Origin: an uncultured Nitrosomonadales bacterium
GTDB taxonomy: Bacteria > Pseudomonadota > Gammaproteobacteria > Burkholderiales > Gallionellaceae
DNA: 51,729 bases
NCBI GenBank assembly: GCA_903885165.1
Contig: CAISHO010000141.1
Location: forward strand, 1-51,729
Direction of reading: 5' to 3'
The notes beneath the pieces are model-generated. The model had not been told where the DNA came from, did no database searches, and was given only the letters and a program-made list of their open reading frames with translations. The translations under genes were made by a program, and so were the position numbers. Every line of letters begins with the position of its first letter. The first letter of the stretch is position 1. Positions 1 through 51,729 of the stretch are shown here, piece after piece.

Positions 1-1
1 A

Positions 2-457
2 GATGCCCTGAAACTTGTCTCAGACCAGTATGATTACGTGCTGATCGATTGTCCGCCTGCACTTAATTTATTGACTTTAAATGGATTATGCGCAGCCAAG
101 TCGGTGATGATCCCGATGCAGTGTGAGTACTATGCGTTAGAAGGCTTGAGCGATCTGGTCAACACAATACGCAAGGTCAGGGCGAGCTTGAATCCTGTGC
201 TGGAAATTGAAGGATTGTTGCGCACCATGTTTGATCCGCGCAATACGCTGGCGCAGCAAGTTTCAGCGCAATTACAGGAACACTTCGGCAGCAAAGTTTA
301 TCGCACGGTGATTCCGCGCAATGTCCGCCTGGCGGAGGCACCGAGCTACGGTGTGCCCGTGCTGTATCACGACAAATCCTCCAAGGGCACGTTAGCTTAT
401 CTGGCGCTGGCCAGTGAGTTGTTGAACAATGCGGCGAAACCTGCCGCTACGGTATAA
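2..457 (+). CDS. parA: ParA/Soj chromosome-partitioning ATPase, 5'-truncated by the window edge
   Basis: C-terminal ~151 codons of a ParA/Soj ATPase; the reading frame is open to base 2, so the start and the P-loop lie upstream of the window. The visible part opens with the switch segment ([20 protein letters not shown]) and ends with the typical Soj tail ([15 protein letters not shown], then [15 protein letters not shown]). Soj-type ATPases bind DNA non-specifically when ATP-bound and, with ParB-parS, segregate newly replicated origins. parB follows after 11 bp and is almost certainly co-transcribed. This parAB next to the atp operon is the usual origin-proximal arrangement in proteobacteria. 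A second ParA-type gene at about 11.8-12.5 kb is broken, so this copy is the functional one in the window. Confidence 0.95.
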
Positions 458-468
458 AGAATACGACG

Positions 469-1317
469 ATGACAAGACCACAAAAGGGACTCGGGCGCGG
501 GCTGGAAGCGCTGCTATCGGGTGGCAAGAGTGAAAAAGACGACGTGCTGCGCGATTTGCACGTGACCATGCTCAAACCGGGAAAATATCAACCGCGTTCG
601 AGTATGGACGAGCAATCGTTGCAGGATTTAGCTTCGTCGATCAAGGCGCAAGGTGTGATGCAGCCGATACTGGTGCGTCAACTGATCGATGACAGCTATG
701 AAATTATCGCCGGTGAACGCCGCTGGCGCGCAGCACAGATTGCGGGATTGCAGCATGTGCCGGTGCTGGTGCGCATCGTGCCGGACAAAGCGGCGCTGGC
801 GATGGCGCTGATCGAAAACATACAACGAGAAAATCTCAATTCACTGGAAGAAGCGGTCGGTATACAGCGCCTGATCGACGAATTCGAGATGACCCATCAG
901 ACGGCAGCGGAAGCGGTCGGGCGTTCGCGCAGTGCGACCAGTAACTTGTTGAGATTGCTGAAATTGCCGGAAATTGTGCAGAAGATGTTGATGGAAAACC
1001 GTATTGAAATGGGTCATGCCAGAGCACTGCTGGGATTAGAAGGCGCGCAGCAAATTGCGACTGCAAATCAGATCGCCTTAAAACAGTTGTCGGTGCGAGA
1101 AGCCGAGTCGCTGGTTCAGTTGTTGCTCAATCCGCCTGAACCTGCGCAACCTAAAACACCAGATCGAGATTTGCTGCGTTTGCAGGAAGAACTGTCTGAA
1201 TCGGTGGGGACTAAGGTCGTTATCAAACCGGGTAGTCGCGGTGCGGGTAAATTGATACTGGACTATTCAAGTCATGAGCATCTCGATGAATTAATTGCTA
1301 ATTTACAAAAATTATAA
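469..1317 (+). CDS. parB: ParB chromosome-partitioning protein (parS-binding CTPase)
   Basis: A 282-residue protein of normal ParB/Spo0J length. The N-terminus has the ParA-stimulating segment KGLGRGLEALLSG (residues 6-18). The ParB/Srx CTPase fold follows, with GERRWRAA at about residues 82-89 and ENIQRENLN at about 116-124, the two motifs used for CTP binding and parS loading. A helix-turn-helix region (about 130-185) should read parS, and the C-terminal ~50 residues form the dimerisation domain. It binds parS sites near the origin, spreads as a CTP-dependent clamp and stimulates ParA. It lies 11 bp after parA, and atpI starts within about 15 bp of its stop. No clear parS 16-mer was noticed in the window, though I did not search exhaustively. 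Confidence 0.96.
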   Translation: MTRPQKGLGRGLEALLSGGKSEKDDVLRDLHVTMLKPGKYQPRSSMDEQSLQDLASSIKAQGVMQPILVRQLIDDSYEIIAGERRWRAAQIAGLQHVPVLVRIVPDKAALAMALIENIQRENLNSLEEAVGIQRLIDEFEMTHQTAAEAVGRSRSATSNLLRLLKLPEIVQKMLMENRIEMGHARALLGLEGAQQIATANQIALKQLSVREAESLVQLLLNPPEPAQPKTPDRDLLRLQEELSESVGTKVVIKPGSRGAGKLILDYSSHEHLDELIANLQKL

Positions 1318-1332
1318 ACAGAGGGCTTGACT

Positions 1333-1794
1333 TTGACACATGAAATCAATGACAATGCCAGCCATTCGGAAATCCAAGGATGTGAGAAGTTGAGCATAAC
1401 GCCCGGGATGGATGAAACAAAAACAACAATAAATCAAGCTTTTAAAAAAGCAGCTCGCTGGCAAATAATCGTAACAGTGGCCTTCTGCTTCATCTATCTG
1501 CTGTTTAGCAGTGTGAATGCGGCAATATCATCCTCTCTGGGCGGAGTAGTAGCGCTCGTAGGTGGATATGCAGGGGTGCAGATGACGCGCCGGCGGGTAG
1601 ATCAAACGGCAGGTAGCGTACTGATCGTATTGCTGAAAGCGGAGCTGACGAAAATAGTAGTGATTGCGGTGCTTCTGCTCGCAATATTTAAACTTTATAA
1701 CGGGCTGGTACCATTGGCTCTGATAGGCGGTCTGGCAGCATCTGTACTGGTTTCCGGTGCAGGTCTGGGGGCCGTGGGAAATTATAAAAAATAA
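1333..1794 (+). CDS. atpI: ATP synthase accessory membrane protein AtpI
   Basis: Small hydrophobic protein with four predicted membrane helices, placed directly before atpB as AtpI always is; the family helps assemble the c-ring or supports Mg2+ handling and is not catalytic. The start is uncertain. A TTG at 1333 has an AGAGGG Shine-Dalgarno (1320-1325) at good spacing and gives 153 residues. A TTG at 1327 lies too close to that site. An ATG at 1408 would give the more typical ~128 residues but has no convincing ribosome site. The first ~40 residues are polar and unlike the conserved core, which begins near KKAARWQIIVTVAF. It opens the atp operon, 12 bp before atpB. Confidence 0.85.
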   Translation: MTHEINDNASHSEIQGCEKLSITPGMDETKTTINQAFKKAARWQIIVTVAFCFIYLLFSSVNAAISSSLGGVVALVGGYAGVQMTRRRVDQTAGSVLIVLLKAELTKIVVIAVLLLAIFKLYNGLVPLALIGGLAASVLVSGAGLGAVGNYKK

Positions 1795-1806
1795 CTGGAT
1801 TCATCA

Positions 1807-2616
1807 ATGTCTACAGAACACGCGCTAACACCATCTAGCTATATTACCCATCATCTGACTTTCAATTCCCAGTCTATTGGCCATTCGAGCTTCTGGTCGT
1901 TGCATATGGATACGTTGATTGTGTCCGGTCTGCTCGGTCTGCTGACATTTGGCATGCTTTGGTGGGTTGTTCGCGGCGCAACAGCGGGCGTGCCGACCAA
2001 GCGTCAGGCGGTCGTTGAATTGCTGGTAGAGTTCATTGACGATCAGGTTAAAGGCATATTTCATGGCGACCGCAGCAAGTTTATTGCTCCGCTGGCGCTG
2101 ACCGTATTCATGTGGGTACTGATGATGAATGCCATGGACTTCTTGCCTATCGACGTGATGGCATGGGTTTATGAGCACGTGTTCGGCCAGGAGCACTGGC
2201 GCGCGGTTCCTACTTCAGATATTAATACCACCTTCGCGCTGGCGTTGTCGGTATGGTTCCTGATGATTTTCTTCAGCATCAAGGTCAAGGGTTTGGGCGG
2301 TTGGATACACGAGTTGTTCTGTGCACCATTTGGTTCTAATCCATTGATTTGGCCTGCTAATTTCTTGTTCAACCTGATCGAATATGTTTCCAAGCCGCTG
2401 TCACATGCACTGCGTCTGTTTGGTAACATGTACGCTGGCGAAATCATCTTCCTGTTGCTGGGGATGTGGGCTGCTACCGGGTTGGTAGGCACAATATTCG
2501 GTGCATTGTTGGGTGCTGGATGGGCTGTGTTCCATATTTTGATCGTTGTATTGCAGGCCTTTATTTTCATGATGCTCACCGTTGTGTATTTGGCGATGGC
2601 TCACGAAAGTCACTAG
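1807..2616 (+). CDS. atpB: ATP synthase F0 subunit a
   Basis: Membrane subunit a of the F1F0 ATP synthase, forming the two proton half-channels against the c-ring. It has 269 residues, normal for proteobacteria, with five to six membrane helices. The essential arginine sits in the conserved segment [16 protein letters not shown] (about Arg203), which faces the c-ring carboxylate. The C-terminal helix ([25 protein letters not shown]) is also typical. It lies 12 bp after atpI; a 63-bp gap precedes atpE, as often seen where atpE carries its own strong ribosome site for high stoichiometry. Confidence 0.98.
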
Positions 2617-2622
2617 TTGTAG

Positions 2623-2955
<333 letters not shown>

Positions 2956-2999
2956 TTGTGGCTTGGCCAACATTGTATTGGCCAACGTAAGGATCTGAA

Positions 3000-3470
3000 A
3001 TGGATATTACATTTACACTAATTGCGCAGGCGTTAACGTTTGCAATATTAATTTGGTTCACAGCCAAGTTCATCTGGCCGCCGTTGATGACGGCAATCGA
3101 AACCCGCCAAAAGACAATTGCGGACGGGTTGGCAGCAGGTGAGCGTGGTAAGCATGATCTGGATTTGGCCGCAAAGCGTTCAGCAGAAATGTTGCGCGAA
3201 GCGAAGCAAAAAGCGGCAGATATCCTGGCTGCTGGTGATAAGCGCGCAAGCGAAATCATTGAAGCAGCTAAGGTTCAGGCTAAGGTAGAAGGTGATCGCA
3301 TTATCGCTGGATCCAAGGCTGAGCTCGAACAAGAAGTATTCCGTGCTAGAGAGCAATTACGTTCCCAAGTGTCAGCCATAGCATTGGCAGGCGCTGGTAA
3401 GATTTTGGGCCGTGAAATTGACGCTAAGGCGCACAACGACTTGCTCGATAAACTTGTTGCGGAAATGTAA
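3000..3470 (+). CDS. atpF: ATP synthase F0 subunit b
   Basis: A 156-residue peripheral-stalk subunit. One N-terminal membrane helix (about residues 5-25, TLIAQALTFAILIWFTAKFIWPP) is followed by a long charged amphipathic helix rich in Ala, Glu, Lys and Arg that dimerises as a coiled coil and reaches F1. Length and N-terminus match the single-copy AtpF of proteobacteria; no b' gene is present. It lies 44 bp after atpE, and atpH begins 5 bp after its stop. Confidence 0.97.
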   Translation: MDITFTLIAQALTFAILIWFTAKFIWPPLMTAIETRQKTIADGLAAGERGKHDLDLAAKRSAEMLREAKQKAADILAAGDKRASEIIEAAKVQAKVEGDRIIAGSKAELEQEVFRAREQLRSQVSAIALAGAGKILGREIDAKAHNDLLDKLVAEM

Positions 3471-3475
3471 CCACC

Positions 3476-4009
3476 ATGTCTGAAGCCATAACCACAGCAC
3501 GTCCCTATGCGCAAGCGGCTTTCGATGCTGCGCAAAAACTGGCAGATTTGAAGGGCTGGTCGGAGGCTATCTTGTCTCTGGCCGAAGCGGTCAACCATCC
3601 TGAAGTTCAGGCGATCATCAACAGCCCGCGCGTAGCGCAAGCTGATATTGAAAGCTTAATGGACGGACTGTTGGGCGCTAAAGCCGTCGTTCAGCTTCGC
3701 AATTTTGTGCGAGTGCTGGCCGAAAACAAGCGTATGCAAATTCTCCCTGAAATCGCATCCCTCTTTGAGGTATTGCGTGCAGATGCAGAAAAGACCGCGC
3801 TCGTTGAGGTTGACTCAGCCTTTGAATTGTCAGATAAGCAGCAAGAAAACATCATCAGCTCACTGAAGAAACGCTTGGGCCGCGATATTAAACTTGTCTG
3901 TAAAATCAATAAAGATTTGCTGGGTGGTGTGGTCATCCGTACCGGAGACCAGGTGATCGATGGTTCTGCACGAACCCGTCTTGGCGAAATGGCAACCGCC
4001 CTAGCCTGA
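3476..4009 (+). CDS. atpH: ATP synthase F1 subunit delta
   Basis: A 177-residue F1 delta (OSCP-like) subunit linking the top of the alpha3beta3 head to the b-dimer stalk. It has the N-terminal helical domain ([21 protein letters not shown], the family's usual opening) and the C-terminal signature near [22 protein letters not shown] (about residues 145-170). The order atpF-atpH-atpA is standard, with 5 bp before it and 29 bp after. Confidence 0.97.
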
Positions 4010-4038
4010 TAAAGAATTATCAAGATAAGGAAATCCAG

Positions 4039-5580
4039 ATGAAGCTTGACCCTTCTGAAATAAGTAATTTGATTCGCAGCCGCATCGAGAACTTCGAAGC
4101 GCTGACTCAGGCACGCACCGAAGGTACGGTGGTCAGTGTTACTGATGGTATCGTACGTGTATACGGCTTGTCCGATGTTATGCAAGGTGAAATGTTGGAA
4201 TTCCCTGGCAACACATTTGGTCTGGCTTTGAACCTGGAACGTGATTCTGTAGGCGCCGTTATTCTGGGTGAATACGAACACATTACCGAAGGCGACACTG
4301 TTAAGTGCACCGGACGTATTCTGGAAGTGCCTGTAGGTCCTGAATTGTGCGGTCGCGTTGTTAATGCGCTCGGACAGCCTATCGACGGCAAGGGCCCTAT
4401 CAACGCCAAGATGACAGACAAGATTGAAAAGGTAGCGCCTGGCGTTATCGAGCGTCAATCTGTTGATCAACCTGTACAAACAGGTCTGAAGTCAATTGAC
4501 TCTATGGTGCCTGTAGGTCGCGGTCAACGCGAACTGATCATCGGCGATCGTCAGACTGGTAAAACAGCTGTTGCGATCGATGCGATCATCAACCAAAAGG
4601 GCCAGGGTATCACTTGTATCTATGTTGCGATCGGTCAGAAGGCTTCGACCATTGTTAACGTGGTTCGCAAGCTGGAAGAGCACGGCGCGCTGGGTTACAC
4701 CATCGTGGTTGCAGCTACCGCTTCTGATTCCGCTGCGATGCAGTTCCTGGCTCCTTACGCTGGCTGTACCATGGGTGAATATTTCCGTGATCGCGGTGAA
4801 GATGCACTGATCGTATACGACGACTTGACCAAGCAAGCTTGGGCATATCGTCAAATCTCTTTGTTGCTGCGTCGTCCACCAGGTCGCGAAGCATATCCTG
4901 GAGACGTTTTCTACCTGCATTCCCGTTTGCTCGAACGTGCAGCGCGCGTCAATGCAGAATATGTTGAAAAATTCACCAAGGGTGAAGTGAAGGGTAAGAC
5001 CGGTTCTTTGACCGCGTTGCCTATCATCGAAACTCAAGCCGGTGACGTTTCTGCATTCGTTCCAACCAATGTAATTTCGATTACCGATGGTCAGATCTTC
5101 CTTGAAACCGACTTGTTCAACGCCGGTATTCGTCCAGCGATCAACGCGGGTATTTCCGTGTCTCGCGTGGGTGGTGCTGCACAGACCAAGGTTATCAAGA
5201 AGCTGGGTGGCGGTGTTCGTCTTGCTCTTGCTCAGTATCGTGAATTGGCTGCATTTGCGCAGTTCGCGTCTGACTTGGATGAAGCGACACGTAAGCAATT
5301 GGAACGCGGCAAGTTGGTTACAGAACTGATGAAGCAATTGCAATATTGCCCGTTGTCTGTTGCTGAAATGGCTGTCACTTTGTTCTGCGTGAACAAGGGC
5401 TACTTTGATGACGTTGCGGTGACTAAGGCATTGGCATTCGAATCTGCCGTGCACGCCTATCTGAAATCCAAGAACAAGGAACTGATGGATACGATTGAAT
5501 CCAAGAAGGACCTGAGCGCGGATAATGAAAAGCTGTTGGCTGCTGCGATTGAGGAATTCAAAGCAACTGCAGTTTACTAA
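4039..5580 (+). CDS. atpA: ATP synthase F1 subunit alpha
   Basis: A 513-residue subunit, the same length as most proteobacterial alpha subunits. The non-catalytic nucleotide site has the P-loop GDRQTGKT at residues 169-176 and the [34 protein letters not shown] block downstream (split here by description only at its start and end). The N-terminus ([19 protein letters not shown]) is the family consensus that contacts subunit delta. It lies 29 bp after atpH and 13 bp before atpG. A long reading frame on the opposite strand here is a by-product of codon bias. Confidence 0.98.
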
Positions 5581-5593
5581 GTCGGGGTGAAAA

Positions 5594-6460
5594 ATGGCTG
5601 GCAGTAAAGAAATCCGCACGAAAATCAAGAGTGTAGAAAATACACGAAAGATTACACGCGCCATGGAAATGGTTGCCGCAGCCAAAATGCGTAAGGCACA
5701 GGAGCGCATGCGCGCTGCCCGTCCTTATGCAGAAAAGATTCGTGCAGTGGCGGCTCATCTTTCACACGCAAACCCAGAGTACAAGCATGCGTTTCTTGTT
5801 AAGCGTGATGCCATCAAGAAGGTTGGCATTATTCTGATTACGTCCGATAAGGGCCTGTGCGGCGGGTTGAATAGCAACCTGTTGCGTTTGGTTGTGAACC
5901 GGATGAAAGCTTGGGAATCTGAAGGCAAAGCGATCGGTGTTTGCGCTATCGGCAACAAGGGTCTTGGCTTCATGAACCGTATCGGTGCTGAAGTTAAGTC
6001 CAACTTGATTGGTCTGGGCGACGCACCGCATCACGCGAGCCTGATCGGCGTGGTCAAGGTTATGTTGGATGCCTATGTCTCCGGTGAGATTGATGCCATT
6101 CACATTTGCTACAATCATTTCGTGAATACGATGAAGCAAGAGCCGAGTATCGAGCAATTGTTACCGCTCAGTGGCGAAAAGATGGGTCTGTCTGAAGGTA
6201 GTTGGGACTACATCTACGAACCTGATGCTAAGGTAATCGTTGATGAATTGCTTTTGCGTTATGTTGAGTCTCTTGTGTATCAGGGCGTTGTGGAAAACAT
6301 GGCGTCTGAACAGAGTTCACGTATGGTAGCGATGAAGGCTGCTTCTGATAATGCCAAGAGCGTTATCGCTGATCTGAAGTTAGTCTATAACAAGGCGCGT
6401 CAAGCAGCTATTACCCGTGAAATTTCCGAGATTTGCAGCGGAGCGGCAGCGGTAGGCTAG
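5594..6460 (+). CDS. atpG: ATP synthase F1 subunit gamma
   Basis: A 288-residue central-stalk subunit. The N-terminal helix ([20 protein letters not shown]) and the C-terminal helix ([19 protein letters not shown]) form the antiparallel coiled coil that rotates inside alpha3beta3. The Rossmann-like middle contains the conserved [15 protein letters not shown] loop. It lies 13 bp after atpA; a 57-bp gap leads to atpD, which has its own good ribosome site (GGGGAAA). Confidence 0.98.
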
Positions 6461-6499
6461 TGCCTGTATAGTTGAATACAGCGGTAACACTAAAATTAA

Positions 6500-7918
<1,419 letters not shown>

Positions 7919-7929
7919 GGGGAATTCAA

Positions 7930-8358
7930 ATGGCAATGACAGTACATGTCGACGTAGTAAGTGCGGAAGAATCCATTTTTTCCGGCCTGGCAGAGATGGT
8001 TATCGTTCCAGGACAAATGGGCGAGCTGGGCATCTATCCACGGCATGCTGCATTACTGACTCGCATCAAGCCAGGCTCGATCCGGATCAAGCGTCCGGAT
8101 CAAGTTGAGGATGAGTTGATTTACGTTTCAGGCGGAATGATTGAAGTTCAGCCTAATGTCGTGACGATACTTTCTGATACGGCAATTCGCGGTAAGGATC
8201 TGGACGAGGCTCGCGCTTTGGAAGCCAAGCAGGCGGCTGAAGAAGCGATGAGAAATCGTTCATCCGATATTGACTACGCTCAGGCAGAATCTGAGCTGGT
8301 CAATGCGATTGCACAGTTGAAGGTAATACAGCAACTACGCAAAAGAGCCGGCCACTAA
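7930..8358 (+). CDS. atpC: ATP synthase F1 subunit epsilon
   Basis: A 142-residue epsilon subunit that connects gamma to the c-ring and can inhibit ATP hydrolysis. The N-terminal beta-sandwich carries the family segments [19 protein letters not shown] and [19 protein letters not shown]. The C-terminal two-helix domain ([17 protein letters not shown] to [12 protein letters not shown]) is complete, so the inhibitory arm is retained. AAGGGGA precedes the ATG. It ends the operon, 21 bp before an intrinsic terminator. Confidence 0.97.
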
Positions 8359-8379
8359 TATCTGGTCAGCTCAACAAGG

Positions 8380-8403
8380 AAAGCAGCTTAGGCTGCTTTT
8401 TTT
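8380..8403 (+). terminator. Intrinsic terminator of the atp operon
   Basis: A perfect 8-bp stem (AAAGCAGC / GCTGCTTT, 8380-8387 and 8392-8399) with a TTAG loop runs into a T tract ending at 8403. It lies 21 bp after the atpC stop and points with the operon. The glmU promoter would lie between here and 8519; a -10-like TATACT is visible at 8470-8475 but no good -35. Confidence 0.9.
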
Positions 8404-8518
8404 GTGTCTGAATTTTTATCACGAACCCATATCACCCAAGTGAATGAGTCGATTTTAACGGATGCAACTTATACTCTGAGTAATGTTTATAATTACAACT
8501 TGTGTCCAAGGAGTCCTA

Positions 8519-9880
8519 ATGAAACCGTTGAATGTTATTATTCTCGCTGCGGGTAAGGGTACTCGCATGTATTCCGCGAAGCCTAAGGTGTTGCACGCGC
8601 TCGCCGGTAAACCTTTGGTTGCCCACGTGCTCGATTGCGCACAATCTTTGAACCCTGAAAAGGTTTGTGTCGTTTACGGTCATGGCGGGGAATCGGTACC
8701 CCTGGCGATGGCTAAGTATGATGCGAGTTATGCGCTGCAAGAGCCGCAATTGGGTACTGGCCATGCTGTACAGCAGGCGGTACCACAATTATCGGATAAC
8801 TCTCAGACACTAGTTTTGTATGGTGATGTGCCGTTGATACAGCAGAAAACCTTGCACCAGATGTTGCAGTCTGGCGGACTGATGACGCTGCTCACGGTCA
8901 ATATGCCCAATCCTGCCGGTTACGGCCGTATCGTTCGCGATGAATCGGGTTCAGTCGTCGGTATCGTCGAGGAAAAGGACGCGACTGATGCGCAGCGGCT
9001 GATTCTGGAAGTGAATACCGGAATCATGCTGGTCGATACTGCTTTGCTGCGCCAGTGTCTGGCTAAATTGGGCAACAATAATGCGCAGGGCGAATACTAT
9101 CTCACCGATGTAGTCGAGCTTGCTGTCGCGCAAGGTGTGACGATACATACAACACAACCTGCCTATGAGTGGGAAATTCACGGGATCAACAACAAATCGC
9201 AGTTGGCGGTGTTGGAACGAACCTGGCAGCAGGTGCAGGCAACGGCCCTCTTAGCACAAGGCATCACTTTAGCTGACCCTGCCCGTATCGATGTACGTGG
9301 TAATCTGCAATGCGGTCAAGACGTCGAGATCGATGTGGGCTGTATCTTCGAGGGCAAGGTGCAACTTGGTAATAACGTACAAATCGGTGCTTACTGTGTG
9401 ATTAAAAATGCCACCATCTCTGATGGCACGCAGATCGCGCCTTTCAGTCATATCGATTCCAGCGAAGTGGGAGAAAATTGCCATATTGGCCCCTATGCTC
9501 GTCTGCGTCCAGGCACCAAATTGCACAATGATGTTCATGTCGGAAATTTTGTCGAGATCAAGAACAGCGAAATTTCACAAGCCAGCAAGGCCAATCACTT
9601 AAGTTATATAGGTGATGCAACCATAGGCAGCCGGGTTAATGTCGGCGCGGGTACCATCACCTGTAATTACGACGGGGCGAACAAATTCCGTACAATTATT
9701 GGAGACGATGTGTTTATCGGTTCTGATACTCAATTGGTCGCACCTGTGACGGTCGCGCGTGGTTCTACCATCGGTGCTGGCTCGACTATTACACGCAATA
9801 CACCGCCTGATGAGCTCTCGCTGTCCAGATCCAAACAAATGTCGATTCCAGGATGGAGTCGGCCAGTAAAAAAACGGTGA
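8519..9880 (+). CDS. glmU: Bifunctional GlmU: glucosamine-1-phosphate acetyltransferase / GlcNAc-1-phosphate uridylyltransferase
   Basis: Makes UDP-GlcNAc, the precursor of peptidoglycan and lipopolysaccharide. The N-terminal uridylyltransferase has LAAGKGTRM at residues 9-17. The C-terminal left-handed beta-helix hexapeptide domain (from about residue 240) has the acetyl-CoA region GAGTITCNYDGANK and a basic tail. An upstream in-frame ATG (8483) would add 12 residues, but the ATG at 8519 has AAGGAG at 8508-8513 and gives 453 residues, close to the E. coli length. glmS, the enzyme two steps earlier, follows after 87 bp that contain a 7-base-period repeat tract overlapping the stop. Confidence 0.97.
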   Translation: MKPLNVIILAAGKGTRMYSAKPKVLHALAGKPLVAHVLDCAQSLNPEKVCVVYGHGGESVPLAMAKYDASYALQEPQLGTGHAVQQAVPQLSDNSQTLVLYGDVPLIQQKTLHQMLQSGGLMTLLTVNMPNPAGYGRIVRDESGSVVGIVEEKDATDAQRLILEVNTGIMLVDTALLRQCLAKLGNNNAQGEYYLTDVVELAVAQGVTIHTTQPAYEWEIHGINNKSQLAVLERTWQQVQATALLAQGITLADPARIDVRGNLQCGQDVEIDVGCIFEGKVQLGNNVQIGAYCVIKNATISDGTQIAPFSHIDSSEVGENCHIGPYARLRPGTKLHNDVHVGNFVEIKNSEISQASKANHLSYIGDATIGSRVNVGAGTITCNYDGANKFRTIIGDDVFIGSDTQLVAPVTVARGSTIGAGSTITRNTPPDELSLSRSKQMSIPGWSRPVKKR

Positions 9881-9951
9881 GTAGTTAGTGGGTAGTAGAG
9901 AGTATCGCTGCCGATTGACCACTAAAAACTTACCACTTACCACTATCAACT
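9877..9951. repeat. Degenerate 7-base-period tract in two opposite orientations between glmU and glmS
   Basis: From 9877 the sequence reads in sevens: GTGAGTA, GTTAGTG, GGTAGTA, GAGAGTA. After a 12-base break it resumes from 9917 as GACCACT, AAAAACT, TACCACT, TACCACT, ATCAACT. The second half resembles the complement of the first, so the two could pair as an imperfect hairpin. The first unit overlaps the glmU stop (TGA at 9878-9880). Similar tracts are listed at 24320, 33664 and 39117. Confidence 0.7.
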
Positions 9952-9967
9952 TTTTAGGTTATCAATT

Positions 9968-11794
9968 ATGTGTGGAATCGTAGGCGCTGTAGCGCAACGC
10001 AATGTCGTACCAATCTTGTTGGAAGGGCTGCAACGTCTTGAATATCGCGGCTATGACTCAGCAGGGCTGGTCGTCATACAGGATGGTCAGTTGCAACGAG
10101 AGCGCAGCACGGGGCGAGTCGCAGACTTGAGACTGAAGACCACCGGTACACATGGCACCTTAGGGATTGCACACACCCGCTGGGCGACACATGGTGTGCC
10201 CAGCGAGCGCAATGCGCACCCGCATCTGAGCAATAATCTGATCGGCGTGGTGCACAACGGTATCATTGAAAATTACGAGTCATTGCGTACCCGTTTGAGT
10301 GCAGCCGGATACGTGTTTACCTCGGACACCGATACCGAAGTGATCGTCCATCTGATCCACAGCCATTATAAGAACGGCGCTAGCTTACTGGATGCAACTC
10401 GCACCTCGCTAACTGAACTGATAGGCGCGTATGCGCTTGGTGTCATCGCGGTAGATAATCCGGATCAACTGATCTGCGCGCGTCGCGGCAGTCCTTTGCT
10501 GATGGGTGTGGGAGTAGGTGAGCATTTCATTGCATCAGACGTATCCGCGCTGCTGCCAGTGACTAACCGCGTCATCTATCTGGAAGAAGGCGATGTCGCC
10601 GAGATTGAACGCCAAAGCTATCGTATATTTAATGCCAGCGGTGCTGAGGTTACACGCCCGGTGCAGGTGAGCAAAATCAGCAATGAGAGTGTGTCGCTGG
10701 GCACTTATCGTCACTACATGCAGAAGGAAATACACGAGCAGCCGCAGGCGATCGCAGATACGCTGGAATCCGTTTGCAACAGCACATCGATTATTCCGGG
10801 TATTTTCGGTGCGGAAGCTGCAGCCTCCTTCGATGCTGTTAACAGCATACTAATACTGGCCTGTGGAACCAGTTATCACGCGGGGTTGGTAGCGCGCTAC
10901 TGGCTGGAAGAGATTGCCGGCATACCTTGTACAGTGGAAATTGCCAGCGAGTACCGTTATCGAACCAGTGTGCCCAATCCAAAGGCGCTGGTTGTGGTGC
11001 TTTCACAATCGGGTGAAACTGCGGATACCCAGGCGGCTCTCAATCACGCAATGGCACTGGGGCATGTGCACACACTGGCAATTTGTAATGTGGCCGAGAG
11101 CGCGCTGGTGAGGCTCGCCAAGTTGCGATTTTTGACTCGCGCAGGCCCTGAGATCGGTGTTGCCTCGACCAAGGCGTTCACCACTCAGTTGGTTGCCCTG
11201 TTTCTGTTGACCCTGGTCTTGGCTAAACAGCGCGGACGCCTGACAGAAGCACAGGAACGTCAGCACTTGAATGATTTGCGCCATCTGCCTGCCGCCACAC
11301 AAAAAGTGCTGGATCTGGAACCGAAAATCGCCAAGTTGGCCGAGCAGTTTGCCACTAAACAGCACGCGCTGTTTTTGGGACGAGGTATGCACTATCCGAT
11401 TGCGCTGGAAGGTGCGCTTAAGCTCAAGGAGATCTCCTACATCCACGCCGAGGCTTACCCAGCGGGCGAGCTCAAACATGGGCCGCTGGCACTGGTCGAC
11501 AAGGATATGCCGGTTATTTCAGTCGCCCCTAACGATGTCTTGTTGGAAAAGCTCAAATCAAATCTGCACGAAGTGCGTGCACGCGGTGGTGAGTTGTTCG
11601 TTTTCGCCGATGCAAACACCCATATCCGTAGTGAAGACGGCGTACATATCATGCAAATGCCCGAACACGCAGGATATTTAAGCCCTATTCTTCACACTCT
11701 CCCCTTGCAATTGCTGGCATATTACGTCGCATTGCAAAAGGGCACTGACGTAGACAAGCCGCGTAACCTGGCGAAGTCGGTCACTGTAGAGTAG
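9968..11794 (+). CDS. glmS: Glutamine--fructose-6-phosphate aminotransferase (isomerising)
   Basis: First committed enzyme of amino-sugar synthesis: glutamine plus fructose-6-phosphate gives glucosamine-6-phosphate. It has 608 residues. The N-terminal Ntn glutaminase starts with MCGIVGAV, so Cys2 becomes the N-terminal nucleophile; HTRWATHG and HNGIIENY are present. Two SIS sugar-isomerase domains follow (SQSGETADT in the first; [19 protein letters not shown] in the second), and the C-terminus ends [12 protein letters not shown] as in the family. A weak AGG lies upstream. No glmS ribozyme-like structure is evident in the 87-bp leader. A broken ParA-type gene follows after 29 bp. Confidence 0.97.
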
Positions 11795-11823
11795 GGTTAA
11801 TCACCCGAAACCGGGGATAGCAA

Positions 11824-12542
11824 ATGGTGGTCATCGCCGTATTTAATCAAAAAGGCGGAGTCGGTAAAACGACCACTTGTCTGAACGTGACGGCTGCACT
11901 GAGCATTGCTCAGCAGTCGCCGATTGCACTCGACCTTGATCCACAGGGGCATATGACGCTCGCTAGCGGAATCAAGGACGTTCGTGCCGAGATGAGCATG
12001 GCCGCCTTCTTCAAACATAAAACTCCCCTAGCTGGACTGCTACAAGATACGTCACGCGGTTGGTAGGTAGTTCCTGCTGCGTTAGAGCTGGCTAAACTGG
12101 ATGCGATGTTGGGCAGCGATCCTAAGGCGGCAACCATACTGAAGAACGGCTTAAGAGAGGATTTGGCGCTCACCGGTGCACCGATATGGTTGACTGCTGC
12201 CCGATGCTGGCTGTGCTCACGCTAAACGCCCTGCTGGCGGCAGACCGGGTGTCGGTTCACGTCTCGGCTCTCTTTTTGTCGCTGCAAGGTGTGCACAGCT
12301 TGGACAGTGCGGTGAATGTGATGGAAACCAAACTAAAACGCAAAATTGAGCGTCGCATTCTGGTGACGCGCTTTGATTCCCGCCGCAAGTTATCCTATGA
12401 GATTTATGACAAGCTCAAAGCGCGTTTCGGTGATCTAGTGTGTACCACGCGTATTACGGAGACGGTCGCGCTGGCCACCAGTCCTATGTACGGCAAAGAC
12501 GTCTTTAAATATGTACCCAAGAGCCCGGGAGCAATGGATTAG
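11824..12542 (+). pseudogene. Broken orphan ParA-family ATPase (in-frame stop plus frameshift)
   Basis: The first frame encodes a normal ParA N-terminus with the deviant P-loop KGGVGKTT (residues 10-17) and DLDPQGH, then meets TAG at 12064-12066. The same frame continues with family-like sequence (VVPAALELAKLDAMLG to GLREDLALTGAPI) until about 12183. From about 12186 homology resumes in another frame as DCCPMLAVLTLNALLAADRV and runs to 12542 (KLKRKIERRILVTRFDSRRK, then a normal C-terminus). A single missing base near 12187 and one AAG-to-TAG type change would explain it. Intact relatives are ParA-like proteins of about 240-260 residues lacking an adjacent parB. It sits 29 bp after glmS and ends before a terminator, so it is probably still transcribed. 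Two separate sequencing errors are possible but less likely. Confidence 0.85.
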
Positions 12543-12550
12543 CATGCGTT

Positions 12551-12581
12551 AATCCGCGAGTTGTGGAAAAGCGGATTTTTT
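12551..12581 (+). terminator. Intrinsic terminator after the glmS/parA-like unit
   Basis: A 7-bp stem AATCCGC (12551-12557) / GCGGATT (12571-12577) with a 13-base loop leads into six T residues ending at 12581. It points with the plus strand and lies 8 bp past the end of the broken ParA-type gene. The opposite strand lacks a T tract, so it should not end ubiB transcription. Confidence 0.75.
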
Positions 12582-12619
12582 GCCTGATTTCCGTTAATAA
12601 TCGATAGATTAAATTAGAT

Positions 12620-14134
12620 CTAGCCCAGCAGTATCCAAGCCGTCTGTAGCAGTAAAATCCCCACCATGATGGTCAGCAAGGTGTTGCGTCGCTTTTGTTG
12701 CGCCAGCAGTTGCTGCATGTTGCTCTCAAGTCCTGCAGTCGGATTCTCGAGCAGGCGTTGATGCAGTAAGCGGGGCAGATGCGGCAGAATCGAGGCGTAG
12801 CGCGGCGCCTCTTCCTTGAACGATCTGATCAGGCCGCGCCAGCCGATTTGTTCACTCATCCAGCGTTCCAGCCACGGTTTAGCGGTCTTCCACAGATCCA
12901 GTTCAGGATCGAGTTGCAGTCCCAGACCTTCAATGTTGAGCAAGGTCTTTTGCAGCAAGACCAGTTGCGGCTGGATTTCGATCCCGAAGCGACGGGACGT
13001 CTGGAACAGGCGCAGCAGCACGCGTCCGAAAGACACCTCGCGCAAGGGACGGTCGAAGATCGGTTCGCATACCGCACGGATTGCGGATTCCAGTTCGTCG
13101 ACCCGTGTTTCAGCCGGCGCCCAGCCGGACTCGATATGCACCTCTGCAACCCGCTTGTAGTCACGGCGGAAAAAGGCCAGAAAGTTTTGCGCCAGATAGT
13201 TTTTGTCTACATCGGTGAGCGTGCCCATGATGCCGAAATCCAGCGCGATGTAGCGACCGTCTGGGGCGACCATCACGTTGCCCGGATGCATGTCGGCATG
13301 AAAGAAGCCGTCGCGGAATACCTGAGTGTAGAAAATCTCCACGCCGTTGGCCGCCAGTTTAGGGATATCGATCCCGGCGGTACGCAAGGCATCGACCTGA
13401 CTGATTGGCATGCCATACATACGCTGCATGACCATCACATCGGTGGTGCAGTAATCCCAGAACATCTCCGGCACCAGCAGCAAGTTGGAGCTGGCGAAGT
13501 TGCGACGCAGCTGGCTGCCGTTGGCGGCCTCGCGGGTTAGATCCAGCTCGTCGTTCAGATGCTTCTCAAATTCTTCTATCACCAGTCTGGGCTTCAAGCG
13601 ACGTCCATCGGCCCAAAGCGAGGCAATCAGGTCGGCGGCAACCTTCAGCAGGGCGATATCGTGGGCGATGATGCGCGTGATGCCGGGGCGCAGGATCTTG
13701 ACGGCGACTTCGCGACCGTCGTGCAGCACGGCGAAATGCACTTGAGCAACGGACGCGCTGGCAATTGGAGTTTCGTCAAAGGTTTTGAACACTTCAAGCA
13801 AAGGTTTATGGTATGCGGCCGCCAAGATGGATAGCGCAATCCGGGATGAAAAAGGCGGTACCTGATCCTGCAGTTTGGCCAGTTCGTCGGCCAGATCGGT
13901 CGGCATCAAGTCGCGGCGGGTGGAGAGCATTTGGCCGAACTTGACGAAAATGGGTCCCAGGCTCTCCAGCGCGAGACGCAGACGCACGGCACGGGGTTCC
14001 GAGATGTTACGCATAAACAGCAGCGCGTTGAGAGGTTTACGCAACCAGCTGACGCTCTCATGCGCCAGCAGGAATTCGTCCAATCCGAAGCTAATGACTG
14101 CGGACAATATCTTGAATAGTCTGAAAAAACGCAT
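12620..14134 (-). CDS. ubiB: UbiB, ABC1-family atypical kinase-like ubiquinone biosynthesis protein
   Basis: A 504-residue ABC1/ADCK protein needed for ubiquinone synthesis, thought to use ATP to help extract or move the lipid intermediates. The signature KxGQ is at residues 65-68 ([16 protein letters not shown]), followed by an Ala-rich nucleotide loop ([12 protein letters not shown]) with the VAVKILRPG lysine, then [13 protein letters not shown] and LDFGIMG as catalytic and metal loops. Two hydrophobic segments close the protein ([18 protein letters not shown]), matching the membrane anchor of the family. ubiJ lies 23 bp upstream, and ubiE further upstream on the same strand. Confidence 0.95.
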
Positions 14135-14157
14135 ATATTTGATTATTATGTATTTTT

Positions 14158-14730
14158 CTATGGATTGGACAGGCGTTTTACGCGCTGTTCAAGTCTGGCC
14201 AGATCGTCACGCAACGTGTCGACTTGTCGCATGAAGGTGCTGATCTGTAGAGGTTTGGCGATAAGCGGACTTTCTTCCGTCCAGTATTCGGCAGCCGCTT
14301 GCGCCAGATTAACCGCTGTCTCATGGATATGCTGCTGTTTTTCCTGTACGGCTTGAACGATACGCTCGGCGGCAATGTCGCCGGTGTAGCGGCTTAAGTC
14401 TTCCGCTGCATCCCAGCGCAGATTGCGGGAGAGGAAAAATATCTCGGTGAGCAGGGCAGCATTGCCCTCGCTTTGAATTTCCGCATGAGCCAGTTCATCC
14501 TGCATCGCCAGTCTGGGCAGCAGGGAAGGCGCGATGATACAGCGCGCGTCGGGGGTAGTATCCGAATTTGCACTGGTTACCATTCCATCGGGCAGAACCG
14601 TGTAGGCGAAGGTAAACGGGGCGATGTTGAACTGCACCGTTTTACCGGAGAAGCGCGCCAGCCTGTCGAGCGCCCAAACGTTTTGCGCTAACAAATGATT
14701 CAGTGCGGTGACAGAGGCCAGTGCGAACAT
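14158..14730 (-). CDS. ubiJ: UbiJ, SCP2-domain ubiquinone biosynthesis accessory factor
   Basis: A 190-residue protein with an N-terminal SCP2-like lipid-binding fold ([29 protein letters not shown]) and a C-terminal helical coiled-coil ([19 protein letters not shown]), the layout of UbiJ/YigP. UbiJ with UbiK binds polyprenyl intermediates and supports the soluble Ubi hydroxylase complex. Placement directly upstream of ubiB supports the call. The Tim44-like gene ends 6 bp before its start, so the three are probably one transcript. Confidence 0.88.
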
Positions 14731-14736
14731 GATGGT

Positions 14737-15564
14737 TTAGTGCTGCACAGCTTGCTGGATACCCGCGAGCAGCCAGACAGATTTGTCGTCTTTTAGATTT
14801 TTCTGCACGTGCCAGACTTCATCTACCGTTTCCACTGCCGCATTGTTTTCGCTAAGCTGGCCGGTAAAGCGCACACTGGCAATTGCCCAATCGCCTTCGT
14901 TGGCGACTTCCAGCAGGTCGGCATTGATGGCGATCACGTTGGTCGTTTGAGGCGTGTTGTCGCGTTCCTGCATCTGCATGGAAATTTCCGCAAACATTTC
15001 CGGCGTGGTGTATTCGCGCACGTCGTTTAGATCTTTGCGGTCATTGGCCGCTTGCAGGCGGATGAAAGACATCTTGGCGCTGCGCAAAAAGCTTTCCACC
15101 GGGAAATCGGCTGGGATGTTAGCTGCCGCTGCGGGTGTGGAACTAGCGTATTGTTGTTGCATCGGTTGAGGGGCGCTGTAAGGCGCGCCCGCACCTGCGA
15201 ATTGCATTGCAGGTTGTTGTTTCCTGCGGAACAGGGAAATCAGGAACATGACCGCGACACCTGCCAGCAAGGCCATCAGTATGCTGCCCATCGCGCCACC
15301 CATGCCACCAAAACCGCCGGCGAACATCGCGCCCAGACCTGCGCCGATGGCCAGACCCGCTAAGGGGCCCATCCATTTATTTCCAGTTGGCGCCGGTGCT
15401 GCGGGTGCCGGTGCTGCGCTCGGTGCTCTTGGCGCTGCTTGAGGTGCCATGGTGCGTTGTTTGCCAACGCTACCGCCACCGCCAAAGCGCTTGGCTTCAG
15501 CGGTGGTGACGAATAAACTCAAACAGGTAACAATCAGGGCCAACAACAATGTAAATTTTTTCAT
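14737..15564 (-). CDS. Tim44-like domain protein with N-terminal signal and Gly/Met-rich membrane segment
   Basis: A 275-residue protein. The first ~24 residues are a Sec signal or anchor (KKFTLLLALIVTCLSLFVTT, then AEA). A Gly-, Pro- and Ala-rich linker leads to one or two hydrophobic segments at about residues 65-112 and a basic RRK flank. The C-terminal ~140 residues look like the Tim44/MBA1-type domain (FLRSAKMSFIRLQAANDRKD to the closing VWLLAGIQQAVQH). In betaproteobacteria this gene is regularly found between ubiE and ubiJ-ubiB; its function is not established, and a role in membrane protein or lipid handling is only inferred. It is 6 bp from ubiJ. Confidence 0.8.
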   Translation of the reverse strand: MKKFTLLLALIVTCLSLFVTTAEAKRFGGGGSVGKQRTMAPQAAPRAPSAAPAPAAPAPTGNKWMGPLAGLAIGAGLGAMFAGGFGGMGGAMGSILMALLAGVAVMFLISLFRRKQQPAMQFAGAGAPYSAPQPMQQQYASSTPAAAANIPADFPVESFLRSAKMSFIRLQAANDRKDLNDVREYTTPEMFAEISMQMQERDNTPQTTNVIAINADLLEVANEGDWAIASVRFTGQLSENNAAVETVDEVWHVQKNLKDDKSVWLLAGIQQAVQH

Positions 15565-15686
15565 GCATTCCTCATTTATGGGGGTAAATCACAAGCGGGT
15601 TAAGTATAACACCGGTCATGCAAGCTGAACGTTGCGCAGCTTCAGGCAACACAGTGGAGGATAAGTTTCATCCATGCATTATTTCA

Positions 15687-16052
15687 TTACTTGACTGCCT
15701 TGATCGCCGAGACGAAATATTCAGTTTCGCCGAAGCAGGAGGTTGGTAAACCACGGTGCTGTTCATAGGTGAGCGCTACGCGGTTCCCCACCATTGCATT
15801 GATTTGTCCGGCGATCGATTCATCGCGAACTGAAAATAAGAATTTTTCAGGAGCTGCACCGGGAAGTGCAACTAATGACAGTTCGCCCTCCCATGTTTTG
15901 CACAACCATCCTTTGTGTGACAGTTTCTGCATGAAACCGGCTCTTTCGCCCTCGGAATAGCTCCAATGCAAGGCGATCCAGCAATAGGCGGCGAAGAGCG
16001 CAGCGATCAGCAGGATAAAGCTGAGACCAAATATAGCAGGGCGGGTGGACAT
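15687..16052 (-). CDS. Small single-span membrane protein of unknown function
   Basis: A 121-residue protein that I cannot assign. One N-terminal membrane helix (about residues 7-30, IFGLSFILLIAALFAAYCWIAL) is followed by a soluble part of about 90 residues beginning SYSEGERAGFMQKLSHKGWLCKTWEGEL. Similar short membrane-anchored proteins are known to me only as hypothetical in related bacteria. Two cysteines (in WLCKTWEG and PTSCFGETE) lie in the soluble part and could form a disulfide if it is periplasmic. It stands alone, about 120 bp upstream of the Tim44-like gene and about 50 bp after the pseudouridine synthase gene on the same strand. Confidence 0.7.
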   Translation of the reverse strand: MSTRPAIFGLSFILLIAALFAAYCWIALHWSYSEGERAGFMQKLSHKGWLCKTWEGELSLVALPGAAPEKFLFSVRDESIAGQINAMVGNRVALTYEQHRGLPTSCFGETEYFVSAIKAVK

Positions 16053-16101
16053 GAGTGAGTTCCTGATCGGGTTGGGCAGATACGATTATAGCTAAAGCCG
16101 C

Positions 16102-16722
16102 TCAGAATGCGGCGGGACAATCGAAGACAAGCGGTGTGTTGTGGTGCGGGTGGGGTAGGGTGAGCGAACAGGCGTGCAACATTAGACGTCCGGCTGCGGG
16201 GCCGTCATACAAATTGTCACCCATAATCGGATGACTGATCGCATTCATGTGCACTCGCAACTGGTGCGTCCGACCCGTCACGGGCTCCAACTCCACGCGG
16301 GTGGAATCGGCTTGATGGCTAAGCACCCGATAGTGCGTTAGAGAAGGTTTGCCCGCTGCCATATCCACTTTTTGCCGTGGGCGGTTGGGCCAGTCAGCCC
16401 CGATGGGCAGATTCACCTCGCCGGTATCAGGCTCGAGTCTGCCGGCAACCACCGCCGCATATCGCTTGGTCACGTTGCGCTCGCTGAACATTTGAGAGAT
16501 ACGCCGCTGCATGGCGATGCCCCGCGCGAACACGATCAGGCCGGATGTCGCCATATCGAGGCGATGCACGATCAGAGCGTCCGGGTAATGCTGCTGGATG
16601 CGCTTTGACAGGCAATCCTGCTTATCTTCACCTCGTCCGGGGACGGCCAATAAGCCCGCCGGTTTGTTGACCAGCAGCAGATATTCGTCGCAGTAGATCA
16701 GCTCTGGCGGGCTATTTGTCAT
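16102..16722 (-). CDS. RluA-family 23S rRNA/tRNA pseudouridine synthase
   Basis: Isomerises specific uridines to pseudouridine in RNA. The family core is intact: IVHRLDMATSGLIVFARG contains the catalytic aspartate (HRLD), followed by the conserved KRYAAVVAGRLEPDTGEV and GRTHQLRVHMNAISHPIMGD. It lacks an S4 domain and is short (206 residues), like RluA itself, which modifies 23S U746 and tRNA position 32. The specific target cannot be fixed from sequence. The ATG at 16722 (MTNSPPELIYCDEYLLLV) overlaps the end of the small Cys-rich gene by 11 bases, indicating translational coupling; a longer frame begins at 16791 but would overlap that gene by 80 bases. Confidence 0.88.
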   Translation of the reverse strand: MTNSPPELIYCDEYLLLVNKPAGLLAVPGRGEDKQDCLSKRIQQHYPDALIVHRLDMATSGLIVFARGIAMQRRISQMFSERNVTKRYAAVVAGRLEPDTGEVNLPIGADWPNRPRQKVDMAAGKPSLTHYRVLSHQADSTRVELEPVTGRTHQLRVHMNAISHPIMGDNLYDGPAAGRLMLHACSLTLPHPHHNTPLVFDCPAAF

Positions 16723-16900
16723 CGGCCGGTGGCGATACGTGGACAAGGCTGGCTGGCAATTTTTTCGGCCGGTTCTTGGCAGGATCGGCAAAACGGAAAC
16801 GACCGAACAGCACGCACCCCTTCATCCCCAGATCGCAGGGAATATTGTTGACGCGTGAGCACTTGCCTTCTATGTCGTGCGGACAACCCCAGGCGCTCAT
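16712..16900 (-). CDS. Tiny four-cysteine protein (62 aa), unknown function
   Basis: A 62-residue protein with four cysteines at positions 6, 14, 22 and 29 in an evenly spaced pattern (GCPHDIEGKCSRV, IPCDLGMKGCVLFGR), then a basic tail. The spacing suggests a small zinc or iron-sulfur site, which is inference. It starts with ATG 6 bp downstream of the yjdM stop on the same strand and overlaps the pseudouridine synthase start by 11 bases, so it looks like a real member of the yjdM-small-rluA transcription unit rather than a chance frame. Confidence 0.7.
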   Translation of the reverse strand: MSAWGCPHDIEGKCSRVNNIPCDLGMKGCVLFGRFRFADPAKNRPKKLPASLVHVSPPADDK

Positions 16901-16906
16901 GATTTG

Positions 16907-17248
16907 TTATGCCTTTTTGACGAACTCGGTCTTGAGCTGCATCGCGCCGATCCCGTCGATCTTGCAGTCGATGTCGTGATCGCCATCAATCAAGCGGATG
17001 TTCTTGACCTTGGTGCCGACCTTGACGACCGAGGAGGAGCCCTTGACCTTCAGATCCTTGATTACCGTGACCGAATCGCCGTCTACCAGAACATTGCCGA
17101 AGGCATCCTTGAAAATCTTGGCCTGTTCACCGACTTCAGTTGCGGCTTCTTTCGACCACTCGTGACCGCACTCCGGGCAGACATACTGGCTGCCATCATC
17201 GTAAGTGTATTCAGAACTGCATTTGGGGCATTTTGGTAAACCGCTCAT
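16907..17248 (-). CDS. yjdM: YjdM (PhnA-family) zinc-ribbon protein
   Basis: A 113-residue protein of the YjdM/PhnA family. An N-terminal zinc ribbon (CPKCSSEY, then VCPECGHEW, residues 7-28) is followed by a small beta-barrel domain ([39 protein letters not shown]). The E. coli homologue sits near the phn genes but is not a phosphonoacetate hydrolase; its role is unclear. No phosphonate genes are in this window. It is followed by the Cys-rich small gene and the pseudouridine synthase. Confidence 0.92.
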
Positions 17249-17290
17249 GGTGTTTCCTTATCTTTGAAAATATTTTAAAAAACAGAATTG

Positions 17291-17590
17291 TTAATGGTAG
17301 TCGTCTTCGCGCTGATGACGTACGGCAATAATTGTCACGGTTTCATTGTCATCAATCTCGAACAATGCGATATAACCGGCTCCGCCAAAAGGAATCACTA
17401 ATTCGCGCAAACAGGCATTGTCGCCGACAGACTTGCGGCACGTGAAAGGAAACTGTTCCAACAATTTGGTGCTGGCAGCGATTATATTGCGAGCTTGTTG
17501 CGCGGCTTGGATATCCTGTGCTGTCAGATAGGTGAACAACCGCTTTAAATCCTCCTTAGCCGCCGGCGTGTAGCGAACCTTATGGCTCAC
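17291..17590 (-). CDS. ParE/RelE-superfamily toxin
   Basis: A 99-residue type II toxin of the ParE/RelE fold. It opens VRYTPAAKEDLKRLFTYL, the family's N-terminal helices, and ends with the beta-sheet GYIALFEIDDNETVTIIAVRHQRED, which matches ParE (RHxRE-like ending). ParE toxins inhibit gyrase; RelE types cleave mRNA on ribosomes. The sequence favours ParE but cannot prove the target. Its ATG overlaps the antitoxin stop by 4 bases (ATGA). Confidence 0.88.
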   Translation of the reverse strand: MSHKVRYTPAAKEDLKRLFTYLTAQDIQAAQQARNIIAASTKLLEQFPFTCRKSVGDNACLRELVIPFGGAGYIALFEIDDNETVTIIAVRHQREDDYH

Positions 17591-17853
17591 TGGTTTGCTT
17601 TGCTACTTGCAAGGATGGCATCCAGCTCTGCCAATACGTCGTCAGAGGAAAAATACACGCCTGTTTTTTTTGCCGCATCGCGCGATGCTAGTCCTCGCGC
17701 GATGAATTCTTGTTGTGTCCGGCGAAATTCTACATTGCGGCGCAAGGAATCCTCGACGAAAGCGGAAAGTGTTTCACCGGGACGCAAAATATTCTCGGCG
17801 GCTAGTCGCAGCTCCGGCTCTACACGCAGCGCAGGCATAGTGGCGGTTTTCAT
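17587..17853 (-). CDS. Antitoxin of the ParE-type pair (ribbon-helix-helix, YlcI/YnfO-like)
   Basis: An 88-residue protein encoded immediately upstream of the toxin. The N-terminal ~45 residues (MPALRVEPELRLAAENIL, then LSAFVEDSLRRNVEFRR) have the ribbon-helix-helix pattern of DNA-binding antitoxins; the C-terminal part (SSDDVLAELDAILAS) would bind and neutralise the toxin. A longer frame from 17874 exists, but the ATG at 17853 puts the RHH strand at the usual place. The pair probably represses its own promoter, which must lie in the 17854-18014 spacer. Confidence 0.85.
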   Translation of the reverse strand: MKTATMPALRVEPELRLAAENILRPGETLSAFVEDSLRRNVEFRRTQQEFIARGLASRDAAKKTGVYFSSDDVLAELDAILASSKANQ

Positions 17854-17928
17854 GGGATTATCCGTGTAATGCAAATGTGATGCATATCATCTTCGAAACC
17901 GGAGGGATTTGCAAGTGTCTTAGGGCGT

Positions 17929-17983
17929 AACGCATCGCGCGTTCTACCGGATAAATATGACGAAATCCGGGAAATCCCGGATT
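17929..17983. repeat. Pair of REP-like palindromes between the toxin-antitoxin pair and ubiE
   Basis: Two palindromic units lie in the 161-bp spacer. The first has arms AACGC (17929-17933) and GCGTT (17939-17943) in a GC-rich context. The second is a 9-bp perfect inverted repeat, AATCCGGGA (17964-17972) / TCCCGGATT (17975-17983). The second lies just beyond the ubiE stop and could act as a weak terminator for ubiE, although no T tract follows on the minus strand. Confidence 0.6.
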
Positions 17984-18014
17984 ACATTTTGGCTACGCTT
18001 GATTGATACTACAC

Positions 18015-18749
18015 TTACAGTTTGTATCCTCTATGCACAGCTACCACGCCGCCGGTCAGGTTGAAGTATTCGACGCGTTCAAGGCCAGCCTCGACCATCA
18101 TCTGCTTCAACTCTTCCTGTCCCGGGTGCATGCGGATGGATTCGGCTAAGTATTTGTAGCTGTCTGCGTCCCCGGCGATCATCTGCCCCATCTTGGGCAG
18201 CAGTTTGAAGGAATACAGGTCATAGGCTTTTTCCAGCGGCTTGGCCACCTTGGAGAATTCCAGCACGATGACGCGCCCGCCCGGCTTTAACACGCGCTTC
18301 ATTTCGCGCAGCGCAGCATCCTTGTGGGTGACATTGCGCAGACCGAAGGCGATGCTCACGCAATCGAAGTAGTTGTCCGGGAAGGGGAGGTGTTCAGCGT
18401 CACATTGAGTAACCGGTGTACTGATGCCTTCGTCGAGCAGGCGGTCGCGTCCCACGCGCAGCATGGCGTTGTTGATGTCGGTCAAGACTACCTGTCCGGA
18501 ACTGCCGACTTCCTTGAGGAATAGTCGGGACAAGTCAGCCGAGCCGCCGGCTACGTCAAGCACGCGTTGACCACGGCGCACGCCGCTGACGCTGATGGCG
18601 AAGCGTTTCCAGAGGCGGTGCAAGCCGACTGACATCAAATCGTTCATGATGTCGTACTTGCTGGCAACCGAGGTGAATACGCCCGCGACGCGTTTCGCCT
18701 TGTCATTTTCGTCTACGGTCTCGAAACCGAAATGGGTCGTTTTGCTCAT
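18015..18749 (-). CDS. ubiE: UbiE, ubiquinone/menaquinone C-methyltransferase
   Basis: SAM-dependent C-methyltransferase (244 residues) of ubiquinone and, where present, menaquinone synthesis. It shows the two UbiE signatures: [18 protein letters not shown] (N-terminal) and [16 protein letters not shown] (C-terminal), with the SAM loop [15 protein letters not shown] between. The frame is open 46 codons further upstream, but the ATG at 18749 has GGAGGAA correctly placed and gives the standard start [15 protein letters not shown]971 ends 10 bp upstream, an arrangement common in betaproteobacteria. Confidence 0.96.
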
Positions 18750-18759
18750 GGTGTTCCTC

Positions 18760-19125
18760 CTATTTTGGGTCGCGGCTTGCGCATGCGTCTTCCATCCGTG
18801 CCAGGTAGTCGTGCCACATACCTTGTTGATATTTACCCATTTCGTACAAATACTCCCATGAGTACAGCCCGGAGTCGTGACCGTCATCGAAGGTCAGTTG
18901 GATCGCATAGCTGCCGACTGGTTCGACGTTGGTGAGTATCACATCACGCTTGCCTACTTGCAGCGTTTCCTGACCGGGGCCGTGACCGCGCACTTCGGCA
19001 GACGGTGAGAATACCCGCAAGAATTCGAAGGGCAGCGTAAAGCGCTCATTGTCAGCGAAGGAAATTTCCAGCGTTTTTGATTGCTGGTGCAAGGTGATTT
19101 CGGTAGGAGTCGGGGTGTTATTCAT
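18760..19125 (-). CDS. DUF971 (gamma-butyrobetaine hydroxylase N-terminal-like) protein
   Basis: A 121-residue stand-alone version of the small zinc-binding-type domain found at the N-terminus of gamma-butyrobetaine hydroxylases (DUF971). Family features are [41 protein letters not shown] and a Tyr/Trp-rich C-terminus. It is commonly the neighbour of ubiE and is proposed to relate to iron-sulfur or P-loop scaffold functions; its role here is unknown. It overlaps hldC by 4 bases upstream and is 10 bp from ubiE downstream. Confidence 0.88.
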
Positions 19126-19613
19126 AAGGATCTGATTTTCTTCAATAATGAGGTTGTTGAACGTTCGTGCAGGAACGGAATGCTGTGTACCGTGCCGCCC
19201 CAGGCTAGCACTTCGGTGCTGCCGACGATGTTCTCCGGTTTCCAGTCTCCGCCCTTGACCAGCACATCGGGGTGGCAGGCGAGAATCAGATTCAGCGGTG
19301 TATCTTCATCGAACTTGACGACCAAGCTGACCGATCCCAGCGCTGCGAGCACCGCCATGCGATCCTGTTCGGCATTAATCGGCCGGTCCGCGCCCTTGCC
19401 CTGACGTTTCACCGAGGCATCGCTGTTTACGCCGACGACCAGTGACGCTCCTAAGGCGCGAGCTTGTGCCAGATAGGTGACATGACCGCGATGCAATACA
19501 TCGAAACAGCCGTTGGTAAAGACCAGCGGACGGGGCAGTGCGGCAATCCGGCTGACGAGCAACTCAGCATCGCAGAGTTTGGATTCGAAAGAGGGCGGAA
19601 AATTATTCGACAT
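19122..19613 (-). CDS. hldC: D-glycero-beta-D-manno-heptose 1-phosphate adenylyltransferase (RfaE domain II)
   Basis: A 163-residue stand-alone nucleotidyltransferase corresponding to the C-terminal half of bifunctional HldE/RfaE. It has VFTNGCFDVLHRGHVTYL with the HxGH-type motif (HRGH), GVNSDASVKRQGKG and the closing STTSLLKKI. It makes ADP-heptose for the lipopolysaccharide core from heptose 1-phosphate. The ATG at 19613 is preferred over a TTG at 19640; either way it overlaps the end of dolP. The kinase half (HldA) is not in this window. Confidence 0.92.
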   Translation of the reverse strand: MSNNFPPSFESKLCDAELLVSRIAALPRPLVFTNGCFDVLHRGHVTYLAQARALGASLVVGVNSDASVKRQGKGADRPINAEQDRMAVLAALGSVSLVVKFDEDTPLNLILACHPDVLVKGGDWKPENIVGSTEVLAWGGTVHSIPFLHERSTTSLLKKIRSL

Positions 19614-20163
19614 ATTCGAATAATTGTATGACGCGCGCAACGCCTTTGGAACCGCTGGCCACTTCGGAGGCGGCTTCCGCTTCCTTATGATTGACGATGC
19701 CCATCAGATAAACCGCGCCGTTTTCGGTGATCACCTTAACGCTGGTCGCAGAAAAGCGTTTGTCCTGAAGGAAACGCATTTTCACGTTGGAAGTGATCAG
19801 CGAGTCGTTGCTGCGGGACGCCAGCGAACTACTCATTCCGACAGACAGCTCATTGTGAATTTTGCCTACATTCTGAACGTTGGCCACGATGCGCTCAATT
19901 TGGATCCTGACGGTTTCGTCGGGCACTTCACCGCTTAACAAGACATTGCGATTAAAGCTGGTCACATTGACGTGAACCGTGCTCTTGTATTGTGTGGTGA
20001 TGCGGTTGAACGCTTTGTCCTCAATCGCTTCGTCCTCGATATAGGCGCCGCTGGTGCGTCTGTCCTGCACCATCAATGCGCCCGCGCCGGCACCTGCCGC
20101 AATAACCGGAAAGCAACCTTGAATCGATGATGAAATTAACAATATAAACAATAAATTACGCAT
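19603..20163 (-). CDS. dolP: DolP/YraP-like dual-BON outer-membrane lipoprotein
   Basis: A 186-residue lipoprotein. The signal peptide ends in a lipobox-like SSIQGC, so Cys17 is the likely lipidated residue, followed by a Gly/Ala-rich stretch. Two BON domains follow (about residues 45-115, with SFNRNVLLSGEVPDETVRIQIERIV, and about 120-186, with VKVITENGAVYLMGIVNHKEAE). The E. coli cluster rsmI / lpoA-yraN-diaA-dolP is reproduced here, which identifies it as DolP, an outer-membrane integrity protein that binds anionic phospholipids and localises to the division site. It starts at the base after the diaA stop. Confidence 0.9.
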   Translation of the reverse strand: MRNLLFILLISSSIQGCFPVIAAGAGAGALMVQDRRTSGAYIEDEAIEDKAFNRITTQYKSTVHVNVTSFNRNVLLSGEVPDETVRIQIERIVANVQNVGKIHNELSVGMSSSLASRSNDSLITSNVKMRFLQDKRFSATSVKVITENGAVYLMGIVNHKEAEAASEVASGSKGVARVIQLFEYVE

Positions 20164-20933
<770 letters not shown>

Positions 20934-21028
20934 AAGTAGCTGGTTATGCGCGGCGCTAGTCGTTTCATCCCGCAAAATAAATTTTAGGTACGTCATCATC
21001 AAGGTTGCAAAGGCGAATATTAACCGAA

Positions 21029-21367
21029 TCACGCATCGAACGCATTTTTGACCCATACGACATCGCGGCCATCGGCGTCCTTCATCAGTACGGCATCGAA
21101 GCGACAAAGTGGTGTGTGACCCAAATGGCCAAGATATTGCTGCGCCGTGCGGATCAGTTTCTTCTGTTTGTGATGATCTATGCTGGCGGCCGCGCCACCA
21201 AAATGGCTGCTGCTGCGCTGGCGTACTTCCACGAATACCAATACTTCTTTATCCTGCATGATCAGGTCGATTTCGCCGAAGCGCCCCCGGTAATTTCGCG
21301 CAATCAGCTTTAAGCCCTGAGAGAGCAGATAGTTTTCAGCCCAATGTTCGGCCTGAGCGCCGTTCAC
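21029..21367 (-). CDS. yraN: YraN/UPF0102 nuclease-fold protein
   Basis: A 112-residue UPF0102 protein with a Holliday-junction-resolvase-like nuclease fold. Signatures are GAQAEHWAENYLLSQGLKL, NYRGRFGEIDLIMQD and VFVEVRQRSSSHFGGAAASI, containing the E..D..E-K-like motif, here ExR in place of the common EVKxR. No activity has been firmly shown for the family. It begins with GTG overlapping the lpoA stop by 4 bases (GTGA). Confidence 0.93.
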   Translation of the reverse strand: MNGAQAEHWAENYLLSQGLKLIARNYRGRFGEIDLIMQDKEVLVFVEVRQRSSSHFGGAAASIDHHKQKKLIRTAQQYLGHLGHTPLCRFDAVLMKDADGRDVVWVKNAFDA

Positions 21368-22494
21368 GGTTTGGTCGTCAAGCTAACAGTGGATGCTGCT
21401 TCGACCTGTGAGGCGCTCTTGAACTGATTGGGGAACATTTGCGCTCCCGTGGCAACCGGTGCATCGGCAGCCTGCGCGTGACCCTGTACAAAGAGGGCTG
21501 GGAGCGCATCGCGTACGAAAGTGCGTCCATTAAGACGTATGTTTCCGGTGACACCAGCCAGAGGCATGGCCGTCTTGGTCTGATTGGCAATCAGTATATT
21601 AATCAGCCGATACGCATCAACCCCCAGCGCGTAGAGTCTCTCCTGATCCGTGGCTAAGGGTGGATAGGCATGCGGATAGGTCATGACTCCAGCCTGATCG
21701 GCCTGCATCAGCCAGGGCATGTCGACGAAACGAATGTCATTTAAGTCGAAGTTAAGCAGTTTTTCGGTATTGCCGATAAACAACTGAGAGGTGCCGTAAC
21801 AAGCGAGATTGTTGGGTAAATACGAATGTATCGTACGAGTTTGTTTGCTATCTGTTGCGAAAAAGACCATGGTGTCCGGCGCGGCAGTAATCTCCGCTAA
21901 TACCGACGTATCACTGTTATATTCAATTTCGCGTAAAACTGAGCCGCCCGAATGAGTCCATTTGTCTTCAAATGTGAACTGAAGACGCTGGGAAATGGCG
22001 TCTTTGGTGTAGATGACGATGGCTTGTTTAAAACCTTGTTGCCTGGCCAGTTTGGCGATTTGTCGCGCTTCGCCGTCAATTGCCATGCCGAAAAAATACA
22101 TCTGAGGTGGCACCAGTCCTTCGATGACGTTCAGCGTGAGGGTGGGCACAGGGATGTTTTTTTCTTCGACCAGCTGGTGGATGCCATCGCGGGTCAAGGG
22201 ACCCACCACGGCCACCGCGCCGTTGGCGATAGCACTTCGGTAGGCGGTGACGACGCTGGAAGACTCGTTAAAGTTACTGTATACACGGATCGGTAAGTCT
22301 GAGGCTTGCACGCTGGCACCGGCCTGAAAACCTTGATACACCGATTGGGCTGATGGTCCCATGCTGGGCGAGTTTAAAGGTAATAACAGCGCGATATGCG
22401 GTATAGGTTTCTCAGGCTTGGGTATATCGCCAGTGGCGCAGGCCATACCGCTCACGTATAGTGCGAGCAAGCCGCAAAGTAGAGGAAATCGCAT
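21364..22494 (-). CDS. lpoA: LpoA-like (LppC/YraM family) penicillin-binding-protein activator
   Basis: A 376-residue protein equivalent to the C-terminal, periplasmic-binding-protein-like domain of E. coli LpoA; the N-terminal TPR-like half is missing, as often seen outside enterobacteria. A signal peptide (MRFPLLCGLLALYVSGMACA) ends near a possible lipobox cysteine. The body begins HIALLLPLNSPSMGPSAQSVYQGF and has the family's substrate-fold segments (VVGPLTRDGIHQLVEEKNIPVPTL). It should activate PBP1A from the outer membrane; without the TPR half that remains inferred. The ATG at 22494 directly abuts the rsmI ATG on the other strand. Confidence 0.88.
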   Translation of the reverse strand: MRFPLLCGLLALYVSGMACATGDIPKPEKPIPHIALLLPLNSPSMGPSAQSVYQGFQAGASVQASDLPIRVYSNFNESSSVVTAYRSAIANGAVAVVGPLTRDGIHQLVEEKNIPVPTLTLNVIEGLVPPQMYFFGMAIDGEARQIAKLARQQGFKQAIVIYTKDAISQRLQFTFEDKWTHSGGSVLREIEYNSDTSVLAEITAAPDTMVFFATDSKQTRTIHSYLPNNLACYGTSQLFIGNTEKLLNFDLNDIRFVDMPWLMQADQAGVMTYPHAYPPLATDQERLYALGVDAYRLINILIANQTKTAMPLAGVTGNIRLNGRTFVRDALPALFVQGHAQAADAPVATGAQMFPNQFKSASQVEAASTVSLTTKP

Positions 22495-23352
22495 ATGGAA
22501 CACTCGCAAAAGTTAGAACCCGCATTATATGTAGTTGCCACCCCGATTGGAAATTTGCGTGACATCACTTTACGTGCACTGGATGTGCTGGCGGGTGCTG
22601 ATGTTGTCGCGGCAGAAGATACGCGCAATACCTCTCATTTATTGAAGCACCACGGCATACACGCAAAACAGCTGATTGCCGTGCATCAGCACAATGAACG
22701 GGGTGCGGCGGAAAAAATGGTCGCCTCCATTCAATCTGGCCTGAGCGTGGCTTTCGTGAGCGATGCCGGGACGCCCGCCGTCAGCGATCCGGGTGCCTTA
22801 CTGGTTCAAGCGGTATTGGCCGCCGGGTTGCGGGTCATTCCGATTCCGGGCGCTTCCGCTGTGGTGGCCGCCTTGTCGGCATCCGGCATCAACGCACCGC
22901 ATTTTCTGTTTTATGGCTTTTTACCCAACAAATCTGCCGCACGTCGCACCGTAATGCAAGGCTTGATCAGCCACCCTTATACGCTGGTGTTTTATGAAGC
23001 CCCGCATCGCATCGTTGAATGCGTCACCGATTTGCACGCGGTATTGGGCGGGAGCCGACAAATCGTGCTGGCGCGTGAGGTGACCAAACTGTTCGAAACG
23101 ATTCATTCCTGTTCGCTAGCCGAGGCAGAAGGCTGGCTGTTATCGGACGCCAATCAGCAACGCGGCGAGTTTGTCGTGCTGGTTTCGGGTGCGCAACCCG
23201 CTGAGGGGATGCCTGCCGAAACACTGTCCACGCTCGCCTTGCTGATGGAAGATTTGCCGCTCAAACAGGCGGTGCAGCTCACCGCAAAGATCACCGGCGC
23301 GAACCGCAGCGAGCTGTATCAGCTGGCGCTGGAAATGAAAGACGCAGGCTAA
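22495..23352 (+). CDS. rsmI: 16S rRNA 2'-O-ribose C1402 methyltransferase RsmI
   Basis: A 285-residue SAM-dependent methyltransferase of the tetrapyrrole-methylase fold. The N-terminus LYVVATPIGNLRDITLRAL and the segments AAEDTRNTSHLLKHHGI and FVSDAGTPAVSDPG are diagnostic. It methylates C1402 of 16S rRNA together with RsmH. AGAGGA (22481-22486) is a good ribosome site inside the opposite lpoA gene. A kinase-like gene follows after 4 bp. Confidence 0.96.
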   Translation: MEHSQKLEPALYVVATPIGNLRDITLRALDVLAGADVVAAEDTRNTSHLLKHHGIHAKQLIAVHQHNERGAAEKMVASIQSGLSVAFVSDAGTPAVSDPGALLVQAVLAAGLRVIPIPGASAVVAALSASGINAPHFLFYGFLPNKSAARRTVMQGLISHPYTLVFYEAPHRIVECVTDLHAVLGGSRQIVLAREVTKLFETIHSCSLAEAEGWLLSDANQQRGEFVVLVSGAQPAEGMPAETLSTLALLMEDLPLKQAVQLTAKITGANRSELYQLALEMKDAG

Positions 23353-23356
23353 GTTC

Positions 23357-24838
23357 ATGTTTCCGCCACTGATACAGGCGTTGCTGACCGAGCCGGCTTG
23401 TTACGATCATCCGGTGGCGAAGTTGGAGTTGGTCGAGACGCATATTTCCTGGGTGTTGCTCACAGGTCTTTATGCTTACAAGATCAAGAAGCCGGTTAAT
23501 CTGGGATTTCTTGATTTTTCCACGCTGGAGTTGCGTGAACAGGACTGCATGGATGAGTTACGCCTGAACCGGCGTCTGGCGGCAGATTATTATCTTGATG
23601 TTGTTGCTATTACAGGAACACCGGATGCGCCGCGTCTTAACGGTTCAGGTGAGTCACTGGAATTTGCTGTCAAGATGCGTCAGTTCCCGGCTGATGCGAC
23701 GCTAGACCGGTTGGTTGGGCGCGGTGAACTGAAAGAGTTGCACATCGACGCGCTTGCGGCACGGTTGGCGCGCTTTCATCTGACAGAGTGCGAGCGGGCA
23801 ACGCCGGACAGTCCGTGGGGTGGGGCTGAGGTCATTGCACGTCCGGTCGAAGAAAATTTTCAGGTTTTGGGGCGCTGTGCCAAGGCGGATGAGCTGGCCG
23901 AGTTACACCGCTGGTGTGTTGCCGAGCATGCGCGACTGACTCCTTTGATGAGCGCGCGCAAGCAAAACGGTTTTGTGCGTGAGTGTCACGGCGATCTGCA
24001 TCTGGCCAATCTGGCCTGGGTGGGCGAGGGTTTGGTGATCTTTGATGCTTTGGAATTTAGTCCCGCGCTGCGCTGGGTCGACATCGTTTCTGAAGTCGCC
24101 TTCTGTTACATGGATTTGTTGCACCGGAAATTGTCCGCGCTGGCTTTTCGGTTCCTCAATGCCTGGCTGGAATCAACGGGCGACTATCCGGGCATGGCGC
24201 TGTTGCGCTATTACGCGGTCTATCGGGCGCTGGTGCGCGCCAAGGTGGCGGCGTTACGGGTAGAGCAGGGTTGCACATCCAGTGCTGTCGAAATGAACGA
24301 GTGCCTGCACTTAGCCGAACAACTTTCCACTGCCCACTCTCCACTCCCCCTATCATTATTGATTACTCACGGTTTCTCCGGTTCCGGCAAAACCACGATC
24401 TCGCAACAACGGCTGGAAAAATATGGCCTGATACGTTTGCGTTCCGATGTTGAGCGCAAGCGATTGGCGGGTTTGGATGCCGGCGCACGCGGAGGTGAGG
24501 CTCTGGGGATTTATAGCGAGTCGTTTGGTCTGCGCACATACCAACATCTGGCCAATCTGGCGGAGGATTTGCTGAAGGCTGGCTGGAGTGTGGTTGTCGA
24601 TGCAGCTTTTCTGATGCGCTGGGAGCGGGATATGTTCCGCGATCTGGCGCAACGAGTCGGGGCGGACTTTGGGATACTGGACATTAATGTTGATCCGGAG
24701 ATTGTGCGCGAGCGCGTCAACCGGCGTAGCGCGGAAGGGCACGATGCTTCCGATGCTAATTTGCGTGTGCTTGAACAGCAACTCACCACTGCTCAACCGT
24801 TGAGTGAGGATGAACTGAGTGTGACCGAGTATTTGTGA
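23357..24838 (+). CDS. Two-domain protein: phosphotransferase (APH-like) plus C-terminal P-loop AAA/zeta-type kinase domain
   Basis: A 493-residue protein of the conserved family often annotated as a bifunctional aminoglycoside phosphotransferase/ATP-binding protein. The N-terminal ~330 residues resemble choline/aminoglycoside kinases: VRECHGDLHLANLAW is the catalytic loop (HGDxxxxN) and LVIFDALEFSPALRW the metal-binding DxLEF. The C-terminal ~150 residues hold a P-loop (THGFSGSGKTTISQQRL) and a kinase-like region (VVVDAAFLMRWERDMF). The substrate is unknown, and resistance should not be assumed. A 7-base-period tract (24320-24354) encodes the linker STAHSPLPLS between the two domains. It converges with the Ser/Thr kinase gene, with only 5 bp between stops. 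Confidence 0.85.
   Translation: MFPPLIQALLTEPACYDHPVAKLELVETHISWVLLTGLYAYKIKKPVNLGFLDFSTLELREQDCMDELRLNRRLAADYYLDVVAITGTPDAPRLNGSGESLEFAVKMRQFPADATLDRLVGRGELKELHIDALAARLARFHLTECERATPDSPWGGAEVIARPVEENFQVLGRCAKADELAELHRWCVAEHARLTPLMSARKQNGFVRECHGDLHLANLAWVGEGLVIFDALEFSPALRWVDIVSEVAFCYMDLLHRKLSALAFRFLNAWLESTGDYPGMALLRYYAVYRALVRAKVAALRVEQGCTSSAVEMNECLHLAEQLSTAHSPLPLSLLITHGFSGSGKTTISQQRLEKYGLIRLRSDVERKRLAGLDAGARGGEALGIYSESFGLRTYQHLANLAEDLLKAGWSVVVDAAFLMRWERDMFRDLAQRVGADFGILDINVDPEIVRERVNRRSAEGHDASDANLRVLEQQLTTAQPLSEDELSVTEYL
24320..24354. repeat. 7-base-period tract inside the inter-domain linker of the two-domain kinase gene
   Basis: Reads as CAACTTT, CCACTGC, CCACTCT, CCACTCC, CCCTATC. It encodes the linker between the phosphotransferase domain and the P-loop domain. 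It resembles the tract at 9917-9951 in unit length and composition. Confidence 0.6.
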
Positions 24839-24843
24839 GCAGG

Positions 24844-25785
24844 TTATCCCGGAAATGAGCTGCGCGAAAATCCGCTGCGGGAAAACTCGCGATCGGATGA
24901 CATGTAGTTCGACAGCACCGATTGCGTGGACATACTGAAGCCGCGATACAAGTCCAAGTCGTAGTCGGACATGCGGATCTGATGTGATGCATTGCCCAGA
25001 TCGCGGATAAATTCATCCCAAGTGCTATAGCGCAAATCTTTGTCCTTTTTCAGCGCGCGCTCTATCACCGCGATCAGTTCTTTGGGCAATTGTTTGCGAT
25101 AGGTTTGGACCGGAACGATGGGGTAGTGAAGCACGGCGATTCGGGCATCGAAGGCGTTGTCCGCTTCGAAGGTGTTTTTGCCGGTCAGCAGGCGGTAGAG
25201 CACCGCGCCCAGCGAATAGATGTCAGCGCGCTGATCCAGTGCATCACCTTCCAGTTGTTCCGGGGACATATAGGCCAGACTGCCGGCAACGACCGCGCCC
25301 ATTTCGCTGGCCGGAATTGCGCAACCGAAGTCTGCCAGTTTGGCGAGTCCGTCCTTCATCAGGATAATATTGCCGGGTTTAACGTCGCGGTGCACCACCC
25401 CGAGACTGGCGGCATAACGCAGCGCGCCCGCTACTTGTTCGACGACCGACACCACCGTGCGGATAGGCAGCAGCGTTTCTCCCGTGTCGTGAGTGTCCAG
25501 CGATACGCCGTTGATGTATTCCATCACCAGATAAGGTCCGCTCTCTTCGTTTAAATCGGCATCGAGAACCTTGACGATGTTTTTGTGGCGCATCTTGTGC
25601 CCTAACTCCACCTCGGCGGTGAACATGGCCTGATAAATCTCTGACTGACGTCCGCGCCGCAATTGCTTGATGGCGACCGAGGCGAGTGATCCTCTGCGCT
25701 GTGCGTGATAGACGTTAGACGTCGCACCCTCACCTAACAGGTTGACGATGGAGTAATTGCCGATCTGGGCTGGGATGACGGCCAT
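24844..25785 (-). CDS. Hanks-type Ser/Thr protein kinase, cytosolic, short
   Basis: A 313-residue eukaryotic-like kinase. The Gly loop LGEGATSNVYHAQ, the ATP lysine in VAIKQLRRG, the catalytic loop VVHRDVKPGNIIL, DFG (LADFGCAIP) and SPEQLEGD as the APE-like motif are all present, so it should be active. After the kinase domain (ending about residue 265) comes a ~45-residue Ser/Arg/Phe-rich tail (SDREFSRSGFSRSSFPG at the end) that may be an autophosphorylation or docking segment. There is no membrane helix or extracellular sensor. No cognate phosphatase is in the window. The 154 bp upstream (25786-25939) hold its promoter region and show nothing else recognisable. Confidence 0.92.
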   Translation of the reverse strand: MAVIPAQIGNYSIVNLLGEGATSNVYHAQRRGSLASVAIKQLRRGRQSEIYQAMFTAEVELGHKMRHKNIVKVLDADLNEESGPYLVMEYINGVSLDTHDTGETLLPIRTVVSVVEQVAGALRYAASLGVVHRDVKPGNIILMKDGLAKLADFGCAIPASEMGAVVAGSLAYMSPEQLEGDALDQRADIYSLGAVLYRLLTGKNTFEADNAFDARIAVLHYPIVPVQTYRKQLPKELIAVIERALKKDKDLRYSTWDEFIRDLGNASHQIRMSDYDLDLYRGFSMSTQSVLSNYMSSDREFSRSGFSRSSFPG

Positions 25786-25939
25786 TCATAAAACGCAGGT
25801 ACGAGATGGTGTATCCGACAACTATAGTCGGGAAAGTTCCATCCGGCTTTCGCCTGAGTGACGATCAGCTTGAATGTTATTGATTTGTTACCAAATAAGA
25901 ACACGATACCGTCACTCAGACGGTTCGATGTGCTGGGGC

Positions 25940-26575
25940 TTACCATTTGAGCAGGCGACCGCCCAGCAACCAGCCGAATATCCCTATACCCAGCATCGGC
26001 AGGTAGTGCCATTCGACGATATGCATGATGGAGTCCGTTGCTTCATGCAGTCTCAGCCACAAGGCACCGACACTGAAGGCGGAGAGCAGGGCGATACTGC
26101 CGGCCAAGTGGTAGCGTGTGCTGGCAAATTTGCGCATCTCGAAAAAAGTCCAGGCGGCGGGCAGCAATGAAAACAAGGTAATGCTGACCGTGCATTCTAC
26201 GCTGTGTACAGGCAGCGGCGAGCCGGGATGATCCGCCAGCCAGGCAAGAAACATGACCGTCAGCAGCAGCGCGAAAGCTGGCAGCGGCGCAAACGCTTTA
26301 CGGTGCATTTGGTGCAGATCAGGAAATGACAACAGGGCCGCACTCAGCGTCGACGCGGTGAAAATTCCTGTCAGCGCAACGATTTCAGCGACGAATAACG
26401 GCTGGTGCAGTTTGATCATCAGATCCGGTCTGGTTCTTGAAAAAAGGATAGCGACCAGTAGATATAACGCGGCGAAGACTATCCATTTAAGGCTCAATGC
26501 ATAAGGATGCAGCGCCGGTTTTACGGCAACCGGCTCTTCGGCTAGCGTGGCGATCAGCTCATCAATATTTGTCAT
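25940..26575 (-). CDS. nrsF: NrsF-type (DUF1109) six-helix membrane anti-sigma factor
   Basis: A 211-residue membrane protein with six predicted helices, the DUF1109/NrsF architecture. The conserved HSVECTVSITLFSLLPAAW segment (about residues 125-145) carries the cysteine used for redox or metal sensing in NrsF proteins. NrsF holds its ECF sigma factor inactive and releases it on reactive chlorine, peroxide or heavy-metal stress (known in Azospira and Caulobacter). It overlaps the sigma-factor stop by one base, so the two are translationally coupled. The regulated genes should be those facing away on the plus strand (msrB onwards). Confidence 0.9.
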   Translation of the reverse strand: MTNIDELIATLAEEPVAVKPALHPYALSLKWIVFAALYLLVAILFSRTRPDLMIKLHQPLFVAEIVALTGIFTASTLSAALLSFPDLHQMHRKAFAPLPAFALLLTVMFLAWLADHPGSPLPVHSVECTVSITLFSLLPAAWTFFEMRKFASTRYHLAGSIALLSAFSVGALWLRLHEATDSIMHIVEWHYLPMLGIGIFGWLLGGRLLKW

Positions 26576-27114
26576 TATCTTTCCAGTTTGCTTCTCAATA
26601 TCTTGTAGGCACGATGTGCGGCAACTTTGACGGCGGATTCATTCATGCCGGTTTTTTCTGCCACTTCTTTTGCGGTATAGCCTTCGCCATGCATCATTTG
26701 CAAGATTGTCGCCTGTTTTTCGGGAAGTTTTTTTACCTCTGCATGAATAGATTCGTAACTTAAGCCGGTTTCGGTTACAGCTTCCGGCAAAGATTCCTCC
26801 AGTTCATCAAAATCTACCGCATGGCGCAGCTGATCGGCGTAATGCGCGCGCAAAAAATCCTGCAAGCGAAACCGGGCGATGGCATAAGCCCAGGGCACGT
26901 AAGGACGCAGGCCATCGTAGGTATGGCGTGCCTTGTGGATGGAGATCAGAATTTCCTGCGTCAGGTCGTCCACCTCATTGGAGAAACTCAGGCGTCGTGC
27001 CAGAAACGGGCGCAACAAGCATGCCGTCTCCTGTAACAAGGTGGCGTAAGCGCGCTGGTCGCCTTCGAGCGAGCGCTGCATCAATGCTTCCAGCTTGTTG
27101 TTCTGCCCCGTCAC
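26575..27114 (-). CDS. ECF RNA polymerase sigma factor (SigF/NrsF-partner type)
   Basis: A 179-residue ECF sigma factor. Region 2 is DDLTQEILISIHKARHTYDG with PWAYAIARFRLQDFLR; region 4 is LPEKQATILQMMHGEGYTAKEVAEKTGMNESAVKVAAHRAY. There is no C-terminal extension. The frame is open to a GTG at 27141, but the GTG at 27114 has AAGGA five to six bases upstream and is the better start. The longer version would begin inside the plus-strand promoter at 27125-27150. Directly followed by nrsF. It probably directs transcription from the two GTAACC-N16-CGAA sites. No minus-strand copy of that site was found before its own start, so autoregulation is not evident. Confidence 0.92.
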   Translation of the reverse strand: MTGQNNKLEALMQRSLEGDQRAYATLLQETACLLRPFLARRLSFSNEVDDLTQEILISIHKARHTYDGLRPYVPWAYAIARFRLQDFLRAHYADQLRHAVDFDELEESLPEAVTETGLSYESIHAEVKKLPEKQATILQMMHGEGYTAKEVAEKTGMNESAVKVAAHRAYKILRSKLER

Positions 27115-27124
27115 CCTATCCTTT

Positions 27125-27150
27125 GTAACCTTTTTTAGCACCGGTGCGAA
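27125..27150 (+). promoter_or_regulatory. Predicted ECF sigma promoter for msrB-dipZ-msrA
   Basis: GTAACC at 27125-27130, a 16-base spacer beginning with six T, then CGAA at 27147-27150. The same -35, spacer length and -10, with the same T6-A after the -35, occur at 30250-30275 before the DUF2282 operon. From memory, the Caulobacter SigF/NrsF system uses GTAACC-N16-CGAA. Transcription would start near 27157, about 70 bases before the msrB ATG, and the element overlaps the 5' edge of the divergent sigma gene. Confidence 0.75.
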
Positions 27151-27227
27151 TACCTGTACAGACGGGGCGCATCATAACTTGTTTCGCAGCATCATCCGAA
27201 TTTCACCAACACGCAAGGAGGCACATC

Positions 27228-27881
27228 ATGCAACGCAGAGAGTTTATTTTCGCACTATCAGGACTGGCGGTGGGGTTTGCCTTGCGTTCAGGTTCAGCCT
27301 TCGCCGGCAATAAAGTTGTCATCATGCAGTTCTCAGATGACGGCAAGCCTTTGAGGGCGGTGACGCTGGATAAGGTAGTACGTGATTTGGAATGGAAAAA
27401 ACGATTATCGCCGCTGGCCTATCACGTGACGCGCGAGCAAGGCACTGAACCGGCTTTTTCCGTGCCGGGATATGATAAACATGAGCCGGGGCTATATCGC
27501 TGTGTGTGCTGCGACAACGCGCTGTTCGATGCTGCGACAAAATTCGATTCCGGCACGGGCTGGCCCAGCTTCTGGCAACCGGTTGCGCCGCAAAATGTGC
27601 GTGAGATTGCCGACCACCTGTTCGGCATGACGCGTACCGAAGTTCAATGCGCGCTGTGCGACGCGCATCTGGGCCATGTGTTCGACGATGGCCCCAAGCC
27701 CACCGGGCTGCGCTATTGTATGAACAGTGTGGCGATGAAATTTTTGCCTCACGGGCATGGCAATAATGCCAGACCTGATAATGAAGCTCGCCATGCCAGT
27801 TCCTCTCTTTTCAACTCTCCCCCGCATGCGGGGGAGAGGGCAAAGGTATCGCTACGCGAATTTCACGTTAAATGGGGATAA
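27228..27881 (+). CDS. msrB: Exported peptide-methionine (R)-S-oxide reductase MsrB, with repeat-derived C-terminus
   Basis: Reduces methionine-R-sulfoxide in proteins. The N-terminus carries a twin-arginine type signal (MQRREFIFALSGLAVGFALR, cleavage near AFA), so it is probably exported folded. The fold is complete: zinc cysteines in C92-V-C-C95 and C141-A-L-C144, GTGWPSFW, and the catalytic Cys164 in RYCMNSVAMKF. Thr110 stands where many MsrBs have the resolving cysteine (SGTGWPSF), so it is a one-Cys type. AAGGAGG (27215-27221) fixes the start. After MKFLPH (residue 175) the last ~42 residues are encoded by a dispersed palindromic repeat and are not part of the family. First gene of the msrB-dipZ-msrA unit. 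Confidence 0.93.
   Translation: MQRREFIFALSGLAVGFALRSGSAFAGNKVVIMQFSDDGKPLRAVTLDKVVRDLEWKKRLSPLAYHVTREQGTEPAFSVPGYDKHEPGLYRCVCCDNALFDAATKFDSGTGWPSFWQPVAPQNVREIADHLFGMTRTEVQCALCDAHLGHVFDDGPKPTGLRYCMNSVAMKFLPHGHGNNARPDNEARHASSSLFNSPPHAGERAKVSLREFHVKWG
27753..27871. repeat. Dispersed palindromic element, copy A (inside the 3' end of msrB)
   Basis: A 119-bp element also found at 42586-42780. Shared blocks in order: GGGCATGGCAA, ATAATGAA(G/A)CTCGCCATGCC, a CTCTCCC/GCGGG palindromic core, and TCGCTACGCGA(A/G)TTT(C/T)ACGTTAA. GGCATGGC and GCCATGCC form an inverted pair. In this copy the core is a perfect 24-base palindrome at 27815-27838. It contributes about 42 codons and the stop region of msrB. 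Confidence 0.8.
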
Positions 27882-27883
27882 TC

Positions 27884-29560
27884 ATGCTGATATTTTTTCT
27901 CTCCTATCTGGGTGGTGTGCTCACCATCTTCAGCCCTTGTGTATTACCGGTGCTGCCCTTTGTCTTTGCCCGTTCGGATCAGTCGTTCCGTCGTTCCGGA
28001 TTACCGATTTTGCTGGGCATGGCGGTGACATTTACCGTGTTGGCCAGTCTTGCGGCGGTGGGCGGGTCCTGGCTGGTAAAGCTCAATCAATACGGTCGCT
28101 TTGCGGCGATGTTGCTATTGCTGTTGATGGGCGCTGCGCTGATATTTCCCGCTATGTCGGAATGGTTGATGCGGCCCTTTGTTGCGCTGGGCGGCCAACT
28201 GCAACAGCGCGCCGACCGCCAGAATACACTGCGTGGTTCATTGTTGCTTGGCGTGGCGATTGGTTTTTTGTGGGCGCCTTGTGCAGGCCCAATTTTGGGG
28301 CTAGTGCTGGCAGGTGCGGCGCTGAACGGCGCGAATTTCTACAGCGCGATGTTATTGCTGGTATTTGCCGCCGGTGCTGCAACCTCATTGGGTTTAGCGC
28401 TGCTGGCGGGCGGCCGCGTCTTCCGTATGATGAAGCGTGGACTGGGGGCGGAGGAATGGTTGCGACGCGGTCTGGGGGTAGCGGTTGTCGCCGGTGTGTT
28501 GTTTATCGCGCTGGGCTGGGATAGCCGATTTTTTGCGCAGTTTAATTTTCTCAATACCGCCGGTGCGGAGCAAAAGCTGTTGACGAAACTGGATAGCCCG
28601 GTGCCTCAATTCGGTGCTATGCCGTCTTTGAATGGCGCGACTCAGTGGCTCAATTCGCCGCCACTCAGTTCTGAGGCGCTGCGCGGTAAAGTGGTGCTGG
28701 TGGATTTTTGGACTTATTCCTGTATCAACTGTCTGCGCACACTGCCTTATTTGAAAGCGTGGGATGAAAAATATCGTTCACAGGGACTCGTGATTATCGG
28801 AGTGCATGCACCGGAATTCGCTTTTGAAAAGGATATTCACAATGTCGAGCAAGCGGTGCGCGATTTGGCTATTCACTATCCGGTGGCGATAGATAATCAG
28901 TATGCGATTTGGAATGCCTATAAAAATGAATACTGGCCTGCGCATTATCTGATTGACCAGCAAGGCGTCATTCGCCATCAGCATTTCGGAGAAGGCGCGT
29001 ATCTCGAGACCGAGCAGATGATACAAACGCTGCTAAAAGAGGCGCATCAAGGACAGATTGCTCAGGACAAGACGGTACAGGTTGCGGGTGACGGTGTGAC
29101 TGCCGCTGCTGCCGATGTCGCGCGATCGCCGGAAACTTATTTAGGTTATGCGCGGGCTGAAAATATGGTTTCCCCGGAAGTCGTAGCAAAGGATCAATCG
29201 GCAAGTTACAGCGCACTGCGTCGCCTCAAGCCGGATCAGTGGGCGTTAAGTGGTAACTGGCTGATATCCTCTGAATCTGCTGCGCTGCAAGCACCCGGTG
29301 GCGCAATCAGTTACCGTTTTCAGGGGCGGGATTTGCATCTGGTGATGGGGAGCACTAAACCCGTTCGTTTCAAGGTCACGCTGGATGGCGCGGCACCCGG
29401 TAAAAACCACGGTGCGGATATCGATGGTCAAGGCAACGGTATCCTTAGCGATCAGCGTCTCTACCAGCTTATCCGGCAAAGCGGGGAAATCAAGGAGCGC
29501 ACATTCCGTATCGAATTTCTGGATAACGGGGCAGAAGCCTTTGCCTTCACCTTCGGTTAA
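27884..29560 (+). CDS. dipZ: DipZ-type membrane thiol:disulfide interchange protein
   Basis: A 558-residue three-part protein. The N-terminal ~230 residues are a CcdA/DsbD-like membrane domain with the paired cysteines Cys19 (IFSPCVLPVLPF) and Cys133 (LWAPCAGPILG) that carry electrons across the membrane. A TlpA-like thioredoxin domain follows with CxxC at Cys280/Cys283 (YSCINCLRTLPYL) and the cis-Pro region WPAHYLIDQQG. The last ~140 residues form the beta-sandwich typical of DipZ (LSGNWLISSESAALQAPG). It should pass cytosolic thioredoxin electrons to periplasmic partners, here most likely MsrB and MsrA on either side. The start at 27884 lies 2 bp after the msrB stop, with GGGGA upstream. 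Confidence 0.93.
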   Translation: MLIFFLSYLGGVLTIFSPCVLPVLPFVFARSDQSFRRSGLPILLGMAVTFTVLASLAAVGGSWLVKLNQYGRFAAMLLLLLMGAALIFPAMSEWLMRPFVALGGQLQQRADRQNTLRGSLLLGVAIGFLWAPCAGPILGLVLAGAALNGANFYSAMLLLVFAAGAATSLGLALLAGGRVFRMMKRGLGAEEWLRRGLGVAVVAGVLFIALGWDSRFFAQFNFLNTAGAEQKLLTKLDSPVPQFGAMPSLNGATQWLNSPPLSSEALRGKVVLVDFWTYSCINCLRTLPYLKAWDEKYRSQGLVIIGVHAPEFAFEKDIHNVEQAVRDLAIHYPVAIDNQYAIWNAYKNEYWPAHYLIDQQGVIRHQHFGEGAYLETEQMIQTLLKEAHQGQIAQDKTVQVAGDGVTAAAADVARSPETYLGYARAENMVSPEVVAKDQSASYSALRRLKPDQWALSGNWLISSESAALQAPGGAISYRFQGRDLHLVMGSTKPVRFKVTLDGAAPGKNHGADIDGQGNGILSDQRLYQLIRQSGEIKERTFRIEFLDNGAEAFAFTFG

Positions 29561-29577
29561 CAAAAAGGAGTTTTACC

Positions 29578-30174
29578 ATGAAAAAAATATCTCGTTTTCT
29601 TTGTGCGCTGATTTTAATGGCCTCCGCCGCAGCCTCGGCGGCTGAACAAACTGCTGTGTTTGCCGGAGGTTGTTTCTGGGGCGTCGATGCGGTGTTCAAA
29701 CACGTCAAAGGAGTGAGCGACGTGGTCTCAGGCTATGCGGGCGGTGCGGCGTCAACCGCGCATTATGAACAGGTCAGCGATGGCGATACGGGGCACGCTG
29801 AAGCGGTGCGCATTCGTTTTGATCCGGCAAAGGTCAGCTATGCGCAATTGTTACAGGTATTTGTTAGTGTGTCGCACGATCCCACACAACTAAATCGCCA
29901 GGGGCCGGATGCCGGTAGCCAGTATCGCTCAGTGATTTTCTACACCAGTTCGGAGCAGCAAAAACTGGCCGACAGCTACATGCGCCAGCTGAGTGCCGCC
30001 AGAACTTTTGCCGCGCCCATCGTCACTCATGTAGTGCCGTTGCAAGCGTTTTATCCGGCGGAAGCGTATCACCAGAATTATCTGTCATTGCACCCTGATC
30101 AGCCCTATATCGTGTACTACGATTTGCCGAAACTCGCACAACTACGAAGACAGTTTCCGGCGTTGTATCAGTGA
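29578..30174 (+). CDS. msrA: Exported peptide-methionine (S)-S-oxide reductase MsrA, single-cysteine type
   Basis: Reduces methionine-S-sulfoxide. A Sec signal peptide (KKISRFLCALILMASAAASA, cleavage after about residue 22) sends it to the periplasm. The catalytic motif AGGCFWGVDAVF places the nucleophile at Cys32, and SGYAGG, TGHAEAV and YRSVIFY complete the active site. Cys32 is the only cysteine in the mature protein, so the usual C-terminal resolving cysteines are missing and an external reductant must act on the sulfenic acid. GGAG lies upstream of the ATG, and it is 17 bp after dipZ. It ends the operon. Confidence 0.95.
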   Translation: MKKISRFLCALILMASAAASAAEQTAVFAGGCFWGVDAVFKHVKGVSDVVSGYAGGAASTAHYEQVSDGDTGHAEAVRIRFDPAKVSYAQLLQVFVSVSHDPTQLNRQGPDAGSQYRSVIFYTSSEQQKLADSYMRQLSAARTFAAPIVTHVVPLQAFYPAEAYHQNYLSLHPDQPYIVYYDLPKLAQLRRQFPALYQ

Positions 30175-30249
30175 TTTATATCAAATGCTTTTATTTGCAA
30201 TATTTTGTATATTTATAAGTGGGTTCCGGATGTTTTTTTAAAAAAATTC

Positions 30250-30275
30250 GTAACCTTTTTTAAGGTTGTTCCGAA
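30250..30275 (+). promoter_or_regulatory. Predicted ECF sigma promoter for the DUF2282-DUF692 operon
   Basis: GTAACC at 30250-30255, a 16-base spacer starting with six T, and CGAA at 30272-30275, the same arrangement as at 27125-27150. The -35 sits in a small inverted repeat (AACCTT / AAGGTT). It lies in the 208-bp gap between msrA and the DUF2282 gene and would give a leader of about 100 bases, in which no further element was recognised. Confidence 0.78.
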
Positions 30276-30382
30276 TCCATCAGTGCATAGGAGATGAAAG
30301 CAAAATGATCGAATATGTATCGAGATAGTTAATCAGTTTTGTAATTTGGGGATTATCCCTGTTAACCTAAAGGAGTTTCAAC

Positions 30383-30667
30383 ATGAACAAGCAAGCGATT
30401 TTGACAACAGCCATCGGTGGTTTACTGGCATTGGGTCTGGCGGGGACGGCGAGTGCTGCAGATCATCCGATGGAGAAATGTTTCGGTATTTCCAAGGCTG
30501 GTATGAACGATTGCAGCAGCAAAAAATCAGGTCATTCCTGTGCGGGGCAGGCTACAAAGAACAGCGATGCCAACGATTTTGTCTCCGTACCTAAAGGAAC
30601 CTGCAACAAGATCGCCGGCGGGGTGTTGATGGAAAGCGGTGACATGATGATGAAAAAGGCGATGTAA
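30383..30667 (+). CDS. bufA: BufA-type DUF2282 precursor peptide (bufferin)
   Basis: A 94-residue small exported protein. The Sec signal peptide ends about residue 25 (LGLAGTASA). The mature part has the four-cysteine DUF2282 pattern at Cys33 (MEKCFGISKAG), Cys44 (NDCSSKK), Cys53 (SCAGQAT) and Cys74 (PKGTCNKIAGG), followed by a Met-rich end (MESGDMMMKKAM). Recent work on bufferins shows such peptides are modified at cysteines by MNIO enzymes and bind copper in the periplasm. AAAGGAG precedes the ATG. Its stop overlaps the bufB start by one base. This is the likely substrate of the DUF692 enzyme next to it. Confidence 0.92.
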   Translation: MNKQAILTTAIGGLLALGLAGTASAADHPMEKCFGISKAGMNDCSSKKSGHSCAGQATKNSDANDFVSVPKGTCNKIAGGVLMESGDMMMKKAM

Positions 30668-31500
30668 TGAATTTGCCCGCAAATGATCTGTTGCCGTGTT
30701 CTGCAGGGATAGGTTTGCGGGCGCCACATTACCGCGAAGTACTGGACACCTTGCCGGCCTTGGGTTGGGTGGAAGTGCACAACGAGAATTTTTTTGGCGG
30801 AGGCGCGCCGCTGCGTACCTTGCTCAAGGTGCGCGAACACTACCCCGTCAGCCTGCACGGCGTGGGTATGGGCTTGGCCTCAACTGCGCCATTGAATGAA
30901 CAGCATTTGTCAGCGCTGCAACGCTTATGTGATGCCGTGCAACCTGTCGCCATATCCGAGCATCTGTGCTGGAATTCGGCGGACGGTTTTGTGGTCAACG
31001 ATCTCTTGCCATTCCCCTACACCATGGAAGCGTTATCGCATGTGGCGCGTCGCATCGATCGCGTACAGGAAAAACTGGGTCGTCAGTTGCTGGTGGAAAA
31101 TCTGTCCAGTTATTTGTCTTTTGCTCAGAGCGAGATGACCGAGGGTGAATTTCTTGCCGAGCTGGTGCGCCGTACTGGTTGCGGCATTTTGTTTGATGTG
31201 GAAAATTTATACGTCAATGTGTGCAATCTCGGTGTGGATGCCAGGGCCTTTATCGATGTGATCCCGCATGAGGCGGTAAAGGAATATCACCTGGCCGGTT
31301 ACTCTGTCTGCGATGGCTGTCTGGTGGATACGCACAACCATCCTGTTTATCCTGAAGTGTGGGCCTTGTATGAGTATGTGTTACAGCACATAGGACCGCG
31401 ACCCACGTTAATCGAGTGGGACAGCGACATTCCCGCGCTGCCGGTGTTGTTAGCGGAAGCCGCGAAGGCGCAACTGCGTATGGATGGTTGTCATGAGTGA
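30667..31500 (+). CDS. bufB: BufB, DUF692-family multinuclear iron oxidase (MNIO) maturase
   Basis: A 277-residue TIM-barrel DUF692 enzyme. The metal ligands of MNIOs are visible in order: HGVGMGL (His), ISEHLCWN (Glu, His), LVENLSSYL (Glu, Asn), LFDVENLYVN (Asp, Asn), EYHLAGY (His), DTHNHPVYPE (Asp, His) and IEWDSDIP (Glu, Asp). MNIOs oxidise cysteine thiolates of a bound precursor; in bufferins they form thiooxazole-type rings. The one-base overlap with bufA and 8-base overlap with bufC indicate a coupled unit. Confidence 0.94.
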   Translation: MNLPANDLLPCSAGIGLRAPHYREVLDTLPALGWVEVHNENFFGGGAPLRTLLKVREHYPVSLHGVGMGLASTAPLNEQHLSALQRLCDAVQPVAISEHLCWNSADGFVVNDLLPFPYTMEALSHVARRIDRVQEKLGRQLLVENLSSYLSFAQSEMTEGEFLAELVRRTGCGILFDVENLYVNVCNLGVDARAFIDVIPHEAVKEYHLAGYSVCDGCLVDTHNHPVYPEVWALYEYVLQHIGPRPTLIEWDSDIPALPVLLAEAAKAQLRMDGCHE

Positions 31501-32269
31501 TCTGAATCAGACGCTGAGCCTTTTTGCGCGTGCCATCGTGTCTGGCGAGGCTGTTTCTACGGAAATAATCGCGGCATACCCGAATTACTCCTGTGATACC
31601 GCGATCGAGGTCTATCGCAACAATTATCGCGGGAATCTGCACGATGCGCTCGCGTGTGCCTATCCGGTCATCGTGCAGCTGGTGGGCGATGATTTTTTTC
31701 GATTTCTGGCAAAAAAATATATTGAATATAATCAATCATCAAGCACAAATATGCACGATTATGGCGCCGTGATGGCCAATTTTCTGGCGGACTTCGAGCC
31801 GGTTCGGCAATTACCCTATTTGCCGGACATGGCCAGGCTGGAGTGGGCATGTCATGTTGCCTACTATGCAGATGACCGGGTGCCGTTGTCGCTCGAATCG
31901 CTGGCGCAGATACCCGCAGCGCGCTATGCGGATTTAGTGTTGCAGACGGCAGGTCAGGTGATCCGTTCGAGTTTTCCGGTTGCGGCAATCTGGCAGGCGC
32001 ACCAATCCGCGATGAGTGAGGATTTTCATCTCGATCTGTCGGACGGACCTGGCATCTTTCTGGTGAGCCGCCGGGACTGCTTCGTTGAGGTCAGCGAGCT
32101 CTCCGTGTCTGATGCCGACTGGTTACAGCGCATCCAAAGTGGCCAATCGCTTGGTGCGGCAACCATGGAAACAATCGAGCGCTACCCGGATTTTGATTTG
32201 CAGGCAGCGCTACTCAACTTGCTCGCCTGTGCAGCCTTGACGAGTTTCAGTTTGGAGACGACAACATGA
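31493..32269 (+). CDS. bufC: BufC, DUF2063 partner protein of the MNIO
   Basis: A 258-residue DUF2063 protein. The N-terminal helical domain (LNQTLSLFARAIVSGEA, then EVYRNNYRGNLHDALACAYPVIVQLVGDDFF) is the family signature, once labelled a putative DNA-binding domain but shown in RiPP systems to serve as the precursor-recognition partner of the DUF692 enzyme. The C-terminal half is less conserved. The ATG at 31493 lies inside the bufB stop region (8-base overlap); an ATG at 31484 would add three residues. doxX overlaps its stop by 4 bases. Confidence 0.92.
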   Translation: MSDLNQTLSLFARAIVSGEAVSTEIIAAYPNYSCDTAIEVYRNNYRGNLHDALACAYPVIVQLVGDDFFRFLAKKYIEYNQSSSTNMHDYGAVMANFLADFEPVRQLPYLPDMARLEWACHVAYYADDRVPLSLESLAQIPAARYADLVLQTAGQVIRSSFPVAAIWQAHQSAMSEDFHLDLSDGPGIFLVSRRDCFVEVSELSVSDADWLQRIQSGQSLGAATMETIERYPDFDLQAALLNLLACAALTSFSLETTT

Positions 32270-32730
32270 GAGGGATCTTGCGACTCTATTTCCGCGCCTC
32301 ACGCTGGCCTGAATATCTGGCGCCGCTACTCGATCTGGGTTTGCGTCTATTTCTGGCGACAGTGTTTTTTAAATCGGGACTGACCAAAATACAGAACTGG
32401 GACAGCACACTGTATTTATTTAGCGATGTCTATCAGGTGCCGCTGCTCAATCCGGAATGGGCGGCTTATCTGGCAACCGGCGGGGAGTTAGGCTTGCCGG
32501 TGCTGCTGGCGGCAGGATTGTTCGGGCGTTTCGCCGCTGCAGGTTTGTTCATTCTCAATCTGGTCGCCGTCATCTCGTACTATCCGGAGTTGAGCGAGGC
32601 AGGGATCAACCAGCATCTATACTGGGGAATACTGCTGGCTGTGCTGTTGATCCTCAGCCGGAACACCTGTTCAATAGACCGTTGGCTGGAGCTAAATTTC
32701 ACCAATACGGGCGATGAAGCGCTTTTATAG
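32266..32730 (+). CDS. DoxX-family membrane protein
   Basis: A 154-residue membrane protein with four predicted helices and the DoxX family motif LLDLGLRLFLATVFFKSGLTKI near the N-terminus. DoxX proteins commonly close DUF2282-DUF692-DUF2063 operons; they may handle quinol or thiol redox at the membrane, but no activity is firmly tied to bufferins. The start overlaps the bufC stop (ATGA). It converges with purU; the 74-bp gap shows no clear terminator. Confidence 0.9.
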   Translation: MRGILRLYFRASRWPEYLAPLLDLGLRLFLATVFFKSGLTKIQNWDSTLYLFSDVYQVPLLNPEWAAYLATGGELGLPVLLAAGLFGRFAAAGLFILNLVAVISYYPELSEAGINQHLYWGILLAVLLILSRNTCSIDRWLELNFTNTGDEALL

Positions 32731-32804
32731 GGAGTTACCTGCATTTCACCACCCGGAAAAGGCTGGCAACGATCCACATTCCGATGATCGTGCCGAATGA
32801 AGCC

Positions 32805-33653
32805 TTATTTGAATACGATGGTCTTGTTTCCGCACACCAGCACGCGGTCTTCGACGTGATAACGCAGGCCGCGCGAGAGCACGGTCTTTTCGATGTCGCG
32901 CCCGTAGCGCACCAGATCATCCACCGTGTCGCCGTGGTCGATGCGCACCGTGTCCTGTTCGATGATCGGACCTGCATCCAGTTCATCGGTGACGTAATGA
33001 CAGGTAGCGCCGATCAACTTCACGCCGCGCTGATGGGCCTGATGATAAGGTTTCGCGCCGACGAAGGAGGGCAGGAAACTGTGGTGGATGTTGATGATGC
33101 GACCGGAATAGCGCTGGCACAGGAAGGGAGGCAAAATCTGCATGAAGCGCGCCAGCACCATGGTGTCGCCCTGATATTCGTCGAACAGGGCGGCAATGCG
33201 CTCGAAGGCGGCGAGTTTATCGGTCATTTCCACATGGATAAACGGAATGCCGTGCCATTCAACAAAGCCCCTCAAATCCTCATGGTTGGAAATCACGCAG
33301 GGAATATCGACGTTTAATTCCTTGCTGCGCCAGCGATGTAACAGATCATCCAGACAATGATCCTGACGGCTCACCAGTATCACCAGACGCTTGTTGCGTG
33401 CGGAATCAGTCAATTGCCAGCTCATCGCGAACTCCTCAGCCAGCGGGGAAAACAATCGGCTAAACTCGTTCACATCGAAAGGCAGCGAGTCGGCGCGAAT
33501 TTCCTGTCTCATGAAGAAGCGCTGCTCATCCTGTTCGGTGTGATAACTCGCTTCGACGATAAAGCCGCCGTGCTGCGCGATGAAGCCTGTTACCGCAGCA
33601 ATAATACCGGCGCGGTCAGGACAGGAGATGGTCAGAGTGTAGTGGCGAGTCAT
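32805..33653 (-). CDS. purU: Formyltetrahydrofolate deformylase
   Basis: Hydrolyses 10-formyl-THF to formate and THF, balancing one-carbon pools and feeding formate-dependent purine synthesis. It has 282 residues: an N-terminal ACT domain (YTLTISCPDRAGIIAAVTGFI) and a formyltransferase-like domain with INIHHSFLPSFVGAKPYHQA and GATCHYVTDELDAGPIIEQD, which contain the catalytic Asn/His/Asp set of this fold. The ATG start is clear. A methyltransferase gene begins upstream on the same strand after a 27-bp gap. Confidence 0.96.
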   Translation of the reverse strand: MTRHYTLTISCPDRAGIIAAVTGFIAQHGGFIVEASYHTEQDEQRFFMRQEIRADSLPFDVNEFSRLFSPLAEEFAMSWQLTDSARNKRLVILVSRQDHCLDDLLHRWRSKELNVDIPCVISNHEDLRGFVEWHGIPFIHVEMTDKLAAFERIAALFDEYQGDTMVLARFMQILPPFLCQRYSGRIINIHHSFLPSFVGAKPYHQAHQRGVKLIGATCHYVTDELDAGPIIEQDTVRIDHGDTVDDLVRYGRDIEKTVLSRGLRYHVEDRVLVCGNKTIVFK

Positions 33654-33663
33654 GCTGTGCTTT

Positions 33664-33684
33664 CAATCAGTATTCAGTATTCAG
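33664..33684. repeat. Short 7-base-period tract at the methyltransferase stop
   Basis: Reads CAATCAG, TATTCAG, TATTCAG, ending over the stop of the adjacent minus-strand methyltransferase gene. It has the same unit length as the other degenerate heptamer tracts in the window but a different unit. Confidence 0.5.
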
Positions 33685-34391
33685 GATTTTCTTAGCAGAT
33701 CGACACGTATCGGCATTTGGAAATCAGCTCCTGTAGGCGTCATGTGCTTTTCAAAAGCCGATCTGACATCATCCAGCAGGGTTGCGGATAAACGATGGTC
33801 GGTATGCGTAACCTTGATGACCTGCTGTTCGAGCTGATCGAAGTTTTCAAAGTGTATAGGCTGCGAAAAAAATGTTTGTTGCACAAGTGAGAATTGACCA
33901 GATGAAACGGCGTTTTTCACTGCTGCAAACGCCAGCTCACGAACGGTCTGTTCGTCGTGAAACAGCCTTAAAATTTCGTTGAATTCACCGGCAAATACCG
34001 GTTCGGAAATATATACCATGCCGCCCGGTTTTAAAACCCGGTGTATTTCCGAGAAAGCAATCTCCATCAATTCTGCCGGCACGTGATGCAGTGATTTAAA
34101 CATCAACACCAGATCGAAGCTGGCATTGCTAGCCGGGATATTTTCAGCACCGCCGTGTTCGAAACGGATATTTTTGCCAGCCGTGCTGGTTTTGTGGATG
34201 GCCAGTTGCGTCTCATCCACCTCAAGGGCGAGTATCGAGGCTGCCTTTTGTGCGATTAAATAGGTTTTTTCCGCTTTCCCGCAACCCAGTTCTAGGACGC
34301 TTGCGCCTTGCAGTGTCAGCAGCCTGGCTATCACATCGGCTTCGTGCTCAACCGGGCTTGCTACGGAGTTTGAAATATACATTGGGTTCAT
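33681..34391 (-). CDS. Class I SAM-dependent methyltransferase, substrate unknown
   Basis: A 236-residue protein with a full class I methyltransferase core: motif I VLELGCGKAEKTYLIAQ (about residues 34-50), an acidic strand end LALEVDE, FDLVLMFKSLHHV (motif II region) and RVLKPGGMVYISEPVFAGEF. It resembles the Methyltransf_11/25 (UbiE/COQ5-like) group. No pathway neighbour identifies its substrate: purU lies downstream, a glutaredoxin-like gene upstream. The start is ATG at 34391, and a 7-base-period tract overlaps its stop. Confidence 0.85.
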   Translation of the reverse strand: MNPMYISNSVASPVEHEADVIARLLTLQGASVLELGCGKAEKTYLIAQKAASILALEVDETQLAIHKTSTAGKNIRFEHGGAENIPASNASFDLVLMFKSLHHVPAELMEIAFSEIHRVLKPGGMVYISEPVFAGEFNEILRLFHDEQTVRELAFAAVKNAVSSGQFSLVQQTFFSQPIHFENFDQLEQQVIKVTHTDHRLSATLLDDVRSAFEKHMTPTGADFQMPIRVDLLRKS

Positions 34392-34421
34392 GCTGGATCC
34401 TTGGTAATAAATCCTGTGCGG

Positions 34422-34805
34422 TTAGGCATTTTGGAAGCGCTGTTGCAAATAGCGGATGATATCGCCAGATTCATAGAGCCACTGGACTTTGCCCGACTGG
34501 TCGGTGATTTGCAAACATGGCGTCTGAATTTTTCCGCCGCCCAGCATTAGGTCATCGCGGTGCTTAGTGTCATGCTGCGCATCGCGCAAGGCGATCGGCA
34601 GGGACAATCTGGCCATTTCGTGTCGTACCTTGATGCAAAACGGGCAGGTTTTAAAGTGATAGAGAGCGAGTTTTTCGCAGTCCTGATCGATTTTTTTTTG
34701 TGCTTCAGACGGGCGAACCATCCCTTTGGGTGTTGCCAGGCTGGACCATAACAGCATGAAAGGCATCAAGATCAGGCGCAGGGTACGGAAAAATATTTTT
34801 ATCAT
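34422..34805 (-). CDS. Membrane-anchored glutaredoxin-like protein (CPFC)
   Basis: A 127-residue protein. The N-terminal ~25 residues form a hydrophobic anchor or signal (IFFRTLRLILMPFMLLWSSLA). The soluble domain is glutaredoxin/GST-N-like with the active site TCPFCIKV (Cys54/Cys57) and the closing QWLYESGDIIRYLQQRF. It should exchange electrons with glutathione; gshA lies about 3 kb away on the other strand. Whether the domain faces the periplasm or cytosol is unclear: a weak basic N-terminus favours an inside anchor. It is 3 bp from the murI stop, so co-transcribed. Confidence 0.85.
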   Translation of the reverse strand: MIKIFFRTLRLILMPFMLLWSSLATPKGMVRPSEAQKKIDQDCEKLALYHFKTCPFCIKVRHEMARLSLPIALRDAQHDTKHRDDLMLGGGKIQTPCLQITDQSGKVQWLYESGDIIRYLQQRFQNA

Positions 34806-34808
34806 TTT

Positions 34809-35606
34809 TTACTTAAAGTCAGAAGGTAAGGATTGAGCTTCAATAGTGCTTCCCCATAGTGACGACATGGTGCGCGTAGCCTGTGCACAATCGCCGCTAG
34901 TGTAAAAGAACTCGTCGGGTTGAGCTGCTGTCCGGCATGGTAGCTCGCTCAACAAACGGCGTTGTAAATGGCGCGCGACCGCCTCGCCGGTATCGATTAG
35001 GGTGATATGTTCGCCCACTACGTCGCGGATCAGATTGCTTAGAAAAGGATAGTGAGTGCAGCCGAGTATCAGTGTATCAGCTCCCCGTGCCAGTAGCGGT
35101 GTAGTGTAGCGTTCAATTAGTTCGCGGGTTCGGATGCCGTGCAGATCGCCGGATTCGACCTGCTCGACCAGCCCCGGGCAACCTTGTGTGACGATTTTGA
35201 CTTCTCCAGCGTAGCGCTCAAGCAGCGCTGCGAAGCGTGCGCTTTCCAGTGTGCCTATGGTCGCCAGCACGCCGACAATGCCGCTTTTTGTGGCTGCAAC
35301 AGCCGGTTTGACCGCTGGCTCCATGCCGACGATAGGCAAATTGAACTGACTGCGCAAGGTGGCAGCCGCTGCCGCAGTCGCCGTGTTACAGGCGATCACG
35401 ATGGCATCTGCGCCTTGTTCAATCAGGAAACGGGTGAGAGTGATGGCTCTGTGTTCGATGTAGTGCGCCGACTTGTCGCCGTAAGGGACATGGGCTGAAT
35501 CGGCAACATAAATTAGGCGTTCATTCGGCAAGGTCTGGCGAATGTGGTGCAGCACGGAGAGTCCGCCGACACCGGAATCAAATACGCCGATTACACCTGT
35601 AGTCAT
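34809..35606 (-). CDS. murI: Glutamate racemase
   Basis: Provides D-glutamate for peptidoglycan. A 265-residue Asp/Glu racemase fold with both catalytic cysteine regions: VIACNTATAAAAATLR (N-terminal Cys) and LILGCTHYPFL (C-terminal Cys), plus IGVFDSGVGGLSVL near the start and YVADSAHVPYG. The ATG at 35606 is preferred over a GTG one codon earlier. It lies upstream of the glutaredoxin-like gene. Confidence 0.96.
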   Translation of the reverse strand: MTTGVIGVFDSGVGGLSVLHHIRQTLPNERLIYVADSAHVPYGDKSAHYIEHRAITLTRFLIEQGADAIVIACNTATAAAAATLRSQFNLPIVGMEPAVKPAVAATKSGIVGVLATIGTLESARFAALLERYAGEVKIVTQGCPGLVEQVESGDLHGIRTRELIERYTTPLLARGADTLILGCTHYPFLSNLIRDVVGEHITLIDTGEAVARHLQRRLLSELPCRTAAQPDEFFYTSGDCAQATRTMSSLWGSTIEAQSLPSDFK

Positions 35607-35672
35607 CACTTAAACACCTGACATCCCCGCCGCAACTTGCTCTCGAGTGAGGCTGGGGGATAACGTTTGGAG

Positions 35673-37271
35673 TTAAACCGCCATACCCTGGTCGCGCAGG
35701 TATTCTTCATACGTGCCGTGGTAGTCGGTGACGCCCTTAGACGTGATTTCGATGATGCGCGTGGCCAGCGACGAGACGAATTCGCGATCATGGCTCACGA
35801 AGACCACGGTTCCCTTGTATTCGAGCAGCGCGGTGTTGAGCGCTTCGATGGATTCCATGTCCATATGGTTGGTCGGTTCATCCATCAGCAGCACATTGTT
35901 GCGTTGCAACATCAGCTTGCCGAATAACAGGCGACCCTTTTCACCCCCGGACAGTACCTTCACCGGTTTGTGCGCATCGTCACCGGAGAACAGCAAACGG
36001 CCCAACGTGGCGCGCACGGTCTGGTCATCGTCGTTAGGGCCGCGCCAGTAGGTCATCCAGTCCGTCATGATCTTGTCTTCGGCGAACTCGCTGTAGCTGT
36101 CCTGCGCGTAGTAACCGATCTTGGCTTTTTCCGTCCACTTGATGACGCCGTAGTCGGGTGTCAGATCGCCGGCCAGACAGCGCAGCAACGTGGTTTTACC
36201 GATACCGTTAGGGCCGATGATGGCCACTTTCTCGCCCGCATCGACGCGCAAATTGACGTTCGAGTACAGCACGCGATCGAAACCCTTGGATAAACTCTCG
36301 ACTTCTACCGCAGTGCGGTGCAGTTTTTCACGGTCATCGTATTCAAAACGGATAAACGGATACTGGCGGCTGGACGGTTTGATGTCTTCGATCTTGATCT
36401 TGTCGATCTGACGGGCACGGGACGTCGCCTGTTTAGCCTTGGAAGCATTGGCCGAGAAACGCGCCACGAAAGCTTTGAGTTCGGCGACTTTTTCCTTTGC
36501 CTTGGTGTTGTCAGCCGATTGTTGTTCACGCGCCTGAGTGGAGGCCAGCATGTAATCGTCGTAAGTGCCGGGATAAGTGGTGATCTTGCCGTAGTCCAGA
36601 TCGGACATGTGGGTGCAGACGCTGTTCAGGAAGTGGCGGTCATGGGAGATAATCACCATGGTGCAGGTGCGCGCGTTGAGGATGTTTTCCAGCCAGCGGA
36701 TGGTGTTGATATCCAGATTGTTGGTCGGTTCATCCAAGAGCAGGATGTCCGGATTGGAGAACAGTGCCTGCGCCAGCAATACCCGCAGCTTGAAGCCGGG
36801 GGCGACTGAACTCATCGGGCCGTTGTGCAATTCGATCGCAATGCCCAGACCCAGCAGCAATTCGCCGGCACGCGCTTCGGCGGTGTAGCCGTCGTATTCG
36901 GCAAACTCGGCTTCCAGATCGGCTGCGCGCATGTAGTCTTCTTCGGAGGCATCCGGATTCGCGTAAATCCCATCGCGCTCAGACATCACCGCCCACATTT
37001 CATCATGCCCCATCATCACCACATCGAGCACGCGATTCTCTTCATAGGCGTACTGATCCTGACGCAGTTTACCCAGACGTTCGCTCTTGTCCAGCATCAC
37101 CTCGCCTGAAGTTTGTACCAGATCGCGGCCCAGAATCTTCATAAAGGTGGATTTTCCGCAACCGTTCGCGCCGATCAGGCCATAGCGGTTGCCGTTGCCG
37201 AATTTAACGGAAACGTTCTCGAACAAGGGCTTGGCCCCGAATTGCATGGTGATATTTGCTGTGGAAAGCAT
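35673..37271 (-). CDS. ybiT: ABC-F family ATPase of the YbiT subgroup
   Basis: A 532-residue soluble protein with two ABC domains and no membrane part, the length of E. coli YbiT. Walker A motifs are [15 protein letters not shown] and [15 protein letters not shown]; Walker B are [13 protein letters not shown] and [13 protein letters not shown]. The first signature is VAPGFKLR instead of LSGG, as in YbiT; the second is [10 protein letters not shown]. The interdomain linker has the charged helix [24 protein letters not shown] proteins bind the ribosomal E-site and rescue difficult translation; the exact task of YbiT is less defined. ATG start; murI follows downstream on the same strand, about 65 bp away. 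Confidence 0.95.
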
Positions 37272-37493
37272 GAAAAACTCAATCTTGAAAATTTTTGGAG
37301 CGCAATTTTAACACTGTGCGCCGATTGTGCCGCGACTAAAATGCGCAATCCGGTTGATTAAAATAACAAAATTTACTATTTAATCGAAATTTAAGGCGTT
37401 GACGTTAGCTACAAACTCCAAAAGTCATGATTGATGAATTATGTGATGAGTCACCTTGGCGCTCCGCACCAAAGCCCCTGTGCGCCGCCGAAG

Positions 37494-37735
37494 ATAGTCA
37501 GCAAACAACGGTGTTGTTGGGCGAGGACTGTTTGAGCACGTGGCCGCGCGGCGGATCGTGCGAGTTCCGCAGCCCCGTTGTTTGTTGGCTATCGAGGGAA
37601 TCCCGCCTGCCTGCCGCAGGCTGGGCAGGCATGGGCGGTAAGCCGGGGTCGCCTTTTCTTGGGTTACTTTCTTTTGGCGACGCAAAAGAAAGTAACCCGC
37701 TGTCGGGCGGCCACCGGCGAAGTTGATTGGAATGT
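37494..37735. repeat. Nested palindromic genomic repeat between ybiT and gshA
   Basis: The 559-bp spacer 37272-37830 contains no convincing gene. It holds an imperfect 18-bp inverted pair (37494-37511 / 37575-37592, two mismatches), a GC-rich palindrome near 37604-37631, and a perfect 16-bp inverted repeat (37661-37676 / 37683-37698) with loop GCGACG. The layout resembles long palindromic repeats scattered in many proteobacterial genomes. The ybiT promoter lies left of it and the gshA promoter right of it. Confidence 0.75.
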
Positions 37736-37830
37736 TATAGGAGGTGATTGAGGTCACAGTTAACGCTAATAAAGCCTATCCTTCGGCAGACTGCTAGAAT
37801 GCGCGTAGTTAACTAAATTGCAAAAAACTC

Positions 37831-39102
37831 ATGGTTCCTCATCTCACCACTGCATTGAACGGTCCGTTGCTCGATCTTGAGCGGCGCTTTCTGGCGGCCA
37901 TGCCGAATATCGAACACTGGTTCCGTAGACAATGGCTGGATCACACTGCACCGTTCTACACCTCGGTCGATTTGCGCAACAGCGGTTTCAAACTGGCACC
38001 GGTGGACACTAATCTGTTCCCTGGCGGCTTCAATAATCTCAACCCTGATTTTCTGCCTTTGTGCGTGCAGGCGATGCAGGGCACGGTGGAGAAGATTTGT
38101 CCTGAAGCGCGCGGCGTGTTGTTGATCCCGGAAAATCACACGCGCAATATGTTCTATTTGCAGAATGTGGCGCAGCTCGTCACCATCCTCAGGCAGGCCG
38201 GGATGAGGGTGCGTATCGGTAGTCTGTTGCCTGAAATCACCGCGCCCACTGAAATTCAACTGCCCAGCGGCAGCGTGTTGAAACTGGAGCCGTTGGTGCG
38301 GCGCGGCAACCGTTTAGGTCTGGAGGATTTCGACCCCTGCGTGGTCTTGCTCAACAATGATTTATCGGCCGGCGTCCCCGATATACTGAAAAATCTTGAA
38401 CAGGCGGTCTATCCGCCGCTTGCTGCAGGTTGGCATGCGAGGCGCAAGTCGCAACATTTTGCAGCCTATGATCGCGTGGCCAATGATTTTGCGCAAATGC
38501 TCAGCATTGATCCGTGGCTGATTAATCCCTATTTTGATACCTGCAATCAGATCAATTTTCATGAGCGTATCGGTGAGGAATGTCTAGCTGCCAAGGTGGA
38601 CAGCGTGTTGCAAAAGATGCGTCTGAAGTATGCCGAATATGGTGTGAAACACGATCCTTTTGTTATCGTCAAAGCCGATGCCGGCACATACGGAATGGGC
38701 ATCATGACGGTCAAGGATGCCAGTGAAATCACCGGCCTGAATCGTAAACAGCGCAACAAGATGGCGGTGGTCAAAGAAGGCATGGAAGTGTCCGATGTGC
38801 TGGTGCAGGAGGGGGTTTACACCTTTGAAAACATCAACGAAGCAGTGGCGGAACCGGTGGTCTACATGATCGATCATTCCGTGGTCGGCGGTTTTTATCG
38901 CGTGCACACCGGGCGGGGAGTAGACGAGAATCTCAATGCGCCGGGTATGCAATTTGTGCCGCTGGCGTTCGAGTCCTGCTGCACCCTGCCGAATCCCGAT
39001 CGCGGGCCTGATGACACACCGAATCGCTTCTATGCTTACGGCGTGGTGGCGCGTCTGGCGTTGCTGGCAGCTTCACTGGAACTGGAAGCGCTGGAAGAAT
39101 GA
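37831..39102 (+). CDS. gshA: Glutamate--cysteine ligase, proteobacterial GshA (PF08886) type
   Basis: A 423-residue enzyme for the first step of glutathione synthesis. It is of the second GshA type found in beta- and gamma-proteobacteria and acidithiobacilli, not the E. coli type. Recognised segments are RNSGFKLAPVDTNLFPGGFNN, ENHTRNMFYLQNVAQLV, VIVKADAGTYGMGIMTVKDA and VYTFENINEAVAEPVVYMID, an ATP-grasp-like core. No gshB was found in the window. It ends with a 4-base overlap into apbE (ATGA). The ATG at 37831 is the only sensible start. Confidence 0.93.
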   Translation: MVPHLTTALNGPLLDLERRFLAAMPNIEHWFRRQWLDHTAPFYTSVDLRNSGFKLAPVDTNLFPGGFNNLNPDFLPLCVQAMQGTVEKICPEARGVLLIPENHTRNMFYLQNVAQLVTILRQAGMRVRIGSLLPEITAPTEIQLPSGSVLKLEPLVRRGNRLGLEDFDPCVVLLNNDLSAGVPDILKNLEQAVYPPLAAGWHARRKSQHFAAYDRVANDFAQMLSIDPWLINPYFDTCNQINFHERIGEECLAAKVDSVLQKMRLKYAEYGVKHDPFVIVKADAGTYGMGIMTVKDASEITGLNRKQRNKMAVVKEGMEVSDVLVQEGVYTFENINEAVAEPVVYMIDHSVVGGFYRVHTGRGVDENLNAPGMQFVPLAFESCCTLPNPDRGPDDTPNRFYAYGVVARLALLAASLELEALEE

Positions 39103-40136
39103 TCTTTCGTATTTTGTTAGCTGTTAGCGGTTTGCTGTTGACGGTTTTTTTGTCGGCCTGCGGCAAGGAGCCGTTGTATCAGGAGCAGGGCTATGTGTTC
39201 GGCACGCTGGTGGAAGTGAGCATCTACGGCGACAATGAAGCCCACGCCAAACAGGCCATCACCTCCGTGATGCATGAGTTTCAGCGTTTGCACAATGAGC
39301 TGCATGCCTGGCAACCTTCGGAGCTTAGCGAACTGAACAAGGCGTTTGCTCACGGTGATTCGCGGGCTGTTACACCGGAACTTGCCGGTATGCTCACGGA
39401 TGCGACAAAACTATCAATAAAATCAGATGGTTTGTTTAACCCCTCGATCGGCAATCTGATACAGCTGTGGGGATTTCAAGCCGATGAATTTAAACCGGTG
39501 CAGCCGGATGAAAAGCTGATCGAACAACGGGTCGCGACTAACCCGCAGATGAGCGACATCACGCTCGAACAAGGTCGCGCGAAGAGTTCTAATCCTGCGG
39601 TGCAGCTCGATCTGGGCGGTTACGCCAAGGGCTATGCCTTAGATCGTGCGGCGATTTTGTTAAAGCAGCAGGGCATCCACAATGCGCTGATCAATATCGG
39701 CGGCAATATCTTGGCGATCGGGCAAAAGGGCAATCGCCCCTGGCGTGTCGGCATCCAGCATCCGCGCAAGTCCGGTGCACTGGCGGCATTGGATCTGCAC
39801 GACGGCGAGGCGATCGGCACCTCAGGCGACTATCAACGATATTTCATGCTGGGCGATAAGCGCTATTGTCATCTGATCGATCCGCGCAATGGCCATCCTA
39901 TGCAGGGCGTCGAAGCGGTGACGATACTCACGCACGGTGTTAATGCCGGATTGCTCTCGGATGGGTCATCCAAGCCTTTGTTTATTAGTGGTATTTCAGG
40001 GTGGCGTGCGGCTGCCACAACGATGGGGCTGAATGAGGCGATGCTGGTCGATGCGCAGGGCGTGATTCATATCACTAACGATTTGAAGAAACGGCTAGAA
40101 TTCACCGACAAAGAAGTAAAACTACAAGTGGAATAG
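39099..40136 (+). CDS. apbE: FAD:protein FMN transferase ApbE (lipoprotein)
   Basis: Attaches FMN covalently to Thr/Ser of target flavoproteins such as Nqr/Rnf subunits. A lipoprotein signal ends LLTVFLSACGKE, so Cys21 or so is lipidated and the enzyme acts in the periplasm. Family features: GYVFGTLVEVSIYG, LDLGGYAKGYALDRA, ALINIGGNILAIG, and GTSGDYQRYF with the HLIDPRNGHP loop. It has 345 residues, normal length. The hydrophobic signal core is encoded by a 7-base-period tract (39117-39144). It overlaps gshA by 4 bases and lies 10 bp before the PTS EIIA gene. Confidence 0.94.
   Translation: MIFRILLAVSGLLLTVFLSACGKEPLYQEQGYVFGTLVEVSIYGDNEAHAKQAITSVMHEFQRLHNELHAWQPSELSELNKAFAHGDSRAVTPELAGMLTDATKLSIKSDGLFNPSIGNLIQLWGFQADEFKPVQPDEKLIEQRVATNPQMSDITLEQGRAKSSNPAVQLDLGGYAKGYALDRAAILLKQQGIHNALINIGGNILAIGQKGNRPWRVGIQHPRKSGALAALDLHDGEAIGTSGDYQRYFMLGDKRYCHLIDPRNGHPMQGVEAVTILTHGVNAGLLSDGSSKPLFISGISGWRAAATTMGLNEAMLVDAQGVIHITNDLKKRLEFTDKEVKLQVE
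39117..39144. repeat. 7-base-period tract encoding part of the ApbE signal peptide
   Basis: Reads TTAGCTG, TTAGCGG, TTTGCTG, TTGACGG followed by a T run. It encodes the hydrophobic core LLAVSGLLLTV of the lipoprotein signal. Leucine-rich signals naturally give such patterns, so chance is possible. Confidence 0.45.
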
Positions 40137-40146
40137 GGGAGCGCAA

Positions 40147-40533
40147 TTGGTCGGAATCTTATTGGTGACGCATAATGGACTGGGCGACTGTCTGGCAGAT
40201 TGCGTCAAGCACGTGTTTGGCGAAATACCGAAAAATTTGAAAGTTTTGTCGGTATTGGCGGCTGATGATCCTCAGCATAAATTACTGGAAGGTGAAGAGT
40301 TGCTGAAAGAACTCGACAGCGGCAGCGGTGTCTTGATCCTGGTCGATGTGTTTGGCGCCACCCCCAGCAATATCGGACGAAGGCTTTGTCATGCCGAGCG
40401 CGTTGAGGGGGTAGCCGGTGTGAATCTGCCGATGTTGTTGCGCGTGGTCTGTTCGAACAACAAAAATTTGCAGGAATTGGCTAACCTCGCGATCGAAGGC
40501 GGTCGCGAATGTATTGTTCATATGGAGCATTAA
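40147..40533 (+). CDS. PTS mannose-type EIIA component
   Basis: A 128-residue EIIA of the mannose (EIIA-Man) family. The N-terminus VGILLVTHNGLGDCLADCV holds the phosphorylated histidine His9. It is followed by ILVDVFGATPSNIGRRL and ends as the stand-alone domain without IIB. It starts with TTG; GGGGAG (40136-40141) lies upstream, and the frame then matches the family start. Together with HPr and EI, and with no sugar permease nearby, this looks like a regulatory PTS, common in beta- and alphaproteobacteria. Confidence 0.9.
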   Translation: MVGILLVTHNGLGDCLADCVKHVFGEIPKNLKVLSVLAADDPQHKLLEGEELLKELDSGSGVLILVDVFGATPSNIGRRLCHAERVEGVAGVNLPMLLRVVCSNNKNLQELANLAIEGGRECIVHMEH

Positions 40534-40534
40534 A

Positions 40535-40801
40535 ATGCAACAAGACGCACTGATCATCAATAAGCTCGGTCTGCACGCACGTGCCTCGGCGAAACTCACC
40601 CAGACGGCAGGGAAATTCAAGTGTGAAGTGATGCTGACGCGCAACAATCGCCGCGTCAATGCCAAGAGCATCATGGGCGTGATGATGTTGGCGGCGGCCA
40701 AAGGGGCGACCATCAGTATCGAAACGATCGGTGAAGACGAGGCGGAGGCCATGGAGGCACTGCTAGCCCTAATCAACGATTACTTTGGAGAAGGTCAATG
40801 A
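40535..40801 (+). CDS. ptsH: HPr phosphocarrier protein
   Basis: An 88-residue HPr. The active-site histidine is His14 (IINKLGLHARASAKL) and the regulatory serine Ser45 lies in NAKSIMGVMMLAA, so HPr kinase control is possible although no hprK is in the window. The ATG at 40535 directly follows the EIIA stop (1-base gap); a longer frame from 40514 is rejected. Confidence 0.95.
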   Translation: MQQDALIINKLGLHARASAKLTQTAGKFKCEVMLTRNNRRVNAKSIMGVMMLAAAKGATISIETIGEDEAEAMEALLALINDYFGEGQ

Positions 40802-40829
40802 TGTTTATAGGCGAGGTCGGGAGAAAACC

Positions 40830-42554
40830 ATGAGTTTTACGCTACACGGCATCGCAGTCTCCAGCGGTATCGCGATCGGTCACGTACATTTATTGTCACA
40901 CTGCTCCCTGGAAGTGGCGCACTACGTCTTGCCCAAGCTGTTTATTTCTGAAGAAATTTCGCGCTTTGACGCCGCTTTGCAGGCGACGCGTAGTGAGTTC
41001 GCCGGTTTGCGCAGCAATCGCCCGAGTTACGCCGCAGCAGAATTCGATGCGTTTTTAGAGTTGCACCAGATGATATTGGACGACCCGTTGCTTAGCGTCG
41101 GGCCGCGCGAGATGATAGAGCGTGAACGCTGCAATGCGGAATGGGCCGTCAAGGTGCAAACCGACGCGCTGGCGGCACAATTCGATGAGTTCGAGGACGC
41201 CTACTTGCGCGAGCGGCAGGCCGATGTGAAACAGGTGGCGGAGCGCCTGCTCAAGCAACTCTCCGGACAGCCCGGCCATCAGCCGAGCCATCAGCGGCAT
41301 GACATTGAGACAATTTTGTTTGCCTATGACCTGAGCCCGGCCGATATGATCGGATTCAGGCCGCAGCAGTATGCCGCCTTCATCACGGACGCGGGTAGCG
41401 CGACCTCACACACGGCGATTGTTGCGCGTAGCCTGAGCACGCCTTGCGTCGTCGGGCTGCATCATGCGCGCGAGTTGATTCGCGAGGACGATCTGATTAT
41501 CCTAGACGGCGAGCAGGGTGTGCTCATCGTCAATCCCGATAAGGCGGTACTTGCAGAGTACAAGCTGCTGCAAAGCGAATGGGAGCTGGATAGAAAGAAG
41601 CTCAAGCGGCTGCGCACCGCGCGCGCCAATACGCTGGATGGTGTGGCGATTGAGCTGCACGCCAATATCGAGAAGCCCGAAGACATCGTCGAAGCGAAAG
41701 AAAATGGCGCGACCGGTATCGGCCTGTTCCGCAGCGAGTTTTTGTTCTTGAATCGCGATCAGTTGCCCGATGAAGAGGAGCAGTTCGAAGCCTATCGCGC
41801 TGCGGTCACCGGCATGAAAGGCATGCCCGTCATCATACGTACCTTCGATTTGGGCGCGGATAAGCAAATCAAGGGTGCTGAGCGCGTCGCCAGCAATCCG
41901 GCATTAGGCTTGCGCGCGATACGTTTATGTCTGGCTGAACCGAAACTGTTCCGTACCCAGTTGCGTGCGTTGTTGCGCGCCTCTCACTATGGCAATCTGA
42001 AAATTCTGATTCCGATGCTGTCTTGCGCGGCCGAATTGAATCAGACCTTGCAGTTTATCGCTTCAACCAAACAGAAACTGGATGAAGAAAGTATTCCGTA
42101 TGACCGCGAGGTGAAGATAGGCGGCATGATCGAAATTCCGGCTGCGGCACTGGCCTTGAATGTCTTTGCCAAGAAGCTCGACTTTCTGTCTATTGGCACT
42201 AACGATCTGATTCAGTACACGCTGGCGATCGACCGTACCGATGAGGATGTGGCGCATCTTTATGACCCTTTGCATCCTGCCGTGTTGCAATTGCTGGCGC
42301 ATGTCATCGGCACGGCTAACAAGCTTGAAGTGCCGGTTTCTGTATGTGGTGAAATGGCGGGCGAGTTGGCTTATACCCGGCTTTTTTTAGGTATGGGACT
42401 GCGTCAGTTTTCGATGTTCTCGGCTCAGGTGCCGACCATTAAGCAGCGCGTGCTGACCACCAGTTTGTCGGAAATCGCGTTGTTGACGCAGAAGATATTA
42501 CGCGCCGACGATCCTCTGAAAATCCGCGAGCTGCTGGATAAGCTCAACAGCTGA
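40830..42554 (+). CDS. ptsI: PTS enzyme I (phosphoenolpyruvate--protein phosphotransferase)
   Basis: A 574-residue enzyme I that passes phosphate from PEP to HPr. The phosphohistidine is in ITDAGSATSHTAIVARSL (about residue 190); the PEP-binding TIM barrel has LFRSEFLFLNRD, IIRTFDLGADKQI and the C-terminal SIGTNDLIQYTLAIDR and VSVCGEMAGE. Its ATG (40830, GGGAGA upstream) begins 28 bp after ptsH; the longer frame from 40785 would overlap ptsH. The dispersed palindromic element lies 31 bp after its stop. Confidence 0.96.
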   Translation: MSFTLHGIAVSSGIAIGHVHLLSHCSLEVAHYVLPKLFISEEISRFDAALQATRSEFAGLRSNRPSYAAAEFDAFLELHQMILDDPLLSVGPREMIERERCNAEWAVKVQTDALAAQFDEFEDAYLRERQADVKQVAERLLKQLSGQPGHQPSHQRHDIETILFAYDLSPADMIGFRPQQYAAFITDAGSATSHTAIVARSLSTPCVVGLHHARELIREDDLIILDGEQGVLIVNPDKAVLAEYKLLQSEWELDRKKLKRLRTARANTLDGVAIELHANIEKPEDIVEAKENGATGIGLFRSEFLFLNRDQLPDEEEQFEAYRAAVTGMKGMPVIIRTFDLGADKQIKGAERVASNPALGLRAIRLCLAEPKLFRTQLRALLRASHYGNLKILIPMLSCAAELNQTLQFIASTKQKLDEESIPYDREVKIGGMIEIPAAALALNVFAKKLDFLSIGTNDLIQYTLAIDRTDEDVAHLYDPLHPAVLQLLAHVIGTANKLEVPVSVCGEMAGELAYTRLFLGMGLRQFSMFSAQVPTIKQRVLTTSLSEIALLTQKILRADDPLKIRELLDKLNS

Positions 42555-42585
42555 TTTTGTTGTGTGATTATTGAACAGATATAAC

Positions 42586-42780
42586 GGGCATGGCAAAGAG
42601 GCAGCCCCTTATAATGAAACTCGCCATGCCCTTTCCCTCCCTTGCAGGGCGCGTTTTGGCAGAGCCAAAACCGTTCACAATGCGCGGAGCATGCTCCGCT
42701 AAACCCCTTGTTCGCCCCCCGTTCCCCCCTCTCCCTGCGGGCGAGGAATACGGTTCGTCGCTACGCGAGTTTTACGTTAA
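42586..42780. repeat. Dispersed palindromic element, copy B (between ptsI and the photolyase gene)
   Basis: A 195-bp relative of the element at 27753-27871, sharing GGGCATGGCAA, ATAATGAAACTCGCCATGCC, CTCTCCC..GCGGG..GAG and TCGCTACGCGAGTTTTACGTTAA. It carries an extra ~80 bases holding two more palindromes (GTTTTGGC / GCCAAAAC; and a 16-base perfect palindrome around GGAGCATGCTCC). It ends 3 bp before the photolyase ATG. Confidence 0.8.
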
Positions 42781-42783
42781 GTC

Positions 42784-44256
42784 ATGATCCAGGTAACCGA
42801 AATGCAAGTACCACTTTATCCTCGTTCCATTTGCTGGTTTCGTCGTGACTTACGCCTGAACGATCATGCCGCGCTATTTCACGCGCTCAAAGCCAGTCGG
42901 TCCGTGCATTGCGTATTCGTATTTGATACCGATATTCTCGACAAACTCACCGATAAGCAGGATCGCCGGGTCGAATTCATCTGGCATAGCTTGAATGAAC
43001 TGAATACGCAATTGCAGGAGCAGGGCAGCACTTTGCAAATATTGCATGGCCGTGCACAAGCGCTGATTCCACAACTGGCTCGTGAACTCGATGTCGCTGC
43101 GGTATTCTGCAATCACGATTACGAGCCGGATGCACAGCTGCGTGATGCGGCAGTCGCAGCGGCGCTGGATGAATCCGGGATTGTTTTTCATCACTACAAG
43201 GATCTGGTGATTTTCGAGCAGTCCGAGATTTTAACTTTGGGTGCTACGCCTTACAGTGTATTTACGCCCTACAAGAATGCCTGGCTGAAAAAAGTGGATG
43301 ATTTTTACCTGCGCGCCTATCCCACAGAGCGCTATTTTTCTTCTCTGGCTCAATGCGCAGCGCAAGCGTTGCCGGCGCTGGAAACGATCGGCTTTGCGCA
43401 GGGTCAGCTCAATCTGCAGGCACTGCCGGCGGGTGGATCAGGAGCCGGAAAGCTATTCGATGATTTTACGCAGCGCATTCAGGATTACCAGGAGGCGCGC
43501 AATTACCCTGCCATAAAAGGCGTGTCTTATTTGTCGACACACCTGCGCTTCGGCACGATTTCGATACGTTATCTTGCAGCTACGGCTTATCACACCGCTG
43601 GTGCAGGTGCGCAAACCTGGCTGTCAGAATTGATCTGGCGCGACTTCTACCAGATGCAACTGCACCATCATCCCAAACTGGCGCAGGGTTTTGCCTTCAA
43701 GCCGCAGTTCAATGCGATCGCCTTTCCAAACGATGAGGCTAAATTTTCCGCCTGGTGCGAGGCGCGTACAGGATATCCGCTGATCGATGCGGCAATGCGC
43801 CAACTCAATCAATCCGGCTATATGCACAATCGTTTGCGTATGGTGGTAGCGTCCTTTCTGGTCAAGGATTTACATATCGACTGGCGATGGGGTGAGCGCT
43901 ATTTTGCTCAGCATCTACTGGATTTCGATATGGCGGCAAACAACGGCGGCTGGCAATGGGCCGCCTCTACCGGTTGCGATGCGCAGCCGTGGTTCCGCAT
44001 TTTCAACCCGATCACACAGTCCGAAAAGTTTGACGGGCAAGGCAAGTTTATTCGCCGTTATATGACGGAACTGGCCGGATGCGCTGACAAATGGATACAT
44101 GCGCCGTGGTTGATGCCGCTAGCTGAACAAAAGCGTTGCAACGTGCTGATCGGTACGACTTATCCAGCTCCAGTGGTAGATCATGCGACAGCCAGAGTCA
44201 AGACCTTGGCGCTTTTTCAGGCCGCGAACGACGCGGCGGCACCATCCGGAGGATAA
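42784..44256 (+). CDS. phrB: Deoxyribodipyrimidine (CPD) photolyase, class I
   Basis: A 490-residue blue-light DNA repair flavoprotein. The N-terminal alpha/beta antenna domain starts SICWFRRDLRLNDHAAL; the C-terminal FAD domain has FGTISIRYLA, WLSELIWRDFYQMQ, GYPLIDAAMRQLNQSGYMHNRLRMVVASF and DFDMAANNGGWQWAAST, with the tryptophans of the electron chain. It repairs UV cyclobutane dimers. An ATG six codons later (42802) is also possible. Its upstream spacer is occupied by repeat copy B, so its promoter must lie inside that repeat, or it is read through from ptsI. Confidence 0.95.
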   Translation: MIQVTEMQVPLYPRSICWFRRDLRLNDHAALFHALKASRSVHCVFVFDTDILDKLTDKQDRRVEFIWHSLNELNTQLQEQGSTLQILHGRAQALIPQLARELDVAAVFCNHDYEPDAQLRDAAVAAALDESGIVFHHYKDLVIFEQSEILTLGATPYSVFTPYKNAWLKKVDDFYLRAYPTERYFSSLAQCAAQALPALETIGFAQGQLNLQALPAGGSGAGKLFDDFTQRIQDYQEARNYPAIKGVSYLSTHLRFGTISIRYLAATAYHTAGAGAQTWLSELIWRDFYQMQLHHHPKLAQGFAFKPQFNAIAFPNDEAKFSAWCEARTGYPLIDAAMRQLNQSGYMHNRLRMVVASFLVKDLHIDWRWGERYFAQHLLDFDMAANNGGWQWAASTGCDAQPWFRIFNPITQSEKFDGQGKFIRRYMTELAGCADKWIHAPWLMPLAEQKRCNVLIGTTYPAPVVDHATARVKTLALFQAANDAAAPSGG

Positions 44257-44266
44257 GACGTGCCGT

Positions 44267-46381
44267 TCAGCGTACGTTTACCTTGGGTAATACGCTGGCC
44301 GCGAGTTTCGCATCCACTTTCAGTAATCCGACTTCATCGCTTAAGATATGAGCTGCCTCGCTGAGCAGGACGTCCTTGGCATTTTTCCGATTGTTTTCCA
44401 GTGCCAGATCCGCGTCCAGATTTCGCTCATTTGATTGCAGTCCGTCGTCCTGAGTTGAGGCGCTTCCCATCTTGGCCGCTGTGCCGCTTTCACGTCGTTT
44501 GGTACGGGTTTCCTGCGTTATCCTTTCCTTGCGGCGCTCAGCTTCGTTGAGGGAAATCTGATTCTTCTTGCGTAGCGCGTTGAGTGCGTTGATGTCTTCC
44601 TGCAAATATTGGAAGTCTTTGTCATGACCGATGCGCAGGTCGTGACGGATTTTCAGTGCCGGCATGATTGCACTCAGATCGCCGGCAGGCTGATAGTCGG
44701 CGGCCTTGATTTGTGTCCAGGGCAGAGCATTGTCGTAGCTTGATTCACCGAAATCTTCCTCATCCATCATGCTAGGCAGGCTGATATCCGGCGTGACGCC
44801 GCGCATCTGGGTGGTGCCGCCATTGATGCGGAAAAACTGGGCGATAGTCATCTTCAGATCGCCGTATTTGGGTTTGTCATTTTTCACCAATTGATCGAGA
44901 CTCAGCACCGATTGCACCGTGCCCTTACCAAAGCTCTTAGCCCCGATCACCACGCCACGACCGTAATCCTGTATTGCAGCCGCAAAAATTTCCGAAGCGG
45001 ACGCCGAACCCCGGTTAATCAGCACGCCGAGCGGGCCATGCCAGGCTAGGCCGCTGTTGTTATCCTTTTCAATGGATACTCTACCCTTGGAGTCGCGTTG
45101 CTGTACCACCGGGCCTTTGTCGATAAACAGTCCGGTCAATTCCACCGCCTCGTCCAGCGAACCTCCGCCGTTGTTGCGTAAATCCATCAGCACGCTATCG
45201 ACCTTGTCACGCTTGAGTTCATCGAGCAGTCGGGATACATCACGTGTCGCGCTTTTAAAATTTTTGTCGCCATTTTGACGGGCGGCAAAGTCCTGATAAA
45301 AACCAGGTAGGGAAATCACACCGATGCGTCGCTTGGTGTTTCCCTCCTTAATCTCGATGATGGATTTTTTGGCGGCCTGACTATCCAGACTGATTTTTTT
45401 CCGTATCATCGAAACCATTTTGTGTTTGCCGTCCAGACCCGCTTCCACAGGCAGCACATCAAGCACCACCACGGTGTCTTCTGTGCCACGGATCAAGGCG
45501 ACGGTGTCGTCCAGACGCCAGCCCATCACGTCGGTGGGTGCAGCATTGCTGCCTTGCCCTACGCCGACGATCCGATCGCCGACCTTGAGTTTGCCCGACA
45601 TGGCTGCAGGACCACCCGCCACCAGCTCACGTATGGTGGTGTACTCATCCTTGTCCTGGAGCACCGCACCGATGCCTACCAGTGACAAACGCATCGAGAT
45701 ATCGAAGTCTTCCGAGGCGCGCACGCCCAGATAGTTGGTGTGCGGATCGATTGCTGTGGCATAGGCGTTCATAAAGCTTTGGAACACGTCATCGCTCTTG
45801 ATTTTGGTCAAGCCGCTCAACGAATTGTCGTAACGTTTCCCCAGTGTTTCGGCGATGTTCTTGTCATCTTTGCCAGCCAGTTTTAGGCGCAGCCAGTCAT
45901 TTTTGACGCGTTTACGCCACAAGTCATTGATTTCATCGGTTGTTTTTGACCATGGCGCATTCTTGCGGGTATATTGATAGCTTTCCTTGCTGTCAAAATC
46001 AAAGCCCTGAGCGAGCAGGCTGCGCGCATAGGTATATCGCTCGCTAACGCGTTGTTGATACAAGTTGAACATGGCGAAAGGGATGGCCAAATCCTCATTC
46101 AGAATCGCATCGTCGAGTTTATTGCGATACGCGGCGAATTGATCGACGTCGCTTTGCAGAAAAAACACTTTCTCGCCATCCATCGTCTTTATATAGTTGT
46201 CGAATATTTTTGCCGAGGCGGCGTCATCCAGCGGGATGCGCTTGTAGTGGTACCGCGTTAGTACTTCGGCTGAGAGATAAGCCGCCTTGGATTGTTGCGC
46301 TAGGGGGGATAGCTGTGTCGCGGTCGCATTGAACGTCAGCGAGACAAACGCCAGTCCTAACCACAGTAGTTTCTTTTTCAT
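44267..46381 (-). CDS. prc: Tail-specific (C-terminal processing) periplasmic protease Prc/CtpA
   Basis: A 704-residue S41 protease. A signal peptide (MKKKLLWLGLAFVSLTFNATA) directs it to the periplasm. A long N-terminal helical region precedes a PDZ domain (about residues 235-330, VGIGAVLQDKDEYTTIRELVAGGPA). The protease domain has LRNNGGGSLDEAVELTGLF and GSASASEIFAAAIQDYGRG with the catalytic Ser, and GAKSFGKGTVQSV with the Lys. The C-terminal DUF3340-like domain is Lys/Arg-rich. It cleaves peptidoglycan hydrolases and other substrates from the C-terminus. It converges with phrB, with a 10-bp gap. Confidence 0.95.
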   Translation of the reverse strand: MKKKLLWLGLAFVSLTFNATATQLSPLAQQSKAAYLSAEVLTRYHYKRIPLDDAASAKIFDNYIKTMDGEKVFFLQSDVDQFAAYRNKLDDAILNEDLAIPFAMFNLYQQRVSERYTYARSLLAQGFDFDSKESYQYTRKNAPWSKTTDEINDLWRKRVKNDWLRLKLAGKDDKNIAETLGKRYDNSLSGLTKIKSDDVFQSFMNAYATAIDPHTNYLGVRASEDFDISMRLSLVGIGAVLQDKDEYTTIRELVAGGPAAMSGKLKVGDRIVGVGQGSNAAPTDVMGWRLDDTVALIRGTEDTVVVLDVLPVEAGLDGKHKMVSMIRKKISLDSQAAKKSIIEIKEGNTKRRIGVISLPGFYQDFAARQNGDKNFKSATRDVSRLLDELKRDKVDSVLMDLRNNGGGSLDEAVELTGLFIDKGPVVQQRDSKGRVSIEKDNNSGLAWHGPLGVLINRGSASASEIFAAAIQDYGRGVVIGAKSFGKGTVQSVLSLDQLVKNDKPKYGDLKMTIAQFFRINGGTTQMRGVTPDISLPSMMDEEDFGESSYDNALPWTQIKAADYQPAGDLSAIMPALKIRHDLRIGHDKDFQYLQEDINALNALRKKNQISLNEAERRKERITQETRTKRRESGTAAKMGSASTQDDGLQSNERNLDADLALENNRKNAKDVLLSEAAHILSDEVGLLKVDAKLAASVLPKVNVR

Positions 46382-46446
46382 GCGTAATCCCGGGAAATCG
46401 TTGCAAAATTATAATGTATGAACGGTTGTTTCATGATATCGGTGAG

Positions 46447-47559
46447 TTAAAGAAAATACTCGGGTGCGGCGCAAGCCAAATTAAAGGTGTCGGCAATAGC
46501 CGGGCAAGTGATTTGCCCTTCTGTTATGTTTAGTCCCGAACGCAGCGATGAATTCTCTCGCAGTGCCTGACGCCAGCCCTTGTTTGCCAGTTGTAACACA
46601 TAGGGCAAGGTTGCGTTGGTTAATGCCAGCGTCGAGGTGCGCGGCACGCAGCCCGGCATATTCGCGACGGCATAGTGAATAATACCATCGATGCTGTAAA
46701 CCGGATTTTCATGGGTGGTCGGATGCGTGGTCTCGACGCAGCCACCCTGATCCACCGCAACGTCGACTATGACAGACCCCGGTTGCATTAGTTTCAAGTC
46801 ATCACGTTGTATCAGTTTAGGCGCGGCGGCACCGGGAATCAGCACGCCACCGATCACCAGATCAGCCGTCGTGAGCTGATCTAGCAGGTTGTGCCGGGTG
46901 GAGTACAGCGTTGTGACGTTGGCAGGCAGCGTCTGAGCGAGATGGCGTAGGCGTTCTAGCGATAAATCGAGCAGACTGACGCGCGCGCCCATACCTGCGG
47001 CGATACGTGCGGCATTGCTTCCCACCACACCGCCGCCCAGAATGACCACATGCGCGGGTGCAACTCCGGGAACGCCACCTAGCAATACACCGCGTCCGCC
47101 GTACAGTTTTTCCAGATATTTTGCACCTTCCTGCACCGCTATACGGCCTGCTACTTCTGACATCGGAGTGAGCAAAGGCAACTCGCCGGATGGCTGTGTG
47201 ACGGTCTCATAGGCAATACAAGTTGCACCGGAGTCCAGATGAGCTTGTGTTAGTTCACGGTCTGCCGCGAAATGGAAATAGGTGAAAATAGTCTGAGCTG
47301 CACGCAAGTGACGCCATTCTGCGCGTAGTGGTTCCTTGACCTTGATGATCAAATCCGCCGCTGCCCAGACCGCCTCTGCATCGCTGGCAATCTGAGCGCC
47401 GGCGGTGAGATATTGATCATCGCTAAAGCCGCTGCCCAGACCCGCGCCTGCCTCTACCCGGACGTCGTGACCTGCCGCCACCAGCGACGCGACCCCTGAC
47501 GGGACAACAGAGACGCGGTATTCGTTCGTCTTGATCTCTTTGGGTACGCCGATGATCAT
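46447..47559 (-). CDS. ald: Alanine dehydrogenase
   Basis: A 370-residue NAD-dependent enzyme converting L-alanine to pyruvate and ammonia or the reverse. The N-terminus IIGVPKEIKTNEYRVSVVPSG contains the pyruvate-contacting Arg, KVKEPLRAEW carries the catalytic Lys, and the NAD fold has VVILGGGVVGSNAARIAAGMGA. VDVAVDQGGCVETTHPTTHENPVY is the conserved second signature. The dioxygenase gene ends 13 bp upstream on the same strand, so they are probably co-transcribed. Confidence 0.95.
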   Translation of the reverse strand: MIIGVPKEIKTNEYRVSVVPSGVASLVAAGHDVRVEAGAGLGSGFSDDQYLTAGAQIASDAEAVWAAADLIIKVKEPLRAEWRHLRAAQTIFTYFHFAADRELTQAHLDSGATCIAYETVTQPSGELPLLTPMSEVAGRIAVQEGAKYLEKLYGGRGVLLGGVPGVAPAHVVILGGGVVGSNAARIAAGMGARVSLLDLSLERLRHLAQTLPANVTTLYSTRHNLLDQLTTADLVIGGVLIPGAAAPKLIQRDDLKLMQPGSVIVDVAVDQGGCVETTHPTTHENPVYSIDGIIHYAVANMPGCVPRTSTLALTNATLPYVLQLANKGWRQALRENSSLRSGLNITEGQITCPAIADTFNLACAAPEYFL

Positions 47560-47572
47560 ATTAGATCCTTAT

Positions 47573-48325
47573 TCATTCATTAGATATTGGCGGTAATTCT
47601 TCCAGAAATCCGCCCGAGCGGAAGGTCAATACCAGCGTGTCACGGTGTCCGCTTTCTGCGGTCGGTTGGATGGGCGTGGACTCATGGATGACGCGCTGAT
47701 CGTCCAGCATCAACAGGGTCCAGGGTTCGCTTAAAGTGAAGCGTTGCCCGTTCGGTCCGTCGGCCTCAAAGATACGGCTCTCGCCCCCGCTGACTTTTTC
47801 GCGGGCAACTAACAAGATGGCAACGAAATCCACGCCGTCGCGATGCGCGCCTTCCGGTGTCGGACGTCCGATGCCATTGCTGGTGTCGATGCGGAACTGA
47901 TGGGCTTCCACATACCAGGGTTGTTCGCCTTTCACCGCCGAGCAGATGCGGCAGAGGTACTGTAAAAGCTCAGTCCAGACAGGTTTCGCGACCGTTTCGG
48001 TTGTCATCGGCTCGAACAAGCGGTGCATGCCGCCGTGTAGCGCGTTGTAGGCCAGCGGCTGGTAATGCGCGCGATGTGTCACCTGCGCAACTTGTTCACC
48101 CTCAACGACAAAACAGGAATGACGTCGTCTGCGGTAATGACCTCCATCTTTGAGAAATAGATCAGGCGGCAAGGCGTCCCAGTCGGCTTTGATGGATTCT
48201 AGTGCAGGCAATTCGACCAGGGTGGCGACGTCGGATTGTCCAAGTACGCCATAGCCTTGAGATTTCAGCGCGTCGACCAGTTGCGAGGGGCGAATACAGG
48301 TGGGGGTGAGGACGGTGATGGTCAT
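47573..48325 (-). CDS. 2-oxoglutarate/Fe(II) dioxygenase of the 2OG-Fe_Oxy_2 (PF10014) type
   Basis: A 250-residue non-heme iron oxygenase. The iron triad is visible: His-x-Asp in GAHRDGVDFVAILLVA and a distal His in MLDDQRVIHESTPIQP; the Arg for 2-oxoglutarate would be in the C-terminal GHRDTLVLTFRSGG. This family includes free L-amino-acid hydroxylases such as the Bacillus isoleucine 4-hydroxylase. Position 13 bp before alanine dehydrogenase supports an amino-acid substrate, by inference. ATG start; the 290 bp upstream separate it from the metX leader. Confidence 0.85.
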   Translation of the reverse strand: MTITVLTPTCIRPSQLVDALKSQGYGVLGQSDVATLVELPALESIKADWDALPPDLFLKDGGHYRRRRHSCFVVEGEQVAQVTHRAHYQPLAYNALHGGMHRLFEPMTTETVAKPVWTELLQYLCRICSAVKGEQPWYVEAHQFRIDTSNGIGRPTPEGAHRDGVDFVAILLVAREKVSGGESRIFEADGPNGQRFTLSEPWTLLMLDDQRVIHESTPIQPTAESGHRDTLVLTFRSGGFLEELPPISNE

Positions 48326-48616
48326 GGTGGGATGTGCATCGAGAGCGAAACGCCGATTTTACGCCTGTGTTTGAGGGGGATGGTGTAAATCGAGTTGATC
48401 ATAAAATTATCGTGGCTAAATTCCCGGAACTGCGTCGGTGATAAGGTGTTTGCGCTACTAATTCGGCGTGAATTTAATCATTGCCAGCCGTGTCGCGTTA
48501 AATTTTTTTGCTGTAGACCTTGCAGGCAAATTGACAGCGCGGAATAAAACGCGGAAACTTCACTCTGTGCCGATTTGACATCAGCTTGCGGGGCACGGAC
48601 AGGATGGAGGGAAACC
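48326..48616. other. Gene-free spacer between the dioxygenase gene and the metX leader
   Basis: No gene or RNA family is recognised. Two TTGACA -35-like hexamers lie at 48531-48536 and 48575-48580, but neither has a convincing -10 at the right distance. An A/T-rich patch (48498-48509) lies farther left. The promoter for the metX leader and the one for the minus-strand dioxygenase gene must be here. Confidence 0.4.
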
Positions 48617-48679
48617 ATGTTTCACTCTCCTGTTAAAACATACCAGCTAAAGCGAGGACACCCGTTTTGGCTAAGCTAA
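48617..48679 (+). CDS. Possible 20-codon leader peptide of metX
   Basis: A short frame begins with ATG at 48617 preceded by an excellent GGAGGG (48606-48611) at 5-base spacing and ends with TAA at 48677-48679, inside the loop/right arm of the terminator hairpin that precedes metX. The peptide begins [14 protein letters not shown] and contains no run of Met codons. Its stop position relative to the terminator is what transcription attenuation by translation would need. It may also be a chance frame overlapping an RNA structure. Not previously known to me. Confidence 0.35.
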
Positions 48680-48693
48680 ACGGGTTTTCTTTT
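48660..48693 (+). terminator. Intrinsic terminator (attenuator) directly upstream of metX
   Basis: An 8-bp stem ACCCGTTT (48660-48667) / AAACGGGT (48678-48685) with a 10-base loop and the run TTTTCTTTT (48685-48693). It ends where the metX ribosome site begins (GGAG 48694-48697). No gene ends just upstream, so its job is probably conditional control of metX. Upstream, ACAGGA (48599-48604) can pair with TCCTGT (48628-48633) and ATGTTT (48617-48622) with AAACAT (48636-48641), an H-type pseudoknot arrangement. Confidence 0.65.
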
Positions 48694-48702
48694 GGAGTTT
48701 TC

Positions 48703-49824
48703 TTGGTTACTTCTTCTGTAGGCATCGTCCAGGCGCAGCGAGCGCTATTTGACACACCGTTGACGTTTCGTAGCGGCGCGATATTGCCGCGCTATGAGCT
48801 GATGTATGAAACTTATGGCACGCTCAACGCCGATAATTCCAACGCCATCCTGATCTGTCATGCCTTGTCCGGCCATCACCACGTGGCGGGTTACTACGCG
48901 GACGATGAGAATAATGTCGGCTGGTGGGACAACATGGTCGGTCCCGGCAAGCCGATGGACACGGACAAATTTTTTATCATCGGCCTGAATAATCTGGGCG
49001 GTTGTCACGGTTCGACCGGCCCGTCCTCGATCAATCCTGAAACCGGTAAGCCTTATGGCGCGAGTTTTCCAGTGATCACGGTGGAAGACTGGGTCGAATC
49101 TCAGGCGCGTCTGGCTGATTATCTCGGGATCAAGCAATTTGCTGCGGTGATCGGCGGCAGTTTAGGCGGGATGCAGGCCTTGCAGTGGTCACTGGCTTAT
49201 CCGGATCGGGTGCGTCACGTGTTGGCCATCGCCAGTGCGCCACGCCTCACCGCACAGAACATCGCGTTTAACGATGTAGCGCGCAATGCGATTCTCACGG
49301 ATCCTGATTTTCACGGCGGCGACTATTATCAGCACGGCGTGGTGCCGACGCGGGGGCTGCGCCTGGCGCGTATGTTGGGACACATCACCTATCTGTCGGA
49401 CGATGCGATGGCGGATAAGTTTGGCCGCAAGCTGCGCACCGAACAATACAATTACGGTTACGAGGTGGAATTTCAGATCGAATCCTATCTGCGTTATCAG
49501 GGCGATAAGTTTGCGGCGTATTTCGACGCCAACACCTATCTGTTGATGACCAAAGCGCTGGACTATTTCGACCCGGCCCATGAATGCGGCGGTGATCTGA
49601 ACCGTGCGTTTGCGAAGGCTAGGTCCGATTTTCTAGTGATCTCGTTTACCACCGACTGGCGCTTTTCGCCGCAGCGCTCGCGCGAAATTGTGCGTCCCCT
49701 GCTGCACAACAAACGTCAGGTCAGCTACGCGGAAATTACCTCCAATCACGGGCACGACTCGTTCCTGATGGAACATCCGCATTATTTCGATGTGGTTCGC
49801 GCCTACCTCGGCAACGTGAGGTAA
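48703..49824 (+). CDS. metX: Homoserine O-acyltransferase MetX
   Basis: A 373-residue alpha/beta-hydrolase-fold enzyme activating homoserine for methionine synthesis by acetylation (or succinylation in some MetX). The nucleophile is in [14 protein letters not shown]; the aspartate and histidine of the triad are in FTTDWRFSP and [33 protein letters not shown] is conserved. The frame extends 12 codons upstream, but TTG at 48703 follows GGAG (48694-48697) at 5-base spacing and gives the family start VTSSVGIV. metW follows after 4 bp and is its usual partner. Confidence 0.93.
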
Positions 49825-49828
49825 CTAA

Positions 49829-50443
49829 ATGATTAATAAAGAGATTGTAAGATTGGCTGCAGAGCGTCCGGATTTTGAGGCGATCGCCGCTTGGATACCT
49901 AAAGGCGCATCTGTACTGGATCTGGGCTGCGGCGATGGCAGTTTGTTGCGTTATTTGAAAGAGACGCGCGCGATACGGGGTTATGGCGTCGAGATTAGCG
50001 ACATTGATATTGTCTCTTGCATCGCAAACGGGGTGAATGTGATACAGAATGATCTGGATGCCGGGCTTTCCGATTTTGAAGACGGCGCGTTTGATTTCGT
50101 CATTCTCTCGCAGACCCTGCAAGCGACCCGTCATACCGAGGCGCTGATACAGGAAATGTTACGCGTCGGCCGTGAAGGGGTCGTCAGTTTTCCCAATTTC
50201 GGTTACTGGAAAAGTCGTCTGAACGTGTTGATGGGCAATATGCCGGTGTCCAGCGAATTACCCTATCAATGGTATGACACGCCGAACGTTCATCTTTGTA
50301 CGTTGAATGACTTCGAGAGCTTTTGCCGCAAGTACTGTGTGTCGGTCACCGCGCGCAGCGTGATGACAGGAGGGGGTGAAGTCGGCTTCCTGCCTAATCT
50401 CTTGGGCAGTACAGCGGTTTATCGCTTTCAGCGCGGAGTATGA
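49829..50443 (+). CDS. metW: MetW, methionine biosynthesis partner of MetX (methyltransferase fold)
   Basis: A 204-residue protein with a SAM-methyltransferase-like fold: ASVLDLGCGDGSLLRYLKE and FDFVILSQTLQATRHTEALI. The MetW family (PF07021) forms a complex with MetX and is needed for its acyltransferase activity in several proteobacteria; catalytic methylation has not been shown. FPNFGYWKSRLNVLMGNMPV is the family signature. Four bases after metX; its stop overlaps the transporter start (ATGA). Confidence 0.94.
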   Translation: MINKEIVRLAAERPDFEAIAAWIPKGASVLDLGCGDGSLLRYLKETRAIRGYGVEISDIDIVSCIANGVNVIQNDLDAGLSDFEDGAFDFVILSQTLQATRHTEALIQEMLRVGREGVVSFPNFGYWKSRLNVLMGNMPVSSELPYQWYDTPNVHLCTLNDFESFCRKYCVSVTARSVMTGGGEVGFLPNLLGSTAVYRFQRGV

Positions 50444-51702
50444 GCGTCGTCGGGCAGTTATTCACCCGACGCATGCTGATCTGCGTATTTACCGGGTTTT
50501 CCTCCGGTCTGCCCTTGTATCTGTTGTTCAATCTGGTACCCGCCTGGCTGCGCAGCGAGCATGTGGATCTTAAAACCATCGGCTTGTTCGCACTGATTCA
50601 ATTCCCCTACACCTGGAAATTCTTCTGGTCGCCGCTGCTCGACCGTTATGCGCTGCCGATGCTGGGGCGACGACGCGGCTGGATGGCGCTGACGCAAATC
50701 GGGCTGCTGGCCATCATCGCCGGAATGGGCGGATTTTCACCGGTCTCGCAACTGGCCACCATCGCCTGGTGTGCGACGCTGCTGGCGGTGCTGGGTGCGA
50801 CGCAGGATATCGTGCTCGATGCTTACCGGCGCGAGTTGCTGTCGGACGCTGAACTTGGGCTGGGTAATGCGGTGCACGTCAATGCCTATCGCATCGCGGG
50901 GCTGGTGCCCGGTTCCTTGTCGCTGATCCTGGCGGATTTCATGCCCTGGAGCACGGTGTTTATTATTACCGCGCTGTTCATGTTGCCGGGCATTGCCATG
51001 ACGCTGGTGGTGAAAGAGCCAAATCTGTCTGCCGCACCCAAAACGCTGCGTGAGGCGGTCATCGAGCCGTTTCGTGAATTTATCAACCGGCAGGGCTGGC
51101 GCAGTGCTTTGTTTATACTGGCTTTTTTGCTTTTCTATAAGTTGGGCGACAGCATGTGCACGGCGTTGGCCACACCGTTCTATCTGGACATGGGTTTTTC
51201 CAAATCCGACATCGGCCTGATCGCTAAGAACGCGGGGCTATGGCCGTCGGTGATCGGCGGGATGTTAGGCGGTTTGTGGATGGTGAAAATCGGCATCAAC
51301 CGTGCGCTGTGGCTGTTCGGCGTGGTGCAGGTCGTGGCGATCTTCGGTTTCGCGTGGTTGGCGTCTATCGGTCATCATCTTGAGATTGGTGCGCTGGAGC
51401 GCACGCAATTGGCTATCGTGATCAGTCTGGAAGCGCTGGGTGTCGGGTTGGGGACGGTGGCTTTCGTCGCCTTTATCGCGCGAACCACCCATCCGGCTTA
51501 CACCGCGACGCAATTCGCGCTGTTCACCAGTTTAATGGCGATGCCGCGCACTTTTGCCAATGCCGCCACCGGCTGGCTGGTCGAGTCGATAGGCTGGAGC
51601 GGATTTTTCCTGCTGTGCGCGGTGCTGGCCATTCCCGGCATGTTACTGCTGCTCAAGGTCGCACCCTGGAATGAAAAGCATGGGGGTCAGGTCTTGCATT
51701 AA
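50440..51702 (+). CDS. ampG: AmpG-family muropeptide (MFS) transporter
   Basis: A 420-residue MFS permease with twelve predicted helices. The segments VFTGFSSGLPLYLLFNLVPAW, PYTWKFFWSPLLDRYALPMLG and TQDIVLDAYRRELL are AmpG signatures. AmpG imports GlcNAc-anhydroMurNAc peptides for cell-wall recycling. It overlaps metW by 4 bases. Its last residues (GGQVLH and the stop) are encoded by a perfect palindrome at 51685-51729, so the original C-terminus was probably different after about KVAPWNEKHG. No ampC, ampD or nagZ lies in the window. Confidence 0.92.
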   Translation: MSVVGQLFTRRMLICVFTGFSSGLPLYLLFNLVPAWLRSEHVDLKTIGLFALIQFPYTWKFFWSPLLDRYALPMLGRRRGWMALTQIGLLAIIAGMGGFSPVSQLATIAWCATLLAVLGATQDIVLDAYRRELLSDAELGLGNAVHVNAYRIAGLVPGSLSLILADFMPWSTVFIITALFMLPGIAMTLVVKEPNLSAAPKTLREAVIEPFREFINRQGWRSALFILAFLLFYKLGDSMCTALATPFYLDMGFSKSDIGLIAKNAGLWPSVIGGMLGGLWMVKIGINRALWLFGVVQVVAIFGFAWLASIGHHLEIGALERTQLAIVISLEALGVGLGTVAFVAFIARTTHPAYTATQFALFTSLMAMPRTFANAATGWLVESIGWSGFFLLCAVLAIPGMLLLLKVAPWNEKHGGQVLH

Positions 51703-51729
51703 CACATTGTGTTAATGCAAGACCTGACC
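51685..51729. repeat. Perfect 21-bp inverted repeat at the ampG 3' end, reaching the window edge
   Basis: Arms 51685-51705 and 51709-51729 are exact reverse complements with an ATT loop; the element may continue past the window. The motif (GGTCAGGTCTTGCA and its complement TGCAAGACCTGACC) resembles palindromic repeats I associate with REP/IS200-like tyrosine transposases in proteobacteria. The ampG stop lies inside the left arm. Confidence 0.85.

Follow-up and report, generated by a model that had tools for sequence, protein, structure and literature searches.

The locus examined here raises the question of whether an ECF sigma factor and its anti-sigma factor control, as one regulon, the two operons lying divergently beside them, one for methionine sulfoxide repair and one for a bufferin-type peptide, and how the sigma factor itself is regulated. 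The locus lies in a stretch of 51,729 nucleotides from an uncultured Nitrosomonadales bacterium (Gallionellaceae; contig CAISHO010000141.1), the whole of which is referred to as the window. We consider it likely, with a probability of roughly three in four, that an ECF16 sigma factor and NrsF govern a divergent regulon here, with three sigma-driven transcripts, one of which would start inside the sigma gene and serve nrsF.

All genes listed for this locus in an earlier note were recovered by Pfam searches, with the gene order and strands stated there. The anti-sigma gene (25940..26575, minus strand) encodes an NrsF-like protein (PF06532, 2e-38) with a single cysteine (C128) and overlaps (TAATG) the gene for an ECF16-type sigma factor with sigma-70 regions 2 and 4 (26575..27114, minus strand). 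The sigma reading frame is open to 27141, and the GTG at 27114 (180 codons including the stop) is more probably the start than the GTG at 27141, because by eye a GTGAC or ATGAC start is common to many relatives. On the plus strand, msrB (27228..27881, with the start corrected to the ATG at 27228) encodes a predicted exported MsrB (SelR/MsrB, 3e-48) with a Tat-like twin-arginine leader recognized by eye. It is followed by genes for a DipZ-type membrane thiol electron carrier (27872..29560, plus strand; DsbD_TM, AhpC-TSA/Redoxin and Thioredoxin_10) and a predicted exported MsrA (29578..30174, plus strand; PMSR/MsrA, 9e-60). Inspection of the DipZ sequence identified a TlpA-like CxxC domain and a C-terminal Thioredoxin_10 domain, with CINC and SPC/APC cysteines; the only MsrA cysteine outside the leader lies in GCFWG. 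The arrangement is that expected of a DipZ-fed periplasmic Msr system, in which a DsbD/CcdA-type carrier bearing a thioredoxin-like CxxC domain is encoded next to MsrA and MsrB (export judged by eye). A palindrome near the 3' end of msrB was rejected as a dispersed repeat, since it occurs only once in the genome. The second plus-strand operon encodes a DUF2282 bufferin precursor (30383..30667; PF10048, 2e-23) with four core cysteines and a Met-rich C-terminal tail, the MNIO (DUF692) bufferin maturase BufB (30667..31500; MbnB_TglH_ChrH, 7e-103; 365 bits against the NCBIfam model MNIO_BufB, NF050167, cut-off 310), a DUF2063 partner protein (31484..32269; PF09836, 3e-20) and a DoxX membrane protein (32266..32730; PF07681, 9e-19). 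The NCBIfam HvfC and HvfX models scored below their cut-offs on the last two proteins. Precursor, BufB and DUF2063 partner together have the composition of a Buf1 cluster. The Buf1 type is further marked by thiooxazole-modified, copper-binding cysteines, which the precursor here may carry.

Both plus-strand operons are preceded by a GTAACC-N16-CGAAT sequence that matches the published SigF/ECF16 promoter consensus GTAACC-N16-CGAA (PMC3511200). The promoter of msrB-dipZ-msrA (27125..27151, plus strand) is divergent from sigma and lies 10 bp from its start codon, and that of the bufferin operon (30250..30276, plus strand) lies before the DUF2282 gene. These are the sole GTAACC-N16-CGAAT matches in the 2.44 Mb genome, and leaving the T after CGAA free added one site genome-wide (C110, with no T-tract). 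A relaxed search (GTAACN-N15/16-CGAA) gave 25 matches in the window's genome, the C110 site among them, against 41 in the reversed control; as this is no excess, no further regulon members are claimed. Among nrsF-positive family loci, 40 of 48 MsrB genes have an N16 site within 700 bp, against none of the seven msr cassettes looked at in nrsF-negative genomes, which came from 7 of 21 such genomes (p = 3e-5, kinship ignored). The promoter precedes bufA in 23 of 33 nrsF-positive and 3 of 12 nrsF-negative cases (p = 0.015, kinship ignored); the 12 remain from 18 nrsF-negative MNIO loci fetched, after six without a bufA match (other MNIO families) had been set apart, and L315 in this set has little upstream sequence. 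For distal bufferin operons alone, the promoter is present in 10 of 16 nrsF-positive cases and absent in 6, which against the nrsF-negative 3/12 gives p = 0.067.

The genome search proposed in the earlier note, for sigma-nrsF near dipZ/msr and DUF2282-DUF692, was carried out with a distance of 12 kb. Of 158 family genomes, 41 have both NrsF and the DipZ C-terminal domain, at a distance of no more than 12 kb in 34 of them; NrsF occurs together with MNIO in 31, in 16 of which the two are no more than 12 kb apart, and all three lie within 12 kb in 11. That the two operons are mere chance neighbours, not both under the window's sigma factor, was named in that note as the outcome that would speak against it, and nrsF-negative relatives do have msr-dipZ cassettes, and some bufferin operons, without the promoter, while the bufferin unit is mobile, lying near or far from sigma. 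However, the same type of promoter at both units of the window, the 11 genomes with all three units together and the promoter kept at distal bufferin operons make a chance neighbourhood very improbable. The best reading is one regulon joining methionine sulfoxide repair, membrane electron supply and the bufferin operon. Of the single response put forward previously, joint control by one sigma factor is upheld by the matching ECF16 promoters, also at distal bufferin operons, but copper as its evident signal is not.

The idea of one such regulon has largely been published already, so that the combination is less novel than the earlier note held (PMC8224329, PMC3420878, PMC7907618, PMC3240639); the comparisons below follow the parts of the cited papers drawn on here. 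Caulobacter crescentus SigF-NrsF shares the NrsF anti-sigma factor, the GTAACC-N16-CGAA promoters and a regulon with a DUF2282-DUF692-DUF2063-DoxX operon and a periplasmic Met-sulfoxide reductase, and this regulon is induced by Cu (PMC3511200, PMC8224329). In contrast to the window, its NrsF has two conserved cysteines, its sigF promoter lies upstream of sigF, and its reductase is of the MsrPQ type instead of MsrA/MsrB with DipZ. Bradyrhizobium japonicum EcfF-OsrA (ECF16) controls three Msr genes and a DsbD-like membrane protein which, together with a membrane-anchored thioredoxin also under EcfF, was proposed to feed the reductases; OsrA, however, has C129 and C179, the latter needed for the H2O2 response, its system is autoregulated from an upstream promoter, and its genes are scattered over several units (PMC3420878). 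The main text of that paper does not name DUF692, and several EcfF genes are given there as hypothetical. In Azospira (SigF-NrsF, at second hand) and Brucella (BcrS-AbcS), ECF16 factors control a Met-rich peptide and an Msr under reactive chlorine (PMC8315932), but the reductase is of the YedY/MsrPQ type and Brucella AbcS has both cysteines. Neisseria SigE-MseR and Haemophilus RpoE2-HrsE resemble the window in that msrAB and a gene cluster with DoxX are under one ECF sigma factor (PMC3240639, PMC7907618). Their anti-sigma factors are nevertheless small and unrelated and their MsrAB is fused, and in the Neisseria main text searched there is no mention of DsbD. We take the DoxX cluster of both to be of the DUF2282-DUF692-DUF2063-DoxX type.

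The window differs from the canonical ECF16 systems in NrsF itself. The protein belongs to the NrsF/DUF1109 family, and its AlphaFold2 model (pLDDT 92.4) has six long helices; a Foldseek search of the model against the PDB gave no match with E < 0.001, and the NCBIfam NrsF equivalog model reached only 26.5 bits, the cut-off being 300. The two cysteines of ECF16 NrsF proteins (C131/C181, C129/C179) are not both present. We examined 140 loci (59 from the family, 80 found by searching the order, class and phylum, and the window) and kept 134, leaving aside two without NrsF by profile (L158, L200) and four without an adjacent sigma gene (L063, L073, L151, L157). These fall into class B (76 loci, the window among them) and canonical class A (58 loci), a comparison that includes only part of the NrsF matches from the class and phylum searches. 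Where class A proteins have the second conserved cysteine (58/58), class B proteins have Glu (76/76), with the first cysteine kept in all 76, and a single branch with SH-aLRT 99 parts the two classes. Among named loci, Glu occupies this column in 80/80, with a cysteine elsewhere in the region in three (L277, L279, L282). Among class B loci, the divergent N16 site beside sigma is absent in 12 of the 58 from the family and in 3 of the remaining 18. We did not find the class B subclass described in print; its one-Cys NrsF allows a direct test of how the signal is sensed, a role hitherto assigned to the second cysteine.

The classes also differ upstream of sigma. A loose promoter pattern was matched there in 49 of 58 class A loci but only 4 of 76 class B loci (three near-identical, the window not among them), and a same-pattern comparison gave 26/42 for class A and 0/66 for class B. 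A strict ECF16 N15/16 site upstream of sigma was found in 0 of 78 named genomes, class B upstream regions scored like shuffled sequence with the PWM (median -9.1 vs -9.5), and no sigma-dependent promoter was found upstream of the sigma-nrsF operon in the window. TATGAT, a possible mark of a housekeeping promoter for sigma that was noticed by eye before it was counted, occurs upstream of sigma in only 17 of 66 class B loci (about 5% in shuffled sequence) and in 0 of 42 class A loci (about 2%). The sigma factor itself seems to be made from a non-ECF16 promoter.

Within the sigma gene lies a promoter-like element, GTAACC-N17-CGAAT (26751..26778, minus strand), which reads towards nrsF and is conserved at the codon level. 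GTAACC-N17-CGAA, aimed at nrsF, is present in the sigma coding sequence of 71 of 76 class B and 0 of 58 class A loci; the class B exceptions are L044, L055, L071, L079 and L058, the last having a sigma gene truncated at a contig end. Named genomes, alphaproteobacterial MAGs included, have it in 75 of 78 cases. Codons were counted in the 65 class B sigma genes that remained once near copies had been dropped. The Val codon of the element is GTA in 62/62 genes (16.8% elsewhere in the same genes), the Thr codon ACC in 60/63 (47%), the Tyr codon TAC in 62/63 (55%) and the Glu codon GAA in 64/65 (63%), and among 30 four-fold columns the commonest codon reaches at least 90% only in those of Val and Thr. 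The sigma gene seems to carry the start signal of its own off-switch, and active sigma probably raises its own anti-sigma factor through this element.

The same element might instead reflect constraint on the coding sequence, act as a pause site or give rise to a small RNA from the end of the sigma gene, much as MicL of E. coli is made from an RpoE promoter within coding sequence (PMC8103513). In class B the amino acids V-T and Y-E are conserved in their own right, and the element has a 17-base spacer and no T-tract, unlike nearly all target promoters, in which a T-tract follows the -35 box; because of these two features it may be weak or serve another role. However, third positions over GTAACC and CGAA are near-fixed beyond what the encoded amino acids demand, in three Nitrosomonas members GTAAC and CGAA are preserved despite a variable sixth base, and class A, with its upstream promoter in 49/58, lacks the intragenic site throughout. 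A function other than that of an nrsF promoter appears unlikely. A comparable layout exists in Corynebacterium glutamicum SigH-RshA, where the sigma factor is made from housekeeping promoters and the anti-sigma factor also from a sigma-dependent promoter in the sigma coding region (PMC3489674), although sigma, anti-sigma and promoter are unrelated to those of the window. The parts of that paper drawn on here give no cross-species or codon comparison, and those of PMC8315932, on Brucella and Azospira, mention no intragenic element. The earlier note on this DNA did not mention the element. ECF promoter prediction leans on autoregulated sigma factors, and positive autoregulation is attributed to most ECF operons (PMC8103513); a promoter element hidden in coding sequence would make an ECF system look unregulated. 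Classes A and B offer a natural comparison of two feedback wirings on one regulon.

From the genes, promoter sequences, conservation and class split, which are read directly from the DNA, we infer how transcription, signal and physiology may be connected. NrsF, predicted to be a six-helix membrane protein, would hold the sigma factor until an oxidant or metal acts at its periplasmic face, perhaps at a site around C128 and invariant Glu and His residues. Free sigma would then drive the msrB-dipZ-msrA transcript, providing exported Met-sulfoxide reductases and electrons from the cytoplasm, the bufferin operon, providing a modified peptide that has a Met-rich tail and putatively binds metal, and nrsF alone from inside the sigma gene. 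With the sigma factor made from a non-ECF16 promoter, activation would raise only the brake.

Copper binding by the peptide was put forward previously, and the response could be copper first, Caulobacter-like, with the bufferin as the main effector and the Msr proteins mending copper damage. A complete Buf1 operon, maturase included and preceded by the promoter, is present in the window, and the Caulobacter SigF regulon (two DUF692 clusters and MsrPQ) is Cu-induced, the sigF mutant being Cu sensitive (PMC8224329). Against this, in family loci with a 4 kb flank MNIO lies near sigma in only 14 of 49 and Msr in 41 of 49, so that the bufferin unit is an optional member of the regulon; the second cysteine is absent from class B NrsF; and targets in some relatives include Met-rich MxKDx peptides and a chlorite dismutase-family gene. 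Copper as the primary signal is possible but doubtful. An MxKDx family search in the window's genome gave 0 matches for query and controls alike, which does not establish absence. The comparison of Met-rich tails was made without L315 (precursor cut) and L200 and with kinship ignored, and its linked group takes in the second precursors of L293, L295 and L301 as well as L308 and L310, which are nrsF-negative but adjoin msr-dipZ. The targets in relatives and the Met-rich bufferin tails point to Met oxidation or reactive chlorine as much as to copper, and the regulon ties bufferins, so far studied with copper, to Met oxidation and perhaps reactive chlorine. Tentatively, class B may be a rewired switch across proteobacterial groups, without positive autoregulation or the second sensor cysteine, whose intragenic promoter would act on the anti-sigma factor only and give a fast reset. 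Its output might be a Met-based oxidant sink, in which Met-rich peptides or bufferin tails are oxidised first and restored by MsrA/MsrB with DipZ electrons, combining copper binding and scavenging in one recyclable peptide. In this relative of iron oxidisers, one stress switch appears to run both the repair of oxidised envelope proteins and a putative metal-binding peptide.

Every gene that the earlier note had named for this locus was found in the window, with the sigma factor gene and nrsF on the minus strand and, on the plus strand, msrB-dipZ-msrA followed by the bufferin operon (the DUF2282 precursor gene bufA, MNIO (DUF692), DUF2063 and DoxX). NrsF, MNIO and the DipZ C-terminal domain are each present in single copy in this genome (2.44 Mb, 151 contigs). 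A motif scan of the window identified two promoters with a 16-base spacer, GTAACCTTTTTTA...CGAAT, one 5' of msrB (27125-27151) and one 5' of the DUF2282 gene (30250-30276); the Caulobacter SigF consensus is GTAACC-N16-CGAA (PMC3511200). Genome-wide, GTAACC-N14/18-CGAAT matched only at these two sites, at an element inside the sigma gene and, with a 17-base spacer, at C15 elsewhere in the genome. A looser search of the genome gave 25 matches, no excess over the 41 in the reversed control; they included one more GTAACC-N16-CGAA, at C110, without a T-tract. The msr promoter and the start codon of sigma, which is read from the other strand, are separated by 10 bp (stretch 27112-27151), so that transcription from this promoter and of sigma may interfere. 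Directly 3' of nrsF on the same strand is a PknB-like Ser/Thr kinase gene (24844-25785, minus strand; Pfam Pkinase, 7e-48), for which the scan of the window found no GTAACC-N14/19-CGAAT site of its own.

Of 140 loci (139 from relatives, and the window), 134 were scorable, ECF16-like sites being sought with the pattern GTAACN-N14/18-CGA[AT]. In class A, NrsF has both cysteines (58/58), 49/58 loci have an ECF16-like site immediately 5' of sigma, and sigma itself contains no match to this pattern (58/58). In class B (n = 76, including the window), the first cysteine is present in 76/76 and the second in 0/76, a loose-pattern match upstream of sigma occurs in 4/76 (L047 and the near-identical L064, L086 and L087), and an intragenic GTAAC-N17-CGAA is found in 71/76. 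One branch of the sigma tree parts the classes (SH-aLRT 99, with a long-branch warning). A scan with the class B NrsF alignment, in which 80 of 83 relatives were kept, recovered many loci labelled Gallionella, Gallionellaceae, Sideroxydans, Nitrosomonadales, Nitrotoga, Sulfuricella or Nitrosomonas, as well as three Alphaproteobacteria and one Rickettsiales. The window itself probably comes from a Gallionella-like iron oxidiser. The column of the second cysteine is Glu in all 76 and all 80 loci, usually within R-L-x-E-x-x-[DN]-S-x-x-H-x-x-x-W-H-Y; in three of the 80 (L277, L279, L282) this region contains a Cys at another position.

The intragenic element (26751-26778, minus strand) lies in the linker of sigma regions 2 and 4, reaches the start of region 4 and is about 175 bp upstream of the nrsF start codon. 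Wherever the residues are present in 55 Gallionellaceae sigma genes, Val is always GTA and Thr always ACC. Among 65 class B sigma genes, near copies removed, the element uses GTA in 62/62 (16.8% elsewhere in the same genes), ACC in 60/63 (47%), TAC in 62/63 (55%) and GAA in 64/65 (63%), and of 30 four-fold columns only its Val and Thr columns reach 90%. This near-fixed codon use indicates that the DNA of the element itself is under constraint. In the 80-locus set, which overlaps the 134-locus set and is not independent of it, the element is present in 75 of 78 usable sigma genes, including those of the three alphaproteobacterial loci and the Rickettsiales locus, and missing in L239, L252 and L257. 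In two loci that lost it (L044, L071), sigma is immediately preceded on its strand by the bufferin operon, which has a promoter of its own, yet L040, L053 and L068 share this layout and kept the element.

Class B target promoters (n = 67, chosen by GTAAC-N16-CGAA) have C or T after GTAAC in about 95%, T at spacer bases two to four in 96-99% and T after CGAA in 87%. Every class B element found has a 17-base spacer, one base longer than that of the targets (16), and lacks their T-tract, so that it may be a weaker promoter. Upstream of class B sigma, PWM scores equalled those of shuffled sequence, giving no sign of an ECF16 promoter for sigma. Lacking such a promoter of its own, active sigma would raise only NrsF, not itself. 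The same circuit has been described for SigH-RshA of C. glutamicum, in which PrshA lies within the sigH coding region and sigH is transcribed from housekeeping promoters (PMC3489674). No description of class B was recognized in titles and abstracts on internal or intragenic anti-sigma promoters, on ECF16 or on Gallionella with these families, a search that covered little of the subscription literature.

Among 158 Gallionellaceae genomes, NrsF was found in 58, MNIO in 49 and the DipZ C-terminal domain in 62. NrsF occurs with DipZ in 41 genomes (within 12 kb in 34) and with MNIO in 31 (within 12 kb in 16), and all three lie within 12 kb in 11. An N16 site is present within 700 bp of MsrB genes in 40/48 nrsF-positive family loci (1/4 in other class B loci) and within 450 bp of bufA in 13/17 (1/1). 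Bufferin operons distant from nrsF in nrsF-positive genomes kept the site in 10/16, a count that leaves aside a 17th (L294) cut at a contig end. In nrsF-negative genomes the site was found at 0/7 msr-dipZ cassettes (7 of 21 such genomes covered) and at 3/12 bufA genes, two of these three genomes being only 64% complete. Fisher tests between nrsF-positive and nrsF-negative genomes, which ignore kinship, gave p = 3e-5 for msrB, 0.015 for pooled bufA and 0.067 for distal bufA alone. The msr-dipZ and bufferin units also associate without this sigma, as in nrsF-negative L308 and L310 a bufferin operon adjoins msr-dipZ without an N16 promoter. The bufferin operons of L308 and L310 are of a different type, with bufferin tails resembling MxKDx repeats.

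The joint Msr/bufferin regulon is itself a variant of a known one, and no paper on bufferin together with methionine sulfoxide was found, again with most subscription literature outside the search. In ten class B loci picked for layout, six first genes after N16 promoters encode exported Met-rich peptides matching penta_MxKDx (above cut-off in L076, L065 and L045; below in L163, L159 and L072). In L086 (Nitrotoga), the class B promoter is followed first by a gene (3467-4336) for a chlorite dismutase-family protein (Pfam, 7e-27) with a signal-like leader; the related HemQ models (NCBIfam) were below cut-off. In class B locus L161, the gene that comes first (8849-9175) after the divergent N16 promoter matches the HvfA-type KCGExKCG RiPP domain model, so that a further family of MNIO-linked peptides may be under the control of class B sigma. 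Bufferins that are class B or promoter-linked have a median of 3 Met after the last Cys (n = 36), compared to 1 in unlinked family bufferins (n = 12, p = 2e-4) and 1 in class A bufferins (n = 25, p = 4e-7). A Met-rich peptide plus Msr has been reported under reactive chlorine in Azospira and Brucella, and with these precedents methionine oxidation is as likely to be the signal as copper is, if not more so.

The NrsF structure model is confident (pLDDT 92.4) and places C127, H123, E177, H184 and H189 (numbered without the start Met) at helix ends; if the N-terminus is cytoplasmic, these ends would face the periplasm. Among 55 sequences, H123 is nearly invariant and the other four are invariant. 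In Bradyrhizobium C179 is required for the H2O2 response (PMC3420878), whereas class B has Glu at this position, so that sensing in class B would have to differ from the C179 mechanism. With its single catalytic Cys, MsrA would suit being reduced directly by the thioredoxin domain of DipZ. MsrB has an unusual C-terminal extension, and the 3' end of its gene contains a perfect palindrome, CTCCCCCGCATGCGGGGGAG (27817-27836), present once in the whole genome. The msrA and DUF2282 genes have similar 30-base leaders with a ribosome site (29556-29585 and 30361-30390), which are 83% alike.
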